Source of the DNA: Poseidonibacter lekithochrous | GTDB taxonomy: Bacteria; Campylobacterota; Campylobacteria; Campylobacterales; Arcobacteraceae | NCBI RefSeq assembly: GCF_013283835.1 | Contig: NZ_CP054052.1 | Location: 1,550,001-1,614,000 of the forward strand | Direction: 5' to 3' | DNA: 64,000 nt | Part shown: positions 1-64,000 of the stretch, in pieces | How positions within the stretch are numbered: the stretch's first letter is position 1 | How the letters are laid out: the number at the start of each line of letters is the position of its first letter | Made by a program: the position numbers and the translations under genes | Notes under the pieces: model-generated | What the model was told of the DNA's origin: nothing | Seen by the model: only the letters and a program-made list of their open reading frames with translations | Databases searched by the model: none

Positions 1-456
1 TCTACTGTAAGTATTGTAGATGGTGGAACACTTGCACAAAGACTGATACCAGAGATTGTTAAATATGATGAAGTTATTGTAGTTGATTGTGTTGATGCTT
101 TGGATTCTAAAGCTGGAGATGTTTATTTCTTCGATTATAAAAAAACACCTTCACATATTAATTGGCAAGGTAGTGCCCATGAAATTGAGATGTTACAAAC
201 ACTTAATATGATAGATATGAACCATGACTTGCCTACAACTAATGTATTAGGAGTTATCCCAAAAAGAGTAGCTGATGATACTACTTTTGATTTAAGTGCT
301 GAGATTATAAGTGCTGTAAATCTAATGGAAAAAGTTACTGTTAATTATCTAGAAAAAATAGGTGTTAAATCAAACATCATAAATGCAGAGACAAATATAG
401 AATTAATAAGTGAAGTTTCTTTTAAAAGGGAGATACAAAATGGTCCTAGAGTTTAG
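1..456 (+). CDS. hydD: [NiFe]-hydrogenase maturation protease HydD (5' truncated)
   Basis: The reading frame is open from base 1, so the start lies outside the window. The visible 151 residues match the HydD/HyaD/HupD endopeptidase family, which cleaves the C-terminal tail of the hydrogenase large subunit after nickel insertion in the cytoplasm. The segment SIVDGGTLAQRLIPEI followed by a VIVVDCVDA strand is typical, as is a later nickel-ligand region with H60-type spacing (GSAHEIEMLQTL). The N-terminal GxGN and first acidic nickel ligand are outside the window. It overlaps hydE by 17 bases, and hypF follows, as in the hydABCDE operons of Wolinella and Helicobacter. The structural hydABC genes are therefore expected just upstream. 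Confidence 0.9.
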   Translation, partial: STVSIVDGGTLAQRLIPEIVKYDEVIVVDCVDALDSKAGDVYFFDYKKTPSHINWQGSAHEIEMLQTLNMIDMNHDLPTTNVLGVIPKRVADDTTFDLSAEIISAVNLMEKVTVNYLEKIGVKSNIINAETNIELISEVSFKREIQNGPRV

Positions 457-2074
457 ATTCAAATATTTATCCAAAAACAAAACCTTAGGTAAATTTTTGG
501 ATTTTGCAGCAAAAAAAAGTGACTGCGAATACAAAATCATCCAAAAGCTTGATTTTGTGCATTTATATGTAAAATGTTCAGAAAAGTCCTTGGGTGAGTT
601 TTCTGAATCACTTTCTACATATCTTCCTATGTCAATCTTCTATTATGACATTGTTATTAATACTCTTCCAGATTTTCCAAATGTTCAAACGATGTCTTTA
701 GAACAAGATAATCTAATTTCATTTTGTCCTACTTGTTTAAGAGAAGTAGAGGATGAAGAAAATAAGAATTATTATAATGCTTTTAAATCTTGTGAAGTTT
801 GTGATTCTTTTGAAGAAGCAAATTTTGTATTAGATAACCAAAAAGTAAATTCATCAAAAGAGCTTTTTGAAAACCTAGCACAAAAAATAAATGAAAATCA
901 AAAAATCAAAATCAAAACTCTTAGTGGAACTTTTGTTTTCTCAAAAGTAAATGATTTAGATTCTAGTACAAATTTACTAGCTACAAATTTATTAAATATG
1001 TCATCATTAGTAGTTGAGAATAAAACAGATATTGTCTCACTTGCTAGTATAGAAAAACCCTCAGTTGATTTCAAAATAAATGAAATTTATAAACTAAATA
1101 ATGGGATAAAAAAAGATTTTATTAATATTAGATTTGCAAATGATTTGACTTTATATTTTTTATCTCTAGAATTATCTAAATTAAATATAAACTTTTTAAA
1201 CATAGAAAATAATAAAAATGAATTTGATGTATTTTTAGATGTAGAAGAAAAAATAATAAAAAATAAGATTTTAGATATTCCTCATATTAAATGCTTTGAT
1301 AATAAGAAATTCTTTTTAGACTCAAAATCTTATGATAAAAGTCTTGATGTAATCTATAGTAAATTTGAAGAAAAAAACAAATCTCATTTTATGACAGTAT
1401 TAGCAGAAAATGAACTTTTTGATAAAGCAATTGTTAATTTTTATATTAGTACAAAAGATGATGATGGTCTATCTTTTTATAGTGAGAAGTTTGATGGACT
1501 TATAGATATTGTAAAACCTTTTAATATTCCAAGTAGTGTAGAGCAGTTTTTTGAAACTATGAAAAAAGATGAAACAAGTAATAGATTATTGCAAAACTAT
1601 AAAGAAAAGTTTGAAGATGATTATAACAAAGCTCTAAATACTGATATTTCTACATATAAAACAAAATCTTTTTATAACTACTGGCAAATAGCAAAACAAA
1701 TATTATGTTTTGAAGAAGATATCTTAGAAAATGCCAATAAATGTATGTTAGAGAAGGGACCTAGAATTGATTATAAACTAGTTGAAGATGAAAAGCTTTA
1801 TAATAGAGAATTTGACTATGTAAAACTTATCAAATCAGCTATGAGTTTTAAATTAGCAGGAGTAGAAGAAGAGACTATTTCTCTAGGGTTTATGGAGAGT
1901 TTAGCACATTTTATTGGATATGAATTAGATAATATTAACAGCTCTTATGATTTAGATGGAGTTAGTTTATGTGGTGATATGTTTAGATATGATATATTTA
2001 CTTCACTAGTAGAAAAAAGTATTACAAAGAACTTCAATATTTATTATAATAAGGAGTTTGTAATACAAAAATAG
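440..2074 (+). CDS. hydE: Hydrogenase maturation/expression protein HydE
   Basis: This 544-residue protein sits between a hydrogenase protease and HypF, exactly where HydE lies in Wolinella and Helicobacter hydABCDE clusters. It is needed for hydrogenase activity there, but its biochemical role is poorly defined. It has a CPTC...CEVC four-cysteine cluster at about residues 96-121 that resembles a HypF-like zinc finger; the rest is lysine- and asparagine-rich with no recognised motif. I chose the ATG at 440 because AGGGAGA lies at the right distance before it. A GTG 30 bases upstream is in frame but has no ribosome site. It is unrelated to the radical-SAM HydE of [FeFe]-hydrogenases. The family call rests mainly on context and size. 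Confidence 0.8.
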   Translation: MVLEFRFKYLSKNKTLGKFLDFAAKKSDCEYKIIQKLDFVHLYVKCSEKSLGEFSESLSTYLPMSIFYYDIVINTLPDFPNVQTMSLEQDNLISFCPTCLREVEDEENKNYYNAFKSCEVCDSFEEANFVLDNQKVNSSKELFENLAQKINENQKIKIKTLSGTFVFSKVNDLDSSTNLLATNLLNMSSLVVENKTDIVSLASIEKPSVDFKINEIYKLNNGIKKDFINIRFANDLTLYFLSLELSKLNINFLNIENNKNEFDVFLDVEEKIIKNKILDIPHIKCFDNKKFFLDSKSYDKSLDVIYSKFEEKNKSHFMTVLAENELFDKAIVNFYISTKDDDGLSFYSEKFDGLIDIVKPFNIPSSVEQFFETMKKDETSNRLLQNYKEKFEDDYNKALNTDISTYKTKSFYNYWQIAKQILCFEEDILENANKCMLEKGPRIDYKLVEDEKLYNREFDYVKLIKSAMSFKLAGVEEETISLGFMESLAHFIGYELDNINSSYDLDGVSLCGDMFRYDIFTSLVEKSITKNFNIYYNKEFVIQK

Positions 2075-2084
2075 AAGAGGGTAA

Positions 2085-4316
2085 ATGCTAAGTAAAAAGA
2101 TAGAAGTTAAAGGAATTGTACAAGGGGTTGGATTTAGACCTTTTGTATATAATTTAGCTTTAAAATATGATATAAAAGGCTGGGTTAATAATGACGATAA
2201 GGGAGTAAATATTCTTCTTTATGCGAACGAGAAATCTTGTGAATTATTCATAAAAGACTTACAAGAAAATCCTCCTGTTCTAGCAAAAATTGATTCTATA
2301 AATATAGAAGAAATAACTACAAATAAAAGCTACTCAAGCTTTGAAATAATCCAAAGTGAAAATACAAATCATAAATCTACAATCATCTCACCAGATATGG
2401 CAATATGTGATGATTGTATTGAAGATATACACGATAAATCAAATTTTAGACACAATTATGCTTTAACAAACTGTACAAACTGTGGTCCTAGGTATTCCAT
2501 AATAAAAACAGTACCTTATGATAGATGTAATACTTCTATGAGTGAGTTTGAATTATGCTCTGATTGTAAAGCAGAGTATGAAGATCCTACAAATAGAAGA
2601 TACCATGCACAACCAGTATCTTGTAATAAATGTGGCCCTCAAATAAAACTATATAATAATAAAAATGAAGTACTAAGCAAAGATATAAATGCCATAGAGC
2701 AAATAGCAGATATTATCAAGAGTGGCTCAATAGTAGCTATTAAAGGTCTAGGTGGTTTTCATCTTATGTGTGATGCCACAAACACTAAAGTTGTAGAAGA
2801 ATTAAGGCTAAGAAAAAATAGGCATAATAAACCATTTGCTCTTATGTTTAAAAATATAGACCAGATTAAAGACTATACAAATATAAGCTTGAAAGAAGAA
2901 GAGTTTTTAAACTCAAAAGAGAAACCAATAGTTTTAGTAAACAAAAAAGAAAAGTCAAAACTATCACCGCTAATTGCTCCTAATATTAATAGATTAGGAT
3001 GTTTTATTTCTTATACTCCTTTGCATCATTTATTATTTGATTTTTTAGAAAATCCATTAGTTGCAACTAGTGCAAATCTAAAAGATGAACCGATTATTAG
3101 ATTCAAAGATGAGTTATTACAAAAGCTTGGATTTGTTGTAGATTATGTTTTGGATTTTAATAGAGATATTATAAATGCTTGTGATGATTCTGTTATACAA
3201 GTTGTGAATAATGATATTACAAAACTAAGAAATGCTAGGGGTTATGCTCCTCACGCTATAAAACTACAAGAATCTACAGACAAAAAGATATTAGCGCTAG
3301 GAGCAAATCAAAAAGCTACAATTAGTATTGCTTTTGAAAATAACTTAATATTATCTCCTCATATTGGAGATTTAAATTCTATAGAAGCAACGGAATATTT
3401 TATTAGAACTGTAGAGACATTTAAGAGATTTTATGACTTTGAACCTGATGTAATTGTTTGTGATAAACACCCAAATTATGAGAGTGTAAAATGGGCTAAA
3501 ACTTTTGAAAATATAAAGCTAATTCAAGTACAACATCACTATGCTCATATCTTATCAACAATGGCAGAATATGATCTAAAAAAAGAAGTTTTAGGTATTG
3601 CTTTTGATGGTACAGGATATGGTGATGATGGAAATATTTGGGGTGGTGAATTCTTTGTTTGTGATAATAAAAAGTATGAAAGAGCATTCCAATTTAACTA
3701 CTTTAAATTACTAGGTGGTGAAAAAGCTGTAAAAGAACCAAAGAGAATTGCTCTATCTTTGTTATTTGAATCATATACTAAAGAAGAGATTCTAAATCAA
3801 AAAAATAATGTAAGAGAAGCTTTTAGTGATAATGAAATCAACCTAATGCATACTATGTGGAGTAGAGGATTAAACGCACCACTTACAAGCTCAATAGGTA
3901 GATTATTTGATGCAGTAGCTTCAATAGCTGGCTTATATCAAGTACAAGATTATGAAGGACAAACAGGTCTTGCTATTGAGCAGAACTATAATAAAAATAT
4001 AGATACTTGCTATTCATATACTATAGAGAATAAAATTATAGATATAAATCCTATGATAAAAGAGATATTAGAGGATAATGATGTAGAACTTATTTGTTCA
4101 AAGTTCATAAATACTCTATGTGATATCATCATAAATATCTCAAATCAATATGAAAAACTTCCTTTAGTTCTAAGTGGGGGAGTGTTCCAGAATAAAACTT
4201 TATTAGAATTACTTACTTCAAAACTAGACAAATTAAACAAAACTTATTACTACTCAAAAGATATTCCACTAAATGATGGCGGAATTTCTGTAGGTCAAAT
4301 CTACCACATAATCTAA
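2085..4316 (+). CDS. hypF: Carbamoyltransferase HypF, [NiFe]-hydrogenase cyanide ligand synthesis
   Basis: HypF turns carbamoyl phosphate and ATP into a carbamoyl group that it transfers to the C-terminal cysteine of HypE, the first step in making the CN ligands of the active-site iron. The 743 residues show the full family architecture: an acylphosphatase domain (GIVQGVGFRPF, residues 10-20), paired zinc fingers (cysteines 108/111, 130/133, 158/161, 180/183), a YrdC-like domain (about 200-390, with KGLGGFHLMCDA) and a Kae1-like carbamoyltransferase domain with HHYAH near residue 485 and AFDGTGYGDDG. It starts 10 bases after hydE and ends the operon, followed by a hairpin. The other hyp genes are about 28 kb away. 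Confidence 0.97.
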   Translation: MLSKKIEVKGIVQGVGFRPFVYNLALKYDIKGWVNNDDKGVNILLYANEKSCELFIKDLQENPPVLAKIDSINIEEITTNKSYSSFEIIQSENTNHKSTIISPDMAICDDCIEDIHDKSNFRHNYALTNCTNCGPRYSIIKTVPYDRCNTSMSEFELCSDCKAEYEDPTNRRYHAQPVSCNKCGPQIKLYNNKNEVLSKDINAIEQIADIIKSGSIVAIKGLGGFHLMCDATNTKVVEELRLRKNRHNKPFALMFKNIDQIKDYTNISLKEEEFLNSKEKPIVLVNKKEKSKLSPLIAPNINRLGCFISYTPLHHLLFDFLENPLVATSANLKDEPIIRFKDELLQKLGFVVDYVLDFNRDIINACDDSVIQVVNNDITKLRNARGYAPHAIKLQESTDKKILALGANQKATISIAFENNLILSPHIGDLNSIEATEYFIRTVETFKRFYDFEPDVIVCDKHPNYESVKWAKTFENIKLIQVQHHYAHILSTMAEYDLKKEVLGIAFDGTGYGDDGNIWGGEFFVCDNKKYERAFQFNYFKLLGGEKAVKEPKRIALSLLFESYTKEEILNQKNNVREAFSDNEINLMHTMWSRGLNAPLTSSIGRLFDAVASIAGLYQVQDYEGQTGLAIEQNYNKNIDTCYSYTIENKIIDINPMIKEILEDNDVELICSKFINTLCDIIINISNQYEKLPLVLSGGVFQNKTLLELLTSKLDKLNKTYYYSKDIPLNDGGISVGQIYHII

Positions 4317-4325
4317 TTTTTATTA

Positions 4326-4368
4326 CTGCATTTTCCAAATAGAGTAGGGCTTTTTTGGAAAAATGCAG
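4326..4368 (+). terminator. Stem-loop after hypF
   Basis: CTGCATTTTCCAAA pairs with TTTGGAAAAATGCAG apart from one bulged A, enclosing a loop of about 14 bases. The run after the stem (ACTTTTATATAT) is only moderately T-rich. The position, 10 bases after the hypF stop codon, fits the end of the hydrogenase operon. Confidence 0.65.
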
Positions 4369-4706
4369 ACTTTTATATATTTATATATTCAAGAATGTAA
4401 CCCTTTGTATTTTTATACCATAAACTTAAATATTTATATTATACATATTGTCTTAATATTATATATCTAATAAACATATATAAAATGTATGAAAATAGTC
4501 TATATACCCTATATGTAAGCCTCTGTAGAAAAAATAATTTTTTGAAAAAATGATGAAAAATGACAATGAGTATTTAAGCATATTTTGAAAATATAAATAA
4601 AACATAATGTATATGTTTTAACCTAATATTATTTATACACTATTTTGAAGAAATCTAATATAAAACTTACTATGCTAAAATACAAAAAACATTCACAAGG
4701 TTAATT
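4369..4706. other. AT-rich intergenic region
   Basis: About 340 bases of very AT-rich DNA between the hypF hairpin and the next gene. It has many TATA-like steps and short A/T runs, but no open frame longer than a dozen codons with a ribosome site and no RNA fold I can name. It presumably holds the promoter of the gene at 4707; no single -10 box stands out. Confidence 0.5.
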
Positions 4707-5123
4707 ATGATTAAGACTACACATGAAATCTCAAGAGAAGATGGATACATCAAATACAACTTCTTTGAAATTCATCCTGATCTTGAAGCAATCATTGCTG
4801 AAGATTATTCAAAATATGGAACAGCCGATTTTGATAAACAAGAATATTGCGAAGCAATGTACAAGAAAAACTTTTATGATAAATATGACAAAAATACATA
4901 TCAAATGGTTTATGACAAATATATCAATAATGAAAAGTTCAAAGAAAAAGCTATATTTATTTATAGCATTATTGATTATGATAAATATGTTAAATTTGTA
5001 GAGTTAAATGAAACTATTGAAAACCCAAATGAATTAATAATATCATATAATATTTTAGATAGCTCAGGTGTAAAAGTAAATATTTATACTTTAGGTATTA
5101 CAGATATATCTTTTGTATTCTAA
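4707..5123 (+). CDS. Hypothetical protein, 138 aa, unknown family
   Basis: I do not recognise this protein. It is 138 residues, cytoplasmic-looking (no signal peptide or membrane segment), acidic and unusually rich in tyrosine and lysine, with repeated KYDK/YDKY-type stretches in the first 90 residues and a more beta-like C-terminal part. It starts with ATG after an AAGG, and a strong bidirectional hairpin follows it, so it looks like a one-gene transcript. A second frame overlapping positions 4723-5001 lacks these signals and is judged a shadow. Confidence 0.6.
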   Translation: MIKTTHEISREDGYIKYNFFEIHPDLEAIIAEDYSKYGTADFDKQEYCEAMYKKNFYDKYDKNTYQMVYDKYINNEKFKEKAIFIYSIIDYDKYVKFVELNETIENPNELIISYNILDSSGVKVNIYTLGITDISFVF

Positions 5124-5150
5124 TTAAAATAAAAGTACAAAACTAAAAAA

Positions 5151-5187
5151 GGGTAGATAAAAATAATTTTTTATCTACCCTTTTTTT
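5151..5187. terminator. Bidirectional intrinsic terminator
   Basis: GGGTAGATAAAAA pairs perfectly with TTTTTATCTACCC around a four- to five-base loop. An A-run precedes the stem and a T-run of seven follows it, so it can stop transcripts from both the plus-strand gene ending at 5123 and the minus-strand gene ending at 5232. Confidence 0.88.
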
Positions 5188-5231
5188 ATTCTTAAAATCT
5201 TTATAAAATAATTTTTATTTTCTCAGTAAGT

Positions 5232-5861
5232 CTAAGAAATAAATTCAACTACTTCTTTATAATCTAATCTGATTGAATCTCTAGGGTCTCTATTTCTATA
5301 TCCTAATGGTAAAACTAAAGCTACTTGAAATGATGAGTTATTTAGTTCTAAAATCTCTTCAATTTTATCCTTTTCAAAACCTTCTAAGGGACAAGAATCT
5401 ATTCCTTTTACAGCTGCCGCTGTCATCATATTTCCTATTGAAATATATGCTTGTTTTGAAGTCCAATGATAAATATCTTTATCATCTTTTAGATGTGTTT
5501 GAGAAAACTGTCCATACATATCAAGGAAAAAATTTAGAGTTTCATCTGGTAAATTTAATCTTTCAAATCTTTGTTTTGGAGTTCCTGATTTTATTTTGGC
5601 ATCATCTATTCTTACTAAAACTACAACAAGATGTGAACATTGAGAAACTTGTTCTTGATTCATACTTGCATTTTGTATTCTATTTTTTAGCTCATTATTT
5701 TCAATTACTAAATATTTTGTGAATTCTAAACCATAAGATGTTGGTGATTGTATTCCAGCATTTAATACAAATTCTATATCATCTTTTGGTATTTTTCTAC
5801 TTATATCAAACTCTTTGCACGCGTGTCTAAAATTCATTGCTTCTTCAAATGTCTTATTCAT
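5232..5861 (-). CDS. NAD(P)H-dependent nitroreductase family protein
   Basis: This 209-residue protein belongs to the FMN-dependent nitroreductase family (NfsB-like). RHACKEFD near residue 13 is the N-terminal FMN phosphate-binding arginine region, followed by an SPTSYGLE segment. AAAVKGIDSCPLEGF, about residue 150, is the usual NfsB-type loop, and the C-terminus has the common LGYRNRDP pattern. It is probably a cytoplasmic homodimer that reduces nitro or quinone compounds; the true substrate cannot be read. ATG follows AGGAA at a good distance. It lies 13 bases downstream of a GNAT gene on the same strand and may be co-transcribed with it. Confidence 0.85.
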   Translation of the reverse strand: MNKTFEEAMNFRHACKEFDISRKIPKDDIEFVLNAGIQSPTSYGLEFTKYLVIENNELKNRIQNASMNQEQVSQCSHLVVVLVRIDDAKIKSGTPKQRFERLNLPDETLNFFLDMYGQFSQTHLKDDKDIYHWTSKQAYISIGNMMTAAAVKGIDSCPLEGFEKDKIEEILELNNSSFQVALVLPLGYRNRDPRDSIRLDYKEVVEFIS

Positions 5862-5874
5862 AATATATTCCTAT

Positions 5875-6612
5875 TTATTTTTGATAATTTCTTAACATAA
5901 AGTTTTGTTTAAAACCTAATCTTTGGTAAATCCCTAATCCTAAAAGTGATGCTTGTAAAACCATAATGTCAATTTTCTTCTCTTTTGATAGATTAATAGC
6001 TCTTTTCATGATATTTTCTGCAATTCCTTGTGCTCTATGCTCTTTTGGAACTCCAACAAGATGTACACCCATTACAGATGAGTTCTCAAACAATAATGTA
6101 GTAGCAACAGCAACACCATTTTTGTATGCTAATAATAGATATGTATTTTCATCTTCTGCTATTTTTTCTATGATATTTACATCTATTTCATATCCAAAAG
6201 ACTCAGATGCGATTTTTGTCCATAGTTTTATTTCTTCTTGTGTATTAGCTAGTTTTATTTCTAAATCGCTATTCTCTTCTATATTTGTAGCGTTTAAATC
6301 TAAATACATTCCAATTTGTTCAAATAAAACTTTGTATTCTTTTGATTCTAACTCTTTTATTGATTCTTGGAATAACTCTTTGTCTCTTTCCCATAAAGAT
6401 AAAATATATGATTTTTCTTTTTTAGAGTTTGTGCTTATAGCTTCTTGTAAATCTTGTTTATTATAATCGTATGGCATCCATAATCTATTTGGCCATGAGT
6501 CTGATAAATGCAGTTTTTTATTATTTGAAATATCTTCTTGTTTTGAACCCATTACTTTGAATAAGTTTGTTAGGTTTTCTATATTGTTTTGTATTAATTG
6601 ATTATTATTCAT
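5875..6612 (-). CDS. GNAT family N-acetyltransferase
   Basis: A 245-residue protein with a C-terminal GNAT fold. GVHLVGVPKEHRAQGIAENI (about residues 180-200) is motif A, the acetyl-CoA pyrophosphate-binding loop, and IYQRLGFKQ is the usual C-terminal strand. The N-terminal 100 residues form a less common domain with SWPNRLWMPYDY near residue 38, shared with the gene at 8415, so the two are paralogues. The substrate is unknown. Its start codon is 2 bases after the YdcZ-type transporter stop codon (minus strand), so the two are probably translated from one message. Confidence 0.82.
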   Translation of the reverse strand: MNNNQLIQNNIENLTNLFKVMGSKQEDISNNKKLHLSDSWPNRLWMPYDYNKQDLQEAISTNSKKEKSYILSLWERDKELFQESIKELESKEYKVLFEQIGMYLDLNATNIEENSDLEIKLANTQEEIKLWTKIASESFGYEIDVNIIEKIAEDENTYLLLAYKNGVAVATTLLFENSSVMGVHLVGVPKEHRAQGIAENIMKRAINLSKEKKIDIMVLQASLLGLGIYQRLGFKQNFMLRNYQK

Positions 6613-6614
6613 TT

Positions 6615-7058
6615 TTAGCCTTTATTTATTAGAAAAATTGCAAGTAGCATTGAAGCTACACCTATTATTTTACTTGTATCTATTGTAGTTACTGGGAAAT
6701 TAAATAAACCAAAATGTCCTGCTATTACTGCAAATATTAGTTGTCCCCCTAATGATAGAGATACTAATGGCAATATTCCAATTTTTGGTATTAGGTAATA
6801 AAATAGTGCTAATGCAAATGCACTTAATAATCCACCTGTAAACCATAAATATATTGGAACTGATTTTATAACTTCTACTGAAGGTAGTTTTTTTACATAA
6901 GTTAATATTACAAAACTCATAATAATACTACTACTTAAAAAAGCTACAAAAGTGGCTAATAGTGAACTTGATAACATTTGACCTAAGTGAGTATTTAAAG
7001 TAGCTTGAGTTGCTAGTGCAATACCTGCTAAAAAAGCCATAAACATTAAAAATGTCAT
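6615..7058 (-). CDS. YdcZ/DUF606-type membrane transporter
   Basis: A 147-residue integral membrane protein with about five hydrophobic helices, starting with FMAFLAGIALATQATLNTHLG. This start, the SLGGQLIFAVIAGHFG segment and the C-terminal GVASMLLAIFLINKG match the DUF606 (YdcZ) branch of the drug/metabolite transporter superfamily. Transport direction and substrate are unknown. ATG is preceded by a strong AAGGAG. Its position between an acetyltransferase and a Crp-like regulator suggests a small export-and-modify unit against a toxic compound, but that is inference. Confidence 0.8.
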   Translation of the reverse strand: MTFLMFMAFLAGIALATQATLNTHLGQMLSSSLLATFVAFLSSSIIMSFVILTYVKKLPSVEVIKSVPIYLWFTGGLLSAFALALFYYLIPKIGILPLVSLSLGGQLIFAVIAGHFGLFNFPVTTIDTSKIIGVASMLLAIFLINKG

Positions 7059-7136
7059 ATTTTATATCTCCTTTCATTAAGTTATGAGAGGATTATAACA
7101 GTAGCTTTAGGGTCTTGTCATTTACATATGTTGATT

Positions 7137-7754
7137 TTAAATTCTTTTTTTTCTAATTCTACTTAATTGTGTTGCTGTGATTCCTAAATGTGAAGCAATA
7201 TGGTATTGTGTTAGTCTTGAATGTTGGTTTTCATAAGTTTCTAAAAACTCATCATATCTTTCATCTGCATCTTTTTGAACAATATCTACTTCTCTAGCAT
7301 CTTTACTAATAAGCCAGTTGTTTTCTAAATAATAAATTTGAAAAAGTTTTAAATCATCATGTTTTAGTAGTAAGTCTCTATATTTTTTAAAATCTATATG
7401 AATTACTTGTGAGTCTTCAAGAGCTTGAATCTCAAAGTTTGAAGTTTGTTTTTTTAGTAAGGCTACCATTGAACCTGGAAAAGTATTTTCAAAAAAGAAG
7501 TTTTTATTATATTCATTTCCTTTTTCATTCAATATGTAAGAACGAAATAAACCAACACTTACAAAATAAAAACCATCTGGATGTTCATTAAATCTCGTAA
7601 TATAATCATTTTTCTTTATTTCCATAAATGTACAAATATCTTCTAAATCATTCCATGTATTATCACTGATTTCAAAATATGTATTAATAGCATTTCTTAG
7701 TGCTTTAAAAGCTATAGTTTTATTATTGTTAGCCATGAGATTATTTATTTTCAT
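7137..7754 (-). CDS. Crp/Fnr family transcriptional regulator
   Basis: A 205-residue regulator with an N-terminal cyclic-nucleotide-binding-like beta barrel (residues ~30-130, containing DGFYFVSVGLFRSYILNEKG and FPGSMVALL) and a C-terminal helix-turn-helix (HIASHLGITATQLSRIRKKR). The effector is unknown: there are no Fnr-type cysteines, and the cAMP-contact residues of Crp are not obvious. Its first codons overlap the MerR-like gene by 14 bases. The start could be 7754 or the ATG at 7736; neither has a strong ribosome site. It lies upstream of the YdcZ and GNAT genes on the same strand and may control them. Confidence 0.82.
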   Translation of the reverse strand: MKINNLMANNNKTIAFKALRNAINTYFEISDNTWNDLEDICTFMEIKKNDYITRFNEHPDGFYFVSVGLFRSYILNEKGNEYNKNFFFENTFPGSMVALLKKQTSNFEIQALEDSQVIHIDFKKYRDLLLKHDDLKLFQIYYLENNWLISKDAREVDIVQKDADERYDEFLETYENQHSRLTQYHIASHLGITATQLSRIRKKRI

Positions 7755-8046
7755 CTTTTGGAAGTTTTCCTAGGAATTCTATAACAGGAATAAGTTTTTC
7801 ATCTGCTTTTTTTACTGCTGTTTGCAGAGTGAAACCTTCTTCTAGAAAGTCTTTTATATATAAAATCTTTTTAACATTTATATAATCAAATAGTTTATTT
7901 GCTCCGCATTTACCTGTAAGAGAACGAATAATTCCTTTTTCTTCCCAATATCTAAGTTTTCTTTGATTGATTCCCGTAATATCTTCTACTCCACCAATAC
8001 TCAAACGTAACTTTGAAATTAGTTCATAATCAAATAGTTCTTCCAT
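7741..8046 (-). CDS. MerR family transcriptional regulator
   Basis: A 101-residue protein with a MerR-type winged helix-turn-helix (SIGGVEDITGINQRKLRYWE, about residues 14-33) and a short second half with no effector-binding domain, so it is a minimal MerR-like protein. I took ATG 8046 as the start because AAGGG lies 7 bases upstream. The longer frame to 8100 begins with an unlikely hydrophobic stretch and no ribosome site. It is divergent from the DUF2798 gene at 8179, with a 17-bp palindrome between them, and it overlaps the Crp-like gene downstream. Confidence 0.82.
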   Translation of the reverse strand: MEELFDYELISKLRLSIGGVEDITGINQRKLRYWEEKGIIRSLTGKCGANKLFDYINVKKILYIKDFLEEGFTLQTAVKKADEKLIPVIEFLGKLPKDENK

Positions 8047-8136
8047 ATATTTTCCCTTAATTTTATAATATATAATACAAAAATTGTCGTTAATATACAA
8101 TTAAGGTATATAATATTAGAATACAAAAAACAATAA

Positions 8137-8153
8137 TTGTCTATTATAGACAA
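8137..8153. promoter_or_regulatory. Palindromic operator-like site between MerR and DUF2798 genes
   Basis: TTGTCTAT-T-ATAGACAA is a perfect inverted repeat with 8-bp arms and a single central base, 26 bases before the DUF2798 start and about 90 bases before the divergent MerR start. Its symmetry and place suggest a dimeric regulator site, most simply for the adjacent MerR-like protein. Confidence 0.55.
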
Positions 8154-8178
8154 GAAATGTATTTAATAGGAAATAAAA

Positions 8179-8403
8179 ATGATAGCTAAAAAATATGAAA
8201 CAATTTTATTTGCACTTGTTAATGGTGCTTTTATGTCAGGCTTTATGAGTTTTGTAATTACTTTTTTGAATATTGGGTTTGTTGATAATTTTATATTCTT
8301 ATGGTTAGGTGCTTATTGGAAAGCTTTTCTTGTTGCCTTCCCAATTATTTTATTAGTAACTCCTAGAATTAGAAAAGCAGTAAGTAATTTGGTATCAGAA
8401 TAA
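8179..8403 (+). CDS. DUF2798 small membrane protein
   Basis: A 74-residue protein with two hydrophobic helices (about residues 9-32 and 38-60), matching the small DUF2798 inner-membrane family in length and in the FALVNGAFMSGFMSF and WLGAYWKAFLVAFPIILL segments. Its function is not known. It is transcribed divergently from a MerR-like regulator, with an operator-like palindrome between, and is 11 bases before a GNAT gene, so these two probably form an inducible operon. Confidence 0.75.
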   Translation: MIAKKYETILFALVNGAFMSGFMSFVITFLNIGFVDNFIFLWLGAYWKAFLVAFPIILLVTPRIRKAVSNLVSE

Positions 8404-8414
8404 AAGGACAATTC

Positions 8415-9125
8415 ATGACTTCAAAACAATTAGAAAAAAACAATATAAATAATGTAAGAAATTTATTTGCATTAATGGGTTCAAAATCTTGGCCAAAAAG
8501 ATTATGGGCTAATTATGATTATGAAAAAAATGATATTAATGTACTTATGAATAAGGTGTTAAATGAAGATAATTCACATTTAATTCCCTTATGGGATAAA
8601 AAAGATAACAATACAATTTCAAGTACAAAATTACTAAAAGAGAATGGATTTGATATTTCTTACACTCAAACAGCAATGGCATTAGATGTGCATTTATCTA
8701 ATAATGTTCTTGATGATGATTTAAATATAAATTTTGTAGGTTCAAAAGAAGATATAGCAACTTGGGTAGAAATTGCATCTAATTCTTTTTCTTTTCCTAT
8801 AATTTATGAAACAATATATAACCTATCTAAAAATAAGAATATAGATTTATTATTAATATATAAAGATGATATCCCAATAGGAACAGCTTTGATTTTTACA
8901 AATAGTAATGTAGTAGGTGTTCATTTTCTTAGTATATTATCATCGTACAGAGGCAATAGTTTTTCAAAAAATATAATTGAAGAAATTGTATCCTTTGCAA
9001 AAAGAGAAGAGCTCCAATATTTAACACTGATTACTTCAAGTCTTAGTTCTAATTTTTATGAAAAGTTAGGTTTCAAAAAGCAATTTGTTTTAAATTATTA
9101 TATAAAACAATGTAATAAATCCTAG
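8415..9125 (+). CDS. GNAT-like acetyltransferase, paralogue with altered motif A
   Basis: This 236-residue protein shares with the gene at 5875-6612 both the N-terminal module (NLFALMGSKSWPKRLWANYDY) and the C-terminal GNAT fold (YRGNSFSKNI, NFYEKLGFKKQF). In the acetyl-CoA loop the usual R/Q-x-x-G-x-G/A pattern has become RGNSFS, with serines where small glycines normally bind pyrophosphate. Acetyl-CoA binding may therefore be weak or lost; this is inference from one motif. It follows the DUF2798 gene in the same probable operon. An AAAGGA lies before the ATG. Confidence 0.72.
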   Translation: MTSKQLEKNNINNVRNLFALMGSKSWPKRLWANYDYEKNDINVLMNKVLNEDNSHLIPLWDKKDNNTISSTKLLKENGFDISYTQTAMALDVHLSNNVLDDDLNINFVGSKEDIATWVEIASNSFSFPIIYETIYNLSKNKNIDLLLIYKDDIPIGTALIFTNSNVVGVHFLSILSSYRGNSFSKNIIEEIVSFAKREELQYLTLITSSLSSNFYEKLGFKKQFVLNYYIKQCNKS

Positions 9126-9269
9126 ATTTACTTTAATAATATTGTATTTTGTTTAGTTTTATTAAATTTTATTTAAGTTTCTTTAAACAAATTTTAATTA
9201 TTCACAAAAGTCACATAAAAGTTTAACTTAATTTTGGTTACACTTTAAGCTTTATTTTTAAGGAGGAAT

Positions 9270-10619
9270 ATGAACACTTCAAGATTTACAAGATTTGGGT
9301 TCATTCTAGCTGCAGTAGGTTCTGCTGTTGGTTTAGGAAATGTATGGAAATTCCCTTATGTTACAGGTGAGTATGGTGGTGGAGCATTTGTATTAGTTTA
9401 CTTAATTACTGCTCTTTTTGTTGGTGTTTTTGTATTAATTGCAGAATTACTTATTGGTAAGTTAGGACAAAGTGACGCTGTTACAATGTTTGAAAACTTA
9501 GCGGTTAAGAAAAAGAACCTTTGGAAATACGCCGGGTTTATAGTAGTTGTGCCATTAATTATATTATCTTATTACTCAGTAGTAATTGGATGGATTTTTC
9601 ACTATATTGCATTGTCTTTTCAAGGACTACCAGCAACAGTAGAAGAATCAAAAAGTATCTTTATGTCATTATTAACAACTGACGTTAAAACACAACTTAT
9701 GTATCATACTGTTGTTTTTGTATTAGTTACAGCTATTATTTTAAAAGGTATCAAAGACGGAATTGAAAGAATCAATAAAATCTTAATGCCATTATTAGCA
9801 CTTATTTTATCAGTGTTATTTATTTATTCTGTAACAATTGATGGAAGTTTTGGAAAAGCAGTACACTTTATGTTTGATGCTGACTTCTCAAAATTAAGCT
9901 CAGAAGCTGTTATTGTAGCTATTGGACAAGCGTTCTATACATTATCATTAGGTATGGGGATTATTATTACTTATGCTGCTTCTTTACCAAAAGATGCAAA
10001 CATTGTAAAATCATCAATCTTAATTTCAATTATTGATACGACTGTTGCAATTGTTGCTGGTTTAATCATCTTTACTTTATTATTTGATAAAGGTGCTGAG
10101 TCAACTAAAGGTGCTGGATTAGTATTTATTTCATTACCATCAGTATTCTATGAGTTTGGATCAATTGGTTCTGTATTAGCACTGTTATTCTTTGTTGCTA
10201 TTGCATTTGCTGGTGTTACTTCTGCTATTTCAATGTTAGAGCCAATGGTTTCTTACTTTGTAAATAGATTTAATTACTCACGAATTAAAGCTGCAATGAT
10301 TTGTAGTATTTTCTTCTATGTATTAGGTATTGCTGCATTATTATCGAATATTTCTGATTATTCGCCAATGTTAATGGTTGGGGATAAAGGTTTATTTGAT
10401 TGGTTAGACTTCGTAGCTTCTACTATTTTAGTTCCAATTGGTGGAATTTTAGCGGTAGTATTCGTAGGTCACTTCATGGATAAAGAAACAATTAATGGGG
10501 AATTAGTTCCATTAATGGGATCTGCTTTAACAAAAGTATGGTTCTTTATGGTTCAATTTGTGATTCCAATCGCATTAATCATCGTTATTTTAAACGAAAC
10601 AGGATTATTTAAATTCTAA
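9270..10619 (+). CDS. Sodium-dependent transporter, NSS (SNF) family
   Basis: A 449-residue inner-membrane protein of the neurotransmitter:sodium symporter family with about 11 helices. The start FTRFGFILAAVGSAVGLGNVWKFPY (residues 7-31) holds the unwound TM1 with the sodium- and substrate-binding NVWKFPY motif, followed by the conserved GGGAFVLVYL. The bacterial branch carries amino acids such as tryptophan, tyrosine or leucine with Na+; the specific substrate is not readable. The ATG has a near-perfect AAGGAGG. It is a single gene ending at a hairpin shared with convergent minE. Confidence 0.93.
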   Translation: MNTSRFTRFGFILAAVGSAVGLGNVWKFPYVTGEYGGGAFVLVYLITALFVGVFVLIAELLIGKLGQSDAVTMFENLAVKKKNLWKYAGFIVVVPLIILSYYSVVIGWIFHYIALSFQGLPATVEESKSIFMSLLTTDVKTQLMYHTVVFVLVTAIILKGIKDGIERINKILMPLLALILSVLFIYSVTIDGSFGKAVHFMFDADFSKLSSEAVIVAIGQAFYTLSLGMGIIITYAASLPKDANIVKSSILISIIDTTVAIVAGLIIFTLLFDKGAESTKGAGLVFISLPSVFYEFGSIGSVLALLFFVAIAFAGVTSAISMLEPMVSYFVNRFNYSRIKAAMICSIFFYVLGIAALLSNISDYSPMLMVGDKGLFDWLDFVASTILVPIGGILAVVFVGHFMDKETINGELVPLMGSALTKVWFFMVQFVIPIALIIVILNETGLFKF

Positions 10620-10627
10620 GTATTTAT

Positions 10628-10655
10628 ATAAGAAGGGCTATTTAGCTCTTCTTAT
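10628..10655. terminator. Convergent hairpin between the NSS transporter and minE genes
   Basis: ATAAGAAGGGCT pairs with AGCTCTTCTTAT (one G-U pair) around a four-base loop. It overlaps the minE stop codon and lies 9 bases after the transporter stop, so it can serve both transcripts, although the T-run is weak. Confidence 0.6.
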
Positions 10656-10885
10656 ACTTTCTTGTCTAATTGTACATCAATAGACAGTGCTTCAACATCA
10701 CCATCTACATCTTTTTTAATTTCAATAGCTTTTACACCCATGTATTTTTTCACTACTTCAATTATTTCTGCTTTCATTTGATCCATAAATGGATAAGAGT
10801 TATTATCTCTATCTGACATGATTGCAATTGTTAATCTATCTTTTGCCGTGCTTGCGCTTTTTTTCTTTTTAAACCAAGGAAACAT
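10652..10885 (-). CDS. minE: Cell division topological specificity factor MinE
   Basis: A 77-residue MinE. The N-terminal basic stretch FPWFKKKKSASTAKDRL fits the membrane-targeting and MinD-contact region, and the rest (DQMKAEIIEVVKKYMGV then alternating strands) fits the dimerising topological-specificity domain. MinE stimulates the MinD ATPase and drives the MinCD zone to the poles. The start overlaps the minD stop by one base, so translation is coupled. Last gene of minCDE. Confidence 0.93.
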   Translation of the reverse strand: MFPWFKKKKSASTAKDRLTIAIMSDRDNNSYPFMDQMKAEIIEVVKKYMGVKAIEIKKDVDGDVEALSIDVQLDKKV

Positions 10886-11697
10886 TATTTAAAAATCCCC
10901 TTTATTTTTGAGAATAGACCAGTTTGAATAGTCTCAACATCTTCTAATGCTACTTCTTCCCCACAAAGTCTTGCAGAGATTCTAGAATATGCTTTACCAG
11001 CTTCAGAGTTTTTATCTAAGATAATTGGTTTACCTTGATTTGATGCATCAATAATTCCTCTATCTTCAGGAACTTTTCCAATTAATGGAATACTTAAAAT
11101 ATCAATAATATCTTGACTTGTAAGCATCTCTCCACTTTGTACCATTTTTGCATCAATTCTGTTGATAATTAGGTGTTTATTTACTTCTGAACCATCTTTT
11201 ACTTTTTGAGATTTTGAGTCTAAAATACCAATAGCTCTATCTGCATCTCTAATAGAAGAAACCTCAGGATTTACTACAATAATAGCAGTATCAGCAAACT
11301 CAATAGTATGTTCATATCCGCTTTCAATTCCAGCAGGTGCATCTAAGATTACATAATCAAAGTCTGCTTTTAAAGCTGTCACTAAATTAAGAATTTTATC
11401 TGATTGTAAAGCAGTTTTATCTTTTGTTTGAGAGGCTGCTAGAAAGTGTAAGTTATCATTCATTTTACTTTTGATTAGAGCTTGTTTTAATGCAACTTCT
11501 CCATCCATAACTTGAACCATATCATATACAACTCTATTTTCTAAACCTAAAATCATATCTAGATTTCTTTGTCCAATATCAAAATCAACAACAACACATT
11601 TTTTGTTGTTCATTGCGATACCTAAACCAACATTTGCAGTAGTTGTTGTTTTACCAACACCGCCTTTTCCACTAATTACAGCTATTACGATACCCAA
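10885..11697 (-). CDS. minD: Septum-site determining ATPase MinD
   Basis: A 270-residue MinD. The deviant Walker A GKGGVGKTTTTANVG (residues 10-24), switch I (DFDIGQRNLDMILG) and Walker B-like VILDAPAGIESG are all present. The C-terminus LFSKIKGIFK is the short amphipathic membrane-targeting helix that binds when ATP is loaded. It recruits MinC to block FtsZ rings near the poles. The GLENRVVYDMVQ stretch separates it from the related flagellar number regulator FlhG, and the flanking minC and minE confirm it. The start overlaps the minC end by 13 bases. Confidence 0.96.
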   Translation of the reverse strand: MGIVIAVISGKGGVGKTTTTANVGLGIAMNNKKCVVVDFDIGQRNLDMILGLENRVVYDMVQVMDGEVALKQALIKSKMNDNLHFLAASQTKDKTALQSDKILNLVTALKADFDYVILDAPAGIESGYEHTIEFADTAIIVVNPEVSSIRDADRAIGILDSKSQKVKDGSEVNKHLIINRIDAKMVQSGEMLTSQDIIDILSIPLIGKVPEDRGIIDASNQGKPIILDKNSEAGKAYSRISARLCGEEVALEDVETIQTGLFSKIKGIFK

Positions 11698-12314
11698 TTT
11701 GTCTCCTTTAATACAGGTGTTATTACTATTTGATTATTTATAAACTCTACTTTGTTTAGTCTTTCGTTTAATGATGTATTATCTATTTCAATATCATTAA
11801 AAACTATATTTGCTTTTGGTGATGCTTGTAACATCATAAAGTTACCATTACATCTTAATGCACCATCAACTATTTGAGTTATTATAAGGTTTCCATTTAT
11901 TATGATTGTAGCTCCACTATTTACTCTATTTAGTAATAGTAAATCTCCATCGATATTTAATTCTTGTCCACTTCTTACAAGTGTATCTCTAACTTTTAAA
12001 TTGTTTTGTAATTTGTTTGATAGTTTTGATAGCTCTAACTCTTTTTGTTCTTGTTCAATCTGATGTTGTTCTTTTTGTTCTTGAATCTCTTTTTCTATTG
12101 CAACTCTACCTTGTCCCTTTGGTAAGTTAGCATTAACTAAATATTGAAGTTTCTTTTCTTTTAAATAAGCTTCAACTCTCTTTGTCATTTCACCACTTAT
12201 TACTATAAGATGGTCTTTAAATAAAATATAATTGATTTCAAAAAAAGATATAAATTCATCTTCATTAACTAAAGCCATTTCACAAACTTTAACTGAATAT
12301 TGTTTTGTACGCAA
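11685..12314 (-). CDS. minC: Septum-site determining protein MinC
   Basis: A 209-residue MinC. The N-terminal domain (residues 1-75) is weakly conserved. A glutamine/glutamate-rich linker (about 88-110, IQEQKEQHQIEQEQKELE) leads to the C-terminal beta-helix, in which VRSGQELNIDGDLLLLNRVNSGATIIINGNL is the standard MinD-binding signature. Together with MinD it inhibits FtsZ assembly. The likely start is TTG at 12314, because AAAGGAG lies 4-5 bases upstream; an in-frame ATG 36 bases in has no ribosome site. First gene of minCDE. Confidence 0.9.
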   Translation of the reverse strand: MRTKQYSVKVCEMALVNEDEFISFFEINYILFKDHLIVISGEMTKRVEAYLKEKKLQYLVNANLPKGQGRVAIEKEIQEQKEQHQIEQEQKELELSKLSNKLQNNLKVRDTLVRSGQELNIDGDLLLLNRVNSGATIIINGNLIITQIVDGALRCNGNFMMLQASPKANIVFNDIEIDNTSLNERLNKVEFINNQIVITPVLKETNWVS

Positions 12315-12454
12315 AGTACTCCTTTATTTGATTAAAAAGGCGGTATATTAGCATAAGAAAGTATGAAAAAAGATAAATTTTTAGCTAAATATTTCTGAAT
12401 TTTTCACTACATGATAAATCCCTATATTAACTTTGTTTTTTTATTTCTTTTATA

Positions 12455-12470
12455 TTAGCTTTAAAGCTAA
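12455..12470. promoter_or_regulatory. Perfect 16-bp palindrome upstream of helicase gene
   Basis: TTAGCTTTAAAGCTAA is a perfect palindrome 40 bases before the DEAD-box helicase start, in the divergent region between minC and the helicase. It could be an operator or the foot of a short RNA hairpin; no regulator gene is nearby. Confidence 0.35.
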
Positions 12471-12510
12471 AACCCCCTAAAATGCGAGGAAATAAACAGA
12501 GGAATCTTTC

Positions 12511-13749
12511 ATGCAATTTAGCACTTTTAATCTTAATGAAAATATACAAAAATCCCTAGATGAAAATAAGTATATTTCAACTACACAAATTCAAGAAAAA
12601 GTAATACCTCTTGTTTTAGAAAATAAAGACCTAATGGCAAAAGCCCAAACAGGTAGCGGTAAAACAGCTGGTTTTGTATTACCAATTTTAGAAAAATGGC
12701 TAGGATATAATCATCCCAAAAAAGCCAAAATTACTACATTAGTTTTAGCTCCAACTAGAGAGCTTACTTTGCAAGTTGCTAATACTTTTGAAATCTTTAG
12801 TAAAAACTTCAATAAAAAACCAAAAATAGTTAGTGTTATTGGGGGAGCTAGTATTGGAGATCAGCTACTTGATATTCAAAAAGGTTGTGATATTGTTGTT
12901 GCAACTGCTGGAAGATTATTAGATATTATCAACAAAAAACAGATTGATTTATCTACATTAGAATTTTTTGTATTAGATGAAGCAGATAAAATGCTTGATT
13001 TAGGATTCTCTGATGAGTTAGATGAGATTCTAAAAGAATTACCAGAAAATAGACAAAACTTATTATTCTCAGCTACATACCCTCAAAAGATGTTAGATAT
13101 AGCTTCTAAGATTACTACAAGTGCTGTAAAGGTCGAACAAGAAGAAGAGGCACCAACTGTTGAAAAAATACAGCAAAGAGCTATTAGAGTAAACTCTGAG
13201 AATAGGGGACCACTATTAAGACATCTAATCCAATCTAATGATTGGCCTTTAGTTTTAGTATTTATGGCAAATAAAAGAGCTAGTGATAATATTGCTGCTA
13301 AGTTCAGAAAACATGGAATTGAAGCAGAGTCTTTTCATGGGGATTTAATCCAAGAAGAGAGAGTAGAAACTCTAGAAGATTTTAAAGCTAAAAAAATCAA
13401 TGTTCTTTTTGCTACAGATATTGCAGCAAGGGGTTTACATATTAATGATATTACTTGTGTTATAAACTTCGATTTACCAAGAGCAACTGCTGATTATGTT
13501 CATAGAATCGGAAGAACTGGAAGAGCTGGAAAAGATGGACTTGCAATATCTTTTATCACTAATGAAAATAGTGAACACTTTAAACTAATTGAAAAGAGAT
13601 GTAAGATTTCTTTAGAAAAAGAAGTATTAGAAGGTTTTGAACCTACTGGAAAAGCCCCTGTGAAACAAAAAGGTGCCGAAGCAGTTAAAGGTAAAAGAAA
13701 AAGTAAAAAAGACAAACTTCGAGAAGCTCAAGCTAACAAAGATAAATAA
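12511..13749 (+). CDS. DEAD-box ATP-dependent RNA helicase (RhlE-like)
   Basis: A 412-residue helicase with all core motifs: Q motif (TTQIQEKVIP), motif I AKAQTGSGKTAG, Ia PTRELTLQV, TAGR, motif II DEAD, motif III SAT, and in the second RecA domain ATDIAARGLH and motif VI HRIGRTGRAG. A short lysine-rich tail (about residues 375-412) probably aids RNA binding. RhlE/DeaD-type helicases unwind short RNA duplexes in ribosome assembly, mRNA decay and cold adaptation. Length and basic tail fit the RhlE group better than DeaD, which has a longer C-terminal domain. The ATG follows AGAGGA. Confidence 0.93.
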   Translation: MQFSTFNLNENIQKSLDENKYISTTQIQEKVIPLVLENKDLMAKAQTGSGKTAGFVLPILEKWLGYNHPKKAKITTLVLAPTRELTLQVANTFEIFSKNFNKKPKIVSVIGGASIGDQLLDIQKGCDIVVATAGRLLDIINKKQIDLSTLEFFVLDEADKMLDLGFSDELDEILKELPENRQNLLFSATYPQKMLDIASKITTSAVKVEQEEEAPTVEKIQQRAIRVNSENRGPLLRHLIQSNDWPLVLVFMANKRASDNIAAKFRKHGIEAESFHGDLIQEERVETLEDFKAKKINVLFATDIAARGLHINDITCVINFDLPRATADYVHRIGRTGRAGKDGLAISFITNENSEHFKLIEKRCKISLEKEVLEGFEPTGKAPVKQKGAEAVKGKRKSKKDKLREAQANKDK

Positions 13750-13845
13750 ACTATTTAGTTTAAGTATCTTTGCTTTTCAAACTAATTGCCATTCTTTTTA
13801 TTGTTTTAATAAACATAGGTTTATAATTAAATAAAAGGAGTTATC

Positions 13846-14028
13846 ATGGCAACCTATGCACTTGTAGCAGTAGTGACTGTTATTGCGATATGGCTTTACT
13901 CCATGTTCTCTATTCTCTCTAGTAAATTTAAAAATAAAGACGAGAGAAAAGTTTGGTTAATTGGAGTTCTTCTTATACCTATAATGTCACTTTTTTATCT
14001 TTTTGCTAAAAAAGATTTACTTAAATAA
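13846..14028 (+). CDS. Small membrane protein, PLDc_N-like
   Basis: A 60-residue protein with two hydrophobic helices (residues 4-26 and 36-54) split by a basic SKFKNKDERK loop. The pattern of helix, charged loop, then GVLLIPIMSLFYLFAKKD resembles the N-terminal membrane domain of cardiolipin synthases (PLDc_N) found as stand-alone small proteins. No catalytic domain is present and the role is unknown. A strong AAAGGAG precedes the ATG. The gene at 24091 has a similar layout. Confidence 0.65.
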   Translation: MATYALVAVVTVIAIWLYSMFSILSSKFKNKDERKVWLIGVLLIPIMSLFYLFAKKDLLK

Positions 14029-14053
14029 AAAGTAAGTTATAAACCTACTTTTT
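14027..14053. terminator. Convergent hairpin, small gene versus cytochrome gene
   Basis: AAAAAGTAAG and CCTACTTTTT form a stem with one mismatch around a seven-base loop. It overlaps the end of the small gene and the stop codon of the multiheme cytochrome gene on the other strand, with A- and T-runs on its two sides. Confidence 0.5.
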
Positions 14054-15862
14054 AAATTCTTTTTTAATCTCTTCTAGTTTTATTACTGGAGGATTAGGTA
14101 ATGTTGGAAATGCCTTCTTAACCGCATCTGTCACCCACTGAGGATATATTCTAAAATTCAATTTAACATCTACATCTAATGGATAAGCTAAGTTCTTTGC
14201 TAAATCATATGATTCAACTCTTCGCTGTTTAGCTGGTATTCTTGTATCTTTTAGAAGTGTTTTATATTTCCAAAATAATAGCCCAACTGGATTTCCATTT
14301 TCATCTCCAAATACCTTCATAAATGGTCTTGCATCCTCTCCTAGATTTCCATCTTCTTTTAGTTTTCCACTTGAAAATACTATATTTTTATTTTTATCTT
14401 TTATAGTAATATCAAGCCAAAGCTCTCTAAAATCCGCAACACCAGTTGGTAAATGATGTCCCGCTCCTACATTTGTAACACCTACATGAACTTGATTATC
14501 TTTAATATTTACATCTAGTTTAGCTGAGGTTCTAAGAAGTTGTATTGTTTGATCTTCTGCTTTTTTATCTTTTAGCCCTGATAAAAAGTGGTTTGAGCCT
14601 GCAAAATAGTGAACTTTAACATCATCTTTTATAACTCCACCGCTTGTTGATGTTCCTCTTAATGGTGAGAATTTACCATCTTCAAGATTTGTCATATGAC
14701 AATCAATACAAGTTTTATTTTTAGCCTTATCATTTGGACTATTATATTCTGATTCCTTCCATTGCTGATAAGTCGAAACTATTTTTTTTCCAGTTATTGG
14801 AGAAGTTTCATCATGACAAGAAGCACAGTATTTTGGGTCTTTATATAAAGGTTTCATATAACTGTCTTTATGTTCTTTAGGTTTTGCATTTATAAACTTA
14901 TGCCCCAAATAACTTCTTATACTTGTTTCATCATCTTCAAAAGGATATTTTTTTCTATTTGTTAAATCCAAAGTATAAGAAGAATTTCCAACACTTGAAG
15001 CCTCAGAGATTCTGTGACAAGTAAGACAAGAAACACCTTCTTCAAGTCTAGCATTTCCATGTTTTTTATAATTATCAACTAGGTTTTTACCATTTTTTTC
15101 AAATAGAGTATTTGCTAAGCTATTTTCATTCATATTATGGCTTGTTCGAGTAAGACCTGTCGTAAGTCCACTTGGGTTATGACAGCCCATACACCATTGT
15201 CTAAACTCTTCCCCTTCAACTTCCCCTGCAATTGCTTCTAAAAGCATATAATAAGGGTTTGAACCTACTAGATTTTTATGATTTGAGTTTGCCCATTGAT
15301 TAAAGATTTCATTATGACAAGACTTACATTTTGTTGAGTTTGTCCAATCTTCATTATGATACATTTTTTTATCATTTTCTAGTTTTATTCCAACTAGGTT
15401 TTCATCATAAGCTCTAAGCTCAACAGTGCTAATTAAAGATAAAATTGAGACTAATAAAAAAGTATTTATCATAGGTTTTTTATACATATTTTTTGTATGT
15501 GATAATAAAAATACAATAAGTACAAATGAACCATAAAGATGTATATTAAATGATATGATTCCTAGCATATCTCCTCCTGTATTTCCTATAAAAAATAAGT
15601 AAAATCCACTTAGTATTACAAGTAATAATATAAAACCTAAAACCCAACCAACAAAACTATTTTTTCTTTTTACAACGATATATTTATATGCGTGTTTATT
15701 TACAAAAGGAATAATATAAAATACTGAAAAAACTATAGATAAAAAAGCATGTATTACTGATATGGTTTTTAAGTATTCCCATGGAAGACTTAATATATCC
15801 ATCTGTAAAATACCTGTTATAAAGATTATGATTATTAACCATTTTACATTTAAAAATTTCAT
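14045..15862 (-). CDS. Membrane-anchored pentaheme c-type cytochrome
   Basis: A 605-residue protein with four hydrophobic helices in residues 1-150 and a large exported part with five CXXCH heme sites: CKSCH 179, CMGCH 224, CLTCH 279, CASCH 346 and CIDCH 385. The first heme region (QWANSNHKN) recalls cytochrome c554-type proteins. Residues 400-600 look like a beta-rich domain with GAGHHLPTGV, often seen after multiheme modules. Histidines at 38, 57, 108 and 122, near or in the membrane helices, could bind b-type heme and receive quinol electrons (inference). Its first codon overlaps the peroxidase-family gene stop by 4 bases, so the two are translationally coupled. Confidence 0.8.
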   Translation of the reverse strand: MKFLNVKWLIIIIFITGILQMDILSLPWEYLKTISVIHAFLSIVFSVFYIIPFVNKHAYKYIVVKRKNSFVGWVLGFILLLVILSGFYLFFIGNTGGDMLGIISFNIHLYGSFVLIVFLLSHTKNMYKKPMINTFLLVSILSLISTVELRAYDENLVGIKLENDKKMYHNEDWTNSTKCKSCHNEIFNQWANSNHKNLVGSNPYYMLLEAIAGEVEGEEFRQWCMGCHNPSGLTTGLTRTSHNMNENSLANTLFEKNGKNLVDNYKKHGNARLEEGVSCLTCHRISEASSVGNSSYTLDLTNRKKYPFEDDETSIRSYLGHKFINAKPKEHKDSYMKPLYKDPKYCASCHDETSPITGKKIVSTYQQWKESEYNSPNDKAKNKTCIDCHMTNLEDGKFSPLRGTSTSGGVIKDDVKVHYFAGSNHFLSGLKDKKAEDQTIQLLRTSAKLDVNIKDNQVHVGVTNVGAGHHLPTGVADFRELWLDITIKDKNKNIVFSSGKLKEDGNLGEDARPFMKVFGDENGNPVGLLFWKYKTLLKDTRIPAKQRRVESYDLAKNLAYPLDVDVKLNFRIYPQWVTDAVKKAFPTLPNPPVIKLEEIKKEFKK

Positions 15863-17043
15863 TTATTGGCTCCTTCATCATAATCAACTATATTTCCTTC
15901 TAGGGTTTTAAGAAAGGCTGTTATTTCATCAATTTGTTTACTTGTAAGATTTATTCCTAATTGGTGACGTCCCATAATCTCAACTGCTTCTTTTATTTTA
16001 TCAACTGCTCCATTATGAAAATATGGAGATGTTTTTGTTACATTTCTAAGAATTGGAACCCTAAAGAAGTTTGTATTAGCTCGACCTTTGAATCCACCTT
16101 TATTTTCAAAAGGAAAACTATTATCAATGATTTCAAAATCAGGTGGTGAGCCTAGGTTTGGTCTTAGGTCATGAATTCCTGCGAAATGTCTTAAAGGAAA
16201 TCTTTGTACACTTTGACCGCCAACACTCATACCTGTATGACAACCACTACAACCAAAGTTCATAAAGTTTGCAAGCCCTTGTTTTGCTTGGGCATTTATA
16301 GCATTATTATCACCTTCTAAGAATCTATCAAAACTACTTCTAGTAAGCAGTGTTCTTACATACGAGGCAATAGAGATTTTTATATCTTCATAATTTAAAT
16401 TCATATCTTTATATTTTTCATCATTATGAAGTTTTTCTAATAAAGTTTTTTCGTTCATATTTAATTGATGTGGAGATTTTATAGCTTTATCTACTTCTTC
16501 TTCCAAGCTTTTTACTTCCCCAGTCCACGTTAAAAACTTAGCAAGAGAAGTATTTAAAATAGTCAAAGTATTTAGATGATAGGGATTTAGCTCTCCATTA
16601 CTTCCAACAGAGGTAGCTAATCTATCTGTACCACTCTCATCTCCTAAATGACAAAGAACACAGTTATTAGCATCTTGCATATCATTAGGTTGTTTATTAC
16701 TAGTTAGAGCATTAAGAATGATTTTTTTCTCTTGAGGATTTTTACTTATTAAGTGACAAGTAGAACAAGAAGTATCATTATTTGAAGATAGTTTTGTATC
16801 AAAAAATAGTTCTTTTCCTAAAAGTATTTTTTCTTTATCTAAAGTGATATCTTTTTCTTTATAGATTTTTTCTAAATCTTCATAGTTATTAGGAATAGCT
16901 TTTAATCCCTTTGCAATGGCAGTTTTACGTAGAAGGTCATCTTCATATACTTTAAAATCCCTTTGCTTCAAAATTGAAGGAAGGGATAATAAAATTGAGA
17001 TAACTATAAAAGCTACAATAATAACTTGGATAATAGTTTTCAT
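15859..17043 (-). CDS. Cytochrome c peroxidase/MauG family protein with three CXXCH motifs
   Basis: A 394-residue protein with one N-terminal membrane anchor or signal (residues 4-24) and a peroxidase-family fold: FFDTKLSSNNDTSCSTCH (heme 1 at 93), FGCSGCHTG (C-terminal heme at 265) and the conserved FFRVPILRNVTKTSPYFHNG. Family members reduce H2O2 in the periplasm with electrons from c-type cytochromes. Unusually a third site, CVLCH at 128, lies between the standard two, in the segment before LNTLTILNTS. Known three-heme relatives such as E. coli YhjA carry the extra heme in an N-terminal extension. The pentaheme cytochrome encoded next may be its electron donor. Confidence 0.85.
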   Translation of the reverse strand: MKTIIQVIIVAFIVISILLSLPSILKQRDFKVYEDDLLRKTAIAKGLKAIPNNYEDLEKIYKEKDITLDKEKILLGKELFFDTKLSSNNDTSCSTCHLISKNPQEKKIILNALTSNKQPNDMQDANNCVLCHLGDESGTDRLATSVGSNGELNPYHLNTLTILNTSLAKFLTWTGEVKSLEEEVDKAIKSPHQLNMNEKTLLEKLHNDEKYKDMNLNYEDIKISIASYVRTLLTRSSFDRFLEGDNNAINAQAKQGLANFMNFGCSGCHTGMSVGGQSVQRFPLRHFAGIHDLRPNLGSPPDFEIIDNSFPFENKGGFKGRANTNFFRVPILRNVTKTSPYFHNGAVDKIKEAVEIMGRHQLGINLTSKQIDEITAFLKTLEGNIVDYDEGANK

Positions 17044-17058
17044 GTTTTTCTCTTTGTT

Positions 17059-17874
17059 TTAGATTCCAAAAGTCTCTTTGATTTTATTTTCAAAATCTTT
17101 ATCACTTAACTCTTTTCTTAATGGTACAAAAGTACTAGCTTCAACTCCAACCTCAAGTGCAATATCACTGTTTTCATCTTCAATAATACTTTTTACAGCA
17201 TCTGCAATTGGTTGTGGACTTGGACCTTCATTAATAGCTTTTGCAACAATTGGTACAAAGTGAGCTACTAAGTCTTTGTATGGTGAGTCTTCACTTGTTG
17301 TTTGAGCATTTGCAACAAGACCTTTTTTTACAAAGTTTGTTCCAAATAATCCTGCTTGAATAGAGTGAACTCTAATTCCAAAAGGTGCTACTTCAAATCT
17401 TAGTGAATCTACGATTCCTTCAACTGCATATTTTGAAGCATTATAATGAGAAAGAAGAGGTAATCCCATTTTTCCTAAGAATGAAGAGATATTAATAATC
17501 ACACCACTTTTTGCTTTTCTCATATGTGGAAGTACTTCTCTTGTAGTTTTAATTAAACCAAATACATTTACATCAAATTGATTGAAGATTTCTTCATCTG
17601 TTCCTTCTTCAAGTGTTGCTACTAATCCATATCCAGCATTATTCACTAAAACATCGATTTTTCCTTCGTTTTTGATTATTGTAGCTACTGCATCTTTTAT
17701 TGATTCTGTTTTTGTTACATCGATATAAATATTTGTAATATTTTTATTTGAAGAGTCTAGATCATTTATATTTCTAGTTCCGGCATATACTTTGTATCCA
17801 GAATTTGCTAGTGTTGAAGCTGATAGTTCTCCCATTCCTGAAGTTGCGCCTGTTATTAAAACTACTTGTGACAT
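17059..17874 (-). CDS. Short-chain dehydrogenase/reductase (SDR)
   Basis: A 271-residue classical SDR: cofactor loop TGATSGMG (about residues 8-15), NNAGYG, ISSFLGKMG with the catalytic serine, and YNASK with the catalytic tyrosine and lysine. It reduces or oxidises a carbonyl/hydroxyl with NAD(P)(H); the substrate is unknown. I chose ATG 17874 because AAAGGA lies 6 bases before it; the frame extends further up without another ribosome site. It is closely related to the SDR at 18924, and the AraC-type gene lies between them. The 126-base upstream gap holds a large palindrome and paired direct repeats. Confidence 0.9.
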   Translation of the reverse strand: MSQVVLITGATSGMGELSASTLANSGYKVYAGTRNINDLDSSNKNITNIYIDVTKTESIKDAVATIIKNEGKIDVLVNNAGYGLVATLEEGTDEEIFNQFDVNVFGLIKTTREVLPHMRKAKSGVIINISSFLGKMGLPLLSHYNASKYAVEGIVDSLRFEVAPFGIRVHSIQAGLFGTNFVKKGLVANAQTTSEDSPYKDLVAHFVPIVAKAINEGPSPQPIADAVKSIIEDENSDIALEVGVEASTFVPLRKELSDKDFENKIKETFGI

Positions 17875-17912
17875 ATTCATTCCTTTGTTTATATATACAG
17901 TAATCTTACTCT

Positions 17913-17934
17913 TATTGATTGCGCGCAATCAATA
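17913..17934. promoter_or_regulatory. 22-bp perfect palindrome upstream of SDR gene
   Basis: The arms TATTGATTGCG and CGCAATCAATA form a perfect 22-bp palindrome centred on GCGC, a GC-rich core in AT-rich DNA. It lies 39 bases upstream of the SDR start at 17874 and next to the direct repeats at 17938. It has no loop, so it is more likely a protein site than an RNA hairpin. Confidence 0.6.
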
Positions 17935-17937
17935 TAC

Positions 17938-17976
17938 TTTTAGCACTAGAAGAAATAAATTTTAGCACTAAAAGAA
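17938..17976. promoter_or_regulatory. Paired direct repeats, probable AraC-type operator
   Basis: TTTTAGCACTAGAAGAA (17938-17954) and TTTTAGCACTAAAAGAA (17960-17976) differ at one base and are spaced 22 bp, two DNA turns. Tandem half-sites on one face of the helix are typical of AraC-family activators. They lie between the AraC-type gene and the SDR gene. Confidence 0.6.
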
Positions 17977-18000
17977 TTTTGGAAAAGAAAAATAAATAAA

Positions 18001-18921
18001 TTAGTTTTTTAATAGGTCTTTTGGGTAAACGCCATAAGTCTCAAAAAACAGTTTTGAGAAATGTCCTTGATGTTTATAGCCCACATCTTTTGCAATCTCA
18101 CCAATATTTAAAACCTTATCTTTTAGTAATAAATTTGCTTTTTCAAGACGAAGTTTTTGCACATAATTATAAATAGTCATTTTATATACTTGTTTAAATA
18201 CAATTTTTAGTTTTGATTCATTTGTAGCACAATGATGGGCTAAATCATGAATAGTAGGAGGGGATACATAGTTTTTAAGTAGATATGATTTTGCTTTTTT
18301 TGCTATTTGGAACTCTTCTTCATTTATTTCATCTTCACAAATATCTAAAAGTGAAAACCTATGAATTATAAACTCCATAATATTATGCTCATATCTAATA
18401 CTATTCATACTTAAATGTTCTTTTGAGTTAAGTGTTTTACTTATGATATATAAACTCAAAGCATCAATAGGTTGTGAATTTACAAGCTCTAGGGATATTT
18501 CCCCTTGGATTTTATTGTATAAGAAATCTAAGGGTTCTGTTTTTTTCCCTGATAAATATCTCTTTAAGAAAAAGTCAGCAATAAAAAGGATGAATATCTT
18601 TGTTCTTTTATCTTTTTTTATATTCAATGTAAAGTTTTGTCTAGATGAACAAAAGATATTAACATCATCTTTTTTTGATATGAACTCTTCGTTTTTTATA
18701 TGATCATTTAAAGAAAAAGCTCCATCTTTTATACTAGATATTACTACCATTCTATCAAGGTTTTTTATTGGAAATTGCATATCTTCATTATTTTCTAAAT
18801 CTATATCTAGAAAAACAATTGAGTTTGAAATATCTACTCTTGTAATATGGCTATTTTTATTCTCAAAAAGTTTTGTTGTTTTATATTTTGTATCTGTAAT
18901 ATTAAAAAAGAAACTATCCAT
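18001..18921 (-). CDS. AraC family transcriptional regulator
   Basis: A 306-residue regulator. The C-terminal ~100 residues carry the double helix-turn-helix of the family (PPTIHDLAHHCATNESKLKIVFKQ, then LRLEKANLLL, NIGEIAKDVGYKHQGHFSKLF and YGVYPKDL). The N-terminal two thirds is probably a beta-rich sensing domain with no named family. It sits between two SDR genes on the same strand; its start is 2 bases after the stop of the upstream SDR. Paired direct repeats 22 bp apart lie just downstream, before the second SDR, so it probably controls that gene. The inducer is unknown. Confidence 0.88.
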   Translation of the reverse strand: MDSFFFNITDTKYKTTKLFENKNSHITRVDISNSIVFLDIDLENNEDMQFPIKNLDRMVVISSIKDGAFSLNDHIKNEEFISKKDDVNIFCSSRQNFTLNIKKDKRTKIFILFIADFFLKRYLSGKKTEPLDFLYNKIQGEISLELVNSQPIDALSLYIISKTLNSKEHLSMNSIRYEHNIMEFIIHRFSLLDICEDEINEEEFQIAKKAKSYLLKNYVSPPTIHDLAHHCATNESKLKIVFKQVYKMTIYNYVQKLRLEKANLLLKDKVLNIGEIAKDVGYKHQGHFSKLFFETYGVYPKDLLKN

Positions 18922-18923
18922 GA

Positions 18924-19751
18924 TTAACCTAAATTATAATATTCTCGAACTCTACGCTCGAAGTCTTCATCGCTTAACTCTTTTTTCATTGGTAAGAATT
19001 TTTTGGCTTTCTCTCCAATAGTTGCCCTTGCAGGGAAGTTTTCATTTTCTATTATTTCTTTGATAATAAAAGCCACTTCTTTAGGGTCATTACCTTGGTT
19101 TATTTGCTCAACTATTACAGGAGCTAATTTGGATACAGTATTAGCATAAGGTGAGTTTTTATCAAAGGTATCGAAGTTTGTAACTAGATTTTTCTTTGCA
19201 AAATCAGTATTGAAAAATCCTGGCATAATTGAGTGAACTCTTATATTGAAATCACTTAATTCATATCTTAATGAGTCAGTTATTCCCTCAACTGCGTATT
19301 TACTAGAGTTATAAAGAGTAAGTAGTGGAAGACCAATTTTTCCTAAAAAAGAAGAGATATTGATAATAATACCACTATTTTGAACTCTCATAAAAGGAAT
19401 TGTTTCTTTACAAACTCTAAGAAGTCCAAAGACATTAATATTATATTGATCAAACATCTCTTTTTCGTCTAAATCTTCTACTGTACTAACTAATCCATAA
19501 CCTGCATTGTTAATTAGAATATCTATTTTTTTATGATTTTTGATTATTGTATTTATTGCTTCTTTTATATTAGAAGGATTTGTAATATCAAGTTTTAGTG
19601 GAATTAAATTTTGTAAATTATTAGTATTTATATTTTTTGTGTTTCTAGTTCCTGAGTAAACTATAAAACCTTTTTTTGCTAAAAGTAGTGCAGTTTGTTC
19701 ACCCATTCCAGAGCTCGCACCTGTAATTAAAACTACTTTTTGAGAATCCAT
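18924..19751 (-). CDS. Short-chain dehydrogenase/reductase (SDR)
   Basis: A 275-residue classical SDR with TGASSGMG near residue 10, NNAGYG, ISSFLGKIG (catalytic serine) and YNSSK (catalytic tyrosine and lysine). It is a clear paralogue of the enzyme at 17059, sharing long stretches around the active site and the C-terminal KELSDEDFE. It precedes the AraC-type gene with a 2-base gap and is probably co-transcribed with it. ATG follows AAGAAGG. The substrate is unknown. Confidence 0.9.
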   Translation of the reverse strand: MDSQKVVLITGASSGMGEQTALLLAKKGFIVYSGTRNTKNINTNNLQNLIPLKLDITNPSNIKEAINTIIKNHKKIDILINNAGYGLVSTVEDLDEKEMFDQYNINVFGLLRVCKETIPFMRVQNSGIIINISSFLGKIGLPLLTLYNSSKYAVEGITDSLRYELSDFNIRVHSIMPGFFNTDFAKKNLVTNFDTFDKNSPYANTVSKLAPVIVEQINQGNDPKEVAFIIKEIIENENFPARATIGEKAKKFLPMKKELSDEDFERRVREYYNLG

Positions 19752-19824
19752 ATAAAACCTTCTTGATACAATTTATTAAATCATATCAAAAAGATCACTT
19801 ATAAAAATTGTGCTTGGTCAAGTT

Positions 19825-20298
19825 TTATAATACGAATAAGAAAATATATATCATAACACCCATGATAGAACTAAGTGTTAAAGTAGCAAATATTGATTTT
19901 CCAATCTTTTTATGGTTTTTCATTGAGAAGTTTGCTAAACCATTTTTTCTATACTCTTTGAATGCACTTATATATAAATATAACCATCCTCCAACTGAAC
20001 CAATGGCTATAATTATATGAACGATTAAGAATATAACTAAGAAGTCATAAGATACAGAACTGCTTTTTGCATACTCCATAAAACCGCCACTTAAACGTAC
20101 TCCAATCTCAAATATAATTACTAGTATTAGTGTAAATGCTAATATTATACTTTGTGAAATAAAGTGTTTTTTATACTGCTTTTTAATTGCATAAGAAATG
20201 CTAATTCCTAAAAATATAGGAAGTAAAGCAAAATAAACTGTTGCAATATCTAAAAATAGTAAAGCTTCAGTTCCTAAGAATCCAGCTTGTGAAAACAT
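19825..20298 (-). CDS. DUF420 family membrane protein
   Basis: A 157-residue membrane protein with about five helices. FLGTEALLFLDIATVYFALLP at the start, then a central IIFEIGVRLSGG and a later VHIIIAIGSVGGWLYLYISA, match the DUF420 (YozB-like) family, which is often linked to respiratory genes; its role is unknown. It overlaps the preceding DUF3817 gene by one base (TAATG), so the two are translationally coupled. Confidence 0.78.
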   Translation of the reverse strand: MFSQAGFLGTEALLFLDIATVYFALLPIFLGISISYAIKKQYKKHFISQSIILAFTLILVIIFEIGVRLSGGFMEYAKSSSVSYDFLVIFLIVHIIIAIGSVGGWLYLYISAFKEYRKNGLANFSMKNHKKIGKSIFATLTLSSIMGVMIYIFLFVL

Positions 20299-20597
20299 TA
20301 GTTATCTTGAGTTTGTTTTTTTAATGAATTTTCAATAATTATAAATCCAAATGGTAATAATGAATATACAAAATATTGAAATACTAAACCTTTATCCCAT
20401 TTACATTTTTTCATTGCTTCAAATAAAATAATACAGAACAGAATAAATAATACCCCATGTCCCATTCCCACAATTTTTACTGGGTATGGATTTTCACCAA
20501 TATATTTAATAGGCATTGCTACAAATACTAGTAATAAATAAGAAAGCCCCTCAATAAACGAAATAACTCTAAATCTTGAATACGAATTTTTTAACAT
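20298..20597 (-). CDS. DUF3817 family membrane protein
   Basis: A 99-residue protein with three hydrophobic helices. FRVISFIEGLSYLLLVFVAMPIKY and GMGHGVLFILF are the hallmark motifs of DUF3817, a small membrane family of unknown function that often neighbours transporter or respiratory genes. AAAGGGA precedes the ATG. It is first in a two-gene unit with the DUF420 gene and is divergent from the K+ channel fusion gene. Confidence 0.8.
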   Translation of the reverse strand: MLKNSYSRFRVISFIEGLSYLLLVFVAMPIKYIGENPYPVKIVGMGHGVLFILFCIILFEAMKKCKWDKGLVFQYFVYSLLPFGFIIIENSLKKQTQDN

Positions 20598-20696
20598 ATT
20601 AATTGTCCCTTTGTTAAATAAAAAGAGATTATATTAAAGTTTTGTTTACGAAGAGTTAATATAAAATGTAAGTAAATAAATTATTAGGGTTTTATT

Positions 20697-21608
20697 ATGT
20701 CAAACTCAAACGATGATAAAAGATGGGAACAGGGTTTATACAAAGAAAATTCAAATTTAAAACTATTATTAGAAGCAAGGGCTAAAACCCAAGAACCTAT
20801 TAATACTTTTGACCTATCAAATACAAATTTAGAAAATATTAATCTAGTAAACCAAGGGCACCATGAAGGTTTCAAGCTAAAGAATTGTGATTTTTATAAA
20901 GCGAATCTTTCTAAATCTCACTGTTTTAAAGTAGATTTTTCTGGTTCATCTTTGATGAAAGCAAACTTTTCAGGAGCTAATTTACACTTTGCAGATTTGA
21001 GAAATTGTAATCTTTTGGGTGTTAATTTTGAACATGCAAGATTGGAAAATGTTATTTGGGATGAAGAATTAATTCAAGAGCGATTAGCAAGAAAAAGTAA
21101 TAATTTAGAAGAACAAATAGATTTATACCAACAATCAGAAGAAATATATCGTAATTTACGACTTACAACTGAATCTGATGGGTTGTTTGAAACAGCAGGA
21201 ATTTTCTTCCAAAAAGAGATGAAAATGAGAAGAAAACAAATGCCTCAATTTTCAACAAAAAGATTAATCTCTAAAATAGTGGAATTCTCATGTGGTTATG
21301 GAGAGCGACCTTTACGAATTGTATTGATTAGTGCATTAGTTATATTACTATTCTCTTTTATATTTTTTATGACGGGACTATCTTACAACGATGATATGAT
21401 TATGTTCTCAGCATCTGCAAGTTCTTTACAAAATTTACAAGACTTTCTAAATAGTTTATACTTTAGTGTAGTGACCTTTACTACCTTGGGATATGGAGAT
21501 ATATTACCTCTTGGAATATCTAAGTTTTTTGCAGGAATAGAGGCACTTTTAGGTGGATTTATACTAGCTTTATTTGTAGTTGTATTTGTAAAAAAGATGA
21601 CTCGTTAG
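20697..21608 (+). CDS. Pentapeptide-repeat protein fused to a two-helix potassium channel
   Basis: A 303-residue fusion. Residues 36-120 form pentapeptide repeats (A[DN]LxN-like units such as SNTNLENINL, KANFSGANLHFADLRNCNLLGVNF), which fold as a right-handed beta-helix. Residues 125-195 look helical and charged. Residues 206-228 and 277-299 are membrane helices bracketing a pore loop with the K+ selectivity filter TTLGYGD (262-268). It therefore encodes a KcsA/Kch-like channel with a cytoplasmic pentapeptide domain in place of the usual RCK domain. It is monocistronic and convergent with the kinase gene. K+ selectivity is supported by the filter; gating is unknown. Confidence 0.85.
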   Translation: MSNSNDDKRWEQGLYKENSNLKLLLEARAKTQEPINTFDLSNTNLENINLVNQGHHEGFKLKNCDFYKANLSKSHCFKVDFSGSSLMKANFSGANLHFADLRNCNLLGVNFEHARLENVIWDEELIQERLARKSNNLEEQIDLYQQSEEIYRNLRLTTESDGLFETAGIFFQKEMKMRRKQMPQFSTKRLISKIVEFSCGYGERPLRIVLISALVILLFSFIFFMTGLSYNDDMIMFSASASSLQNLQDFLNSLYFSVVTFTTLGYGDILPLGISKFFAGIEALLGGFILALFVVVFVKKMTR

Positions 21609-21617
21609 AGTTCTCTT

Positions 21618-23984
21618 TTATACATGGGTGATGATTGTAAATTCTACACCTTCATTTACTTTACTTTTACAAGTAATAGAGCCTTTTAGAGTACTTGTAA
21701 CTATATTATAAATTATATTTAGTCCAAGTCCTGTACCTCCATTGTTTCTATTTGTAGTGAAGAAGGGATCAAAGATTTTATTAATATTTTCTTCTTGTAT
21801 TCCTTTTCCCGTATCTTTATATATTACTTTTAGTTTATTATCTTCTAATGTAGCAGTAATTGTAATGTCACCATTTTTATTATCGCCAAATCCATGAATA
21901 AATGAATTAAATATTAGATTTGTAATAATCTGAGAAAATGCCCCAGGGAAAGAGTTTATTTTGATATTTTCATCACAGTTTATTTGGATATTAACATCTT
22001 TTTTTCTAATAACATTAATCATACTAAGAAGAGTTTCATCTATATACTCTTTAACGTAAAATTCTCTTTTTTCTTCACTTGTTTGATCAACTGAAATTTG
22101 TTTGAAACTTTTCACAAGTTGTGCGGTTCTTATTAAATTTGTATTAATTGAAGTAGCTATTTCTAGAGAATTATCTAAGAAATGCTCAAACTCTTCTTCT
22201 GTCATTTCTTCATTTTTATATAGTTTATTTACTTTTTTATTCAATTCAATAAAGTGTGTGATTCCAGTAATTCCAATTCCAACAGGAGTATTAATCTCAT
22301 GTGCAACGCCTGCAACTAATCCACCTAAACTTGCCATCTTTTCAGAAATCACTAATTGTTTTTGTGTTTCTTCTAGATTAAAGATTGTAGTTTGTAACTC
22401 TTCATTTGAATCTGCTAATTCTTCATTGGTTACTTTTAATTCAATAGTTCTTCTCTCAACTTCATCTTCTAGGTTTTTATTAAGTTCATTTAGTTTTTTT
22501 GATACTTCTTTTAGTTGAGTAATATCAAACATTACACCTATGATTCCATCAATATTATTGTTTTCATCATAATAAACATTTTTGTAAAAAATCATATTCT
22601 TTCGGCTATTATCACGCCCTTTGAATATTCCTTCGTATTTTTGGTATGACCCACTATCAAATAACTCTTGATCTTTTTTATAATAAATATCTGCTATTTC
22701 TTTTGAAGTCATATCATATACAGACTTACCAATAATTTGATCTTTCCGTAAATCTAATAACTCTTCAAATGCTTTATTACATCCAGTATAAATACCTTTT
22801 TTATTTTTGTAATAAATTGGAGCTTGTACACTATCTATTAAATCTTGTTGGAATTTTAGTTGTTTTTTTGTTTTTGCTTCTGCAGTTTTTCTTTTTTGGA
22901 TATTAATTAAAAGTAATATAATAAAAATGAACATGAAAATAAACACTACAATAAGAGTAATAATTTCTTTTTTATATGCTTGAAAGAAGTTTATTTTTTT
23001 ATTTATAATTACACTATCTACTGGTAAATTTACACTTTCAATATTAAAAGCTTCTAACTTATTATTATCAAAGATGTATTTATTAGGACTTATATAAAGT
23101 ACTGGAATATCTGATATTTTTGTTCCTTCTAGGATTTGTTTTCCCATTTTTGCAGCTGTTTTACCTTGATGATATCCACTGGTTAAGTATCCACCGATAA
23201 TTCCGTTTTCAAGATTGAAATCCCACAATCCATAAAGAGGAGCTTTTGAGTATTTCTCTATCATTTCAGAAACTTCATAATACTCTAACGCCATATTATT
23301 TTTGGTTCGAAAATACACAGATAATAAAATAGCACTATTCTCTGGTAGGTTTTGAACCTTGTATTTTAGCTCTTCAAAAGAAACTTTTGTGATAATTTCA
23401 AAGTTTATTGATTTATCAGAATAATTTTTTATAATCTCTAATGCCTCTTTTTTGACAATATTTCCTGTGGTTGTATCATCAATAATAGTATAAATATTTT
23501 TGATATTTGGATGAAGTTTTTTTATTAATTGGTAATTTTTTATGATATTAGCTTGTTCATTAATACCTGTAAAATTACTAAATCCTTCTATATCTTTTGG
23601 TTTTAAGTAGTTAACTCCCATGAAAACAACTGGAGTTTTTTTGAATAAAGTATTATTGTGTTTTTTGATGAAATTAAAAGCATTATTATCAGAGCTAATA
23701 ATCAAATCAAATTTGATCTTTTCATATTTTCTATCATAAGTTCTTTTTAATAAATCATAGTATTCATCGGATACAAAACGCTTTGTATCCATATATTCAA
23801 CATAAAAATCTATAAAAGAAGAGTTAGTATTAAATACTTCTTTTATTCCTTTATTTATATCATCTGTCCATTTATATGTCTGATTATATGAGTGTAGAAT
23901 TAGTACTTTTTGATTGTCGTTTGCATTTAGGTTTGTAGTAAAAAAAAAGAAAAAAGCTATTAAGTATAAGTATAAATTTTTCAT
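21618..23984 (-). CDS. Sensor histidine kinase with periplasmic ABC substrate-binding-like domain and PAS
   Basis: A 788-residue membrane kinase: signal peptide (1-21), a periplasmic domain (about 25-325) like ABC_sub_bind proteins (KVLILHSYNQTYKWTDDINKGI, VFMGVNYLKP, GGYLTSGYHQGKTAAKMG), one membrane helix (about 341-362), a PAS domain (about 375-490), a coiled coil (490-550), and a kinase core with H562 in AGVAHEINTPVG, N box NLIFNSFIHG, G1 DTGKGI and G2 NGGTGLGLNI. It probably senses a small ligand and phosphorylates a partner. No response regulator gene adjoins it, so it is an orphan here. Confidence 0.88.
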   Translation of the reverse strand: MKNLYLYLIAFFFFFTTNLNANDNQKVLILHSYNQTYKWTDDINKGIKEVFNTNSSFIDFYVEYMDTKRFVSDEYYDLLKRTYDRKYEKIKFDLIISSDNNAFNFIKKHNNTLFKKTPVVFMGVNYLKPKDIEGFSNFTGINEQANIIKNYQLIKKLHPNIKNIYTIIDDTTTGNIVKKEALEIIKNYSDKSINFEIITKVSFEELKYKVQNLPENSAILLSVYFRTKNNMALEYYEVSEMIEKYSKAPLYGLWDFNLENGIIGGYLTSGYHQGKTAAKMGKQILEGTKISDIPVLYISPNKYIFDNNKLEAFNIESVNLPVDSVIINKKINFFQAYKKEIITLIVVFIFMFIFIILLLINIQKRKTAEAKTKKQLKFQQDLIDSVQAPIYYKNKKGIYTGCNKAFEELLDLRKDQIIGKSVYDMTSKEIADIYYKKDQELFDSGSYQKYEGIFKGRDNSRKNMIFYKNVYYDENNNIDGIIGVMFDITQLKEVSKKLNELNKNLEDEVERRTIELKVTNEELADSNEELQTTIFNLEETQKQLVISEKMASLGGLVAGVAHEINTPVGIGITGITHFIELNKKVNKLYKNEEMTEEEFEHFLDNSLEIATSINTNLIRTAQLVKSFKQISVDQTSEEKREFYVKEYIDETLLSMINVIRKKDVNIQINCDENIKINSFPGAFSQIITNLIFNSFIHGFGDNKNGDITITATLEDNKLKVIYKDTGKGIQEENINKIFDPFFTTNRNNGGTGLGLNIIYNIVTSTLKGSITCKSKVNEGVEFTIITHV

Positions 23985-24090
23985 CTTACTTTCCTTTGTA
24001 TAAATTATACAATAAAAAATATGTAATTGTTATCTTCTTGTTAGTACACAAAAGCTAAATAAAAAAATAAGATAATATATAAAAGGATAG

Positions 24091-24390
24091 ATGATGTTTT
24101 ATATTTTAGTTTTACTATTTGCTTTTTATTTTGTATTAACTTTGGCATCTATTGTTGCTGTATTGCAAGAAGATATTTTATATTCAAAGAAAGAGAAGTT
24201 AAATAAAGTATTGTTTATTCTTTTTATTCCTATCATAGGCTCTATTGTTGAGCTTAGAAATATAGCTAAATATAAAAAACTAAAAAATGATAAATATGAA
24301 GATGATGTAAATAGAAATGCAAGAGTTTACGAGTTCTTTGATAATCATACCCCAGATATGCCCGTAAACAATCCTGATTCACCGCTGTAA
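24091..24390 (+). CDS. Small membrane protein with PLDc_N-like helices
   Basis: A 99-residue protein with two hydrophobic helices (about 2-24 and 40-55) and an acidic and asparagine-rich tail ending NNPDSPL. The helix - basic loop - LFILFIPIIGSIVEL order resembles the gene at 13846 and the N-terminal part of cardiolipin synthases. The start may be the second of two adjacent ATGs (24094), which is better spaced from AAAGGA. Its end overlaps the convergent MFS gene by 12 bases. Function unknown. Confidence 0.6.
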   Translation: MMFYILVLLFAFYFVLTLASIVAVLQEDILYSKKEKLNKVLFILFIPIIGSIVELRNIAKYKKLKNDKYEDDVNRNARVYEFFDNHTPDMPVNNPDSPL

Positions 24391-25524
24391 TTTCATTATG
24401 TAAGAGCTAATAAAAACAATAGTTATTAAACTTATTCCAACTACAAAAAAGAAGTCCTGAACCCCAAGATTTGATACCGCACTATGGAAAATCAAAGGGG
24501 AGCTAAACTGTCCAAAAAATAAAGCACTAGTAAAGTATCCCGAAGTTTTAACTCTTTTCTTTAATGTGGTACGACTTAACATCCATGCTGTAAGGTTTGT
24601 AAGCATTATTCCCCCACCAAAACCAAGTAAAGGAGCTGTAAAATAAAATAGATGTAATTCTTGAACTAAGCCAACACCTGTAAATCCCATAGCAATAATA
24701 AAAGTAGCTATTAGAAATATAGTTGAGTATGAGTATCTAGCTTTTAGTTTTGAGAAAGTAATAGCTCCAAATGCATTAGCTAAAAAAGCAGTACCAATAA
24801 CACTTCCTGCAAACTTCCCAGAAGCTCCAAACTCTTCAATAAGTAAAAATGGTATTTGAGTAGGTAAAATAAAAAATATCAACATATAACAAAAGCTAAG
24901 AAAATATATAAAATACATTTTTGAACTAACTTGTACTTCATCATCTTTTATAGTATTAATTTTCACTTCTTTTAATTGAGTAATTGCCAAAGGCAAAAGT
25001 AAAAATCCAATAAGATAAATACCAAAAGAATATCTCCATGATATATCAGATAGAAAACCTCCACCAATAACAAATACAACCCCACCAACAGCAGTAAATG
25101 CACTTTGATATCCCATAAATTTATGTCGGCTTTGTTCTTTAAAATAATCTCCAACAAGTGAAGTAGATACAATCATTAGTGTAGCAACACAAACTCCAAA
25201 TACAGCTCTAGAAGCTAGAAGTAATTCTAAGCTGTCCAAATAAAGACCAGTACTTCCCGAAATAGCAAATACAATCAGTGCGATAATAGCTGATCGTTTT
25301 TTACCAAATCGAAAAATAATATGTCCTAAAATAGGCGCAAGTATTGCTATAACAAAAGAGGGTAGTGTAAGCATAAGTCGTGAGTAAAATTCTATGTTTT
25401 TAATATCAGTAAAATGTTCTTTTAGATGAGGTAAAGCTGTAACAATAGCTACGTTTGACATCATAGTTGTCATAGAGATTAATAATAGTGTAAATATAGT
25501 AAGTTTTTTAATATCTGAATTCAT
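24379..25524 (-). CDS. Major facilitator superfamily transporter
   Basis: A 381-residue membrane protein with about 12 helices. The first helices carry NVAIVTALPHLKEHF, and the loop between helices 2 and 3 has the MFS signature in the form GHIIFRFGKKRSA. RAVFGVCVATLMIVSTSLVGDYF is a typical helix 4-5 segment. It resembles drug-efflux members, but the substrate is not readable. No local regulator is obvious. Its ATG has only a weak ribosome site. Confidence 0.87.
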   Translation of the reverse strand: MNSDIKKLTIFTLLLISMTTMMSNVAIVTALPHLKEHFTDIKNIEFYSRLMLTLPSFVIAILAPILGHIIFRFGKKRSAIIALIVFAISGSTGLYLDSLELLLASRAVFGVCVATLMIVSTSLVGDYFKEQSRHKFMGYQSAFTAVGGVVFVIGGGFLSDISWRYSFGIYLIGFLLLPLAITQLKEVKINTIKDDEVQVSSKMYFIYFLSFCYMLIFFILPTQIPFLLIEEFGASGKFAGSVIGTAFLANAFGAITFSKLKARYSYSTIFLIATFIIAMGFTGVGLVQELHLFYFTAPLLGFGGGIMLTNLTAWMLSRTTLKKRVKTSGYFTSALFFGQFSSPLIFHSAVSNLGVQDFFFVVGISLITIVFISSYIMKLQR

Positions 25525-25547
25525 TTTGGAATTGTAGCTAAAAATAG

Positions 25548-25572
25548 ATTACGCAGACAGTGTCTGCGTAAT
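25548..25572 (-). terminator. 25-bp inverted repeat after msrA
   Basis: ATTACGCAGACA-G-TGTCTGCGTAAT is a perfect inverted repeat with 12-bp arms, 20 bases downstream of the msrA stop codon on the minus strand. As RNA it would form a stem with a tight loop followed by a short T-rich run, so it may end msrA transcripts; it could also be a protein site for the MFS gene downstream. Confidence 0.55.
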
Positions 25573-25592
25573 TTTGTAGTTAATTATTATGT

Positions 25593-26183
25593 TTAATCAA
25601 AGATTTTTTTATACACATGACAATATGGAGTTTTGCCAGTTCTTAAATAATAGTTTTGATGGTAACCTTCCGCTGCATAAAATGGACTATGAGGTTTAAG
25701 AGTTGTTGCTACATCATAACCTTTTGACTCTAGGATATTTATTAGTTTCTCTGTAGTTTTCTTTTCTTCATCATTTCCATAAAATACCACTGATAGGTAT
25801 TGACTTCCAATATCTGGACCTTGCCCGTCTTTTTGTGTTGGGTCATGGATTTCAAAGAATAGTTTTGCAAGAGTTTCATATGATACTTCTCTTGGGTCAT
25901 AAATAACCTCTACAGTTTCCACATGTCCTGTATCGCCTTTTATTACGCCGTAATAATTAGGATTTTCTACAGTTCCACCCATATAACCACTAATTACGTC
26001 CTTTACACCTTTTTTGCTTTCCATTAGGTGCTCAACACCCCAAAAACAACCACCTGCAAAATATGCTCTTTTAGTGTTTTCATAATCAATGTTTTTGTTT
26101 TTAGGCACTTCTATTGCAGAAGAAAAGTTTGTAAAGAATAATGCTAATACTCCAAGTACTGCTATTACAAAATATTTATTCAT
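25593..26183 (-). CDS. msrA: Peptide methionine sulfoxide reductase MsrA, exported
   Basis: A 196-residue MsrA that reduces the S form of methionine sulfoxide in proteins. AGGCFWGVEHLME holds the catalytic cysteine; GYMGG, YHQNYYLR and the C-terminal region also fit. Residues 1-23 (NKYFVIAVLGVLALFFTNFSSA) form a signal peptide, so it acts in the periplasm, unlike the usual cytoplasmic form. No MsrB domain is fused or adjacent. AAAAGGA precedes the ATG. A perfect inverted repeat follows it. Confidence 0.95.
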   Translation of the reverse strand: MNKYFVIAVLGVLALFFTNFSSAIEVPKNKNIDYENTKRAYFAGGCFWGVEHLMESKKGVKDVISGYMGGTVENPNYYGVIKGDTGHVETVEVIYDPREVSYETLAKLFFEIHDPTQKDGQGPDIGSQYLSVVFYGNDEEKKTTEKLINILESKGYDVATTLKPHSPFYAAEGYHQNYYLRTGKTPYCHVYKKIFD

Positions 26184-26332
26184 TTTATATCCTTTTTATT
26201 GATTTATTTTATTTAAATCATGTGTAGTGTGTGTTTAATAATATTATTATTTTCTTATAACTTATCGTAATCTTGGTATCTATTAGATAAAATATAAGTA
26301 AAAATATTATTTTATGACTATAAAGGTTCAAT

Positions 26333-26440
26333 ATGAGAAGTAGCTGTTTTAATAAATATAAAGAGTATATTAGTTATACTTCTTTTAACACACCCCCTCC
26401 ACCTCTCAATGAAGTGCCAACGAAGGGGTTTTCTTCATGA
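26333..26440 (+). CDS. 35-aa proline-rich leader peptide overlapping the Abi gene
   Basis: A short frame starts at ATG 26333 with AAAGG six bases upstream and ends at TGA 26438-26440, whose bases overlap the ATG of the Abi gene (ATGA). It encodes 35 residues: a Lys/Tyr-rich first half and a run of four prolines (NTPPPPLNEVPTKG). Consecutive prolines slow ribosomes, so it could act as a translational control leader. The DNA around the prolines can also pair (CACCCC with GGGGT), so the signal may lie at the RNA level. No product is proven. Confidence 0.45.
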   Translation: MRSSCFNKYKEYISYTSFNTPPPPLNEVPTKGFSS

Positions 26441-27417
26441 GTAACTTACAAGAACAACTTCAAAATATAAAAAATCAAGAAAATAGATATCAAAAAAAGT
26501 TTAAAACTTTTGATGAACAATTAATTTTATTAAAACAAAGAAAACTAAATATTACAAATGATTCTTTTGTATTATCTAAACTTCAAAGAATTAACTACTA
26601 TAGACTTAGTGCTTATTTTTTACCATTTAAACAACTTCAAGATACAGATAAAAAAGATGATTTTTTAGAAAATACTTCTTTTGAAAATATTATTCAATTA
26701 TATTATTTTGATAGTGAACTTAGAAAAATCATATTTGAAGCAATTGAGAGTATTGAGATATATTTTCGTACACAAATTACATATAGTCATGCTCTTAGAT
26801 ATGAATCATTTGGATATTTAGAAAAAGATAACTTTGAATGTTCTCAAGGTTTTTTTGAGAAAGTACTATTAAATCTAAAAGATGAAACAAAAAGATCAGA
26901 AGAAATTTTTATAAAACATTTTAAAGATACATATCAAACTACAGACTTACCACTTTGGGCAGTAGTAGAAGTAGTATCCTTTGGAACAATATCAAAACTG
27001 TATTCAATACTGAAAACAAATGAACAAAAAGAAGTGATATTTAAACTAAAAGGTATAAATAACAATGTCTTCAAAAACTGGCTTCATGGATTATCAGTAG
27101 TACGAAATATTTGTGCTCATCATAGTAGACTTTGGAATAAAACTTTAGGTGTTAAATTTGAAATACCAAGGAAACTTAATGAATTTAAAAGTATTAAAAG
27201 AACTAGCTTAGTTGATGGGAAAGAAATAAAACTAAATGACAAAATATTTTTTGTATTGAGTATTATTGAATTTATTCTTTCAAGTATAGGAGAAGATGAA
27301 ATAGAGTTTAAAACAAAAATTAAAAACTTAATAAAAAAATATCCCAAAGTAAAATATGAGAGCATGGGATTTATTGAAAACTGGGAACAAAATCCTATTT
27401 GGAAAGATGAAGAATAA
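26437..27417 (+). CDS. Abi_2 family protein (AbiD/AbiF-like, HEPN-type abortive infection)
   Basis: A 326-residue protein of the Abi_2 family. FDEQLILLKQRKLNI at residue 24, then INYYRLSAYFLPFK, YYFDSELRKIIFEAIESIEIYFRTQI and PLWAVVEVVSFGTISKLYS are family hallmarks, and VVRNICAHHSRLWN near residue 225 is the Rx4-6H HEPN signature seen in RNases. AbiD/F proteins of Gram-positive bacteria protect against phage by halting infected cells. The antiphage role here is inferred. No antitoxin gene is obvious, but the proline-rich leader overlapping its start could limit its translation. The ATG also follows GAAGGGG. Confidence 0.88.
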   Translation: MSNLQEQLQNIKNQENRYQKKFKTFDEQLILLKQRKLNITNDSFVLSKLQRINYYRLSAYFLPFKQLQDTDKKDDFLENTSFENIIQLYYFDSELRKIIFEAIESIEIYFRTQITYSHALRYESFGYLEKDNFECSQGFFEKVLLNLKDETKRSEEIFIKHFKDTYQTTDLPLWAVVEVVSFGTISKLYSILKTNEQKEVIFKLKGINNNVFKNWLHGLSVVRNICAHHSRLWNKTLGVKFEIPRKLNEFKSIKRTSLVDGKEIKLNDKIFFVLSIIEFILSSIGEDEIEFKTKIKNLIKKYPKVKYESMGFIENWEQNPIWKDEE

Positions 27418-27428
27418 ACTTATTTAGT

Positions 27429-28469
27429 TTAATTCTCTTCTTTTTTACCTTCTATTCGCTCTTTTTTATATTGTAAGTATGGAGTTATGATATTGTGATT
27501 TTTCATAACCTTTGAGAAGTCTTCTTTGCTTGTGATTCTTTTGACAATTGTTTCCATTGATTCTAGGTTTTTATTGTTTAGTTCTTCTTCTAGTTCTGCA
27601 TATTCAATTAGTAGTGAGTCCATAGCAAAATGATAGTCAAAAGCCATAGCACCTTTATCATTGATTACTTTTTTTATGAATATCCAGTTATCAAATATTT
27701 TAGCCCAAGATCTTTTTTGTTCACCTGTTCTACAAAAAGTATTGATAATAGATTTCCATCTAAACAATGCAAAATATGCTTGATGACTAGACCAAAGCTC
27801 AGCAATCCACCAATCTTCATATTTTGGGAAACCATGAAAATTACACTTTGGAGGAGTTTTACCATCTTCACATTTTACAGTGAAGTTCTCTTTTAATACT
27901 GATAAAAATACAGAGAAATGTAGTATAAGAACTGGTATTTTATAGTTTAGCATCTCTAGTTCGCTAATTTTGCCATCTTTTGTATTCTTTAGAAGGTCTT
28001 TGAATTCGGCTTTTATTATGCCTAATTTATCGGCTAGTTCTTTGTGGTCTTTTAGATTTAACTCTAGGGATTTAACAGCTACTTCAAAAAGCTCTTTATC
28101 TTCGAAGTTTATATTCTCTGGAAGCTCATCTATAATCATCATAGCTTCTAGTTTTTGGTCGTCACTTCTTTCTTTGCTATTTAGGATTCGCATATTTTGT
28201 TCTTCAAAATATTTCTTTCTTCTTATAGCTTCTTCTAGTCTTTCTTTCTCTGCTAGTTCTTCTTGATCTTGTTTTAGAAGTTCTTCAAGCATAAGTTTGT
28301 GTTTTGTTAATAACTCTTGTGCCTCATCTAGTTTTGTTTCAGCAGAAGCTAGAGCTACTCTGGATAGTTTATTTTCGCCTGATTCATGGTCAGCTAGTTG
28401 TTTTCGCTCAAATTTAACTCTTGCTTCTTCTGCTTTGATTAATTCTTCTAGGGCTATAAGGCTATTCAT
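27429..28469 (-). CDS. Coiled-coil protein of unknown function, 346 aa
   Basis: I do not recognise this family. The first ~100 residues are almost all heptad-like Glu/Lys/Leu/Arg coiled coil (LEELIKAEEARVKFERKQLADHE onward), followed by a helical middle and a globular part around residues 200-300 with several cysteines and tryptophans (CEDGKTPPKCNFHGFP, YEDWWIAELWSSHQAYF). There is no signal peptide or membrane segment. It is convergent with the Abi gene (11-base gap) and 31 bases downstream of the transposase-like gene, probably in one transcript with it. The ribosome site at ATG 28469 is weak. Confidence 0.6.
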   Translation of the reverse strand: MNSLIALEELIKAEEARVKFERKQLADHESGENKLSRVALASAETKLDEAQELLTKHKLMLEELLKQDQEELAEKERLEEAIRRKKYFEEQNMRILNSKERSDDQKLEAMMIIDELPENINFEDKELFEVAVKSLELNLKDHKELADKLGIIKAEFKDLLKNTKDGKISELEMLNYKIPVLILHFSVFLSVLKENFTVKCEDGKTPPKCNFHGFPKYEDWWIAELWSSHQAYFALFRWKSIINTFCRTGEQKRSWAKIFDNWIFIKKVINDKGAMAFDYHFAMDSLLIEYAELEEELNNKNLESMETIVKRITSKEDFSKVMKNHNIITPYLQYKKERIEGKKEEN

Positions 28470-28500
28470 TTTTTATCCAGTCAAAAATTTATTACTTGTA

Positions 28501-29142
28501 TTATATCTTAATATGTGTCAATAATATTTGTATTTGTTCATCTTTACTGTAATTGAATCGAAACTCACACTCTTTAAGATAATAGAAAAAATGCTCTTCT
28601 TTTATGCCTTTGTATCTTTTTATATTTTCTTCTAAAAATTGCCAAAATCTATATAGATTCGTTTTATATGATTCTTTTGAGTGAATTTTGTGCCAGTTTA
28701 AATACTGTTCAAAGTTCTCATTATTACTTTCTTTTCTATTTATTAGTTTGGGCATTAGTAGGGTATAGACTTTTCCAGTTGAGTAAAAGCCCATAATATT
28801 AATAGCTTCATATAAGGATTTTATTTTTTTATTTTTTTGTCTTTGATTAAAGTAGTAGTACTCTTCATATTCATTATAGTCTTTGATAGTATTATTGTAT
28901 TCATCTTCTAAGAATTTAGCAATATTGTATCTATATTCATCATATCTATCTTTGATGGTTCTATAATTTACTCCCATCTCTTTTGATAACTCCAGAGCTG
29001 TTTTATTTTCACAAAATGCAGTTTTTATTAATCTATCTTTTTCTAATTTTTTTAGGGAATATTTCTTTGTACATTGTTTACATTTGATATAGTCATCTTT
29101 GAGTTTATAAAAGTTTGTGCTGCCACAGTTTTGACATTTCAT
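28501..29142 (-). CDS. Zinc-ribbon/HTH protein with transposase-like (IS1595/ISXO2) ends
   Basis: A 213-residue protein with an N-terminal zinc ribbon (CQNCGSTNF...CKQCTKKY, cysteines 3, 6, 21, 24), a helix-turn-helix-like segment (ALELSKEMGVNYRTIKDRYDEY) and a C-terminal FWQFLEENIKRYKGIKEEHFFYYLKECEFRFN that resembles the end of IS1595/ISXO2-type transposases. The usual DDE catalytic core is short or missing and no terminal repeats flank it. It may be a reduced, immobile or domesticated transposase. It precedes the coiled-coil gene on the same strand. The transposase likeness is from pattern memory and is moderate. Confidence 0.55.
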   Translation of the reverse strand: MKCQNCGSTNFYKLKDDYIKCKQCTKKYSLKKLEKDRLIKTAFCENKTALELSKEMGVNYRTIKDRYDEYRYNIAKFLEDEYNNTIKDYNEYEEYYYFNQRQKNKKIKSLYEAINIMGFYSTGKVYTLLMPKLINRKESNNENFEQYLNWHKIHSKESYKTNLYRFWQFLEENIKRYKGIKEEHFFYYLKECEFRFNYSKDEQIQILLTHIKI

Positions 29143-29243
29143 ATTTGATTTTATCTCTTTTTTGCGATTTTGTTCTAAAGCTACATAAGTGTAATGTATA
29201 AATTAGTTTAACTTTATTTTGTTTAATATATACTACGAAAAAT

Positions 29244-29257
29244 TGAATAATCATTCA
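29244..29257. promoter_or_regulatory. TGAAT-N4-ATTCA site upstream of nickel transporter
   Basis: TGAATAATCATTCA lies 12 bases before the transporter ATG and abuts its ribosome site, a good place for a repressor. The same TGAAT-N4-ATTCA form occurs upstream of hypB at 32156-32169. Confidence 0.4.
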
Positions 29258-29269
29258 TAAGGTGAAAAT

Positions 29270-29911
29270 ATGGAATCAATAGGATTACTTTTAATATTTT
29301 GGTATGGAATTTTACATGCATTTGGACCAGATCATCTAACAGCAATTGCAGATTTTTCTATTGGAAAAAATAAAAGAAAAACTATGACAATTACAACGAT
29401 GTTTGCTATAGGTCATGGTGTGTCTTTATTTATCTTTGCTAAGATTTTAGAAACGTACAATATCTCAGAGGATATTCTAGGATATGGAGATATTATCTCT
29501 GCATTAGTAATTTTTGGAATGGGTGTATATTTACTATTCTTAGTATTTACAAATAGAATCAATCTAAACAAACACGTTCATGATGGTGTTGAACATGTTC
29601 ATATTTATTTTGGAAAAGAACATACTCACTCGAACAAAGATGTTACATCAGCATTTACAATAGGTACACTTATGGGAATAGGTGGAGTTAGAGGTATGCT
29701 AGTAACTTTAGGTTTAGTTGAATCAGCTAGTGTTGACTTCTCAATGGTATTAGCCTTTACTTTAGGTGTTATGCTTATATTTATTGGTTTTGGTGCAGTT
29801 ATTTTATATATCAATAGTAACTTATTAAAGTCACTAAAAAATATCAAAAGAGTATTCACATTTGCAGGGCTAGTTTCTTTAGTAGTAGGGTCTAATATCT
29901 TACTTGGGTAG
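29270..29911 (+). CDS. Nickel/cobalt transporter, NicO/RcnA-HupE-like
   Basis: A 213-residue membrane protein with about six helices. HAFGPDHLTAIADF at residue 16 is the H-x4-DH signature that binds the metal in NiCoT/NicO-type transporters; an IGHGVSLFIFA segment and a cytoplasmic or periplasmic His-rich loop (HVHDGVEHVHIYFGKEHTHS) support nickel or cobalt. Because hyp genes lie 2 kb downstream, nickel uptake for hydrogenase is the likely role, though RcnA-type members export metal. A palindromic site overlaps its upstream region. AAGGTG precedes the ATG. Confidence 0.75.
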   Translation: MESIGLLLIFWYGILHAFGPDHLTAIADFSIGKNKRKTMTITTMFAIGHGVSLFIFAKILETYNISEDILGYGDIISALVIFGMGVYLLFLVFTNRINLNKHVHDGVEHVHIYFGKEHTHSNKDVTSAFTIGTLMGIGGVRGMLVTLGLVESASVDFSMVLAFTLGVMLIFIGFGAVILYINSNLLKSLKNIKRVFTFAGLVSLVVGSNILLG

Positions 29912-29927
29912 TTTTATTATGTAATGA

Positions 29928-29946
29928 GCAAGTTTTAAAAACTTGC
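29928..29946. terminator. Convergent hairpin, transporter versus chemoreceptor
   Basis: GCAAGTTT and AAACTTGC form a perfect 8-bp stem around a three-base loop. It overlaps the chemoreceptor stop codon and lies 16 bases after the transporter stop. The stem is short and the T-run weak, so it is a modest candidate. Confidence 0.4.
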
Positions 29947-31911
29947 CCATTCATCTTCATCATTGTTATTTTGTACAAACTCTTTTTGTTTTGCTTCACG
30001 ATTTGGAGTATTTTTTTCTATTACTTTTCTCTCAGTTTTTATAGCTGTTGTATTTTCTTCTACTTTTTTTTCAATAACTTTTGCTTTAACTTCATCTTTT
30101 CCTATGAACTCTTTAGAGTTTGCATTTGAAACTACTAGTTTTGCAATAGTATCTGTTTGTACTGCTACATCATAAGTTTGATTTGCTATTCTTGCATTTT
30201 CTTGAGTTTGTCTATCTAATGAATTTACAGCATCATTAATTTGTTCAATTCCAGATAACTGCTCTTTACTTGATGATTCAACATCTTTGATTAAGTCTAT
30301 TGTTTTTGTGATGTTTTCATTTAGGTCTTTATATCCACTAATCATATCATCAGATATTTTTTTACCTTGGTCAGCTTTTCTTGTAGCACTCTCTACTAAA
30401 TCTTTAATCTCTTTAGCCGCTTCTGCTGATCTTGATGCAAGATTTCGCACCTCTTGTGCAACTACTGCGAAACCTTTACCAGCTTCACCTGCTGTTGCTG
30501 CTTCAACGGCTGCATTTAATGAAAGAATATTTGTTTGGAAGGCAATTTGGTCAATAACAGTAATAGCTTCATTAATTGCATTTACTTCATTATCTATTTC
30601 ATTCATAGCATCTGTTGTTTGATTAGCTAATCTTTCTCCAGAAGAAGCTGAGTTTGTTACACTTGAAGCTAATTGAGACATTTGTACAATATTATTAGTA
30701 TTATTAGAAATATTACTTGTGATTTGTTCAATTGCTGCGGCTGTTTCTTCTAACGCTGCTGCTGCTTCATTTGAATTTTTATTTAGAGTATCTACATTCT
30801 TTAATAGTACAACACTACTTTCATCTAGTGTTAAACCATTTGATTTATTTTCAACTAACATATCATTAATAATATCAGCTAAGTTATTTAATCCTACAGT
30901 AACACCACTATTACAACCTTTGATTCTATGTGTAAAGTCTAAGTTTGCATATCGCTCAAGAGCAAATGATATATCATTGATATTTGTACAAACTCTTAGT
31001 TGTAAACTCATCAGCATATCATTAATATGACCTCTTAAACTTTCTAGGTTTTCAGACTCTGCCTCATGTGTTAATCTTTTGTCTAAGAAACCATCTTCAA
31101 TTTTTTGAACTACTTCATTGATTTCTGATAAAAATAGGTTGTCAGAATCTATAGCTTGTTTAGTTTTTAAAATATTTTTATTTACTATTTTTGCCATATC
31201 TCCAAACTCATCATTTGAGTTATCTTCTAGTGTCTCTATGTTTGTACTTTCTTTATTTACATAGGCAAAGAAACTCAATAATCCTTTTTGGAAGTTTTTT
31301 AAAGAATTGATAATTTGATTTGATAGTAGTACTGAAATTATCACAAAGAAAAGTACTGCAAGAATAGCAATAGAGATTAATACATTTTTCATAGTATTTT
31401 GTGCTTTTTCTTTTTGTATTGAAGCATTCTTATTTATCTCATCAAGTTCTCTTTCAAGTTCAAGTCCTATTAATACCATTTGTTTAATGATTTTTGTTAC
31501 TTCTTGACCTTCTTTTTTAATACCTTGATTAAACTCTTTAATTCTTTTTGAAGAGAATTTGTCAAAACTATGAATATATTCTTTTGATAAATTCAAAATA
31601 TTATCTGCATATGTAATATTTTTCTTTTCATGAAGTTTTGGTTTTAATGATAAAACAGATTTATTTAATTTATCAAAATCATTCCTAACCTTTGTAGCAG
31701 TTGTATTATTTGGATTTCTAAGAAATTGGTATACTGAAATCCTACCTTTTAAAACTTGTTGAATAAAAACTTCAGTTTTTAAAGAAATCTCTGTTCTTTT
31801 TTCTGATTTTGTGTTAAAATAATCAAAAATAACTGAAGAAATAATAACTGTTAAGGTAAATAGTATAGGTAGAAATAATAATTTACCCTTAGTTGACATA
31901 TTTTTAAGCAT
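29935..31911 (-). CDS. Methyl-accepting chemotaxis protein
   Basis: A 658-residue chemoreceptor with membrane helices at about residues 12-32 and 175-198, a helical periplasmic domain of about 145 residues, a HAMP-like region and a long cytoplasmic coiled coil. The signalling tip [37 protein letters not shown] is complete. The C-terminus ends NDEDEWASF, an acidic-aromatic tail like those that tether CheR/CheB in other receptors. The periplasmic domain has no PAS or Cache motif I can name; it may be a four-helix bundle, ligand unknown. It lies between the nickel transporter and hypB on the opposite strand. Confidence 0.92.
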
Positions 31912-32202
31912 ATAAGCTCCTTATAGTATATAGCCTGATAATTTACTCCTTTAAAACTTAAATAAAACTGAATTTAATAATACTCTTAAAAAAATTAATT
32001 AATTTAATAATTTAAAGTTTACTAGCTAATAATTTTTATTTTCTAAAAAATAATATTTATAAAGCAATATAATATTTTGAACTTTGTTCAAAAAGTACAT
32101 AAGAGATGAAAAAAATTAGAATAGATTTATATTTTTTGAGCTAAACTTTTAAAAATGAATGAATATTCACAATATAAAGAATATAAATAAAAAGGAATAT
32201 AT
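31912..32202. other. Divergent intergenic region upstream of hypB
   Basis: This 291-base AT-rich gap separates the divergent chemoreceptor and hypB genes and must hold both promoters. No coding frame of note is present. The clearest element is TGAATGAATATTCA at 32156-32169, a TGAAT-N4-ATTCA repeat 33 bases before the hypB ATG, matching the site before the nickel transporter. The hypB ribosome site is AAAAGGA. Confidence 0.5.
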
Positions 32203-33006
32203 ATGTGTACAGATTGCGGATGTAGCATAACAGATCACCATCACTCACACGACCATGACCATAGTCATGAACACACTCACGATCATTCACATGGAAATGA
32301 CAGTGCAAGCCACCAAGCTGCACATGATACATTACATCATAATCCACAGTTAAATGATACAAAGACTATTTCAGTTATAAAAAAGATTTTAGATAAGAAT
32401 GACCATGAAGCTTCTCATAATAGAGCTCACTTTGATAATCATGGAGTTTTAGGAATAAATCTAATGTCTAGTCCGGGAAGTGGAAAAACAACACTTTTAG
32501 AAAATATAGCTGATATGGTTGATTTTAATTTCTCAGTAGTTGAGGGAGATTTAGAAACTTCAAGAGATGCGGATAGATTAAAAGCCAAAGGTATTGAAGC
32601 AGTTCAAATACAAACTGGATCTGCTTGTCACTTGGATGCGTTTATGGTTCACAAAGGTTTACATGATATCAAGCTTGATAATTTAGATGTATGTTTTGTT
32701 GAAAATGTAGGAAACTTAGTATGTCCTGCTTCTTATGATGTTGGAACTCACTTAAACATTGTATTAGTATCAGTACCTGAAGGTGAAGATAAGATTGCTA
32801 AATACCCAGTAATGTTTAGAGCTGCTGACTTAATTCTTATTACTAAAACAGATTTATTACCTCATTTTGAATACAACATTGAAAATGAAAAAGCAGATGC
32901 TAGAAAACTAAAACCAAATGTAGATATCTTAGAAGTAAATATCAAAGATAAAGAGTCTTTACAAAGAGTAATTGACTGGATTGAATTCAAAAGAAAGATG
33001 AGATAG
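32203..33006 (+). CDS. hypB: Hydrogenase nickel insertion GTPase HypB
   Basis: A 267-residue HypB. The N-terminal CxxCGC (MCTDCGC) is the high-affinity nickel site; a His/Asp-rich stretch (residues 10-50, HHHSHDHDHSHEHTHDHSH) stores metal. The G domain has P-loop SSPGSGKTT (89-97) and the SIMIBI-type CH-containing segment GSACHLD that forms the metal site at the dimer face. With HypA it delivers nickel to the hydrogenase large subunit using GTP. First gene of the hypBCDEXA cluster, with hypC 4 bases downstream. Confidence 0.97.
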   Translation: MCTDCGCSITDHHHSHDHDHSHEHTHDHSHGNDSASHQAAHDTLHHNPQLNDTKTISVIKKILDKNDHEASHNRAHFDNHGVLGINLMSSPGSGKTTLLENIADMVDFNFSVVEGDLETSRDADRLKAKGIEAVQIQTGSACHLDAFMVHKGLHDIKLDNLDVCFVENVGNLVCPASYDVGTHLNIVLVSVPEGEDKIAKYPVMFRAADLILITKTDLLPHFEYNIENEKADARKLKPNVDILEVNIKDKESLQRVIDWIEFKRKMR

Positions 33007-33010
33007 AAAT

Positions 33011-33292
33011 ATGTGTTTATCAATACCATCAAAAATTAAAAGTATAGATAGTGAAATGAACACTTGTATAGTTGATACTATGGGAGTTGAAAGAGGTGCT
33101 TCTTTAGACTTAATTGACCAAGATGTAGTTGTTGGGGATTATGTTCTATTACACATTGGTTTTGCTATGAATAAAATCGATGAAGAAGATGCAATGGAAT
33201 CACTAAAAGTCTATAGGGAAATCATAGACAAAATGGAAGAAGAGGATAGGTTAGCTGCCATCGCTGAATCTGAAAACTGCCCAAATAGATAA
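33011..33292 (+). CDS. hypC: Hydrogenase assembly chaperone HypC
   Basis: A 93-residue HypC/HupF chaperone. The N-terminal MCLSIPSKI has the essential cysteine at position 2, exposed after methionine removal, which holds the iron with HypD. GDYVLLHIGFAMNKIDEEDA is the family consensus. It carries the Fe(CN)2CO unit from HypD to the large subunit. Starts 4 bases after hypB and ends 9 bases before hypD. Confidence 0.96.
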   Translation: MCLSIPSKIKSIDSEMNTCIVDTMGVERGASLDLIDQDVVVGDYVLLHIGFAMNKIDEEDAMESLKVYREIIDKMEEEDRLAAIAESENCPNR

Positions 33293-33301
33293 AGGTTTAA
33301 T

Positions 33302-34450
33302 ATGAATGATGAATTAGAACTAAAAGATCTTTATGATGGTTTTAGAGATGCAGATACTATTAAAGCTTTTGCAAAAATCATAGAAGAAGATGCTAAGAAA
33401 TTAGGAAAAACTATTAATATCATGGAAGTATGTGGTGGTCACACTCATACTATTATGAAATATGGTATTCCTCAATTATTACCTGATAATATCAACTTTA
33501 TCCATGGACCGGGATGTCCTGTATGTATCATGCCAAAAGAGAGAATTGATAGTGCATATATCTTATCATTACAAGAAGATGTAATTCTAGTAACTTTAGG
33601 GGATATGATAAAAGTTCCGGGATCTAAAGGAAGTTTACAAGACGCTAGGGCGAAAGGTGCTGATGTAAGATTTGTATACTCGCCACTTGACTGTATCAAA
33701 ATAGCCAAAGAAAATCCTAGCAAAAAAGTAATCTTCTTTGCAATTGGATTTGAAACAACTACACCAATGACATGTTCATTATTAGAAGCTGTAGTAAAAC
33801 AAGAAATAAATAATGTATATTTCCATATCAATCATGTAACAGTTCCAGAAGTAATGAAAGAACTAATTGATAGTAGAGATGAACATGTAGATTCATACAA
33901 TAATAGAATCGATGCTTTCTTAGGCCCTTCTCATGTATCTGTAATTAGTGGAAGTAAAATCTATGAGCAATTTCCAGAGCATTATAAAAGACCAGTAGTA
34001 GTTGCAGGTTTTGAACCAGTAGATGTAATGCAAGCAATTTCTATGTTAGTTAAGCAGTTTATTGAGAATAGATGTGAGTTAGAAATAGAGTATAAAAGAC
34101 TAGTTTCATATGATGGAAATAAAAGAGCCCAAGAAATGATGGATAAATACTTTAAAAAAGTAATGTTCAAATGGAGAGGTTTAGGAAATATTCCAACAAG
34201 TGGATTAGAGCTAAAAGACGAATACAATAAATACAATGCAAAAGAAATATATAAAGACGTTCTTCCTATAGAAGAGATAGAAGATCATAAATTATGTATT
34301 TGTGGAGATATTCTGCGAGGTATAGCAAATCCACCTGATTGTACAGTATTTGGAACTGCCTGTAAACCAACTAAACCAATTGGGTCTTGTATGGTAAGTA
34401 GCGAGGGTGCATGTGCGGCGTATTACAAGTACGGAAACCTATTAAAATAG
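33302..34450 (+). CDS. hypD: Hydrogenase maturation scaffold HypD
   Basis: A 382-residue HypD. MEVCGGHTHTI (about residue 41) has the cysteine that binds iron; FIHGPGCPVCIMP (about 60-75) supplies the redox thiol pair; and the C-terminal cluster LCICGDILRGIANPPDC...GTACKPTKPIGSC binds a [4Fe-4S] cluster. HypD with HypC is the scaffold on which CN and CO are added to iron. The GFETTTP segment is also typical. A large inverted-repeat element separates it from hypE. Confidence 0.97.
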   Translation: MNDELELKDLYDGFRDADTIKAFAKIIEEDAKKLGKTINIMEVCGGHTHTIMKYGIPQLLPDNINFIHGPGCPVCIMPKERIDSAYILSLQEDVILVTLGDMIKVPGSKGSLQDARAKGADVRFVYSPLDCIKIAKENPSKKVIFFAIGFETTTPMTCSLLEAVVKQEINNVYFHINHVTVPEVMKELIDSRDEHVDSYNNRIDAFLGPSHVSVISGSKIYEQFPEHYKRPVVVAGFEPVDVMQAISMLVKQFIENRCELEIEYKRLVSYDGNKRAQEMMDKYFKKVMFKWRGLGNIPTSGLELKDEYNKYNAKEIYKDVLPIEEIEDHKLCICGDILRGIANPPDCTVFGTACKPTKPIGSCMVSSEGACAAYYKYGNLLK

Positions 34451-34474
34451 TTATTAAGTATCAGCTTTTTGCAA

Positions 34475-34560
34475 AACTCTGCGTTGAAAAGAAAAATTTA
34501 GTTACTCACTTACTAAAAGTAAGCTCCTATCTAAATTTTACTTTCCGCCTTGATTTTTAC
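34475..34560. repeat. Imperfect long inverted repeat between hypD and hypE
   Basis: AAAATTTAG (34493-34501) pairs with CTAAATTTT (34531-34539), and inside it CTTACT pairs with AGTAAG around AAA (34509-34523). Pairing continues less perfectly outward, with GCGTTGAAAAG on the left facing CTTTCCGCCTTG on the right. It forms a nested hairpin of about 80 bases, unlike a simple terminator: no T-run follows. It looks like a REP- or MITE-like intergenic element. Confidence 0.5.
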
Positions 34561-34609
34561 TAAAAATCTAATCCTTACTAACAATCTTAGATATTTAAAA
34601 GAGAGAAAT

Positions 34610-35605
34610 ATGAAAACAGTTACACTCGCTCACGGAAACGGTGGAGCAGAAAACCAAGAGTTAATCTCAAAAGTTTTTTATAGAGCATTTAAAAATGATA
34701 TTTTAAACAAAAGTGAAGATGCAGCTATTATTCAAGATGGTAGTCTTGCTTTTACAACTGATTCCTTTACCGTAAGTCCACTATTTTTCAATGGGGCTGA
34801 TATTGGTAAACTTGCAGTTTGTGGAACTTGTAATGATTTAGCAATGATGGGTGCAAAACCAAAGTACTTGACTTGTTCAGTTATCATTGAAGAAGGTTTT
34901 GAGATTAAAAGCCTAGAGAAGATTGTACGTTCTATGAAAGAAGAGTTAGCCAAAAACGATGCAATAGTTGTAAGTGGTGATACAAAGGTAGTTCCTAAAG
35001 GAAGTGTTGATAAGATTTTTATTAATACTACTGGTATTGGAGAAGTGCAACAAAAAGGTATTAGCTCAAATGCTATAAGTGAAGATGATGTAATTATTGT
35101 AAGCCGTGATGTTGGAGCACACGGAGCTACAATTTTCGCAGCACGTGAGGGAATGGATATAAACACTGACCTTCAAAGTGACTGTGCTTCATTATGGATA
35201 CAAGTAAAAGCTTTACTTGATGCAGGTATTAAAATCACAGCTTTAAGAGATGCTACAAGAGGTGGAGTAAGTGCTGTTTTAAATGAATGGGCAAATCAAT
35301 CAAATGTATGTATAGAAGTACAAGAAGAAAAAGTGCCTGTAGCTGATGAAGTAAAAGGTATTTGTGAACTACTAGGTTTTGAAGCAATGAGTTTAGCAAA
35401 TGAAGGTACATTTGTATTAGCTTTACCAAAAGAAGAAGCACAAAAAGTCTTAGATGTATTAGCTCAATTTGATAATAGTAAAAATGCATCTATTATAGGA
35501 AGTGTAAGTCAAGCTTATGAAAAAAGAGTAGTACTACATAGCCCTTGGGGAACAAAAAGATTTTTAGAGTTACCAACTGGTGAGTTATTACCAAGAATCT
35601 GTTAG
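34610..35605 (+). CDS. hypE: Hydrogenase cyanide-forming protein HypE
   Basis: A 331-residue HypE, a PurM-like ATPase that dehydrates its C-terminal thiocarboxamide to thiocyanate for CN ligand delivery. HGNGGAENQELI at the start, AFTTDSFTVSPLFF, GGDIG-like GADIGKLAVCGTCNDLAMMGA and ATRGGVSAVLNE are family motifs, and the chain ends PRIC with the carbamoyl-accepting C-terminal cysteine. The start is ATG 34610 after AGAGAG; the frame extends 60 bases up into the repeat element but without support. hypX follows 9 bases later. Confidence 0.97.
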   Translation: MKTVTLAHGNGGAENQELISKVFYRAFKNDILNKSEDAAIIQDGSLAFTTDSFTVSPLFFNGADIGKLAVCGTCNDLAMMGAKPKYLTCSVIIEEGFEIKSLEKIVRSMKEELAKNDAIVVSGDTKVVPKGSVDKIFINTTGIGEVQQKGISSNAISEDDVIIVSRDVGAHGATIFAAREGMDINTDLQSDCASLWIQVKALLDAGIKITALRDATRGGVSAVLNEWANQSNVCIEVQEEKVPVADEVKGICELLGFEAMSLANEGTFVLALPKEEAQKVLDVLAQFDNSKNASIIGSVSQAYEKRVVLHSPWGTKRFLELPTGELLPRIC

Positions 35606-35614
35606 TAGTTATAT

Positions 35615-37270
35615 ATGAAGATACTTTTAATAATATCAAGTTTTAACTCTTTATCGCAAAGTGTATATTGTAAGTTAAGAGAACTTAATCATGAAATTAG
35701 TGTTAAGTTTGCAATCTCAAGTGAGCTTATGATAGAAGAGGTACAGAGTTTAAATCCTGATATTGTTTTATGTCCATTTTTAAAAGAGTATCTTCCTTGT
35801 GAGATTTTTGAAAACTACGATAGTTTTATACTACACCCGGGAATCATTGGAGATAGAGGTCATAACTCCCTAGACCATGCTATTAATGATGAGGTAAAAC
35901 AATGGGGTGTAGTAATACTAAAAGCAGACCATAAATTAGATGCAGGAGATATTTACGCACAAGCAAATTTTCCTATGAGAATATCTTCTAAAGCTTCGAT
36001 ATATCGAAATGAAGTAAATAAAGCTAGTTTAGAAGCCTTAGAAGAGTTCTTAGAAAACTATCAAAACAAAGATTTTATTCCTACAAAACAAATACAAAAT
36101 GATATTCATATTCCAATAACTATGGATAAAAGAATCATAGATTGGAATAACGACACTACAAAAGAGATAATCAAAAAAATAAACATGTCTGACTCACATC
36201 CGGGTGTAAAAGAAAACCTACTTGGAATAGAGTGTTATTTATATGGTGCATCTTATGAAGAGAGTTTCAAAGGTGAACCAAAAGAGATATTAGCTAAAAG
36301 AGATGGCGCTATTTGTATTGGTACAATAGATGGAGCACTTTGGATATCTCATATAAAAGAAGTAGGAAAGTTTAAACTTCCTGCTACATATGTATTAAAG
36401 AACAAAATCAAAGGAATAGCTGAGAATAGACTTCCTTTGATTGTAGATTATAAAATGCAAACATATCATGAAATATCAATGGTTCAAAAAGATGAGGTTA
36501 CATATCTATATTTCAACTTTTATAATGGAGCTATGAGTTCAGCTCAAGCTCTGCGATTAAAATATGCAGTTGACTTTCTAAAAGATGAGTGTAAAGTATT
36601 AGTTCTCATGGGTGGAGATGATTTCTTCTCGAACGGTATTCATCTAAATATTTTAGAAGATAGTAAAAAACAAGGGGAAGATGGTTGGAGTAATATAAAT
36701 GCTATGAATGATGTGGTTAAGTCTGTATTATTAAGTGAAGATATTATTACAATTGCTTCTTTTGCTAAAAATGCAGGAGCTGGAGGAGTATTCCTAGGAC
36801 TTAGCTGTGATTATGTAATAGGATGTGATGGAGTTGTATTAAATCCACATTATAAAACTATGGGATTAACAGGAAGTGAATATCATACTTATTCCTTACC
36901 TAAAAGAGTAGGTGAGCAAAAAGCACAAGAGTTATTAGATGAATGTTTACCTATAAGTGTAAGTGAAGCAAAAAAGATAAATATGATTGATGAGGTATTT
37001 CAAAGCTCATCTTATATGAAAGATTTAGAAAACTTCTCAAATGCTTTATTAGAAGATGAAGATAAGTATGAAGATTTTATAGACTCAAAAAAAGACAAAC
37101 TTTATGATGATGAAGAGTTAATGGAATCATGCAAAGAAAAAGAACTATCTATTATGTATGATGAGTTTTGGCTCTCATCTAGTACTTTTCATAACTTACG
37201 TAAAAACTTTGTAAACAAAACTAAACCAACAAATACACCAAAAAGATTAAAAGGAAAACAAGATGCATGA
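35615..37270 (+). CDS. hypX: HypX (HoxX), CO-ligand synthesis from formyl-tetrahydrofolate
   Basis: A 551-residue HypX. The N-terminal half is formyltransferase-like, with HPGIIGDRGHNSLDHAI at residues 74-90 (family pattern HPGIxGDRG). The C-terminal half is a crotonase/enoyl-CoA hydratase-like domain (about 290-490, with FSNGIHLN, ASFAKNAGAGGVFLGLSCDYVIG and HYKTMGLTGSE). HypX takes the formyl group of N10-formyl-THF through a CoA intermediate and releases CO for the active-site iron under aerobic or microaerobic conditions. Its place between hypE and hypA, overlapping hypA by 8 bases, confirms the role. Length agrees with other HypX proteins (~550-570 aa). Confidence 0.93.
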   Translation: MKILLIISSFNSLSQSVYCKLRELNHEISVKFAISSELMIEEVQSLNPDIVLCPFLKEYLPCEIFENYDSFILHPGIIGDRGHNSLDHAINDEVKQWGVVILKADHKLDAGDIYAQANFPMRISSKASIYRNEVNKASLEALEEFLENYQNKDFIPTKQIQNDIHIPITMDKRIIDWNNDTTKEIIKKINMSDSHPGVKENLLGIECYLYGASYEESFKGEPKEILAKRDGAICIGTIDGALWISHIKEVGKFKLPATYVLKNKIKGIAENRLPLIVDYKMQTYHEISMVQKDEVTYLYFNFYNGAMSSAQALRLKYAVDFLKDECKVLVLMGGDDFFSNGIHLNILEDSKKQGEDGWSNINAMNDVVKSVLLSEDIITIASFAKNAGAGGVFLGLSCDYVIGCDGVVLNPHYKTMGLTGSEYHTYSLPKRVGEQKAQELLDECLPISVSEAKKINMIDEVFQSSSYMKDLENFSNALLEDEDKYEDFIDSKKDKLYDDEELMESCKEKELSIMYDEFWLSSSTFHNLRKNFVNKTKPTNTPKRLKGKQDA

Positions 37271-37604
37271 ATATAGTATCGTTCAATCACTACTTGAAAG
37301 CTGTGAACAACACGCAAGAGAAAATGATGCCAAGGAAGTTACAAAAGTAGTAGTAAAGATTGGTGTGTTATCTGGGGTAGAACCTGACTTATTACAAACA
37401 GCATTTGATACATTTAAAGAACAAACAGTCTGTCATAATGCTGAATTTATTCTAAACATACAAAAAATAACTATTAAATGTGTATCTTGTAATAATGAGT
37501 CAGTTTTGGAAAAGCATGAATTTCAATGCCCATCATGTCAAAGTACTAATATTGAGGTAATAGACGGTGAAGACATGTATTTAATGTCTCTTGAGATGGA
37601 GTAG
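37263..37604 (+). CDS. hypA: Hydrogenase nickel incorporation protein HypA
   Basis: A 113-residue HypA. MHEYSIVQSLL has the N-terminal MHE nickel-binding motif (His2), and CVSCNN...FQCPSCQ (about residues 74-95) is the four-cysteine structural zinc site. It works with HypB to load nickel into the large subunit; in Helicobacter HypA also serves urease, but no urease genes are in the window. It overlaps hypX by 8 bases and ends the cluster. Confidence 0.96.
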   Translation: MHEYSIVQSLLESCEQHARENDAKEVTKVVVKIGVLSGVEPDLLQTAFDTFKEQTVCHNAEFILNIQKITIKCVSCNNESVLEKHEFQCPSCQSTNIEVIDGEDMYLMSLEME

Positions 37605-37939
37605 GCTATAAGCCTATAAAATAGGGCTTTTAATAAAACAATAATAAAAAATCTCTCTGAAATATAGTATATCTTCACTTTATTTGTAGTATATATTTTT
37701 TGAACTTACTAAACTTTTATACTAGATAAAAAAGGCTTTATAGTGATTAGTTTTAATGAGCATATAGAATTTAGATAAAATCTAATTCAATTGTATGTTT
37801 TATTTTTAAATTAAATATTTCTACTACTTTTAAAACTACTTTTATAAAAAGTTTTTTCTTGAAGACTTATTTTTTTAAAATATTAAAAAAGGAGATTTAT
37901 TGTATTATCTCACTGGCACATTATGAATAAAGGTAAAAA
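37605..37939. other. Intergenic region between hypA and TetR gene
   Basis: AT-rich, 335 bases. Just after hypA, AAGCC and GGGCTT (about 37611-37632) can form a weak 5-bp stem followed by TTTT, a possible terminator. Near 37890 an AAAAAAGGAG ribosome-site-like run lies upstream of a TTG that opens only an 8-codon frame. No gene is supported. Confidence 0.4.
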
Positions 37940-38509
37940 TTGGATATTAGACAAAAAATATTAGATAAAGCATTTGAAGAAATACATAAAAATGGATATG
38001 AATTTGCTTCAATAAATAAAATCTTAAAAGATGTAGGTGTTAATAAAGGTTCAATGTATCATTATTTTAAATCAAAAAGAGAATTGACTCTTACAATGAT
38101 AAAAGAAAATCTAAATAATTATATTGAAGAAAAATATAGTGTAATATTAAAAGTAGAAGAGAATCATATTCAAGAAATATTAAAAGTTTTTAGAAAAAGT
38201 AGTAGTCAAGGTGTATGTAATGGATGTAGATTAAATAATTTAGTACAAGAATTATCTCATAGGGATAATGATTTTAAAGTTGAGCTAGAAAAAATATATA
38301 TAAGATTTGAAAATATTATAGAAGAAGCAATTGTCAAAGCTATAGAGAATAAAGAAATTTCTCATCCCAATCCAAAAAGACTATCAATTTATTTAGTTGC
38401 TTCACTGGAAGGTTGTGTTGCTACTGCAAAAAAATCTCAAGATTTAAATATATATAATGAATGTATTGATGAAATAGAAAATTATCTTAACTCTCTAAAG
38501 GACTTATAG
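37940..38509 (+). CDS. TetR family transcriptional regulator
   Basis: A 189-residue repressor. The N-terminal helix-turn-helix (RQKILDKAFEEIHKNGYEFASINKILKDVGVNKGSMYHYFKSKREL) is a standard TetR DNA-binding domain. The rest is helical with no family name; CNGCRLNN near residue 95 carries two cysteines that might sense thiol-reactive compounds (inference). The start is TTG, with AAAGG 8 bases upstream. It precedes an EamA exporter gene, with two palindromes in the 65-base gap that are probably its operators. Confidence 0.88.
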   Translation: MDIRQKILDKAFEEIHKNGYEFASINKILKDVGVNKGSMYHYFKSKRELTLTMIKENLNNYIEEKYSVILKVEENHIQEILKVFRKSSSQGVCNGCRLNNLVQELSHRDNDFKVELEKIYIRFENIIEEAIVKAIENKEISHPNPKRLSIYLVASLEGCVATAKKSQDLNIYNECIDEIENYLNSLKDL

Positions 38510-38515
38510 AATCAG

Positions 38516-38531
38516 TTGACCTTAAGGTCAA
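38516..38531. promoter_or_regulatory. 16-bp palindromic operator, TetR-EamA gap
   Basis: TTGACCTTAAGGTCAA is a perfect palindrome 6 bases after the TetR stop codon. It shares TTGAC...GTCAA with the second site, 32 bp away centre to centre (three DNA turns). It is best explained as a binding site of the adjacent TetR protein. Confidence 0.7.
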
Positions 38532-38544
38532 ATAGATTACAATT

Positions 38545-38566
38545 CATTTGACTTTGAGGTCAAATG
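38545..38566. promoter_or_regulatory. Second operator, overlapping exporter ribosome site
   Basis: CATTTGAC and GTCAAATG are perfect 8-bp arms around TTTGAG, ending 8 bases before the exporter ATG so that a bound repressor would cover the ribosome-site DNA. It has the same TTGAC/GTCAA core as the site at 38516. Confidence 0.7.
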
Positions 38567-38574
38567 GAGAAAAT

Positions 38575-39588
38575 ATGAATAATAAATTACCGATAATTGC
38601 TTTTATATCCCTAGGTATAATATGGGGTAGCAATTTTATATATATGAAATGGGCAACTGAATTAATCTCGCCCTTACAGATTGTATTCTTAAGAGTTTTT
38701 TTGGGATTTATTCCAGTTTTAGCATACTCTTTATACAAAAAATCAATGTCTTTAAATCATTTTAAATATAGTTTACATTTTTTTGTGATGTCATTATTGG
38801 GAACGACTGTTTACTACTATTTTTTTGTTAAAGCATCATCTACTCTTTTATCTGGGGTAATGGGTGCATTAAGTGGTTCTATACCTTTATTTGCTTTTCT
38901 TCTAGCAGTTCTTTTTATTAAAGAAGAAAAACTAAATATTAGAATATTTGGTATTTTAATTGGGGTAATTGGAGTTGTATTAATTGCAAAACCATTTAAT
39001 GATAATATTTTTAACTCTAATATTGAAGGAATCTTTGATGTTGTGTTTGGTTCATTAATACTTGGTTCATCATTTGTTTATGCAAAGAAATTTATATCAC
39101 CTTTAAAAATTCATTTTTCTGCATTAACAACTTATCAATTAGGATTTGCTTTATTAACTCTTCTATTAATTACAGATTTTAATGGAATTATTAACATAAA
39201 GAACGATACTCACACATTTTTAGGAATGATTATAGGGTTAAGTTTATTAGGAACAGGATTGGCATATATCTTATATTATTACATAATAGAAGAGTTGGGT
39301 GCAGTTGCAGCTTCATCTGTAACATATATACCACCAGTAGTTGCATTAATAATTGGATACTTCTTTATTAATGAAAATATTGATTTAGTAGATTGTATTG
39401 GGACTATACTAATTTTCTTTGGTGTATTTATTGTAAATAATAAAAGGGAAAAAATGAACAAAGATAAAAATCTAAATAAAACTGAGAACACTAAACAAAT
39501 AGATAATACAATTAGTGAAAAGAAGAAAAAAGAAAAAATGCCAATGCATATTCTAATATATGATATTATAAGAAAAACATCTATATAA
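38575..39588 (+). CDS. EamA/DMT family transporter (exporter)
   Basis: A 337-residue membrane protein with ten helices arranged as two EamA repeats: residues ~5-140 (IIWGSNFIYMKWATELISPLQIVFLR) and ~150-290 (SSFVYAKKF, YIPPVVALIIGYFF). Such proteins export metabolites or drugs. It ends with a long charged tail (about residues 290-337, KDKNLNKTENTKQIDNT) not usual in the family. ATG 38575 has GGAGA upstream; a longer frame from 38548 lies within the operator and is less likely. It is probably repressed by the adjacent TetR protein. Confidence 0.88.
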   Translation: MNNKLPIIAFISLGIIWGSNFIYMKWATELISPLQIVFLRVFLGFIPVLAYSLYKKSMSLNHFKYSLHFFVMSLLGTTVYYYFFVKASSTLLSGVMGALSGSIPLFAFLLAVLFIKEEKLNIRIFGILIGVIGVVLIAKPFNDNIFNSNIEGIFDVVFGSLILGSSFVYAKKFISPLKIHFSALTTYQLGFALLTLLLITDFNGIINIKNDTHTFLGMIIGLSLLGTGLAYILYYYIIEELGAVAASSVTYIPPVVALIIGYFFINENIDLVDCIGTILIFFGVFIVNNKREKMNKDKNLNKTENTKQIDNTISEKKKKEKMPMHILIYDIIRKTSI

Positions 39589-39931
39589 AACTTAAGCCTA
39601 TAAAAGAATGTATATTTATTTCTAATAGTCTGTATAAAAATACTTTTTTATCAGCATTCAAGAATATAAAAAATAATTGATAATAATTCAAAGACTATAC
39701 TCTAATTACATAGAATGATATGTATCTAATGAGTTTAGAAATGAGTTAATTGTTGATTAATTACTTATGAAAACAAAACTTTTAAATCATTATTGTATTT
39801 AATACAAGTGGGGAAAAAGTGGGAAATTGAATAAAATGTGTAATTTTTATAGTAAAAAGGGTTTTAAATAAGCTATTTTTACATAATTTTTACATATGAT
39901 TATGTTAATGTAGTTTTACTAAGGAGAATCA
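39589..39931. other. Intergenic region upstream of livK
   Basis: 343 bases, AT-rich, no coding frame with a ribosome site. Close to livK are repeated TTTTTACATA steps (about 39878-39896) followed by a TTATGTTAAT stretch that could hold a -10 region, then AAGGAG before the livK ATG. A duplicated GTGGG(A)AAA near 39810 is also seen. I see no RNA gene. Confidence 0.4.
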
Positions 39932-41047
39932 ATGAAGAAAATATTAAGTTTAGCAGTAGCATCTGCACTAACGTGTGGTGTTGCTATGGCAAAAGAAATT
40001 AAAGTTGGTGCAGTTATGCCAATGTCGGGTCCTTTAGCAGCTTATGGACAAGTAACAAACTTAGGGTTAGAGTTAGCACACAAACAACAACCTAAGTTAA
40101 AAAATGGTGATACAATTAAACTTGTACTTATTGATAATAAGGGTGATAAAGTTGAGACTGCAACTGCAACTACAAGACTTATCTCTTCTGATAAAGTTGT
40201 TGCTATTTTAGGTGCATTAACATCTACTAATACAGCTCAAACTATCGCTATTGCTGATAAGAAAAAAATTCCAGTTATTGCATCTGTTGCTACTAATGAT
40301 AAGTTAACTGCTAGAAGAACTTTTGCAAATAGAGTTTGTTTTACAGATTCTTTTCAAGGTGAAGTTGTTGCAAACTTTGCTATTGAATCAGGATACAAAA
40401 CTGCTGTAGTTGTAATTGACCAAGCACAAGTTTACTCTCTTGGACTTTCTAAAGCGTTCCAAAAAGCGTTTAAAAAGAAAGGTGGAAAAATTGTTAAGAA
40501 AATCAAAGTTACTTCAGGTGATAAAGATTTCAAAGCAGTAGTTTCTCAAATCAAGAAAATTAACCCTGACTTTATGTTTATGCCTTTATACCACCCAGAA
40601 GCTTCTATGATTGCTAGACAATCTAAGCAATTAGGTCTTAAAAAACCAATGTTCTCAGGTGATGGTGTTGCTAACCAAACATTCATTGATTTAGGTGGAG
40701 ATTCAGTAAATGGTTATATGTTTACAGATTTCTTTGACTATACAAATCCTCCATCTCAAACTTCAGCTGAATTCGTAAAATTCCACGAAAAAGAGACTGG
40801 AAAAGCAGAAATGAATTCATTCACAGCATTAGGTGCTGATACTTATAATATCTTAATTGATGCTATGAATAGATGTGAAGACCCAACAAACTCAATTTGT
40901 ATTAATGATCAAATCAAAAAAACAAATGGTTTTGACGGTGTTTCTGGAAAAATCTCTATTAATAGTGAAGGTAACGCAACAAGATCTGCGGTTATCAAAG
41001 AGATTAGAAATGGTAAAGCTGGCTTTAAAGCGACAGTGAATCCGTAG
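39932..41047 (+). CDS. livK: Branched-chain amino acid ABC transporter substrate-binding protein
   Basis: A 371-residue periplasmic binding protein with a signal peptide (MKKILSLAVASALTCGVAMA) and a type I fold. IKVGAVMPMSGPLAAYGQ, LVLIDNKGDK, ALTSTNTAQTIAIADKKKIPVIASVATN and GDKDFKAVVSQIKK match the LivJ/LivK family. It delivers leucine, isoleucine, valine or a related amino acid to the permease encoded next. AAGGAG precedes the ATG. A strong terminator separates it from livH, as expected if the binding protein is made in excess. Confidence 0.93.
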   Translation: MKKILSLAVASALTCGVAMAKEIKVGAVMPMSGPLAAYGQVTNLGLELAHKQQPKLKNGDTIKLVLIDNKGDKVETATATTRLISSDKVVAILGALTSTNTAQTIAIADKKKIPVIASVATNDKLTARRTFANRVCFTDSFQGEVVANFAIESGYKTAVVVIDQAQVYSLGLSKAFQKAFKKKGGKIVKKIKVTSGDKDFKAVVSQIKKINPDFMFMPLYHPEASMIARQSKQLGLKKPMFSGDGVANQTFIDLGGDSVNGYMFTDFFDYTNPPSQTSAEFVKFHEKETGKAEMNSFTALGADTYNILIDAMNRCEDPTNSICINDQIKKTNGFDGVSGKISINSEGNATRSAVIKEIRNGKAGFKATVNP

Positions 41048-41064
41048 TTAGTTTAATTCTTTTA

Positions 41065-41100
41065 AAAAAGTCTAGCAAGTTGTTGCTAGACTTTTTTTTT
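41065..41100 (+). terminator. Intrinsic terminator between livK and livH
   Basis: GTCTAGCAA and TTGCTAGAC form a perfect 9-bp stem with loop GTTG, extended by A-T pairs and followed by a run of nine or more Ts. It lies 17 bases after livK and should allow more livK than permease mRNA. Confidence 0.9.
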
Positions 41101-41119
41101 GCAATAGAAAGAGCAATAG

Positions 41120-41149
41120 ATTTACTTTTCCTATTGTAAAAAAGTAAAT
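41120..41149. promoter_or_regulatory. Inverted repeat between livK terminator and livH
   Basis: ATTTACTTTT and AAAAGTAAAT are perfect 10-bp arms with a 10-base spacer, 32 bases upstream of the livH start. It comes after the terminator, so it is not the livK end; it could be an operator for a livH promoter or an RNA stem near the livH leader. Confidence 0.45.
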
Positions 41150-41181
41150 TATTAAGTTTTGTAGAAAGTTCAGGAGATTTG

Positions 41182-42078
41182 ATGGATATTTTAACGTTTA
41201 TGCAGCAAATGGTAAATGGATTCAGTTTAGGTTCGATGTATGCCTTAATTGCAATTGGTTATACCATGGTTTATGGAGTGCTGAGGCTTATTAACTTCGC
41301 ACATGGAGATATTATGATGGTTGGTGCCTTTTTAGGTTATACATTTATGGCAGTATTTGACTTGTCGTTCCCAGTTACAGTTCTATTAGCAGTTACATTA
41401 TCTGCTGCTTTTGGTATGTTTATGGACAAAATTGCATACAAACCTTTAAGAGAAGCGCCAAAAATTTCTCTTTTAATTACTGCAATTGGTATTTCATTTT
41501 TCTTAGAAAATGCCTTTACAGTATTTGCAGGTGGAGTTCCTAGAGCCTTTCCTGTTCCAGATTACATGGAAAATATTTTTAATGTAGCAGGTGTTACTTT
41601 CTCTGTTGCTTCTATTTTAGTTCCAATTATCACACTTATTTTATTATTAGGTATCTTATTTGTTTTATACAAAACAAAATATGGTATGGCAATTAGAGCT
41701 TTATCATTTGATATTAAAACTGTAAACCTTATGGGTATTGATGCTAATACTATTATTGCATTAGTATTTGGATTAGGTTCAGGACTTGCTGCTATTGGTG
41801 GTATTTTCTGGGCAGTAAATTATCCTTCAGTTGAGCCTATGATGGGAGTTCTAGTTGGACTTAAAGCCTTCGCTGCTGCTGTTGTTGGTGGAATTGGTTC
41901 TGTTACAGGTGCTGTATTAGGTGGATTTATTATTGGATTTACTGAAGTTGTTGTAATTGCTTTCTTCCCTGAAATGGGTGGATATAAAGATGCCTTCGCA
42001 TTTATTTTCTTAATTTTAGTACTTTTATTTAAACCTACTGGAATTATGGGTGAAGATTTAGAAAAGAGTAGGTTCTAA
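41182..42078 (+). CDS. livH: Branched-chain amino acid ABC transporter permease LivH
   Basis: A 298-residue permease with about eight helices. NGFSLGSMYALIAIGYTMVYGVLRLINFAHGDIMM is the LivH N-terminal signature, and the conserved loop with ALSFDIKTVNLMGIDANTIIAL is the site that couples to the ATPase. ATG 41182 has GGAG five bases upstream; a TTG one codon earlier is in frame. It is the first gene of livHMGF, with livM 2 bases after. Confidence 0.94.
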   Translation: MDILTFMQQMVNGFSLGSMYALIAIGYTMVYGVLRLINFAHGDIMMVGAFLGYTFMAVFDLSFPVTVLLAVTLSAAFGMFMDKIAYKPLREAPKISLLITAIGISFFLENAFTVFAGGVPRAFPVPDYMENIFNVAGVTFSVASILVPIITLILLLGILFVLYKTKYGMAIRALSFDIKTVNLMGIDANTIIALVFGLGSGLAAIGGIFWAVNYPSVEPMMGVLVGLKAFAAAVVGGIGSVTGAVLGGFIIGFTEVVVIAFFPEMGGYKDAFAFIFLILVLLFKPTGIMGEDLEKSRF

Positions 42079-42080
42079 TC

Positions 42081-43133
42081 ATGACGAATAATATTACAAA
42101 TAATGAAATCTTTACAAAACAAAGATTAATTAATCTAGCTATTATTGTTACGGCTATTTGGTTTACTCATTTCGCACAAGTTACATTTGATGAATATACA
42201 GTAAGAATTATTAACAATGTTGCAATTTTTGTTATTCTTGCAGTTTCATACAACCTGATTAATGGTGTTACTGGTCAGTTCTCACTAGAACCTAATGGGT
42301 TCGTGGCAATTGGTGCTTATGTTACAGCTATTTTACTTGTTGATAGTGAAGGTATGTTATATCAATACGATATTGAAGATCCATATCCTTGGGTTTTAGC
42401 ATTACAAACTAATTTTTTATGGGCTTTAATTTTATCTGGAACTATTTCAGCATTATTAGCATTGTCTTTATCTTTCCCTGTATTTAGAGTAAGAGGAGAT
42501 TATCTTGCTATTGTTACTTTAGGATTTGGATTTATTATTAGAATTCTTGCTATTAATTCCCCAGAGATTACCAACGGTTCTTTAGGTATTAATGATATTC
42601 CTGAGTACTCAAATCTTTATTGGACAGGTGGAGTTGCTATCTTTACTGTAATGGCTATTTTAAATATTATCTATTCAAAATTTGGTCGAGCAATGAAAGC
42701 TGTTAGAGATGATGAAGACGCAGCAACTGCAATGGGTGTTAATACATTTAAGATTAAAACATTGGCATTCTCTACATCTGCATTCTTTGAGGGTGTTGGT
42801 GGTGGATTATTAGCTGCATTATTAACATCAATTTCGCCAGATTTATTTACATTCTTCTTAACATTCCAATTACTAATTATTATTGTACTTGGTGGATTAG
42901 GTTCAACAACTGGTGCTATTTTAGGTACTATTTTTGTAATGGCTGGATTAGAATGGATGAGATTCTTAGACGAACCTATGAATATCTTAGGTTACGAAAC
43001 AGAAGCACTTCCAGGAATGAGAATGGTTGTATTCTCACTTATTCTTATTATTGTTATGCTTTTCGCAAGAGAAGGATTAATGGGTAAAAAAGAGTTAAAA
43101 GACTTATTTAAAAAGAAAAAGGCAAACAAATGA
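42081..43133 (+). CDS. livM: Branched-chain amino acid ABC transporter permease LivM
   Basis: A 350-residue permease with 9-10 helices. NLINGVTGQFSLEPNGFVAIGAYVTA and FPVFRVRGDYLAIVTLGFGFIIRI are LivM landmarks, and KFGRAMKAVRDDEDAATAMGVNTFKIK is the ATPase-coupling loop. It pairs with LivH to form the membrane channel. Its end overlaps livG by 4 bases, so translation is coupled. Confidence 0.94.
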   Translation: MTNNITNNEIFTKQRLINLAIIVTAIWFTHFAQVTFDEYTVRIINNVAIFVILAVSYNLINGVTGQFSLEPNGFVAIGAYVTAILLVDSEGMLYQYDIEDPYPWVLALQTNFLWALILSGTISALLALSLSFPVFRVRGDYLAIVTLGFGFIIRILAINSPEITNGSLGINDIPEYSNLYWTGGVAIFTVMAILNIIYSKFGRAMKAVRDDEDAATAMGVNTFKIKTLAFSTSAFFEGVGGGLLAALLTSISPDLFTFFLTFQLLIIIVLGGLGSTTGAILGTIFVMAGLEWMRFLDEPMNILGYETEALPGMRMVVFSLILIIVMLFAREGLMGKKELKDLFKKKKANK

Positions 43134-43897
43134 TTTTAGAAGTTTGCAACGTAACTAAAAAATTTGGTGGTGTAACAGCCATCAAGGATACTTCTTTTAG
43201 TGTGAACTCAAAAGAAATATATGGACTTATTGGTCCAAATGGTGCTGGTAAAACAACAATGTTTAATATCATTACTGGAAATTACGAACCAACAGAAGGT
43301 TCTATTAAATTCCATGGTCAAAGAATCGATGGTATTAAACCTTACAAAATTGTACATAGAGGAATAGCTAGAACATTCCAAAATATTAGATTATTTAAGT
43401 CTATGACAGTTTTAGATAATGTTTTAATTGGATTTGATTATCAAGCTACTTATACATATTTTGAAGCGATTTTAAGATTACCAAGATTCTTCAAAGAAGA
43501 GAGAAGAGTAAAACAAAGAGCTTTTGAAATTATGGAAGTTTTAGGAATTGCTCAGTTTGCTGATGAATTAGCAACTTCTCTTTCTTATGGTCAACAAAGA
43601 AAAGTAGAGATTGCACGTGCTTTAGCTGCAAACCCTCAACTTTTACTTTTAGATGAGCCAGCAGCTGGTATGAATCCACAAGAAACACATGAGTTAGCTG
43701 AACTATTCTTCAAAATTAGAGATGAATTTGATGTAACAATTTTATTAATCGAACATGATATGAAGTTTGTAAATAAACTATGTGATAGAGTTATGGTTTT
43801 AGACTATGGAAAAACTATCTTTGAAGGTGATATTAAAGACGCTATTAAAGATGAAGAAGTAATCAAAGCTTACCTTGGAGATTTTAAACATGCTTAA
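43130..43897 (+). CDS. livG: Branched-chain amino acid ABC transporter ATPase LivG
   Basis: A 255-residue ATPase with Walker A GPNGAGKTT (about residue 35), signature LSYGQQRKVEIARAL, Walker B LLLLDEPAAGMN and switch histidine in LLIEHDM. The AGMNPQET loop and the ARTFQNIRLF segment separate LivG from LivF. It powers import in the cytoplasm with LivF. It overlaps livM by 4 and livF by 8 bases. Confidence 0.95.
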   Translation: MILEVCNVTKKFGGVTAIKDTSFSVNSKEIYGLIGPNGAGKTTMFNIITGNYEPTEGSIKFHGQRIDGIKPYKIVHRGIARTFQNIRLFKSMTVLDNVLIGFDYQATYTYFEAILRLPRFFKEERRVKQRAFEIMEVLGIAQFADELATSLSYGQQRKVEIARALAANPQLLLLDEPAAGMNPQETHELAELFFKIRDEFDVTILLIEHDMKFVNKLCDRVMVLDYGKTIFEGDIKDAIKDEEVIKAYLGDFKHA

Positions 43898-44585
43898 TGT
43901 AAAAGACTTAAATGTATATTACGGTTTAATTAATGCTGTAAGAGGTGTTAATTTTGAAGTAGGCGAGGGACAAATTGTTTCTCTTATTGGCTCAAATGGT
44001 GCTGGTAAAACTTCTACTTTACAATCTATTGTAAATGATGTTAAAAAAACTGGAGAAATTAGTTTCAAAGGTAATAATATCTCAAATCTTAAAACACATA
44101 AGATTATTCAAAGTGATATTGCACTTGTTCCAGAAGGAAGAAGATGTTTTCAGAACTTAACAATTGAAGAGAACCTTAGAATGGGTGCTTTTAATAATGA
44201 TGAAAAGTACGAAGAACTTCAAGAAGAGATGTTTAAACTATTTCCAAGACTAGTTGCCAAAAAAGGTCAACTAGCTGGAACAATGAGCGGTGGTGAACAA
44301 CAAATGCTTGCAATTGCTAGAGCATTAATGTCAAGCCCAAAACTTCTTATGTTAGATGAACCATCATTAGGACTAGCTCCTAAAATTATTGGTGAGCTTT
44401 TTCAAACAATAGTTAGACTAAAAGAAGAAGGTATTACAATTCTTTTAGTTGAGCAAAATGCCTTTGCTGCATTAGAAGTTTCTGATTATGCTTATGTTTT
44501 AGAAAACGGTCAAGTTGCCCTTGAAGGTAAGGGAAGTGATCTAATTAGTTCTGATGAAATTAGAGCTAAATACTTAGGTGCTTAA
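43890..44585 (+). CDS. livF: Branched-chain amino acid ABC transporter ATPase LivF
   Basis: A 231-residue ATPase: Walker A GSNGAGKTS, LVPEGRRCFQNLTIEENL (the LivF-specific EGR segment), signature MSGGEQQMLAIARALM, Walker B LLMLDEPSLGLAP and switch histidine replaced by glutamine in LLVEQNA, as is usual in LivF. The start is ATG 43890 inside the livG end, with GGAG 9 bases upstream. Last gene of the liv operon. Confidence 0.95.
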   Translation: MLNVKDLNVYYGLINAVRGVNFEVGEGQIVSLIGSNGAGKTSTLQSIVNDVKKTGEISFKGNNISNLKTHKIIQSDIALVPEGRRCFQNLTIEENLRMGAFNNDEKYEELQEEMFKLFPRLVAKKGQLAGTMSGGEQQMLAIARALMSSPKLLMLDEPSLGLAPKIIGELFQTIVRLKEEGITILLVEQNAFAALEVSDYAYVLENGQVALEGKGSDLISSDEIRAKYLGA

Positions 44586-44632
44586 TATTTTATAAAATGT
44601 GACTTTAGTGTAATTAAAGGATAATTTTCTGA

Positions 44633-44638
44633 TATAAT
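44633..44638 (+). promoter_or_regulatory. Probable -10 box of the marC-family gene
   Basis: A perfect TATAAT lies 27 bases before the TTG start of the MarC gene. The -35 region is weak, which is usual for vegetative promoters of Campylobacterota. Confidence 0.4.
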
Positions 44639-44665
44639 ACGAAAAAATATATCAAAAGGTTTACC

Positions 44666-45313
44666 TTGTTAGCACTTGCAGATTACATACAAATAGCAAT
44701 AGGGATAGTTACAATTTTCTCTCCCTTTGCTGCTATTCCCATTTTTGTATCTCTTACATCAAACGCATCAATTCAAGAAAAAAATGATACTGCTAAAACA
44801 GCTGCATTCTCAGCTGGTATTGCTGGACTTACTTCTGTATGGATTGGTCAGTATATACTAGTTTTTTTCGGTATTTCAATTTCTTCTTTCAAAATTGCAG
44901 GTGGAATCTTGCTTTTATTAATGGCAATTAATATGTTAAATGCTAAAATCCCAAAAGCCAAAAATACTAAAAGCGAATTAAAAGAAGCAAAGAAAAAAAG
45001 TATTAATGTTAGTGAAATTGCAGTAGTACCTCTTGCTATTCCTCTTATTGCAGGTCCAGGAGCTATATCTACAATTATTATTTTCTCACAAAGATCAAGT
45101 GAATTTATGCATTTGATTGCTATGAGTGGTATTATTATTGCTATTTCTTTATATATTTTAGTTATGCTTAGAATGGCTACGTTTATCTCTAAAAAATTAG
45201 GAATTACAGGTATCAATATCATCTCAAGAGTAATGGGATTAATACTTGCTTCTATTTCAATAGAGTTCATCACATCAGGGCTTCTTACAGTTTTCCCAGT
45301 TCTTGCTGGTTGA
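44666..45313 (+). CDS. MarC family membrane protein
   Basis: A 215-residue membrane protein with about six helices. ALADYIQIAIGIVTIFSPFAAIPIFVSLT at the start, IAGGILLLLMAINML and VAVVPLAIPLIAGPGAISTII are MarC family hallmarks. Members are inner-membrane proteins of uncertain transport role; the old link to multiple antibiotic resistance was not borne out. The start is TTG with AAAAGG six bases upstream; no in-frame ATG lies before these conserved residues. Confidence 0.9.
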   Translation: MLALADYIQIAIGIVTIFSPFAAIPIFVSLTSNASIQEKNDTAKTAAFSAGIAGLTSVWIGQYILVFFGISISSFKIAGGILLLLMAINMLNAKIPKAKNTKSELKEAKKKSINVSEIAVVPLAIPLIAGPGAISTIIIFSQRSSEFMHLIAMSGIIIAISLYILVMLRMATFISKKLGITGINIISRVMGLILASISIEFITSGLLTVFPVLAG

Positions 45314-45378
45314 GTCATTTAAAAACTGTTAATTAAAAAAAATTATAATTTATAAAATATTAGGATAGGAAATAATAA

Positions 45379-45795
45379 ATGTTATTAATGAAACTAGAAA
45401 CAAAAGAAAAATTTTCATTTTTACAGTTAGCTCATTATTTAGCTAGAATTGACAATAACTTTGGGGATAAAGAAGTAGAAATTCTAAAAGAGTATTGTAC
45501 AGAAATGGGAATTGATTATATTGATTCTTTCGATATGGATAGTTTTTGTTTAGAAGAGATTTTAAATCATTTTAAATCAAAGAAAAGCCAAAAAATCGTA
45601 CTTTTAGAGCTTATGATACTAATTCATATAGATAATAACTTTCATGTTAATGAACAAGAATTAATCAAAAAGATTACAGACAAATTTGAAATCTCACTTG
45701 ATGATGCTGGGGATTTTTCACAATGGGGAAAATCTGTTGCAATGTTGTATCAAGTTGCAAATATCTTCATAAACGAAGAAAAAAACGAGAATTAA
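45379..45795 (+). CDS. TerB-like helical protein
   Basis: A 138-residue soluble acidic protein. FSFLQLAHYLARIDNNFGDKEVEILKEYCTEMGI and the later LLELMILIHIDNNFHVNEQELIKKI are two similar segments, each with an acidic DNNF turn, that fit the seven-helix TerB fold (tellurite resistance protein B-like), whose aspartates bind Ca2+. Its job is unknown. No other ter genes are near, so tellurite resistance should not be assumed. GGATAGGA precedes the ATG; its end is followed by a hairpin. Confidence 0.65.
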   Translation: MLLMKLETKEKFSFLQLAHYLARIDNNFGDKEVEILKEYCTEMGIDYIDSFDMDSFCLEEILNHFKSKKSQKIVLLELMILIHIDNNFHVNEQELIKKITDKFEISLDDAGDFSQWGKSVAMLYQVANIFINEEKNEN

Positions 45796-45804
45796 CAATT
45801 CTTT

Positions 45805-45827
45805 AAACTTTCTTAGTAGGAAAGTTT
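45805..45827 (+). terminator. Hairpin between TerB-like and Zap-like genes
   Basis: AAACTTTC and GAAAGTTT are perfect 8-bp arms around TTAGTAG, followed by TTGATAAAAT. It lies 10 bases after the TerB-like stop and 16 bases before the next start. The downstream T-run is short, so it may attenuate rather than end transcription. Confidence 0.4.
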
Positions 45828-45842
45828 TGATAAAATTCCATT

Positions 45843-46043
45843 ATGGAAATAATAGAGACATTAAATACAAAATTAGATAAATTATTACACGATTACGATA
45901 GATTAAGACTAGAGAATCAATCTTTGAAACAAGACTTAGAACTTATGAAGAATGAGAACGATGAATTAATCAGAAATAATCAAGATATGTTTCTAAGAAT
46001 AGATAGTACATTAACATTACTAAAGGCACAAAAAAGTGAATAA
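45843..46043 (+). CDS. Small coiled-coil protein, ZapB-like
   Basis: A 66-residue protein that is nearly all coiled coil (LNTKLDKLLHDYDRLRLENQSLKQDLELMKNENDELI). In size and composition it resembles ZapB, which bundles with ZapA at the FtsZ ring. This is a structural likeness; short coiled coils are easy to misname. It overlaps the next gene, a possible ZapA, by 8 bases, which supports a paired role. Confidence 0.5.
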   Translation: MEIIETLNTKLDKLLHDYDRLRLENQSLKQDLELMKNENDELIRNNQDMFLRIDSTLTLLKAQKSE

Positions 46044-46245
46044 AGAAATCACATTTTATATTAACAATATGGCTTATACTATTAATGTTGACGATACTAT
46101 GGAAGAACATCTTACAAAATATTTAGAACTTGGTAAAAATAACGATACAAAAGATTTATTAGCAGCATATATACGAATCACTCAAGAGTATACAAACTTC
46201 AAAGGTGATGTGGAACAAATCTCAGATAAGTTAGCAAGGTTTTAA
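46036..46245 (+). CDS. Small protein, ZapA-like
   Basis: A 69-residue protein starting at GTG with AAGG upstream. EITFYINNMAYTINVDDTMEEHLTKYLEL is like the first strand pair and helix of ZapA, and the remaining helix could form the ZapA coiled coil, although it is shorter than usual (about 100 aa). ZapA links FtsZ filaments. The evidence is the fold pattern and the ZapB-like neighbour; no conserved motif is decisive. Its stop overlaps the pseudopilin start (TAATG). Confidence 0.5.
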   Translation: MNKEITFYINNMAYTINVDDTMEEHLTKYLELGKNNDTKDLLAAYIRITQEYTNFKGDVEQISDKLARF

Positions 46246-46673
46246 TGAGTAAAGCTTTTACTTTATTAGAATTGATAATTGCAGTTTTATTAATCTCAAT
46301 AATCTTATCCTTTGCAATTACAAAATACGATAACATTTTTAAAAGTTCTAATATGACGAAAGTCAAATCAGATTTAGCACTAATTCAAAATGGTATTTCA
46401 AATATAAAAAGAAAAAATGTACTTTTATCTTTAAATGAAAAAATAAATACATTAGATGATGCAATAGCTTTGAGTGATAATGAAAATCTTTTCTCAAAAG
46501 TTATTGATTTTCCAATAGTATCTACATCAAGTAGCCAAGTAGGGAAATGGTTAAAAAAATCTTCAGATAAATATGAGTTTTTTTTAGATTCAGATACAAA
46601 AATTAAATTTGCACTTAAAGATGAATTCTTTGAGTGTAAAAGCCCAAAAGATATTTGTCAGGAGTTACAATAG
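46245..46673 (+). CDS. Prepilin-like (type II secretion/type IV pilin) protein
   Basis: A 142-residue protein with a class III prepilin signal: a short basic MSKA leader, then FTLLELIIAVLLISIILSFAI. The prepilin peptidase site is A|F rather than the common G|F, and the glutamate five residues into the mature protein is present. The rest is a small periplasmic domain with two late cysteines (FFECKSPKDICQ) that may form a disulfide. It is a pseudopilin without neighbouring secretion genes. Its stop overlaps the priA start by one base (TAGTG). Confidence 0.82.
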   Translation: MSKAFTLLELIIAVLLISIILSFAITKYDNIFKSSNMTKVKSDLALIQNGISNIKRKNVLLSLNEKINTLDDAIALSDNENLFSKVIDFPIVSTSSSQVGKWLKKSSDKYEFFLDSDTKIKFALKDEFFECKSPKDICQELQ

Positions 46674-48520
46674 TGTTATATTATGAATTGGCTTTACTAA
46701 AATCTCCACTTGCAAATCTTACTTATCAAAGTGAAACTCAAATAGAAATTGGTACGAAAGTACAAGTTAAACTACAAAGAAGAAAAAATCTAAATGATGC
46801 AGTTGTTATTAAAGAGGTTGAAAAACCATCTTTTAAATGTGTAAACATAGAAGAGATAACAAGTGAATATTATGATGATAAAATGCTTCAGGTATCTAAT
46901 TTTATTTCTCAATATTATGTTAGTTCATTAGGTGAGGCATTAAGTATCTATAATGCATATAATAGTGAGTATAAAGCACAAGAGAATGAAATCAAAATTG
47001 ATTGTGATATAGATCTATCAAAAGAACAACAAGAAGCATTTGATTTTTTAAATAATAAAAAACAAGCTTTGCTTTTTGCAAACACTGGTTCAGGAAAAAC
47101 AGAGATTTATATCAAAGTTATTGAGCAACATATAAAAGAGGGAAAACAAGCTGTTTTATTAATGCCAGAGATTTCTCTTACTCCTCAAATGCAAAAAAGA
47201 CTTGAAAAAGTTTTTGGTGAAAGTATTGCTATATGGCATTCAAAAATTACTAAAAAGAAAAAAGAGACAATTCTTCAAGGTTTACAAGAAGGTAGTATTA
47301 AATTAATTGCAGGAGCTAGATCTGCACTTTTTTTACCTTATAGTAACTTAGGAGCTATTATTGTAGATGAAGAGCATGACGAGTCTTATAAGAGTGATTC
47401 TAAGCCAAGATTACATACAAAAGATTTAAGTATCTATATGGCCAAGAAATTAGATATTCAATTAGTTCTAGGTAGTGCTACTGCTTCTGCTGGATCTTTT
47501 TCAAAAGTTCCATTTTTTAGATTAGATAAAACCTTTTATGATACTTCTAAACAGTATGAATTTGATGAAGGTGAGTCATGTCTTACTTCAAAAATTGTAA
47601 ATAAAATTGGAAGTACTTTAGATACAGATAATCAAGTTATTGTTTTTCTTCCAACAAGAGCAAACTTCAAATATCAAATTTGTACTTCTTGTGGTAAGTC
47701 TGTTGAGTGTCCTTATTGTTCTGTTTCTATGAGTTTACACAAAAATTCATTAGCTTTAAAATGTCACTACTGTGGTTATGCGCAAAGAATACCTGAAACT
47801 TGTCCTTCTTGTAAGACTGGAATTATTCATAACTTGCGAGTTGGTACGGCACAAATAGAAGAAGAACTAAAAGAAATATTCCCTCAAAAAGTAGTAAAAA
47901 GATTTGATAGAGATGAAGTACGAACGGACAAACAATTAAAAACTATTTTAAATGAATTTAATAAAGGTGAAATAGATATTTTAGTTGGAACTCAAATGCT
48001 TTCAAAAGGTCACGATTACCATAATGTAAAATTAGCTGTTGTAATTGGAATTGATTCTGTTTTAAATATGAATTCATATAAAGCAAGAGAGAGGGCTTTA
48101 TCTTTATTAATTCAAATCTCAGGAAGAAGTGGAAGAAAAGGTGATGGAGAAGTAATTATTCAAACTAAGAATGAAGAGTTCTTTAACTACTATTTAAATG
48201 AGTCAAATTACCAAGACTTTTTAGAAACTGAACTTGAATTTAGAGAAGATTTATATCCTCCATATCTTAAAATGGCAAAAATTGTTTTTGCTCATGCCAA
48301 TGGTATTAAAGTAAAACAAGAACTTGATAAATATATTACTATTTTAAAAGCTAGAGAAAATATAGAAGTTGTTGGGTTTGGAGAATGTGCTATTTTTAAG
48401 ATGGCAAATAAATATAGATATGAAATAGTAATTAGATCTAAAAATGTAAAAGCAATGCTTACTACCTTACATAGTGTAACTTCTCCTATGGCATCTGTAG
48501 ATATGGATACTATATACTAA
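46673..48520 (+). CDS. priA: Primosomal replication-restart helicase PriA
   Basis: A 615-residue PriA, which reloads the replisome at broken forks. Walker A FANTGSGKTEIY, DEEH-type motif (IIVDEEHDESYKSD), the zinc-binding block CTSCGKSVECPYC...CHYCGYAQRIPETCPSC and helicase motifs QMLSKGHDY and QISGRSGRKG are present. It is slightly shorter than E. coli PriA (732 aa), mostly at the N-terminal DNA-binding domain. I chose GTG 46673, with AGGAG eight bases upstream; a TTG 18 bases earlier is in frame but poor. Cotranslated with the pseudopilin. Confidence 0.95.
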   Translation: MLYYELALLKSPLANLTYQSETQIEIGTKVQVKLQRRKNLNDAVVIKEVEKPSFKCVNIEEITSEYYDDKMLQVSNFISQYYVSSLGEALSIYNAYNSEYKAQENEIKIDCDIDLSKEQQEAFDFLNNKKQALLFANTGSGKTEIYIKVIEQHIKEGKQAVLLMPEISLTPQMQKRLEKVFGESIAIWHSKITKKKKETILQGLQEGSIKLIAGARSALFLPYSNLGAIIVDEEHDESYKSDSKPRLHTKDLSIYMAKKLDIQLVLGSATASAGSFSKVPFFRLDKTFYDTSKQYEFDEGESCLTSKIVNKIGSTLDTDNQVIVFLPTRANFKYQICTSCGKSVECPYCSVSMSLHKNSLALKCHYCGYAQRIPETCPSCKTGIIHNLRVGTAQIEEELKEIFPQKVVKRFDRDEVRTDKQLKTILNEFNKGEIDILVGTQMLSKGHDYHNVKLAVVIGIDSVLNMNSYKARERALSLLIQISGRSGRKGDGEVIIQTKNEEFFNYYLNESNYQDFLETELEFREDLYPPYLKMAKIVFAHANGIKVKQELDKYITILKARENIEVVGFGECAIFKMANKYRYEIVIRSKNVKAMLTTLHSVTSPMASVDMDTIY

Positions 48521-48598
48521 TTTAATTACTTTATTGCTTTTGATTTTAAATAGGAGTAAGATAATAATATGAATACTAAATCCTAATTAGGAGTTATT

Positions 48599-49921
48599 AT
48601 GAAACTTATTTATTATCTACTCTTTTTGATATTCTTTTCAATTTTTCTAAATGCAAATACAATTACTCATATAAAAATTGATAGTACAATCTCCCCTGCA
48701 AGTGCAACTTACTTAAAAGACGCCTTTAAACATACAAAACAACATAATTCATCTTTATTGTTAATTGAATTAAATACTCCTGGAGGATTAGCTACTTCTA
48801 TGAGAGAAATGATTCAAGATATTTTGAATAGTGAAATACCAGTTGTAGTATATGTTTCTCCGAAGGGTTCAAGAGCTGCTAGTGCAGGAACTTATCTTAC
48901 TTATGCTGCTCATATTGCTGTAATGTCCCCCGGCACAAATATTGGTGCTGCAACTCCTGTAAATTTAATAAGTATTCCAAAGGAATCACAAAAAGATGAA
49001 AAAGGTAAAAAAACAAATAAGAAAGAAAATACAGATAAAACAGCAATGGAAAAGAAAGTAATAAATGATTCAATTGCATATATAAAAAGTATTGCCGAGC
49101 TTAGAAATAGAAATATCCCTTGGGCAATAGAAGCAGTAGAAGAAGGGAAAAGCATCTCAGCTAAAGAGGCTTTAGCAAAAAATGTTATTGATTATGTGGC
49201 AAATGATATTAAAGAACTATTAACATTAATACATAATAAAAAGATCTTAATAAATAAGAAAGAGATTATTATTGATACTTCTAATGCAAATATTTTACTC
49301 TTTGCAGCATCATGGAAAACTAGCTTTCTAATGAAAATAGCAAATCCTAATATAGCTTATATTTTTTTAATAGTTGCTATGTATGGCATTTTATTTGAAA
49401 TGATGAATCCTGGTTCTTTATTTCCTGGTGTAATTGGAATTACATGTGGTTTAATCGCTATGTATTCTTTAAATATCTTACCATTTAACTATGTAGGATT
49501 ATTGCTAATATTTTTAGGTATAGCATTTATGATAGCTGAAGTATTTATTTCTGGTTTTGGTATTTTGGGAATTGCAGGTGTAATTTCATTTGCTTTTGGT
49601 TCTGTTTTTCTTTTTGATGAAAAGACTTTGGGTGAAGGAGTATCAATTCCTTTAATTATGGCTTTTAGTTTAGTTAGTTTAGCTTTTTTTGTTTTTATAT
49701 TTGGATTTTTAATTAAATCTAGAAAAAACAAAACAGTATCAGGTCTTGGAACTTTAATAGGAAGAGAAGCAAAAGTTGTAGAAGTAAAAAATGGTACATA
49801 TAAAATTAGAATTGATGCTGAACTATGGAATGCAGTCGGAGAGAAAGATTTTTCATTAAATGAAAATGTAATTGTAGAAAAAATAGATGGTTTAATTGTA
49901 AAAATAAGGAGTCTAAAATGA
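48599..49921 (+). CDS. NfeD family membrane-bound serine protease
   Basis: A 440-residue long-form NfeD: signal peptide (1-19), a ClpP/SppA-like serine protease domain in the periplasm ([14 protein letters not shown], then [14 protein letters not shown] with the serine nucleophile near residue 99), about five membrane helices (about 250-375) and a C-terminal OB-fold domain. Such proteins pair with slipins; the archaeal Pyrococcus pair cleaves stomatin. Here the slipin gene starts 4 bases before its stop, so the two act together, probably in membrane protein quality control. GGAGTT precedes the ATG. Confidence 0.9.
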
Positions 49922-50676
49922 TGTCATTAACTTTTACTTTAATATATATATTAGGTTTTATTCTTGTTTTATTGGTCTTATCTGTAAGAATTTTACGTGA
50001 ATATGAACGAGCAGTTGTATTTACACTTGGACGTTTTACTGGTGTTAAAGGACCTGGATTAATTATAATAATTCCATTAATTCAACAAACAGTTAGAATA
50101 GATTTAAGAACAATTGTTTTAGATGTTCCTACTCAAGATGTAATATCTCATGATAATGTTTCTGTACATGTAAATGCAGTTGTTTATTTTCGAGTAATAG
50201 ACCCTCAAAAAGCTGTTATACAAGTTGAGAATTTTCATATGGCAACAAGTCAGTTAGCCCAAACTACCTTACGTTCGGTTCTTGGTGGGCATGAACTAGA
50301 TGAAATGTTAAGTGAGAGAGAAAGATTAAATTCTGATATACAAGATATTTTAGATAAACAAACAGATATTTGGGGAATAAAAATATCAAATGTAGAAATA
50401 AAACATATTGATTTAGATGAAAGTATGATTAGAGCAATTGCAAAACAAGCAGAAGCTGAGAGAGAAAGACGTGCAAAAGTTATTAATGCAAAAGGTGAAC
50501 TTGAAGCTAGTAAAAATATTCTAGCAGCAGCAGAAGTAATTAGTCAAAATCCTAAAGCAATACAATTAAGATATTTGCAAACACTAAGCGATATTTCTAA
50601 TGATAAAACTAATACTGTTGTATTTCCTTTTCCTACGGAACTTAGTAGTTTATTTGATAAGGGATTAAAGTCTTAA
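49918..50676 (+). CDS. Slipin / SPFH (stomatin-like) membrane protein
   Basis: A 252-residue stomatin-like protein: one N-terminal membrane helix (residues 5-24), then an SPFH domain ([49 protein letters not shown]) and a C-terminal helical oligomerisation part ([24 protein letters not shown]). These proteins form large ring-like assemblies on the inner membrane. It overlaps the NfeD protease gene by 4 bases, a conserved pairing. One of two adjacent ATGs is used. Confidence 0.93.
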
Positions 50677-50740
50677 TACTTTTATTTAAACTAAAATTAG
50701 TATTCTATACTGTATAATGCCAAAAAATCAAGGAGATATA

Positions 50741-51928
50741 ATGGCTTATACAAAAGAAGATTTTAAAAAATTAGTAGAAGATATTCAAGCACAAGATTGG
50801 TATAGAAACCCAATTGGATTCGGTATTGCAAAAGTAGATAGAGGACAATTAGATTCTTCTAAAATTTTACAAGCAACTTACCCATTAATTAACTGGGAAG
50901 AAAACTACGGAAGTGCTGCTGTATTATTAAACGCTCTTAAAAAAGCAGGAGAAAATGTAGATACAAGTGGTTCTGAATTAGTTTGTGGAATTTCTGATAC
51001 TTTCTTAGCTGAGTGTGTTGAATCATTCAGACCTTACATCCCAGAAGCAAAGGGTGATGCGCACAAAAATGTTCAAGTAATTTCTGCATTAGCATCTTTA
51101 CCAATTGATTCAGGATTAACTGCAAATGATTACAAAGTAGTATTTATTTTTGAAGACGAAAATGCACAATCTGTTGAAGCTTCATACTTAAAATTATACG
51201 CTTTATCAACTGGAAAAGCAGCTTTAAGATCATTAAACTTAAATGGTATCTTTGGTCAATTACACAATGTTGCATGGGTTGGAAATCAACCAATTGAACT
51301 TGACTGGTTAAGAGAAAATGAAATTACATTAAAATTATCTGGTAAATACCCTACAATTGATATGGTAGATAAATTCCCAAGATTCTTAGGACATGTAATT
51401 CCTGCTGATAATACTAGAATTTTAGAAACTTCTAAAGTAAGAATGGGTGCACAATTAGCTGGTGGTACAACTGTAATGCCTGGTGCTTCTTACATTAACT
51501 TCAATGCTGGAACTGAAGGTTCTGTAATGGTTGAAGGTAGAATTTCTTCTTCTGCTAAAGTTGGTGCTGGTTCTGATGTTGGTGGTGGAGCTTCTATTTT
51601 AGGTGTTCTTTCAGGTACTGATGGTGTTCCTGTTACTATTGGAGAAAACACTTTATTAGGTGCTAACTCTTGTACTGGTACTGCTATTGGTGACTCTTGT
51701 ATCTTAGATGCTGGTGTTACTATCTTACCTGGTACTAAAATTGCATTATCTGAAAAAGCAGTAGCTGCAATTAAAGAAATTAACCCAGAAAAAGAAATTT
51801 CAACTTCAATGAAAGGTGCTGATTTCTTAGGTGTTAATGGAGTACACTTCAGAGTTAACTCAACAACTGGTCAAACAATTGCTATGAGATCAACTAGAGA
51901 AGTTAAATTAAACGCTGACTTACACTAA
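50741..51928 (+). CDS. dapD: Tetrahydrodipicolinate N-succinyltransferase DapD
   Basis: A 395-residue DapD, which succinylates tetrahydrodipicolinate in the lysine and diaminopimelate (peptidoglycan) pathway. Residues ~230-340 form the hexapeptide left-handed beta-helix (RMGAQLAGGTTVMPGASYINFNAGTEGSVMVEGR, GGGASILGVLSG), with the GANSCTGTAIGDSCILDAG coil; the N-terminal half is the longer form known in Campylobacterota and some Gram-positives, not the 274-aa E. coli form. ATG 50741 follows AAGGAGA. The gene is codon-rich in GGT/GCT, as for a well expressed gene, and a strong terminator follows. Confidence 0.94.
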   Translation: MAYTKEDFKKLVEDIQAQDWYRNPIGFGIAKVDRGQLDSSKILQATYPLINWEENYGSAAVLLNALKKAGENVDTSGSELVCGISDTFLAECVESFRPYIPEAKGDAHKNVQVISALASLPIDSGLTANDYKVVFIFEDENAQSVEASYLKLYALSTGKAALRSLNLNGIFGQLHNVAWVGNQPIELDWLRENEITLKLSGKYPTIDMVDKFPRFLGHVIPADNTRILETSKVRMGAQLAGGTTVMPGASYINFNAGTEGSVMVEGRISSSAKVGAGSDVGGGASILGVLSGTDGVPVTIGENTLLGANSCTGTAIGDSCILDAGVTILPGTKIALSEKAVAAIKEINPEKEISTSMKGADFLGVNGVHFRVNSTTGQTIAMRSTREVKLNADLH

Positions 51929-51949
51929 TTTTTTTGTAATTTAAAGCCT

Positions 51950-51988
51950 AAAGGGAGGAGGAACTTATTGTTCTTTCTCCCTTTTTTT
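51950..51988 (+). terminator. Intrinsic terminator after dapD
   Basis: AAAGGGAGGAGGAAC pairs fully (two G-U pairs) with GTTCTTTCTCCCTTT around a five-base loop, followed by a run of Ts. It lies about 20 bases after the dapD stop codon. Confidence 0.88.
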
Positions 51989-52062
51989 ATGTTTGCCACT
52001 AATTTGCCACAAAATTATTAAATAATAAAAATATTATATTAATTGCAAATTAGGATTAAATC

Positions 52063-52311
52063 ATGGATAGAAAAATTGAATTATATGACTTTAACTACAA
52101 CTACTACTGCGGTAAAATTAAAGCTGATGATAAAATAGAACTTTATAGTGATAGTGGTCAGTATTTTCATGGCAAAGTTCGTAATGATGTATTTATTGAT
52201 ATTTACGATAATAGAGGCAATTATTTATTTGGAAAAATAAAGAATGAAAATAAAATAGATTTATATACTGATGAGGGAAAACATTGGTATGGTACTATTG
52301 CTCAATCTTAA
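52063..52311 (+). CDS. Small protein made of four 20-residue beta repeats
   Basis: An 82-residue protein almost entirely built from four tandem repeats of about 20 residues, with consensus [KF]I-x-[LI]Y-[DS]-x4-[YFW]-x-G-[KT]-[IV]. Units begin near residues 4, 24, 44 and 64. Each looks like a beta-hairpin, so the fold may be a small beta-flap or sheet stack. It has no signal peptide or membrane helix. I do not recognise a function. It is alone between the dapD terminator and the ABC-F gene; its ATG has only a weak GGAT-type ribosome site. Confidence 0.6.
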   Translation: MDRKIELYDFNYNYYCGKIKADDKIELYSDSGQYFHGKVRNDVFIDIYDNRGNYLFGKIKNENKIDLYTDEGKHWYGTIAQS

Positions 52312-52394
52312 ATCCTTTAACTAACCAGTCTATAACCCACAATATCTTATAATCCTTTTTAAATTTAAAATAAAAAAGATTATAAAAGAACAAC

Positions 52395-54224
52395 ATGATA
52401 GAACTTTCAAATATTTCAAAAAGCTATGCACATAAAGAACTTTTTACAAACCTAAACTTTAGACTTAATCAAGGTAATAAAATTGGTTTAGTAGGAAGAA
52501 ATGGTAGTGGTAAGTCTACTTTATTTAAAATCATTTTAGGTGAAGAACATCAAGATGATGGAGAGATTAATATTCCAAAGGGATATAAAATCGGAGCGCT
52601 TAAACAGCATCTTGTTTTTACTGAGAAAACTGTAAGAGAAGAGGGTGCTTTAGCCCTTGGGGAAGATGATAAATATAGTGTTTATAAAGTTGAAAAGATT
52701 TTATTTGGACTAGGATTTACTCATGAGGATTTAGATAAAGATCCTATGAGTTTCTCAGGTGGATATCAAATTAGAATTAATCTTGCAAAACTACTTGTAA
52801 CAGAACCTAATTTATTATTACTAGATGAGCCTACAAACTACTTGGATATTTTATCACTTAGATGGCTAAAATCCTTCCTTAAAAGCTTTGAAGGTGAAGT
52901 TATTATAATCACTCACGATAGAGACTTTATGGATGCTGTTACTACTCATACAATGGGATTAGTGAGAAGAAACTTAGAGATTATTCCTGGAAATACTCAT
53001 AAGTTCTATGCTCAATTACAAAGTAATGATGAACACTATGAAAAACAAAAAATAGCACAAGATAAAAAAAGAAAAGAACTTGAAGAGTTCATTGCTAAAA
53101 ATAAGACAAGAGCTTCAACAGCAGCTCAAGCGCAATCAAAACAAAAAGAGCTTGATAAAATGGAAGATTTATCTTCATTAGCTCATGATAGTACATTAGA
53201 TTTTGATTTTAATTTCAAAGATACTCCTGCAAAAGTATTATTAGATGTTAAAGATGTAAGTTTTGGATACAGTCTTGATAATATACTTTTTGAAAACATT
53301 TCATTTACACTTAAAAAAGGTGAAACTTTAGGAATCATTGGAAAAAATGGTAAAGGAAAATCTACTTTATTAAATACAATTGCGGGTGAATTAAAACAAG
53401 TAGATGGAAATGTAGATTATCATGGTACCACTACTTTTGGTCACTTTGGACAAACTAATATTGATCATTTAAATCCAGCTAATACAATCATGGATGAGAT
53501 TTATGTAGGTAATCCAAAACTAGGGGAAGCTACTGTTCGAGGAATTGCAGGTTCTATGATGTTTAGTGGGGATGATATTAAGAAAAAAGTATCATTGCTT
53601 TCAGGTGGTGAAAAATCTAGAGTAATGCTTGGTAAAATTCTAGCAACGGATGTAAATGTTTTATTCCTAGATGAGCCTACGAATCACCTTGATATGGAAT
53701 CTATTGATTCTCTTACAAGTGCTATTGAAAAGTTTGATGGTTCTTGTATCGTTGTAACTCACAGCGAAGAATTATTAAGAAGAGTATGTGATAGATTAAT
53801 TATATTCTCAAAAGGTGGAGCTGATTATTTTGATGGTGGTTATGATGACTTCTTAGAAAAAATTGGTTGGGAAGAAGAGGAGCTTGAAGAAAAAGTAAAA
53901 GCTGCTCCAAAAGTAAATAAAAAAGAGAATAAAAAACTAAGAGCCCAATTAGTTCAAGAAAGAAGTAAATTAACTTCACCTCTTAAGAAAAAAGTTGAAA
54001 AGTTAGAAAATGAAATCATGGAGATTGAAGATAAACTTGAATCAGAACAGCATGAACTAATCCAAGCCTCAAATGCAGGTGATAATAGTAAAGTTATTGA
54101 GTTATCACAAATAGTTACTAAAAATGAAAAACTTGTAGAAGAGAAGTTTGAATTATTAGAAACTACACAATTAGAATTAGATGTTCTAATGGATGAATAC
54201 GAAGAAAAATTAAATAACTTATAA
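52395..54224 (+). CDS. ABC-F family ATP-binding protein
   Basis: A 609-residue soluble protein with two ABC domains: Walker A GRNGSGKST (about 34) and GKNGKGKST (about 319), signatures SFSGGYQIRI and LLSGGEKSRV, Walker B LLLLDEPTNYLD and VLFLDEPTNHLD. The linker between domains (about 215-265, ARSTAAQAQSKQKE-like) is the P-site tRNA interaction motif region, and the C-terminal ~90 residues form a coiled coil. There are no membrane helices, so it acts on ribosomes rather than as a transporter. The best guess is a Uup/YheS-like housekeeping factor; a resistance role is not suggested by context. Confidence 0.9.
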   Translation: MIELSNISKSYAHKELFTNLNFRLNQGNKIGLVGRNGSGKSTLFKIILGEEHQDDGEINIPKGYKIGALKQHLVFTEKTVREEGALALGEDDKYSVYKVEKILFGLGFTHEDLDKDPMSFSGGYQIRINLAKLLVTEPNLLLLDEPTNYLDILSLRWLKSFLKSFEGEVIIITHDRDFMDAVTTHTMGLVRRNLEIIPGNTHKFYAQLQSNDEHYEKQKIAQDKKRKELEEFIAKNKTRASTAAQAQSKQKELDKMEDLSSLAHDSTLDFDFNFKDTPAKVLLDVKDVSFGYSLDNILFENISFTLKKGETLGIIGKNGKGKSTLLNTIAGELKQVDGNVDYHGTTTFGHFGQTNIDHLNPANTIMDEIYVGNPKLGEATVRGIAGSMMFSGDDIKKKVSLLSGGEKSRVMLGKILATDVNVLFLDEPTNHLDMESIDSLTSAIEKFDGSCIVVTHSEELLRRVCDRLIIFSKGGADYFDGGYDDFLEKIGWEEEELEEKVKAAPKVNKKENKKLRAQLVQERSKLTSPLKKKVEKLENEIMEIEDKLESEQHELIQASNAGDNSKVIELSQIVTKNEKLVEEKFELLETTQLELDVLMDEYEEKLNNL

Positions 54225-54286
54225 AAAGAACACCAAAAGAACACCAATTTATTGAATAATATTTTAAATATTATTTAAGGTATGCA

Positions 54287-54409
54287 ATGAAGTGGGTTTT
54301 ATTAATGTTGTCTTTTTTGGTTGTATATTCATTTGTTTCAGGTAATACAGGTGGTGCTTCAAAACTTGGAGAAAACTATCATAAATTAATGAGTAAAACT
54401 GAAAAGTAA
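54287..54409 (+). CDS. 40-aa single-helix membrane or secreted peptide
   Basis: A short frame with AAGG five to six bases before ATG 54287. It encodes 40 residues: MKWVLLMLSFLVVYSFVSG (hydrophobic helix or signal peptide), then GNTGGASKLGENYHKLMSKTEK, a small polar tail. It fills the gap between the ABC-F gene and the convergent MarR gene. The combination of a good ribosome site, a membrane-like start and a polar end makes a real peptide plausible. Function unknown. Confidence 0.5.
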   Translation: MKWVLLMLSFLVVYSFVSGNTGGASKLGENYHKLMSKTEK

Positions 54410-54427
54410 TTTTATTTTTGAGTTTTA

Positions 54428-54913
54428 CTAAGACAGCATTTTTTCTAGTAAGGCTTGAAGGTTTTTTTGTTCTTCATTATTTAGTTTACTATAATAAGTA
54501 TCTTCTAATTCTAAGATCTCTCCTAAAGCTTTAACAGTTGTTTCTTTTCCTAGTTGACTTAATTGTACGAGCTTACTTCTTTTGTCTACACTATTCTCAA
54601 TTCTTTGAATATACTCTTTTTCTTCTAATTGTTTAAGAACCTTTGTCATTCCTCCTGATGAAAAAAGCATTCTCTCATAGAGTTCTGTTGGGCTTAATGT
54701 ATATTGCTCATCACCTAAGTAATAAAGTGTTGATAATACATCTAAGTGTGTTTGATTCATATTATAAACATCACTTAATATTTTATTCCCCTCATCATAC
54801 ATCGTGTTTTTTAAAAAGAATAATGAAGCAGAAATATTAATACTATCTTTGTATATCTGAGGTGTATTTTCTTTTATATTTTGGATTCCGTTTTTTAAGT
54901 GTGATAAATTCAT
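54428..54913 (-). CDS. MarR family transcriptional regulator
   Basis: A 161-residue regulator with a winged helix-turn-helix typical of MarR: LSPTELYERMLFSSGGMTKVLKQLEEKEYIQRIENSVDKRSKLVQLSQLG (about residues 78-127), with the wing DKRSKLVQL. It is transcribed divergently from an SMR exporter gene, and two copies of a TATCTTTC/GAAAGATA palindrome lie between them, so it very likely represses itself and the exporter. The ligand is unknown. Confidence 0.9.
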   Translation of the reverse strand: MNLSHLKNGIQNIKENTPQIYKDSINISASLFFLKNTMYDEGNKILSDVYNMNQTHLDVLSTLYYLGDEQYTLSPTELYERMLFSSGGMTKVLKQLEEKEYIQRIENSVDKRSKLVQLSQLGKETTVKALGEILELEDTYYSKLNNEEQKNLQALLEKMLS

Positions 54914-54943
54914 AGGTTAATTTTATCATAGTTTAAATAAAAG

Positions 54944-54962
54944 TATCTTTCTTAGTAAGATA
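54944..54962. promoter_or_regulatory. MarR operator copy 1
   Basis: TATCTTTC-TTA-GTAAGATA has 8-bp arms with one mismatch, followed by TATTTAA. It is 31 bases from the MarR start and matches the second copy 38 bp away. Confidence 0.65.
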
Positions 54963-54981
54963 TATTTAAGTATATTGATGT

Positions 54982-55000
54982 TATCTTTCTGGGAAAGATA
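54982..55000. promoter_or_regulatory. MarR operator copy 2
   Basis: TATCTTTC-TGG-GAAAGATA has perfect 8-bp arms, followed by the same TATTTAA as copy 1. It ends 19 bases before the SMR exporter ATG, so binding here would block its expression. Confidence 0.7.
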
Positions 55001-55019
55001 TATTTAAAAGGACAAAATC

Positions 55020-55340
55020 ATGACAGCATGGATTTATTTAATAGCAGCAGGTTTATTTGAAGTGTTATTTGCTTCTACATTAAAATTAACAGAGAATTTT
55101 ACTAAGTTAGTACCTACAATTGCATTTTTAGTTTTTGCAGCTACAAGTTTTTATTTATTAACAAAAGCATTAGAAGGTATTCCAATTGGCACTGCTTACG
55201 CTATTTGGACAGGTATTGGTGCAGTAGGTACTGTATTAGTTGGAATCTTTTTTTATAATGAACCTTCATCAGTTCTAAGATTGTTTTTCATTAGTACATT
55301 AGTGATTTCAATAGTAGGATTAAAAGTAGTTTCTAGTTAG
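55020..55340 (+). CDS. Small multidrug resistance (SMR) family exporter, SugE/Gdx-like
   Basis: A 106-residue, four-helix SMR protein. AAGLFEVLFASTLKLTE carries the membrane glutamate that binds substrate, and GIPIGTAYAIWTGIGAVGTVLVGIFFYNE matches the SugE/Gdx branch (TAYAVWTGIGA), which exports guanidinium, rather than EmrE-type multidrug pumps. It would act as an antiparallel dimer in the inner membrane. It is divergent from a MarR repressor, with two operators upstream. No guanidine riboswitch was seen before it. AAAAGGA precedes the ATG. Confidence 0.88.
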   Translation: MTAWIYLIAAGLFEVLFASTLKLTENFTKLVPTIAFLVFAATSFYLLTKALEGIPIGTAYAIWTGIGAVGTVLVGIFFYNEPSSVLRLFFISTLVISIVGLKVVSS

Positions 55341-55360
55341 TTTATTCAAAGAAGTAAAAA

Positions 55361-56431
55361 TTACTTCTTTGGAATAAAATACATAACAGTTTCGTATATA
55401 CCTTCCATATAGTGTCTTATATAGACTGTATACTCTTTTTTGATATCTAGTACCATTTGAGGTACTTTGTACCAATCTGCTGCTTTATGATAGATACAAA
55501 TAGCAAGAATAGGGTGATACTTTAGAATAGTTTCTTTTGAACCCTCAATTGCATCTTGTTCTGCACCTTCAATATCCATTTTGATAAAATCAACTTTTTC
55601 TTTTATTAGATTATCTAAGGTATTGATATTCAAAGCTTGATAGTCATGAGCACAGTTTGTTTGGCTTTCATCTTTATCATTAGAGTTTTGAACTTTGTTT
55701 CCAAGGCCACAGTTGATAAACTCAATATTTTCATATTCAGAGAAGTTCTTCTTTGCAATATTTATATGTAAGTCATTTGGTTCAATACAATAAATCTTAT
55801 TGAAATCTGGAAAATGGTTCATTATAGGTTTTAATGTATCACCAATATATCCTCCACCATCTACAAAGTTTATGTTTTTAATATCTGGTATTAGCTCACT
55901 ATCGAAATACTGTTCATCGAAGTTATTCGTAAATCCATTCATAAACTCAAAATCATAAGTCATTTTGAAATTTAAGACTTTTGTAAAAACTTCTTTTGAT
56001 TTTTCATCAGCTAATAAATTATAAGTTTTTTGATACTCTTTTTCATTCTGTTTAAAATCATCTTCAAAATCATCCATAAAAGGTGGTTGATTTAATTGTA
56101 GATTTGAGTATCTATAAAAAGAAAGATAGTTAAAATGTGTATATCCAAGCTCATCAAGTTTAGCTATTACTTCAAGAGGACTTCCTGTTGCTGTACATAA
56201 TATAATTGCATCTTTTGGTACTTCTTCAATAGTAACTATATTTTTCTTTTTTCTTGAACTTTGTACTCTTGTAAAGTCATCAATGATTCCATCAACTTCT
56301 ATATGCTTACAAATACTTTTTGTAAGTCTATTAATACCTAAGATGTATTTCTTTGTATCTTTTGAAGAGATAAAAAGTTTTGCTAACTCTTTATCTTTTT
56401 CGTTTATATAATCAAAACCAACTAAGTTCAA
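55361..56431 (-). CDS. FkbM family methyltransferase
   Basis: A 356-residue protein. The C-terminal ~190 residues are an FkbM-type SAM methyltransferase: NFVDGGGYIGDT (SAM-binding loop), KIYCIEPND, and DFIKMDIEGAEQDAIEGS, the family signature. The N-terminal ~150 residues are a different, sugar-epimerase-like or CoA-binding-like region (IILCTATGSPLEVIAKLDELGY). Such proteins often O-methylate surface glycans. The start is TTG at 56431, right after the DUF234 stop, with AGAAGAG upstream, so the two are probably co-translated. Confidence 0.82.
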   Translation of the reverse strand: MNLVGFDYINEKDKELAKLFISSKDTKKYILGINRLTKSICKHIEVDGIIDDFTRVQSSRKKKNIVTIEEVPKDAIILCTATGSPLEVIAKLDELGYTHFNYLSFYRYSNLQLNQPPFMDDFEDDFKQNEKEYQKTYNLLADEKSKEVFTKVLNFKMTYDFEFMNGFTNNFDEQYFDSELIPDIKNINFVDGGGYIGDTLKPIMNHFPDFNKIYCIEPNDLHINIAKKNFSEYENIEFINCGLGNKVQNSNDKDESQTNCAHDYQALNINTLDNLIKEKVDFIKMDIEGAEQDAIEGSKETILKYHPILAICIYHKAADWYKVPQMVLDIKKEYTVYIRHYMEGIYETVMYFIPKK

Positions 56432-57250
56432 TTATTTAGACTCTTCTAGTAATATTTTTAGGTTTCTAGTAGTTAAAAGTTTGATTGTTTCACTTTTCAT
56501 TCCCTTAAGCTCTGTAGTAAAACCTTTTTTTGTAAATAGTGTATGAATATCAGCTTTTAATCCAATTGTTTCACAATCAGCTTTTAGCTTGTTTAAATCA
56601 CTTTTTTTAAGTTTTGAGTTTGTTTGTTTACAGTTCCCTGCAATAATTTTTCCTGATTTAGTTTTAGCAACTAATGAAATTTCTATATTATCATCCCAGT
56701 ATTTACCAATGTTTTTAATCTCATCATCTTTGTATAAATCAGTAATAAGTTCTAATCCTAACTCTTCAAAAATAAAATCACTAAAATCAGCTTTTCTAGC
56801 TTCATATTTTTCATAGAATTCTTTGAAGTCACCTTCTTTGATTCCTTTGTAAATTGGTGAAACAAATGCAAACCAAAATCGTAAAAAAGGAGTAGTAAAT
56901 AGAAGTTTTTTAGCAATTTTACTATCACCTCTTTTATTAACTAAAAAGTTTTGAGAAGATTCAATTTCAACAATTCCTCTTTCAGTTAAGTTCTCAACAC
57001 ATTTCATTCCTTGTTCAAAAGTAATATGAGCTCTTTTGAATGATGAATATGTTCTTCTATCTCCTAATGCAATTCCTGATAATACAGCGTGATCTACACT
57101 ATATCCACCTGTTAGGTTATGTACATTATTTCTTAGGTATGTGTAATCTTTTAAGATATATTTTTCTATTAATTCTGTTAGTGGTTTTGTTGTATCAATT
57201 TTGATATCCATTCCACCAAATACAGTAAAGTATTCAATAGCTGTTTCCAT
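56432..57250 (-). CDS. DUF234 domain protein, nuclease-like fold with altered active site
   Basis: A 272-residue protein. FWFAFVSPIYKGIKEGDF...FIFEELGLELI is the DUF234 signature, normally the C-terminal part of archaeal-type DEXX-box ATPases, but here with only a winged-helix-like N-terminus and no P-loop. The later EISLVAKTKSGKIIAGNCKQ sits where PD-(D/E)XK nucleases have EIDxVA...GECK; the aspartate and second glutamate are replaced by S and N, so nuclease activity is doubtful. It adjoins an FkbM methyltransferase gene. Function unknown. Confidence 0.65.
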   Translation of the reverse strand: METAIEYFTVFGGMDIKIDTTKPLTELIEKYILKDYTYLRNNVHNLTGGYSVDHAVLSGIALGDRRTYSSFKRAHITFEQGMKCVENLTERGIVEIESSQNFLVNKRGDSKIAKKLLFTTPFLRFWFAFVSPIYKGIKEGDFKEFYEKYEARKADFSDFIFEELGLELITDLYKDDEIKNIGKYWDDNIEISLVAKTKSGKIIAGNCKQTNSKLKKSDLNKLKADCETIGLKADIHTLFTKKGFTTELKGMKSETIKLLTTRNLKILLEESK

Positions 57251-57416
57251 ATCTTTTGGATTGTTTTGTTTACAAAAATGTTTAAATTGATTTTTTGTTG
57301 ATTGATCTATTAAAAAGATGTTATTTCCTTTTGAAAATTTTATGCAATTATAGCATACATCTTATATAGTTGGATTATGAGAAAGCTTTTATTAGAGTAA
57401 ATTTATAGATAAAAAG

Positions 57417-57446
57417 AAATAAGAAGGGGAGAGATCCTTCTTATTT
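57417..57446 (-). terminator. Terminator of the acetate transporter gene
   Basis: AAATAAGAAGG and CCTTCTTATTT form a perfect 11-bp stem with an eight-base loop. On the minus strand it lies 11 bases after the transporter stop codon and is followed by TTTCTTTTT. Confidence 0.85.
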
Positions 57447-57457
57447 GTAAAAAACAG

Positions 57458-58060
57458 CTACTTAACTATTCCAAGAGGAAAAACATCATCTTGATATAAT
57501 TCATTTAGAACTTGTGCAAGTCCTGCATATATTGCTACTAAACCACATACAACACCTTCAACACCAGCAATTTGTGTAAACAGAGTATTTCCTGTAAAAT
57601 CACCAATAGCTAAAAGGAAAAATAGTACAGTTAAAGATCCAAAGACAAATTGTAAAGCTTTGCTAATTCTGAATGTACCAATGAAAAGCATTAATGTAAA
57701 TAATCCCCAAATTGATAAATAGAATCCCATTGCAATTTTTGATGGAGCATCAATTAGTCCCATCTTTGGTAGAATAATTAGTGTTACTAAAGTTAACCAA
57801 AATACACCATAAGCTGTAAATGCAGTTGTACCAAAAGTATTATTCTTTTTGAACTCCATTAACCCTGCTAAGATTTGAGCGAATCCACCAAAGAATACAC
57901 CCATTGCTAAAATCATACTGTCAAGTTCTGTAAATCCAATATTATGGATGTTTAATAAAACAGTTGTCATACCAAAAGCGCATAAACCAAGTGGTGCGGG
58001 ATTAGATGTAGTATCTACAATCTTTGTATCTGTAACCATACTTTGAACATTTTCTTTCAT
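57458..58060 (-). CDS. Acetate uptake transporter, GPR1/FUN34/YaaH (SatP) family
   Basis: A 200-residue membrane protein with six helices. [18 protein letters not shown] is the NPAPLGL family signature, followed by [37 protein letters not shown]. Members such as E. coli SatP import acetate or succinate with protons. Its position alone, with a terminator and a repeat-rich upstream region, suggests an independently regulated gene. AGGT precedes the ATG. Tandem 11-bp repeats lie 22 bases upstream of its start. Confidence 0.9.
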
Positions 58061-58081
58061 GTTACCTACTTAAATAGATTT

Positions 58082-58103
58082 AATCGATATGAAATCGATA
58101 TGA
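58082..58103. repeat. Two tandem 11-bp repeats upstream of acetate transporter
   Basis: AATCGATATGA occurs twice head to tail with no spacer. One DNA turn apart and 22-43 bases upstream of the transporter ATG (minus strand), this looks like a tandem binding site in the promoter or leader. A further ATATGATATTAA follows at about 58120. Confidence 0.55.
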
Positions 58104-58130
58104 CATTAAATCCTTTAGATATGATATTAA

Positions 58131-58156
58131 TATAATATTTTAAGCAAAATATTATA
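58131..58156. repeat. AT-only inverted repeat
   Basis: TATAATATTTT and AAAATATTATA are perfect 11-bp arms around AAGC, in the gap between envC and the acetate transporter gene. It contains TATAAT on both strands, so it could include a -10 box of the transporter promoter as well as a stem. Confidence 0.45.
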
Positions 58157-58175
58157 AACGTAGCAATAAAATAGC

Positions 58176-58245
58176 ATAGTGTAACTTTTAGGAACTACAA
58201 TATGAATACATAATGAAAAAATTATGTATAAAAAAGTAACACTAT
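58176..58245. repeat. Nested inverted repeats at the envC end
   Basis: Outer arms ATAGTGTAACTTTT (58176-58189) and AAAAGTAACACTAT (58232-58245) match with one mismatch; an inner pair ATACATAAT/ATTATGTAT (58206-58229) is perfect. The 70-base element overlaps the envC stop codon. It may act as a strong hairpin for envC or be a miniature mobile-like element. Confidence 0.5.
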
Positions 58246-59537
58246 ATTCTAAATAAGTCTTTTGGGTTAATATGAGATGAGTTTTTAGTAGCTTGGAATG
58301 TAAGGTTGTTATTAACTCTACCAATAACATATCCTTTTTTAATCCATTTTCCAACTTTTAGAGTTGGAGCTATTTCATCTAAGTGAGAGTAGATTGTATG
58401 TAATCCGTTTTGATGTTGCACAATTACAACGTTTTCTAACATACCAGCATTTTTCTTAGCATATACAACTTTACCATTTAATACTGATACTACTTTAGCT
58501 TTTTTCTTTCTTGTTTTTAATACAACAGATTCATTAAATAGTTTAATTTTATAAATTGGATCATAATAAGTACCGAATTTTTTCACTACTTTAAATGATT
58601 TTAGAGGAGCTATAGTTTTTCTACCTCTATATCTAGTGATTTTTACACCAGCAGTTGAAGAACCAATTTTTCTAACATCTAGGTTTAAGTTCTTAGCATA
58701 CTTTTGATTTCTAACCTCTGCTGTGTCAATTGAGTTTGTCTTTGTGCTTTTTTTCTGTTTCTTCTTTTTTAAGGCAGCAAGTCTTGCTAATCTAGCTCTT
58801 TTAGCTTTCTCTTTTTTGATCTCTTTTTCTTTTAAAATATTTAGCTTTGAAAGAAGGTTTTGTAAAGATTGTTGTTTTTGAATTACGTTTTTTAATTCTT
58901 TTTGATAAGACTTATGTTGTTGTTCTAAATCTATTAAAGACTTAGAGTGTTTTGTTTTTAAAGTATTTAAAGTCTTTTTTGTTTTTTGTCTATCTTTAAT
59001 ATACGAAGAAATCTTTTTAATTTTCTTCTCATTTACTTTCGTATTGTTAGTTAGTAAATCATAATTATTGTTTAGTTTTAATATTTGATCTTTAGAGTTT
59101 TCAGAAAGAATAGTATAAACTTCACTATCAACCATCTCTTTTAAACTATTTTTAGAAGCTAGTTTTAAAGCAATAGAAGTAGAAAAATCTTCGATGATTG
59201 TATCAACGATTTGTTCTTCATTTCCTTTTTTTTCTCTGATTAAGTTAGTAGATTTTTTCTTTAGTTGTTTTATTTTATTTTTTGATTCTGATAATAAAAT
59301 AGTATGTTTATCAATATCAGTATTAACTCTTTTAATATCTCTTTCTAATTTTATAATATTTCTATTTTGTTTATTGATTTTGTCAGAAAGACCTTTTATT
59401 TTTAGAGCTGTTTGCTTCTTTTTTGAGGCACTCTTATTTAAGATACTTTGATTATTATGAATCTTCTTATCAATAGTTTTCGTAGATGCATACGAATAGT
59501 TAATTATTATAATTAATGCAAGAAATAGTTTAGTCAT
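58242..59537 (-). CDS. envC: EnvC-like murein hydrolase activator (M23/LytM, degenerate)
   Basis: A 431-residue periplasmic protein: signal peptide (1-17), two long coiled coils (about 20-250, rich in Lys/Ile/Asn) and a C-terminal LytM/M23 domain (about 330-431). The zinc-binding H and D of active M23 enzymes are missing: the expected HxGID is FNESVVLK, and the final HLH is replaced by THIN-like FQATKNSSHINP. EnvC in E. coli is likewise inactive and activates amidases under FtsEX control. It overlaps ftsX by 8 bases, which confirms the pairing. Its final repeat element is described separately. Confidence 0.85.
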   Translation of the reverse strand: MTKLFLALIIIINYSYASTKTIDKKIHNNQSILNKSASKKKQTALKIKGLSDKINKQNRNIIKLERDIKRVNTDIDKHTILLSESKNKIKQLKKKSTNLIREKKGNEEQIVDTIIEDFSTSIALKLASKNSLKEMVDSEVYTILSENSKDQILKLNNNYDLLTNNTKVNEKKIKKISSYIKDRQKTKKTLNTLKTKHSKSLIDLEQQHKSYQKELKNVIQKQQSLQNLLSKLNILKEKEIKKEKAKRARLARLAALKKKKQKKSTKTNSIDTAEVRNQKYAKNLNLDVRKIGSSTAGVKITRYRGRKTIAPLKSFKVVKKFGTYYDPIYKIKLFNESVVLKTRKKKAKVVSVLNGKVVYAKKNAGMLENVVIVQHQNGLHTIYSHLDEIAPTLKVGKWIKKGYVIGRVNNNLTFQATKNSSHINPKDLFRI

Positions 59538-60348
59538 TATTTATTTTATATTTTAATAAAACCCCAATAATTGTAAAAATAGAAATACTAAATGATAGTA
59601 TAAATATTTTGAATAACTCATAGTTAAAATCGATTTCAACATCAATAATTGACTGTAGTTCTACGGGAAATATAACCATCATATTATTTGATACATAATA
59701 CAAGAATGCACCAACTGTAATAAATGATATTAGTGAACTCATAATAGCATAATTTAATACACTTGATGCACTATATAGAATAGACGCTCCATGTAGTCTT
59801 AAAATGGCTATTTTAGTACTATGTTCGTGAAACCAAAGTTTTACCTGTTTTGCAATAATTATAATGGCAAATATAGTAATAATAGTAAATAAAATAAATG
59901 AAACACTATTTAATAAAACTAATAATAAATATGTTTGATTATGGTTTTTTGAGAAAACTTCTACTTTTCTAATGTTTTTATTTTGTAAAAGAGTATCTTT
60001 GATTTTCTCTAATTCACTAGTCGTAGGGAATACTTCTAAATAAATTTGATAGAAGTTAGGTAATTTTCTTTTTAATAATTTGATAGAAGTATTTGAAAGA
60101 TTTGATTTGATATCGTTGATAATCTTCTTTTTTTGTAAAGTCTGAATTCTTTCTACTTTAATTCCTGCTAATTCATCAATATTATCTTTTATTAATGGCG
60201 TATTTGTAACTATAACAATAGAATAATCTTTTGATATCTTTGTTTTATAGTTATCTACTACATTATCTATTAATAAATAAATAGAAAATGCTAATAACAT
60301 AGCAGTTAAGGGAATTAAAAATGCGAAAATATTCTTAAGAAACTTCAT
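59530..60348 (-). CDS. ftsX: Cell division ABC transporter permease FtsX
   Basis: A 272-residue FtsX with four membrane helices: one at residues 5-25, and three at about 135-265, with a periplasmic domain between the first two that would contact EnvC. The VKLWFHEHSTKIAILRLHGASILYSASSV segment is the FtsX consensus. With FtsE it relays ATP hydrolysis to peptidoglycan amidases at the septum. ATG 60348 is preferred over 60360 because GGA lies at the right distance; it overlaps the ftsE end by 14 bases. Confidence 0.9.
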   Translation of the reverse strand: MKFLKNIFAFLIPLTAMLLAFSIYLLIDNVVDNYKTKISKDYSIVIVTNTPLIKDNIDELAGIKVERIQTLQKKKIINDIKSNLSNTSIKLLKRKLPNFYQIYLEVFPTTSELEKIKDTLLQNKNIRKVEVFSKNHNQTYLLLVLLNSVSFILFTIITIFAIIIIAKQVKLWFHEHSTKIAILRLHGASILYSASSVLNYAIMSSLISFITVGAFLYYVSNNMMVIFPVELQSIIDVEIDFNYELFKIFILSFSISIFTIIGVLLKYKINND

Positions 60349-60997
60349 AAATAATTCCATCCTCTAGTGATAGTTGTCTAAACTTAATTCCTAAGTTTCT
60401 AGGAACTCTATGTGTTACAACAACTACTGTAATACCTAGTTGTTCATTTGCACCTTTTAATAGGTTCCATACAACATCAGCAGAATAATCATCAAGATTT
60501 CCTGTAGGTTCATCAGCAATAATGATTTTTGGATTATGAGCAAGTGCACGTGCAACAGCAACTCTTTGTTGCTCACCACCACTTAGCTCATTTGGATAAT
60601 ATCCAGCTCTATGTCCTAGTTTTACATGTGCTAGTAGTTTATTTGCTTGGTCTTTTGATACTTCGTTTGAATAACCATTAATTTTAAGAGGTATCATGAT
60701 ATTTTCTTCAATAGTATATTCATTGATTAGTTTATAATCTTGGAATATAATACCAATATCTTTTCTTAAAACTCTTAGCTTTTTCCCTCGAATACCAAGA
60801 ACTTCTTGACCTTCAATTTTTAAACTACCATGTTTTAAAGGGATTTCTCCATAGAATGATTTTAATAAAGTAGATTTACCACTACCCGAGTTTCCACCAA
60901 TGAAGATGAACTCTCTAGGCTTAATGCTAAAATTACCTTTTTTTATAATATATTTATTATCATCGTATGATAAGTATATATTTTTTGCTTCTATCAT
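60335..60997 (-). CDS. ftsE: Cell division ATP-binding protein FtsE
   Basis: A 220-residue ABC ATPase: Walker A GGNSGSGKST (about residue 34), signature LSGGEQQRVAVARAL, Walker B IIADEPTGNLD, and switch histidine in VVVVTHRV. The DEPTGNLD motif and small size are typical of FtsE/LolD/MacB; the ftsX gene next identifies it as FtsE. It works with FtsX in septal wall splitting. It overlaps trmB by 4 bases. Confidence 0.95.
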   Translation of the reverse strand: MIEAKNIYLSYDDNKYIIKKGNFSIKPREFIFIGGNSGSGKSTLLKSFYGEIPLKHGSLKIEGQEVLGIRGKKLRVLRKDIGIIFQDYKLINEYTIEENIMIPLKINGYSNEVSKDQANKLLAHVKLGHRAGYYPNELSGGEQQRVAVARALAHNPKIIIADEPTGNLDDYSADVVWNLLKGANEQLGITVVVVTHRVPRNLGIKFRQLSLEDGIIYEVS

Positions 60998-62190
60998 TTA
61001 CTAATAATCTCTTTTAATTTTTTATGTGCTTTTATATTTGAGCTAGTTGGTAAAGGATTTCCTTGATAATAAGAAAGTTTTCCATTTTCAACTAGAATAT
61101 ATTTACTTACAGGTCTATCAAAGTTACCCATTGTAAGTTCAATTAATCCAGAATTTTCTTTATTCTCAATTGTAAATAAATCTTCAATATGAATAAAGAA
61201 ACCTTTTTCAACAATTGGTTTCGTAGAAACATTTTTTATGAATTCTAAATAGTCTTCAATTTCTAAATCAAATGAGAAATCAGTATCAATTACTACTTGC
61301 TCATCTTCACTAGCTGCTGTTAAAACTACATCATAGATATTCTTACCTTGTTTTCTCCATCTATCTTCATATTTACTAATAACTGGTAAATCTTTGTTGA
61401 TATCGATTGTAATTCTTCCTGTTGGAAGATTTGTAAGAAGTTCAGTACAGTAATCAAAATACTTTCTACTATCAGTTCTAAGTTCTAACGTTCCACCAAC
61501 TTTAAGAACTCTTAATGCTTCATTGATAAACTCATTAGAATAAATTCTTCTATGTGGTTTTTTATCCCAAGGAACTGGAAAGTGTACAAATACTTTTCCA
61601 ACTTGATTAGATTTAATAAACTCCATGAATAATCTTGCATCATAATTAACAATTAAAACATTTGTAATATTTTGAAGTTCTAATTGTTTTAATGCTTGTT
61701 CAATTGAAGGTGTATGAATCTCTAAACCAATAAATTGAACATCAGGATTTTCTTTTGCTTGGTGAATTAGGTGTCTACCACTTCCAAAACCAATTTCAAT
61801 TTGAATCTCTTTATCTGTTTTGAACTCATCAACAAAATAGTTAATATCTTTTAAATATTGTTTTTGTGGTTCCATTTTAACGTTGATTGTATTTGTATTT
61901 GAAAATACAATATTTGCATCAACAGCACTTGCATAAGAGTTCAAGGCATCTTTAACAATTGTTACAGGAGCAACTCTTGTAACCTTGTCAATTTTAAGCA
62001 TATGATCTTGGTCTTTATTTTTAATTGTTAATAAAAACTCTTTTTCTTGAGTCTCAACAGCAACTTTATATTCCGTATTTCTTTCATAGTCAGTGAAATT
62101 ATACGATTTTGCTATAAATTTAAAATCTACACCTTCATGTGAAGAAGGTGTAGTGATTAATTCTTTTTTATTAAATACGATATGTGGCAT
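60994..62190 (-). CDS. trmB: tRNA (guanine-N7-)-methyltransferase TrmB
   Basis: A 398-residue TrmB, which makes m7G46 in the tRNA variable loop with SAM. The C-terminal-central methyltransferase core has IEIGFGSGRHLIHQA (residues ~130-145), FIGLEIHTPSIEQAL, and VFVHFPVPWDKKPHRRI, the TrmB signature. Most TrmB proteins have about 240 residues; the extra N- and C-terminal parts are also seen in Campylobacter. It is fused to no other gene but overlaps ftsE by 4 bases, an arrangement conserved with C. jejuni. Confidence 0.93.
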   Translation of the reverse strand: MPHIVFNKKELITTPSSHEGVDFKFIAKSYNFTDYERNTEYKVAVETQEKEFLLTIKNKDQDHMLKIDKVTRVAPVTIVKDALNSYASAVDANIVFSNTNTINVKMEPQKQYLKDINYFVDEFKTDKEIQIEIGFGSGRHLIHQAKENPDVQFIGLEIHTPSIEQALKQLELQNITNVLIVNYDARLFMEFIKSNQVGKVFVHFPVPWDKKPHRRIYSNEFINEALRVLKVGGTLELRTDSRKYFDYCTELLTNLPTGRITIDINKDLPVISKYEDRWRKQGKNIYDVVLTAASEDEQVVIDTDFSFDLEIEDYLEFIKNVSTKPIVEKGFFIHIEDLFTIENKENSGLIELTMGNFDRPVSKYILVENGKLSYYQGNPLPTSSNIKAHKKLKEIISK

Positions 62191-62207
62191 TGTCTACTTT
62201 ACTATTT

Positions 62208-63482
62208 TTAATTTTTAATTTTTGGAAGGATTAATTCTGCATCATCAGTTTTTTCTGACATTAATCCATATTCATCATTTGATTGAATAGAGTATTTGTA
62301 TTGTACTCCATTGATGATGTTGTTATCTTCAAACCTAAGGCCTTTGATATCAGTGAATTTTTCTGTTTTAGATTCAAAAAAGCTAACTTCTGTTGTTTTA
62401 TAAACATTGTATGACATAGCTCTTTTATCACCAGCAGACCAGTTTAAAATTGCTTTAGAACCTTGAATCTGTGCAAGTGTAATAACAGGTTTTGCAGGTT
62501 TATTTAAAGTCATACCCATTCTTGAATCAATCTTATCAGAACTTCTTAAATGGTCTTTATCAATTGCAAAAACTTTGTAGTAGTAAGTTTTTCCATCTGA
62601 ATCGATTTTATCAGTTACTGAAAGAGTGTCTTTTGAAACTTCTTTAACTTTACTAAATCCTAAACTTTCAAATAAACTTCTATGAATAGAATATTTTAAT
62701 ACATCCTCAGTTGGAGAAGGTTCCCAAGTTAATACAATCTTTTTAGGTTGATTTACAGTTGCTTGGAAGTTTTGAGCTCCAATTGGTAAAGGTTTAGTTT
62801 TTGCTGTAATAACTTCTGTTGGTTGAGTTGCTACATCTTCGTAAGTTAATGCAGTAATTCTGTATTTATAAACTTTGTTATTACCTAAACGATCATCAAT
62901 GTATTCAGCATTTAGTCTTCCGTCAATTCTTTTTAGTAATTTCCATTTGTTTAATCCAGTATCAAATTTTTGGATTTCATAATATCTGATTCTTAAATCA
63001 GGATGTGGTCTCCATACAAGTTTGATTCTGTTTGGTAAATCAGAAATACCTTGTGCAAAACTAACTGGTAAAGCTCTAGCCGCTGTTTGTGTTACATAAG
63101 CTGTAGTAGTATTTGATTCACTACCATTCATTGCTTTAGAAGATATTTGATAAACATATTTTGTGTTAGGTTCTAGTTTTGTATCAACAAAGTGCGTAGT
63201 GTATCTGTTATCAAGAGATTTGATAAGTTTTAATCTTCTGCCATCTTTGTGCATATTAGCTCTGTAGAAGTTGTATCCAACTACTTTTGGGTCTTCTACT
63301 TTTTTCCATTCAAAAGCAATTGAAGTAATGTCAGCAATCGATTTAATCGATTTGCTGTCAATTACTTCAACTGTTTCGTCAACTTTTGGTTTTGTAGGTG
63401 TACCTAAGTTGCTTAATCCACTACATCCACTAAGTAAAAGAAGTGAAGCTGCTAATGATGTCGTTTTCACTAATGTTGTCAT
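62208..63482 (-). CDS. flpA: FlpA-like fibronectin type III domain lipoprotein
   Basis: A 424-residue outer-surface lipoprotein. Residues 1-20 are a lipoprotein signal ending LLLLSGC (lipid-bearing Cys20). Four FN3 modules follow, each recognisable by a W and repeated YxxYRA/YxIxK strands (IAFEWKKVEDPKVVGYNFYRA, IKLVWRPHPDLRIRYYEIQKF, IVLTWEPSPTEDVLKYSIHRS, AILNWSAGDKRAMSYNVYKT). In C. jejuni the equivalent, FlpA (Cj1279c), binds host fibronectin and sits upstream of trmB in the same order, although it has three FN3 domains. GGAGATG precedes the ATG. Confidence 0.82.
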   Translation of the reverse strand: MTTLVKTTSLAASLLLLSGCSGLSNLGTPTKPKVDETVEVIDSKSIKSIADITSIAFEWKKVEDPKVVGYNFYRANMHKDGRRLKLIKSLDNRYTTHFVDTKLEPNTKYVYQISSKAMNGSESNTTTAYVTQTAARALPVSFAQGISDLPNRIKLVWRPHPDLRIRYYEIQKFDTGLNKWKLLKRIDGRLNAEYIDDRLGNNKVYKYRITALTYEDVATQPTEVITAKTKPLPIGAQNFQATVNQPKKIVLTWEPSPTEDVLKYSIHRSLFESLGFSKVKEVSKDTLSVTDKIDSDGKTYYYKVFAIDKDHLRSSDKIDSRMGMTLNKPAKPVITLAQIQGSKAILNWSAGDKRAMSYNVYKTTEVSFFESKTEKFTDIKGLRFEDNNIINGVQYKYSIQSNDEYGLMSEKTDDAELILPKIKN

Positions 63483-64000
63483 TTATCATCTCCATTTGAA
63501 AGTTGTTATTTAAAAAATTATTTATGTCTTCTGGTAAATCTGCTTTGAAACTCATATCTTCATTTGTGATAGGGTGAGTTAAGTATAGATTATATGCGTG
63601 TAAATAAAATCTATTTATTTTATTTAATTCGCCCTTAAAACCATATAAATTATCACCTAGAATATGCCTATTTATCGAGCCTAAATGTACTCTGATTTGG
63701 TGTGTTCTACCTGTAAATAATTTTGCAGCAACTAGTTCAAATTTTTCATTCTTACTAAGAGCAATTTTTGCGAATGCTGATTTAGCATTTCTACCATTAG
63801 ATTCAATAGACATTTTTAGTCTATTATTTGGATTTCTTCCTATTGGTTTTTCGATTATTATATTATCTTTAAGAGGTAAATCAATAACTGCCAAGTAATA
63901 TCTACCCATTGATTTAGCTTCTAATTGTTTTGATAATCCAACATGTGCTTCATTAGTTTTAGCAACAACCATTACTCCAGTTGTTCCTTTATCTAATCTA
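63430..64000 (-). CDS. RluD-family pseudouridine synthase (5' truncated)
   Basis: The frame is open to the window end, so the 5' part is missing. The first visible residues RLDKGTTGVMVVAK contain the catalytic aspartate of the RluA/RluD family (HRLDKxTSG), followed by YYLAVIDLP, GRNPNNRLKM, ELVAAKLFTGRTHQIRVHL and LGDNLYG, all usual landmarks. It makes pseudouridine in 23S rRNA or tRNA. It overlaps the FlpA-like gene by 53 bases; its C-terminal stretch (SENDIISSFTSFT) is an extension in that overlap. Synteny matches C. jejuni Cj1280c. Confidence 0.88.
   Translation of the reverse strand, partial: RLDKGTTGVMVVAKTNEAHVGLSKQLEAKSMGRYYLAVIDLPLKDNIIIEKPIGRNPNNRLKMSIESNGRNAKSAFAKIALSKNEKFELVAAKLFTGRTHQIRVHLGSINRHILGDNLYGFKGELNKINRFYLHAYNLYLTHPITNEDMSFKADLPEDINNFLNNNFQMEMINDNISENDIISSFTSFT

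Follow-up and report, generated by a model that had tools for sequence, protein, structure and literature searches.

An AbiF-type RNA element and an overlapping open frame upstream of an Abi_2 gene in Poseidonibacter lekithochrous

The Abi_2 gene at position 26437 of the window, which is the whole stretch of 64,000 nucleotides analysed (positions 1550001-1614000 of the one-contig Poseidonibacter lekithochrous genome of 3,568,672 bases), is directly preceded by an RNA element (26387-26436) that, as judged by sequence comparison and covariation, matches the abiF RNA (RF03085) in place and structure. In Campylobacterota a frame that crosses this element is kept open and forms an ORF which terminates on or close to the start of abi. 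Computation shows the RNA element with its placement and covariation, the AbiF-type nature of the protein, the open frame, and the overlap of the abi Shine-Dalgarno site with the outer helix of the RNA (P1). With somewhat better than even confidence, we read the segment as a compact AbiF-type RNA toxin-antitoxin control region, in which translation of the leader on a longer transcript would open P1 and couple into abi. The original prediction for this DNA had proposed a proline-rich leader peptide gating the Abi gene; the conserved element that it missed is the abiF-type RNA, which, as far as the available text of PMC12373285 goes, is a toxin-binding antitoxin RNA in the systems studied.

The abi locus and its predicted toxin

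The leader frame runs from the ATG at 26333 to the TGA at 26438-26440, and its 35-aa translation is MRSSCFNKYKEYISYTSFNTPPPPLNEVPTKGFSS. The 35-residue frame described by the original prediction is therefore real, and the details that it had listed can be read in the sequence: AAAGG six bases 5' of the ATG (26322-26326), a TGA overlapping the abi ATG at 26437, and four consecutive prolines, encoded by CCC CCT CCA CCT at 26393-26404. The features of the region are the following:

26322..26326, plus strand: AAAGG, likely Shine-Dalgarno site of the leader, 6 nt 5' of its ATG
26333..26440, plus strand: leader ORF, 35 codons, whose stop overlaps the abi start (ATGA)
26375..26380, plus strand: TATACT, inferred -10 box of an internal promoter within the leader ORF, from a position profile of 30 loci
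26387..26436, plus strand: inferred antitoxin-like RNA, from A26387 to the base before the abi start, with the 5' end placed from the -10 spacing only
26393..26429, plus strand: 37-nt core, from gapless alignment to relatives above the RF03085 cut-off
26393..26398, plus strand: 5' strand of P1, CCCCCU, source of the proline codons, pairing with 26423-26428
26400..26402, plus strand: 5' strand of P2, CAC (AGC in RF03085), from alignment and covariation
26414..26416, plus strand: 3' strand of P2, GUG (GCU in RF03085), from alignment and covariation
26423..26428, plus strand: 3' strand of P1, AAGGGG, also likely Shine-Dalgarno site of abi
26437..27417, plus strand: AbiF/AbiD-type toxin gene (Abi_2), 326 aa, from Pfam, PADLOC and PDB
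27103..27123, plus strand: codons 223-229 of abi, RNICAHH, HEPN ribonuclease motif R-N-x3-H, from invariant residues

The position profile behind the -10 box mis-anchored two of its 30 loci (L005 and L054), and the TATACT box was not reported by the sigma-70 consensus scan, which requires a -35 hexamer. In five loci (L005, L007, L008, L012 and L057) a GTGCAC palindrome lies about 20-35 nt upstream of the -10 box and is perhaps an operator; the window does not contain it.

The gene at 26437 encodes what sequence and modelled structure identify as an AbiF-type HEPN protein, a predicted toxin. The protein matches PF07751 with 195.1 bits against a cut-off of 25.6 (E 1.7e-57), which bears out the Abi_2 gene named by the original prediction, and PADLOC assigned it to AbiD (4e-80). 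By sequence it is similar to PDB 8vz6 chain A along its length (E 4.8e-43). The AF2 model reached a pLDDT of 91.1, and its sole PDB fold match at E <= 0.001 was 8vz6 again, which is PbAbiF bound to ncRNA (E 1.5e-16, TM 0.81, 31% identity); a Cas13d match in the same fold search was not significant (rank 5, E 3.4). Residues R223, N224, A227 and H228 are invariant in alignments of 17 and 21 sequences. In the text available of PMC12373285 and PMC12737573, AbiF-type toxins are reported as ancestors of Cas13. The earlier idea of a HEPN toxin controlled at its 5' end agrees with what is known of the family. The named relatives of abi belong to Arcobacter, Sulfurimonas and other Campylobacterota-type records, and the source genome contains one Abi_2 match; a paralogue candidate (L002, 65 bases, E 7e-4) was rejected, as it is not an Abi_2 gene.

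The locus is variable among relatives. In two genomes of the genus, G006 and G002, the sequences flanking the abi region are separated by 33 nt and 28 nt, respectively, and both are without abi and the gene at 27429-28469; in G004, from the same genus, abi is broken by frame breaks and the 27429-28469 gene is absent. Flank similarity ends near 26237-26245, so the leader lies within the inserted part. The 27429-28469 gene, on the minus strand, encodes a 346-aa protein for which Pfam, NCBIfam and PADLOC gave no match, and is part of the variable stretch adjoining abi.

The RNA element upstream of abi

An element recurs 5' of the abi genes of relatives: a box resembling a -10 element is followed after some 6 nt by AACA, then by a C-rich strand, the inner helix, a loop starting with CUCU and a G-rich strand immediately before the abi start codon. 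RF03085 was found above its cut-off in five of 150 relatives, always directly 5' of the abi match, and gave weaker matches at the same place in G124 (36.8 bits), G028 (30.7), G080 (20.5) and G112 (20.2), of which G080 and G112 are orthologues nearer to the window. The window copy was not reported by the model, as it does not reach the 37-bit gathering score, so that membership of RF03085 by score was rejected for it; this counts against our preferred reading, as does a single C.A mismatch in its P1 (26397/26424). The window element aligns gaplessly to RF03085-positive relatives scoring 40-47 bits, and shares with them the position 5' of the Abi gene and the P1-P2 architecture (nine pairs). Folded alone, 151 nt of the window are unremarkable (z 0.01).

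Covariation was studied by laying the RF03085 structure on 23 distinct elements. Standard pairs occupy 97.1% of the 207 pair cells, and sliding the pairing partner collapses the structure to 56.0% paired at best. Cells changed on both sides number 50, compared with 17.8 +/- 4.5 in shuffled data (0/500 reach this value), and double-sided changes are found in seven of the nine pairs. Two of the five measures do not rise above the shuffles: the number of pairs with a double change (122/500) and the number of further pair types (477/500). The shift of P2 from AGC:GCU to CAC:GUG compensates both outer pairs, and a lengthened form of the helix also holds. The CACCCC/GGGGT pairing suspected in the original prediction thus corresponds to a real RNA helix, formed by ACCCC (26392-26396) and GGGGT (26425-26429), with covariation over the 23 relatives. 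The Rfam abiF model misses the CAC/GUG form found in the window.

An Abi_2 match was found in 52 of the 397 genomes of the class, which we grouped by score into 28 strong (E < 1e-40) and 24 weak ones, the grouping being our own. A search model built from the 23 elements (R1) matched, at E <= 0.1, 20 of the 28 strong genomes, a recall that is partly built in since R1 was trained on many of those 20, and none of the 24 weak-only genomes, a count that this does not affect. The 24 weak genomes carry a second Abi_2 subfamily of the class. At E <= 1e-4 the model located 22 places: 19 in strong-Abi genomes and one in each of G022 (an abi remnant, L089), G430 (a truncated abi, L091) and G142 (without a visible abi, L094); the weaker matches examined fall within unrelated genes (e.g., L096 and L097). 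Among 89 viral-contig, plasmid and phage loci, R1 matched 22 at E <= 0.01, two of them near copies, and RF03085 was found in eight of the 20 of these that were scanned, three above cut-off.

Three further observations concern the distribution of such RNAs. L089 and L094 show an antitoxin-like RNA without an intact abi, as orphan antitoxins or through decay. In L206 (positions 1548-2492, G113) an abiF-like RNA (R1 E 1.1e-6) and a leader ORF precede a Fic-domain gene (Pfam Fic 4.9e-22), the control region there possibly acting on a different toxin. A third form of the RNA, which lacks CCUCU (e.g., ACCUCUCGGGUGCUU-GCACUGACUGGGAGGU), occupies the same place in another family (L061, L063, L065, L066 and L069) and is covered by neither R1 nor RF03085.

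Compact layout and the open leader frame

In 25 loci of other origin, the end of the element and the chosen abi start are separated by a median of 27 nt (minimum 19), and the start often follows a T run and has its own Shine-Dalgarno site. By the same measure the window has 7 nt. In 40 of 41 Campylobacterota loci the P1 G run ends no more than 11 nt from the start (median 8); L052, at 18 nt, is the exception and has a separate spacer and no leader. Because of this short distance, the 3' strand of P1 probably doubles as the Shine-Dalgarno site of abi in Campylobacterota. In predicted ensembles of the RNA-plus-start region, this site is less than 0.3 unpaired in 38 of 40 loci (median 0.003); with the 5' part of the RNA removed in silico, its median accessibility is only 0.22 and exceeds 0.5 in 4/40 loci, which counts against coupling. 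P1 is followed by UUUUCUU, and a consensus scan reported no intrinsic terminator between the RNA and abi, the loop exceeding the length permitted by the scan. The leader stop falls exactly on ATGA in 30 of the 36 in-register loci, and 34 of these 36 have an A at +4 of abi, compared with 31 of 53 window ORFs (p 1.4e-6); the three loci with the leader in another register have none.

The 41 Campylobacterota loci are those with the RNA element and a readable abi start, and include L089, whose abi is decayed, and L206, where the Fic gene replaces abi. Excluded were near copies (L027, L028, L030, L031, L063 and L192), loci with an unclear start or decayed abi (L067, L091 and L203), without abi (L094), at contig ends (L204 and L207), with a different 5' region (L020), or of the other Abi_2 subfamily (L070 and L071). 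Starts of abi were read by hand, registers were anchored on them, and the ORFs of the window served as baseline for codon-position GC and the +4 base.

In 39 of the 41 loci, all but L052 and L089, an ORF begins 5' of the inferred 5' end of the RNA, runs across the RNA and has its stop at -14 to +32 relative to the abi start. Upstream-only shuffles gave 22.1 +/- 2.9 such loci (maximum 30), or 23.6 +/- 2.2 when 36 nt of promoter were kept. For the exact leader register, the counts are 34/41 against 14.5 +/- 2.8 in shuffles and 18.1 +/- 2.4 with these 36 nt kept. A set of 24 loci of other origin (26 minus L160, whose start was not found, and L152, a near copy) shows the ORF in 16, compared with 15.7 in shuffles, that is, at chance, and they show no preference for the leader phase when it is counted from the -10 box (9/24 vs 17 and 9). 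As the ORF is kept so far above the shuffles, the non-conservation of the frame that would have spoken against the original prediction was not observed, and a chance ORF was rejected for the Campylobacterota loci, where openness exceeds both the other registers and the shuffles.

The open stretch extends well upstream of the RNA. Upstream of -66, past the -10 box, 34 of the 41 loci have an open stretch of at least 12 codons in the leader register, against 13 and 5 in the other registers, and first-order Markov shuffles give 14.1 +/- 2.9 (maximum 22 in 300). By upstream-sequence clusters the counts are 31/38 against 11 and 5, and at loose clustering (27 clusters) 21.8 against 8.7 and 4.1, the loci being related. 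Stops in the leader register are rare to about -110 (5/560, 7/350 and 10/350 in successive bins) and then reach background (32/350; 35 loci). An in-frame start between -136 and -86, open to -66, is present in 33/41 loci against 6 and 3 in the other registers, and Shine-Dalgarno-like matches of at least 4 nt precede 20 of 56 leader-register starts, compared with 1/23 and 8/49 (Fisher p 0.0019). Leader length ranges between 26 and 126 codons across loci.

A gene on the same strand lies upstream in 27 loci. In 13 of them the leader begins on or directly next to the stop of that gene, and in nine of these 13 (L012, L029, L055, L057, L060, L065, L066, L069 and L200) the upstream gene belongs to a restriction-modification system, which links abi to restriction operons. 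The remaining upstream genes encode a KAP NTPase (L205), a reverse transcriptase, Drt3b in PADLOC (L206), and proteins with no Pfam match (L008 and L013). The independent cases are fewer than 13, since L055, L060, L065, L066 and L069 share their context. Genes 3' of abi include hsdS (L060 and L066), hsdR (L029), hsdM (L200) and a type III res gene (L057).

Control of abi: proposed mechanism, rivals and known systems

The preferred reading includes two transcripts, an antitoxin function at this locus and translational coupling, all of which we infer. The internal promoter (-10 at 26375-26380) would produce a short abiF-like RNA from about 26387, on which P1 would lock the abi Shine-Dalgarno site and leave abi untranslated; the same short RNA could bind and restrain Abi in the manner of RCd22 and AbiFr. 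With its ATG 54 nt 5' of the point where the RNA is inferred to begin, the leader cannot be carried whole by a transcript made at the internal promoter. A second, longer transcript from further upstream, from a restriction operon in many relatives, would carry the leader ORF, and ribosomes translating it would cross the RNA element, open P1, stop on ATGA and pass into abi. Only the open frame would count and the peptide itself would be irrelevant. The sigma-70 consensus scan found no promoter upstream of the leader in the window, which counts against a model with two transcripts. A stronger form of the proposal, to which we give a little less than an even chance, is that one segment has two mutually exclusive outputs: an untranslated antitoxin RNA locking the toxin ribosome-binding site, or a ribosome-unfolded 3' half of the leader feeding the toxin. 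If so, the toxin or antitoxin output would be set by promoter choice and leader translation, with no information in the peptide.

Readings that give the peptide a role must be set against its content. The original prediction suggested that a leader with four consecutive prolines, which slow ribosomes without EF-P, could gate Abi until translation is disturbed, and the window frame has these prolines and is kept open. Of the two things it proposed to look for in relatives, the frame is conserved and the proline run is not: four consecutive prolines occur in 8/41 loci and three or more in 14/41, a count in which L025, L050 and L062 were read off-register, none of them having three consecutive prolines in the correct register. 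The proline codons arise where the frame passes through the C-rich 5' strand of P1, and relatives with the AGC/GCU form read TPQAS at that position. No amino-acid conservation or purifying selection was detected in 13 gapless loci, where similarity does not exceed column shuffles, upstream differences at codon positions 1, 2 and 3 number 711, 656 and 638, and the third register, used as a control, does better upstream (6/300 and 0/300 shuffles reach its scores). Codon-position GC of the leader is flat (.276/.261/.261 vs.410/.303/.159 in window ORFs), and G004, the nearest relative of the window with the locus, does not have the start region of the window's leader; like the lack of amino-acid conservation, both count also against our preferred reading. 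Proline stalling was therefore rejected as a conserved mechanism and we regard it as very improbable. A functional small protein, such as a peptide antitoxin, would suit a short ORF directly 5' of and overlapping a toxin gene, which is where many type II antitoxins are found; since the leader has no amino-acid conservation and no Pfam, NCBIfam or PADLOC match, and its length varies so widely, the peptide antitoxin was rejected, and a role of this kind seems highly unlikely. Taken together, the absent conservation, the flat GC, the unshared start and the minority of loci with four prolines make the peptide look immaterial.

Two other explanations do without the peptide. The open frame could follow incidentally from the promoter and RNA sequence that the loci share and from their kinship, and not be translated to any effect; the RNA accounts for the conservation in 26387-26436, the -10 box is stop-free in the leader phase, and the leader's composition, lack of amino-acid conservation and start unshared with the nearest relative all suit this view. 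It does not predict that openness reaches upstream of the -10 box, survives shuffles that keep 36 nt of promoter and has no counterpart in phase among the 24 loci of other origin, nor the ATGA overlap with A at +4 and the leader starts overlapping upstream gene stops, and we consider it unlikely. The anatomy would be identical if the sign were opposite, with leader translation keeping Abi low or destroying the antitoxin on long transcripts as a brake or tuning device: ribosomes crossing the element would block its folding on that transcript, and translation of abiD1 is inefficient and regulated according to the part of PMC2661086 available. Against this stand the ATGA overlap, which is the usual geometry of upward coupling, and the burial of the Shine-Dalgarno site in P1, which make the opposite sign quite improbable.

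The toxin and the RNA belong to or adjoin known kinds; what is new is the Shine-Dalgarno site in P1 and the kept-open leader through the RNA. The RCd22/AbiF system of a Clostridioides difficile prophage resembles the window in its Abi_2 HEPN toxin with R-N-x3-H, a structured ncRNA directly upstream and a promoter immediately before the RNA. In the available text of PMC12373285, RCd22 is transcribed from this promoter and in most cases ends ahead of abi; it reduces abi expression in cis and binds the Abi toxin directly, thereby neutralising it. Unlike the window, it contains two abiF motifs and an intrinsic terminator, and the ribosome-binding site of abi is separate, 168 nt away from where the RNA begins. 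The window has instead one motif, ending 8 nt before the abi start, with P1 supplying the Shine-Dalgarno site and the element inside the kept-open leader. PbAbiF/AbiFr (8vz6) is alike in the fold described above; the portion of PMC12737573 available describes PbAbiF as an ncRNA-bound dimer and AbiF as binding and also processing its RNA, and that portion mentions no leader ORF. RF03085 itself shares the 37-nt core, P1 with an inner P2, CCUCU at the 5' side of the loop and the position 5' of Abi genes; the window differs in having CAC:GUG and not AGC:GCU in P2 and a C-rich P1 with one mismatch, and in not being reported by the model.

AbiD1 of Lactococcus lactis is an Abi_2-family protein whose gene is also preceded by a short RNA: as far as the text available of PMC2661086 goes, a 50-base transcript stops before the gene, the ribosome-binding site is held in a stem-loop, translation is inefficient, and the phage protein Orf1 activates it. 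That system differs from the window in that a trans-acting phage protein and low temperature activate it, and the same text describes no leader ORF. In the literature searched, which included few subscription journals, no report was found of a leader ORF at AbiF loci or of an AbiF RNA in Campylobacterota.

In attenuation and coupling leaders of the ermC and trp type, translation of the leader alters the RNA structure over the ribosome-binding site of the next gene, and the peptide sequence or its stalling is the sensor. The window departs from this type in its non-conserved peptide, and also in that the structure to be opened itself resembles an antitoxin.

Should the leader function in this way, an RNA antitoxin would be turned off in cis by translating a frame that overlaps it, which would give an AbiF-type toxin a simple trigger. 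If the reading with two exclusive outputs is true, abortive infection would be linked through the leader to expression of the surrounding restriction system.
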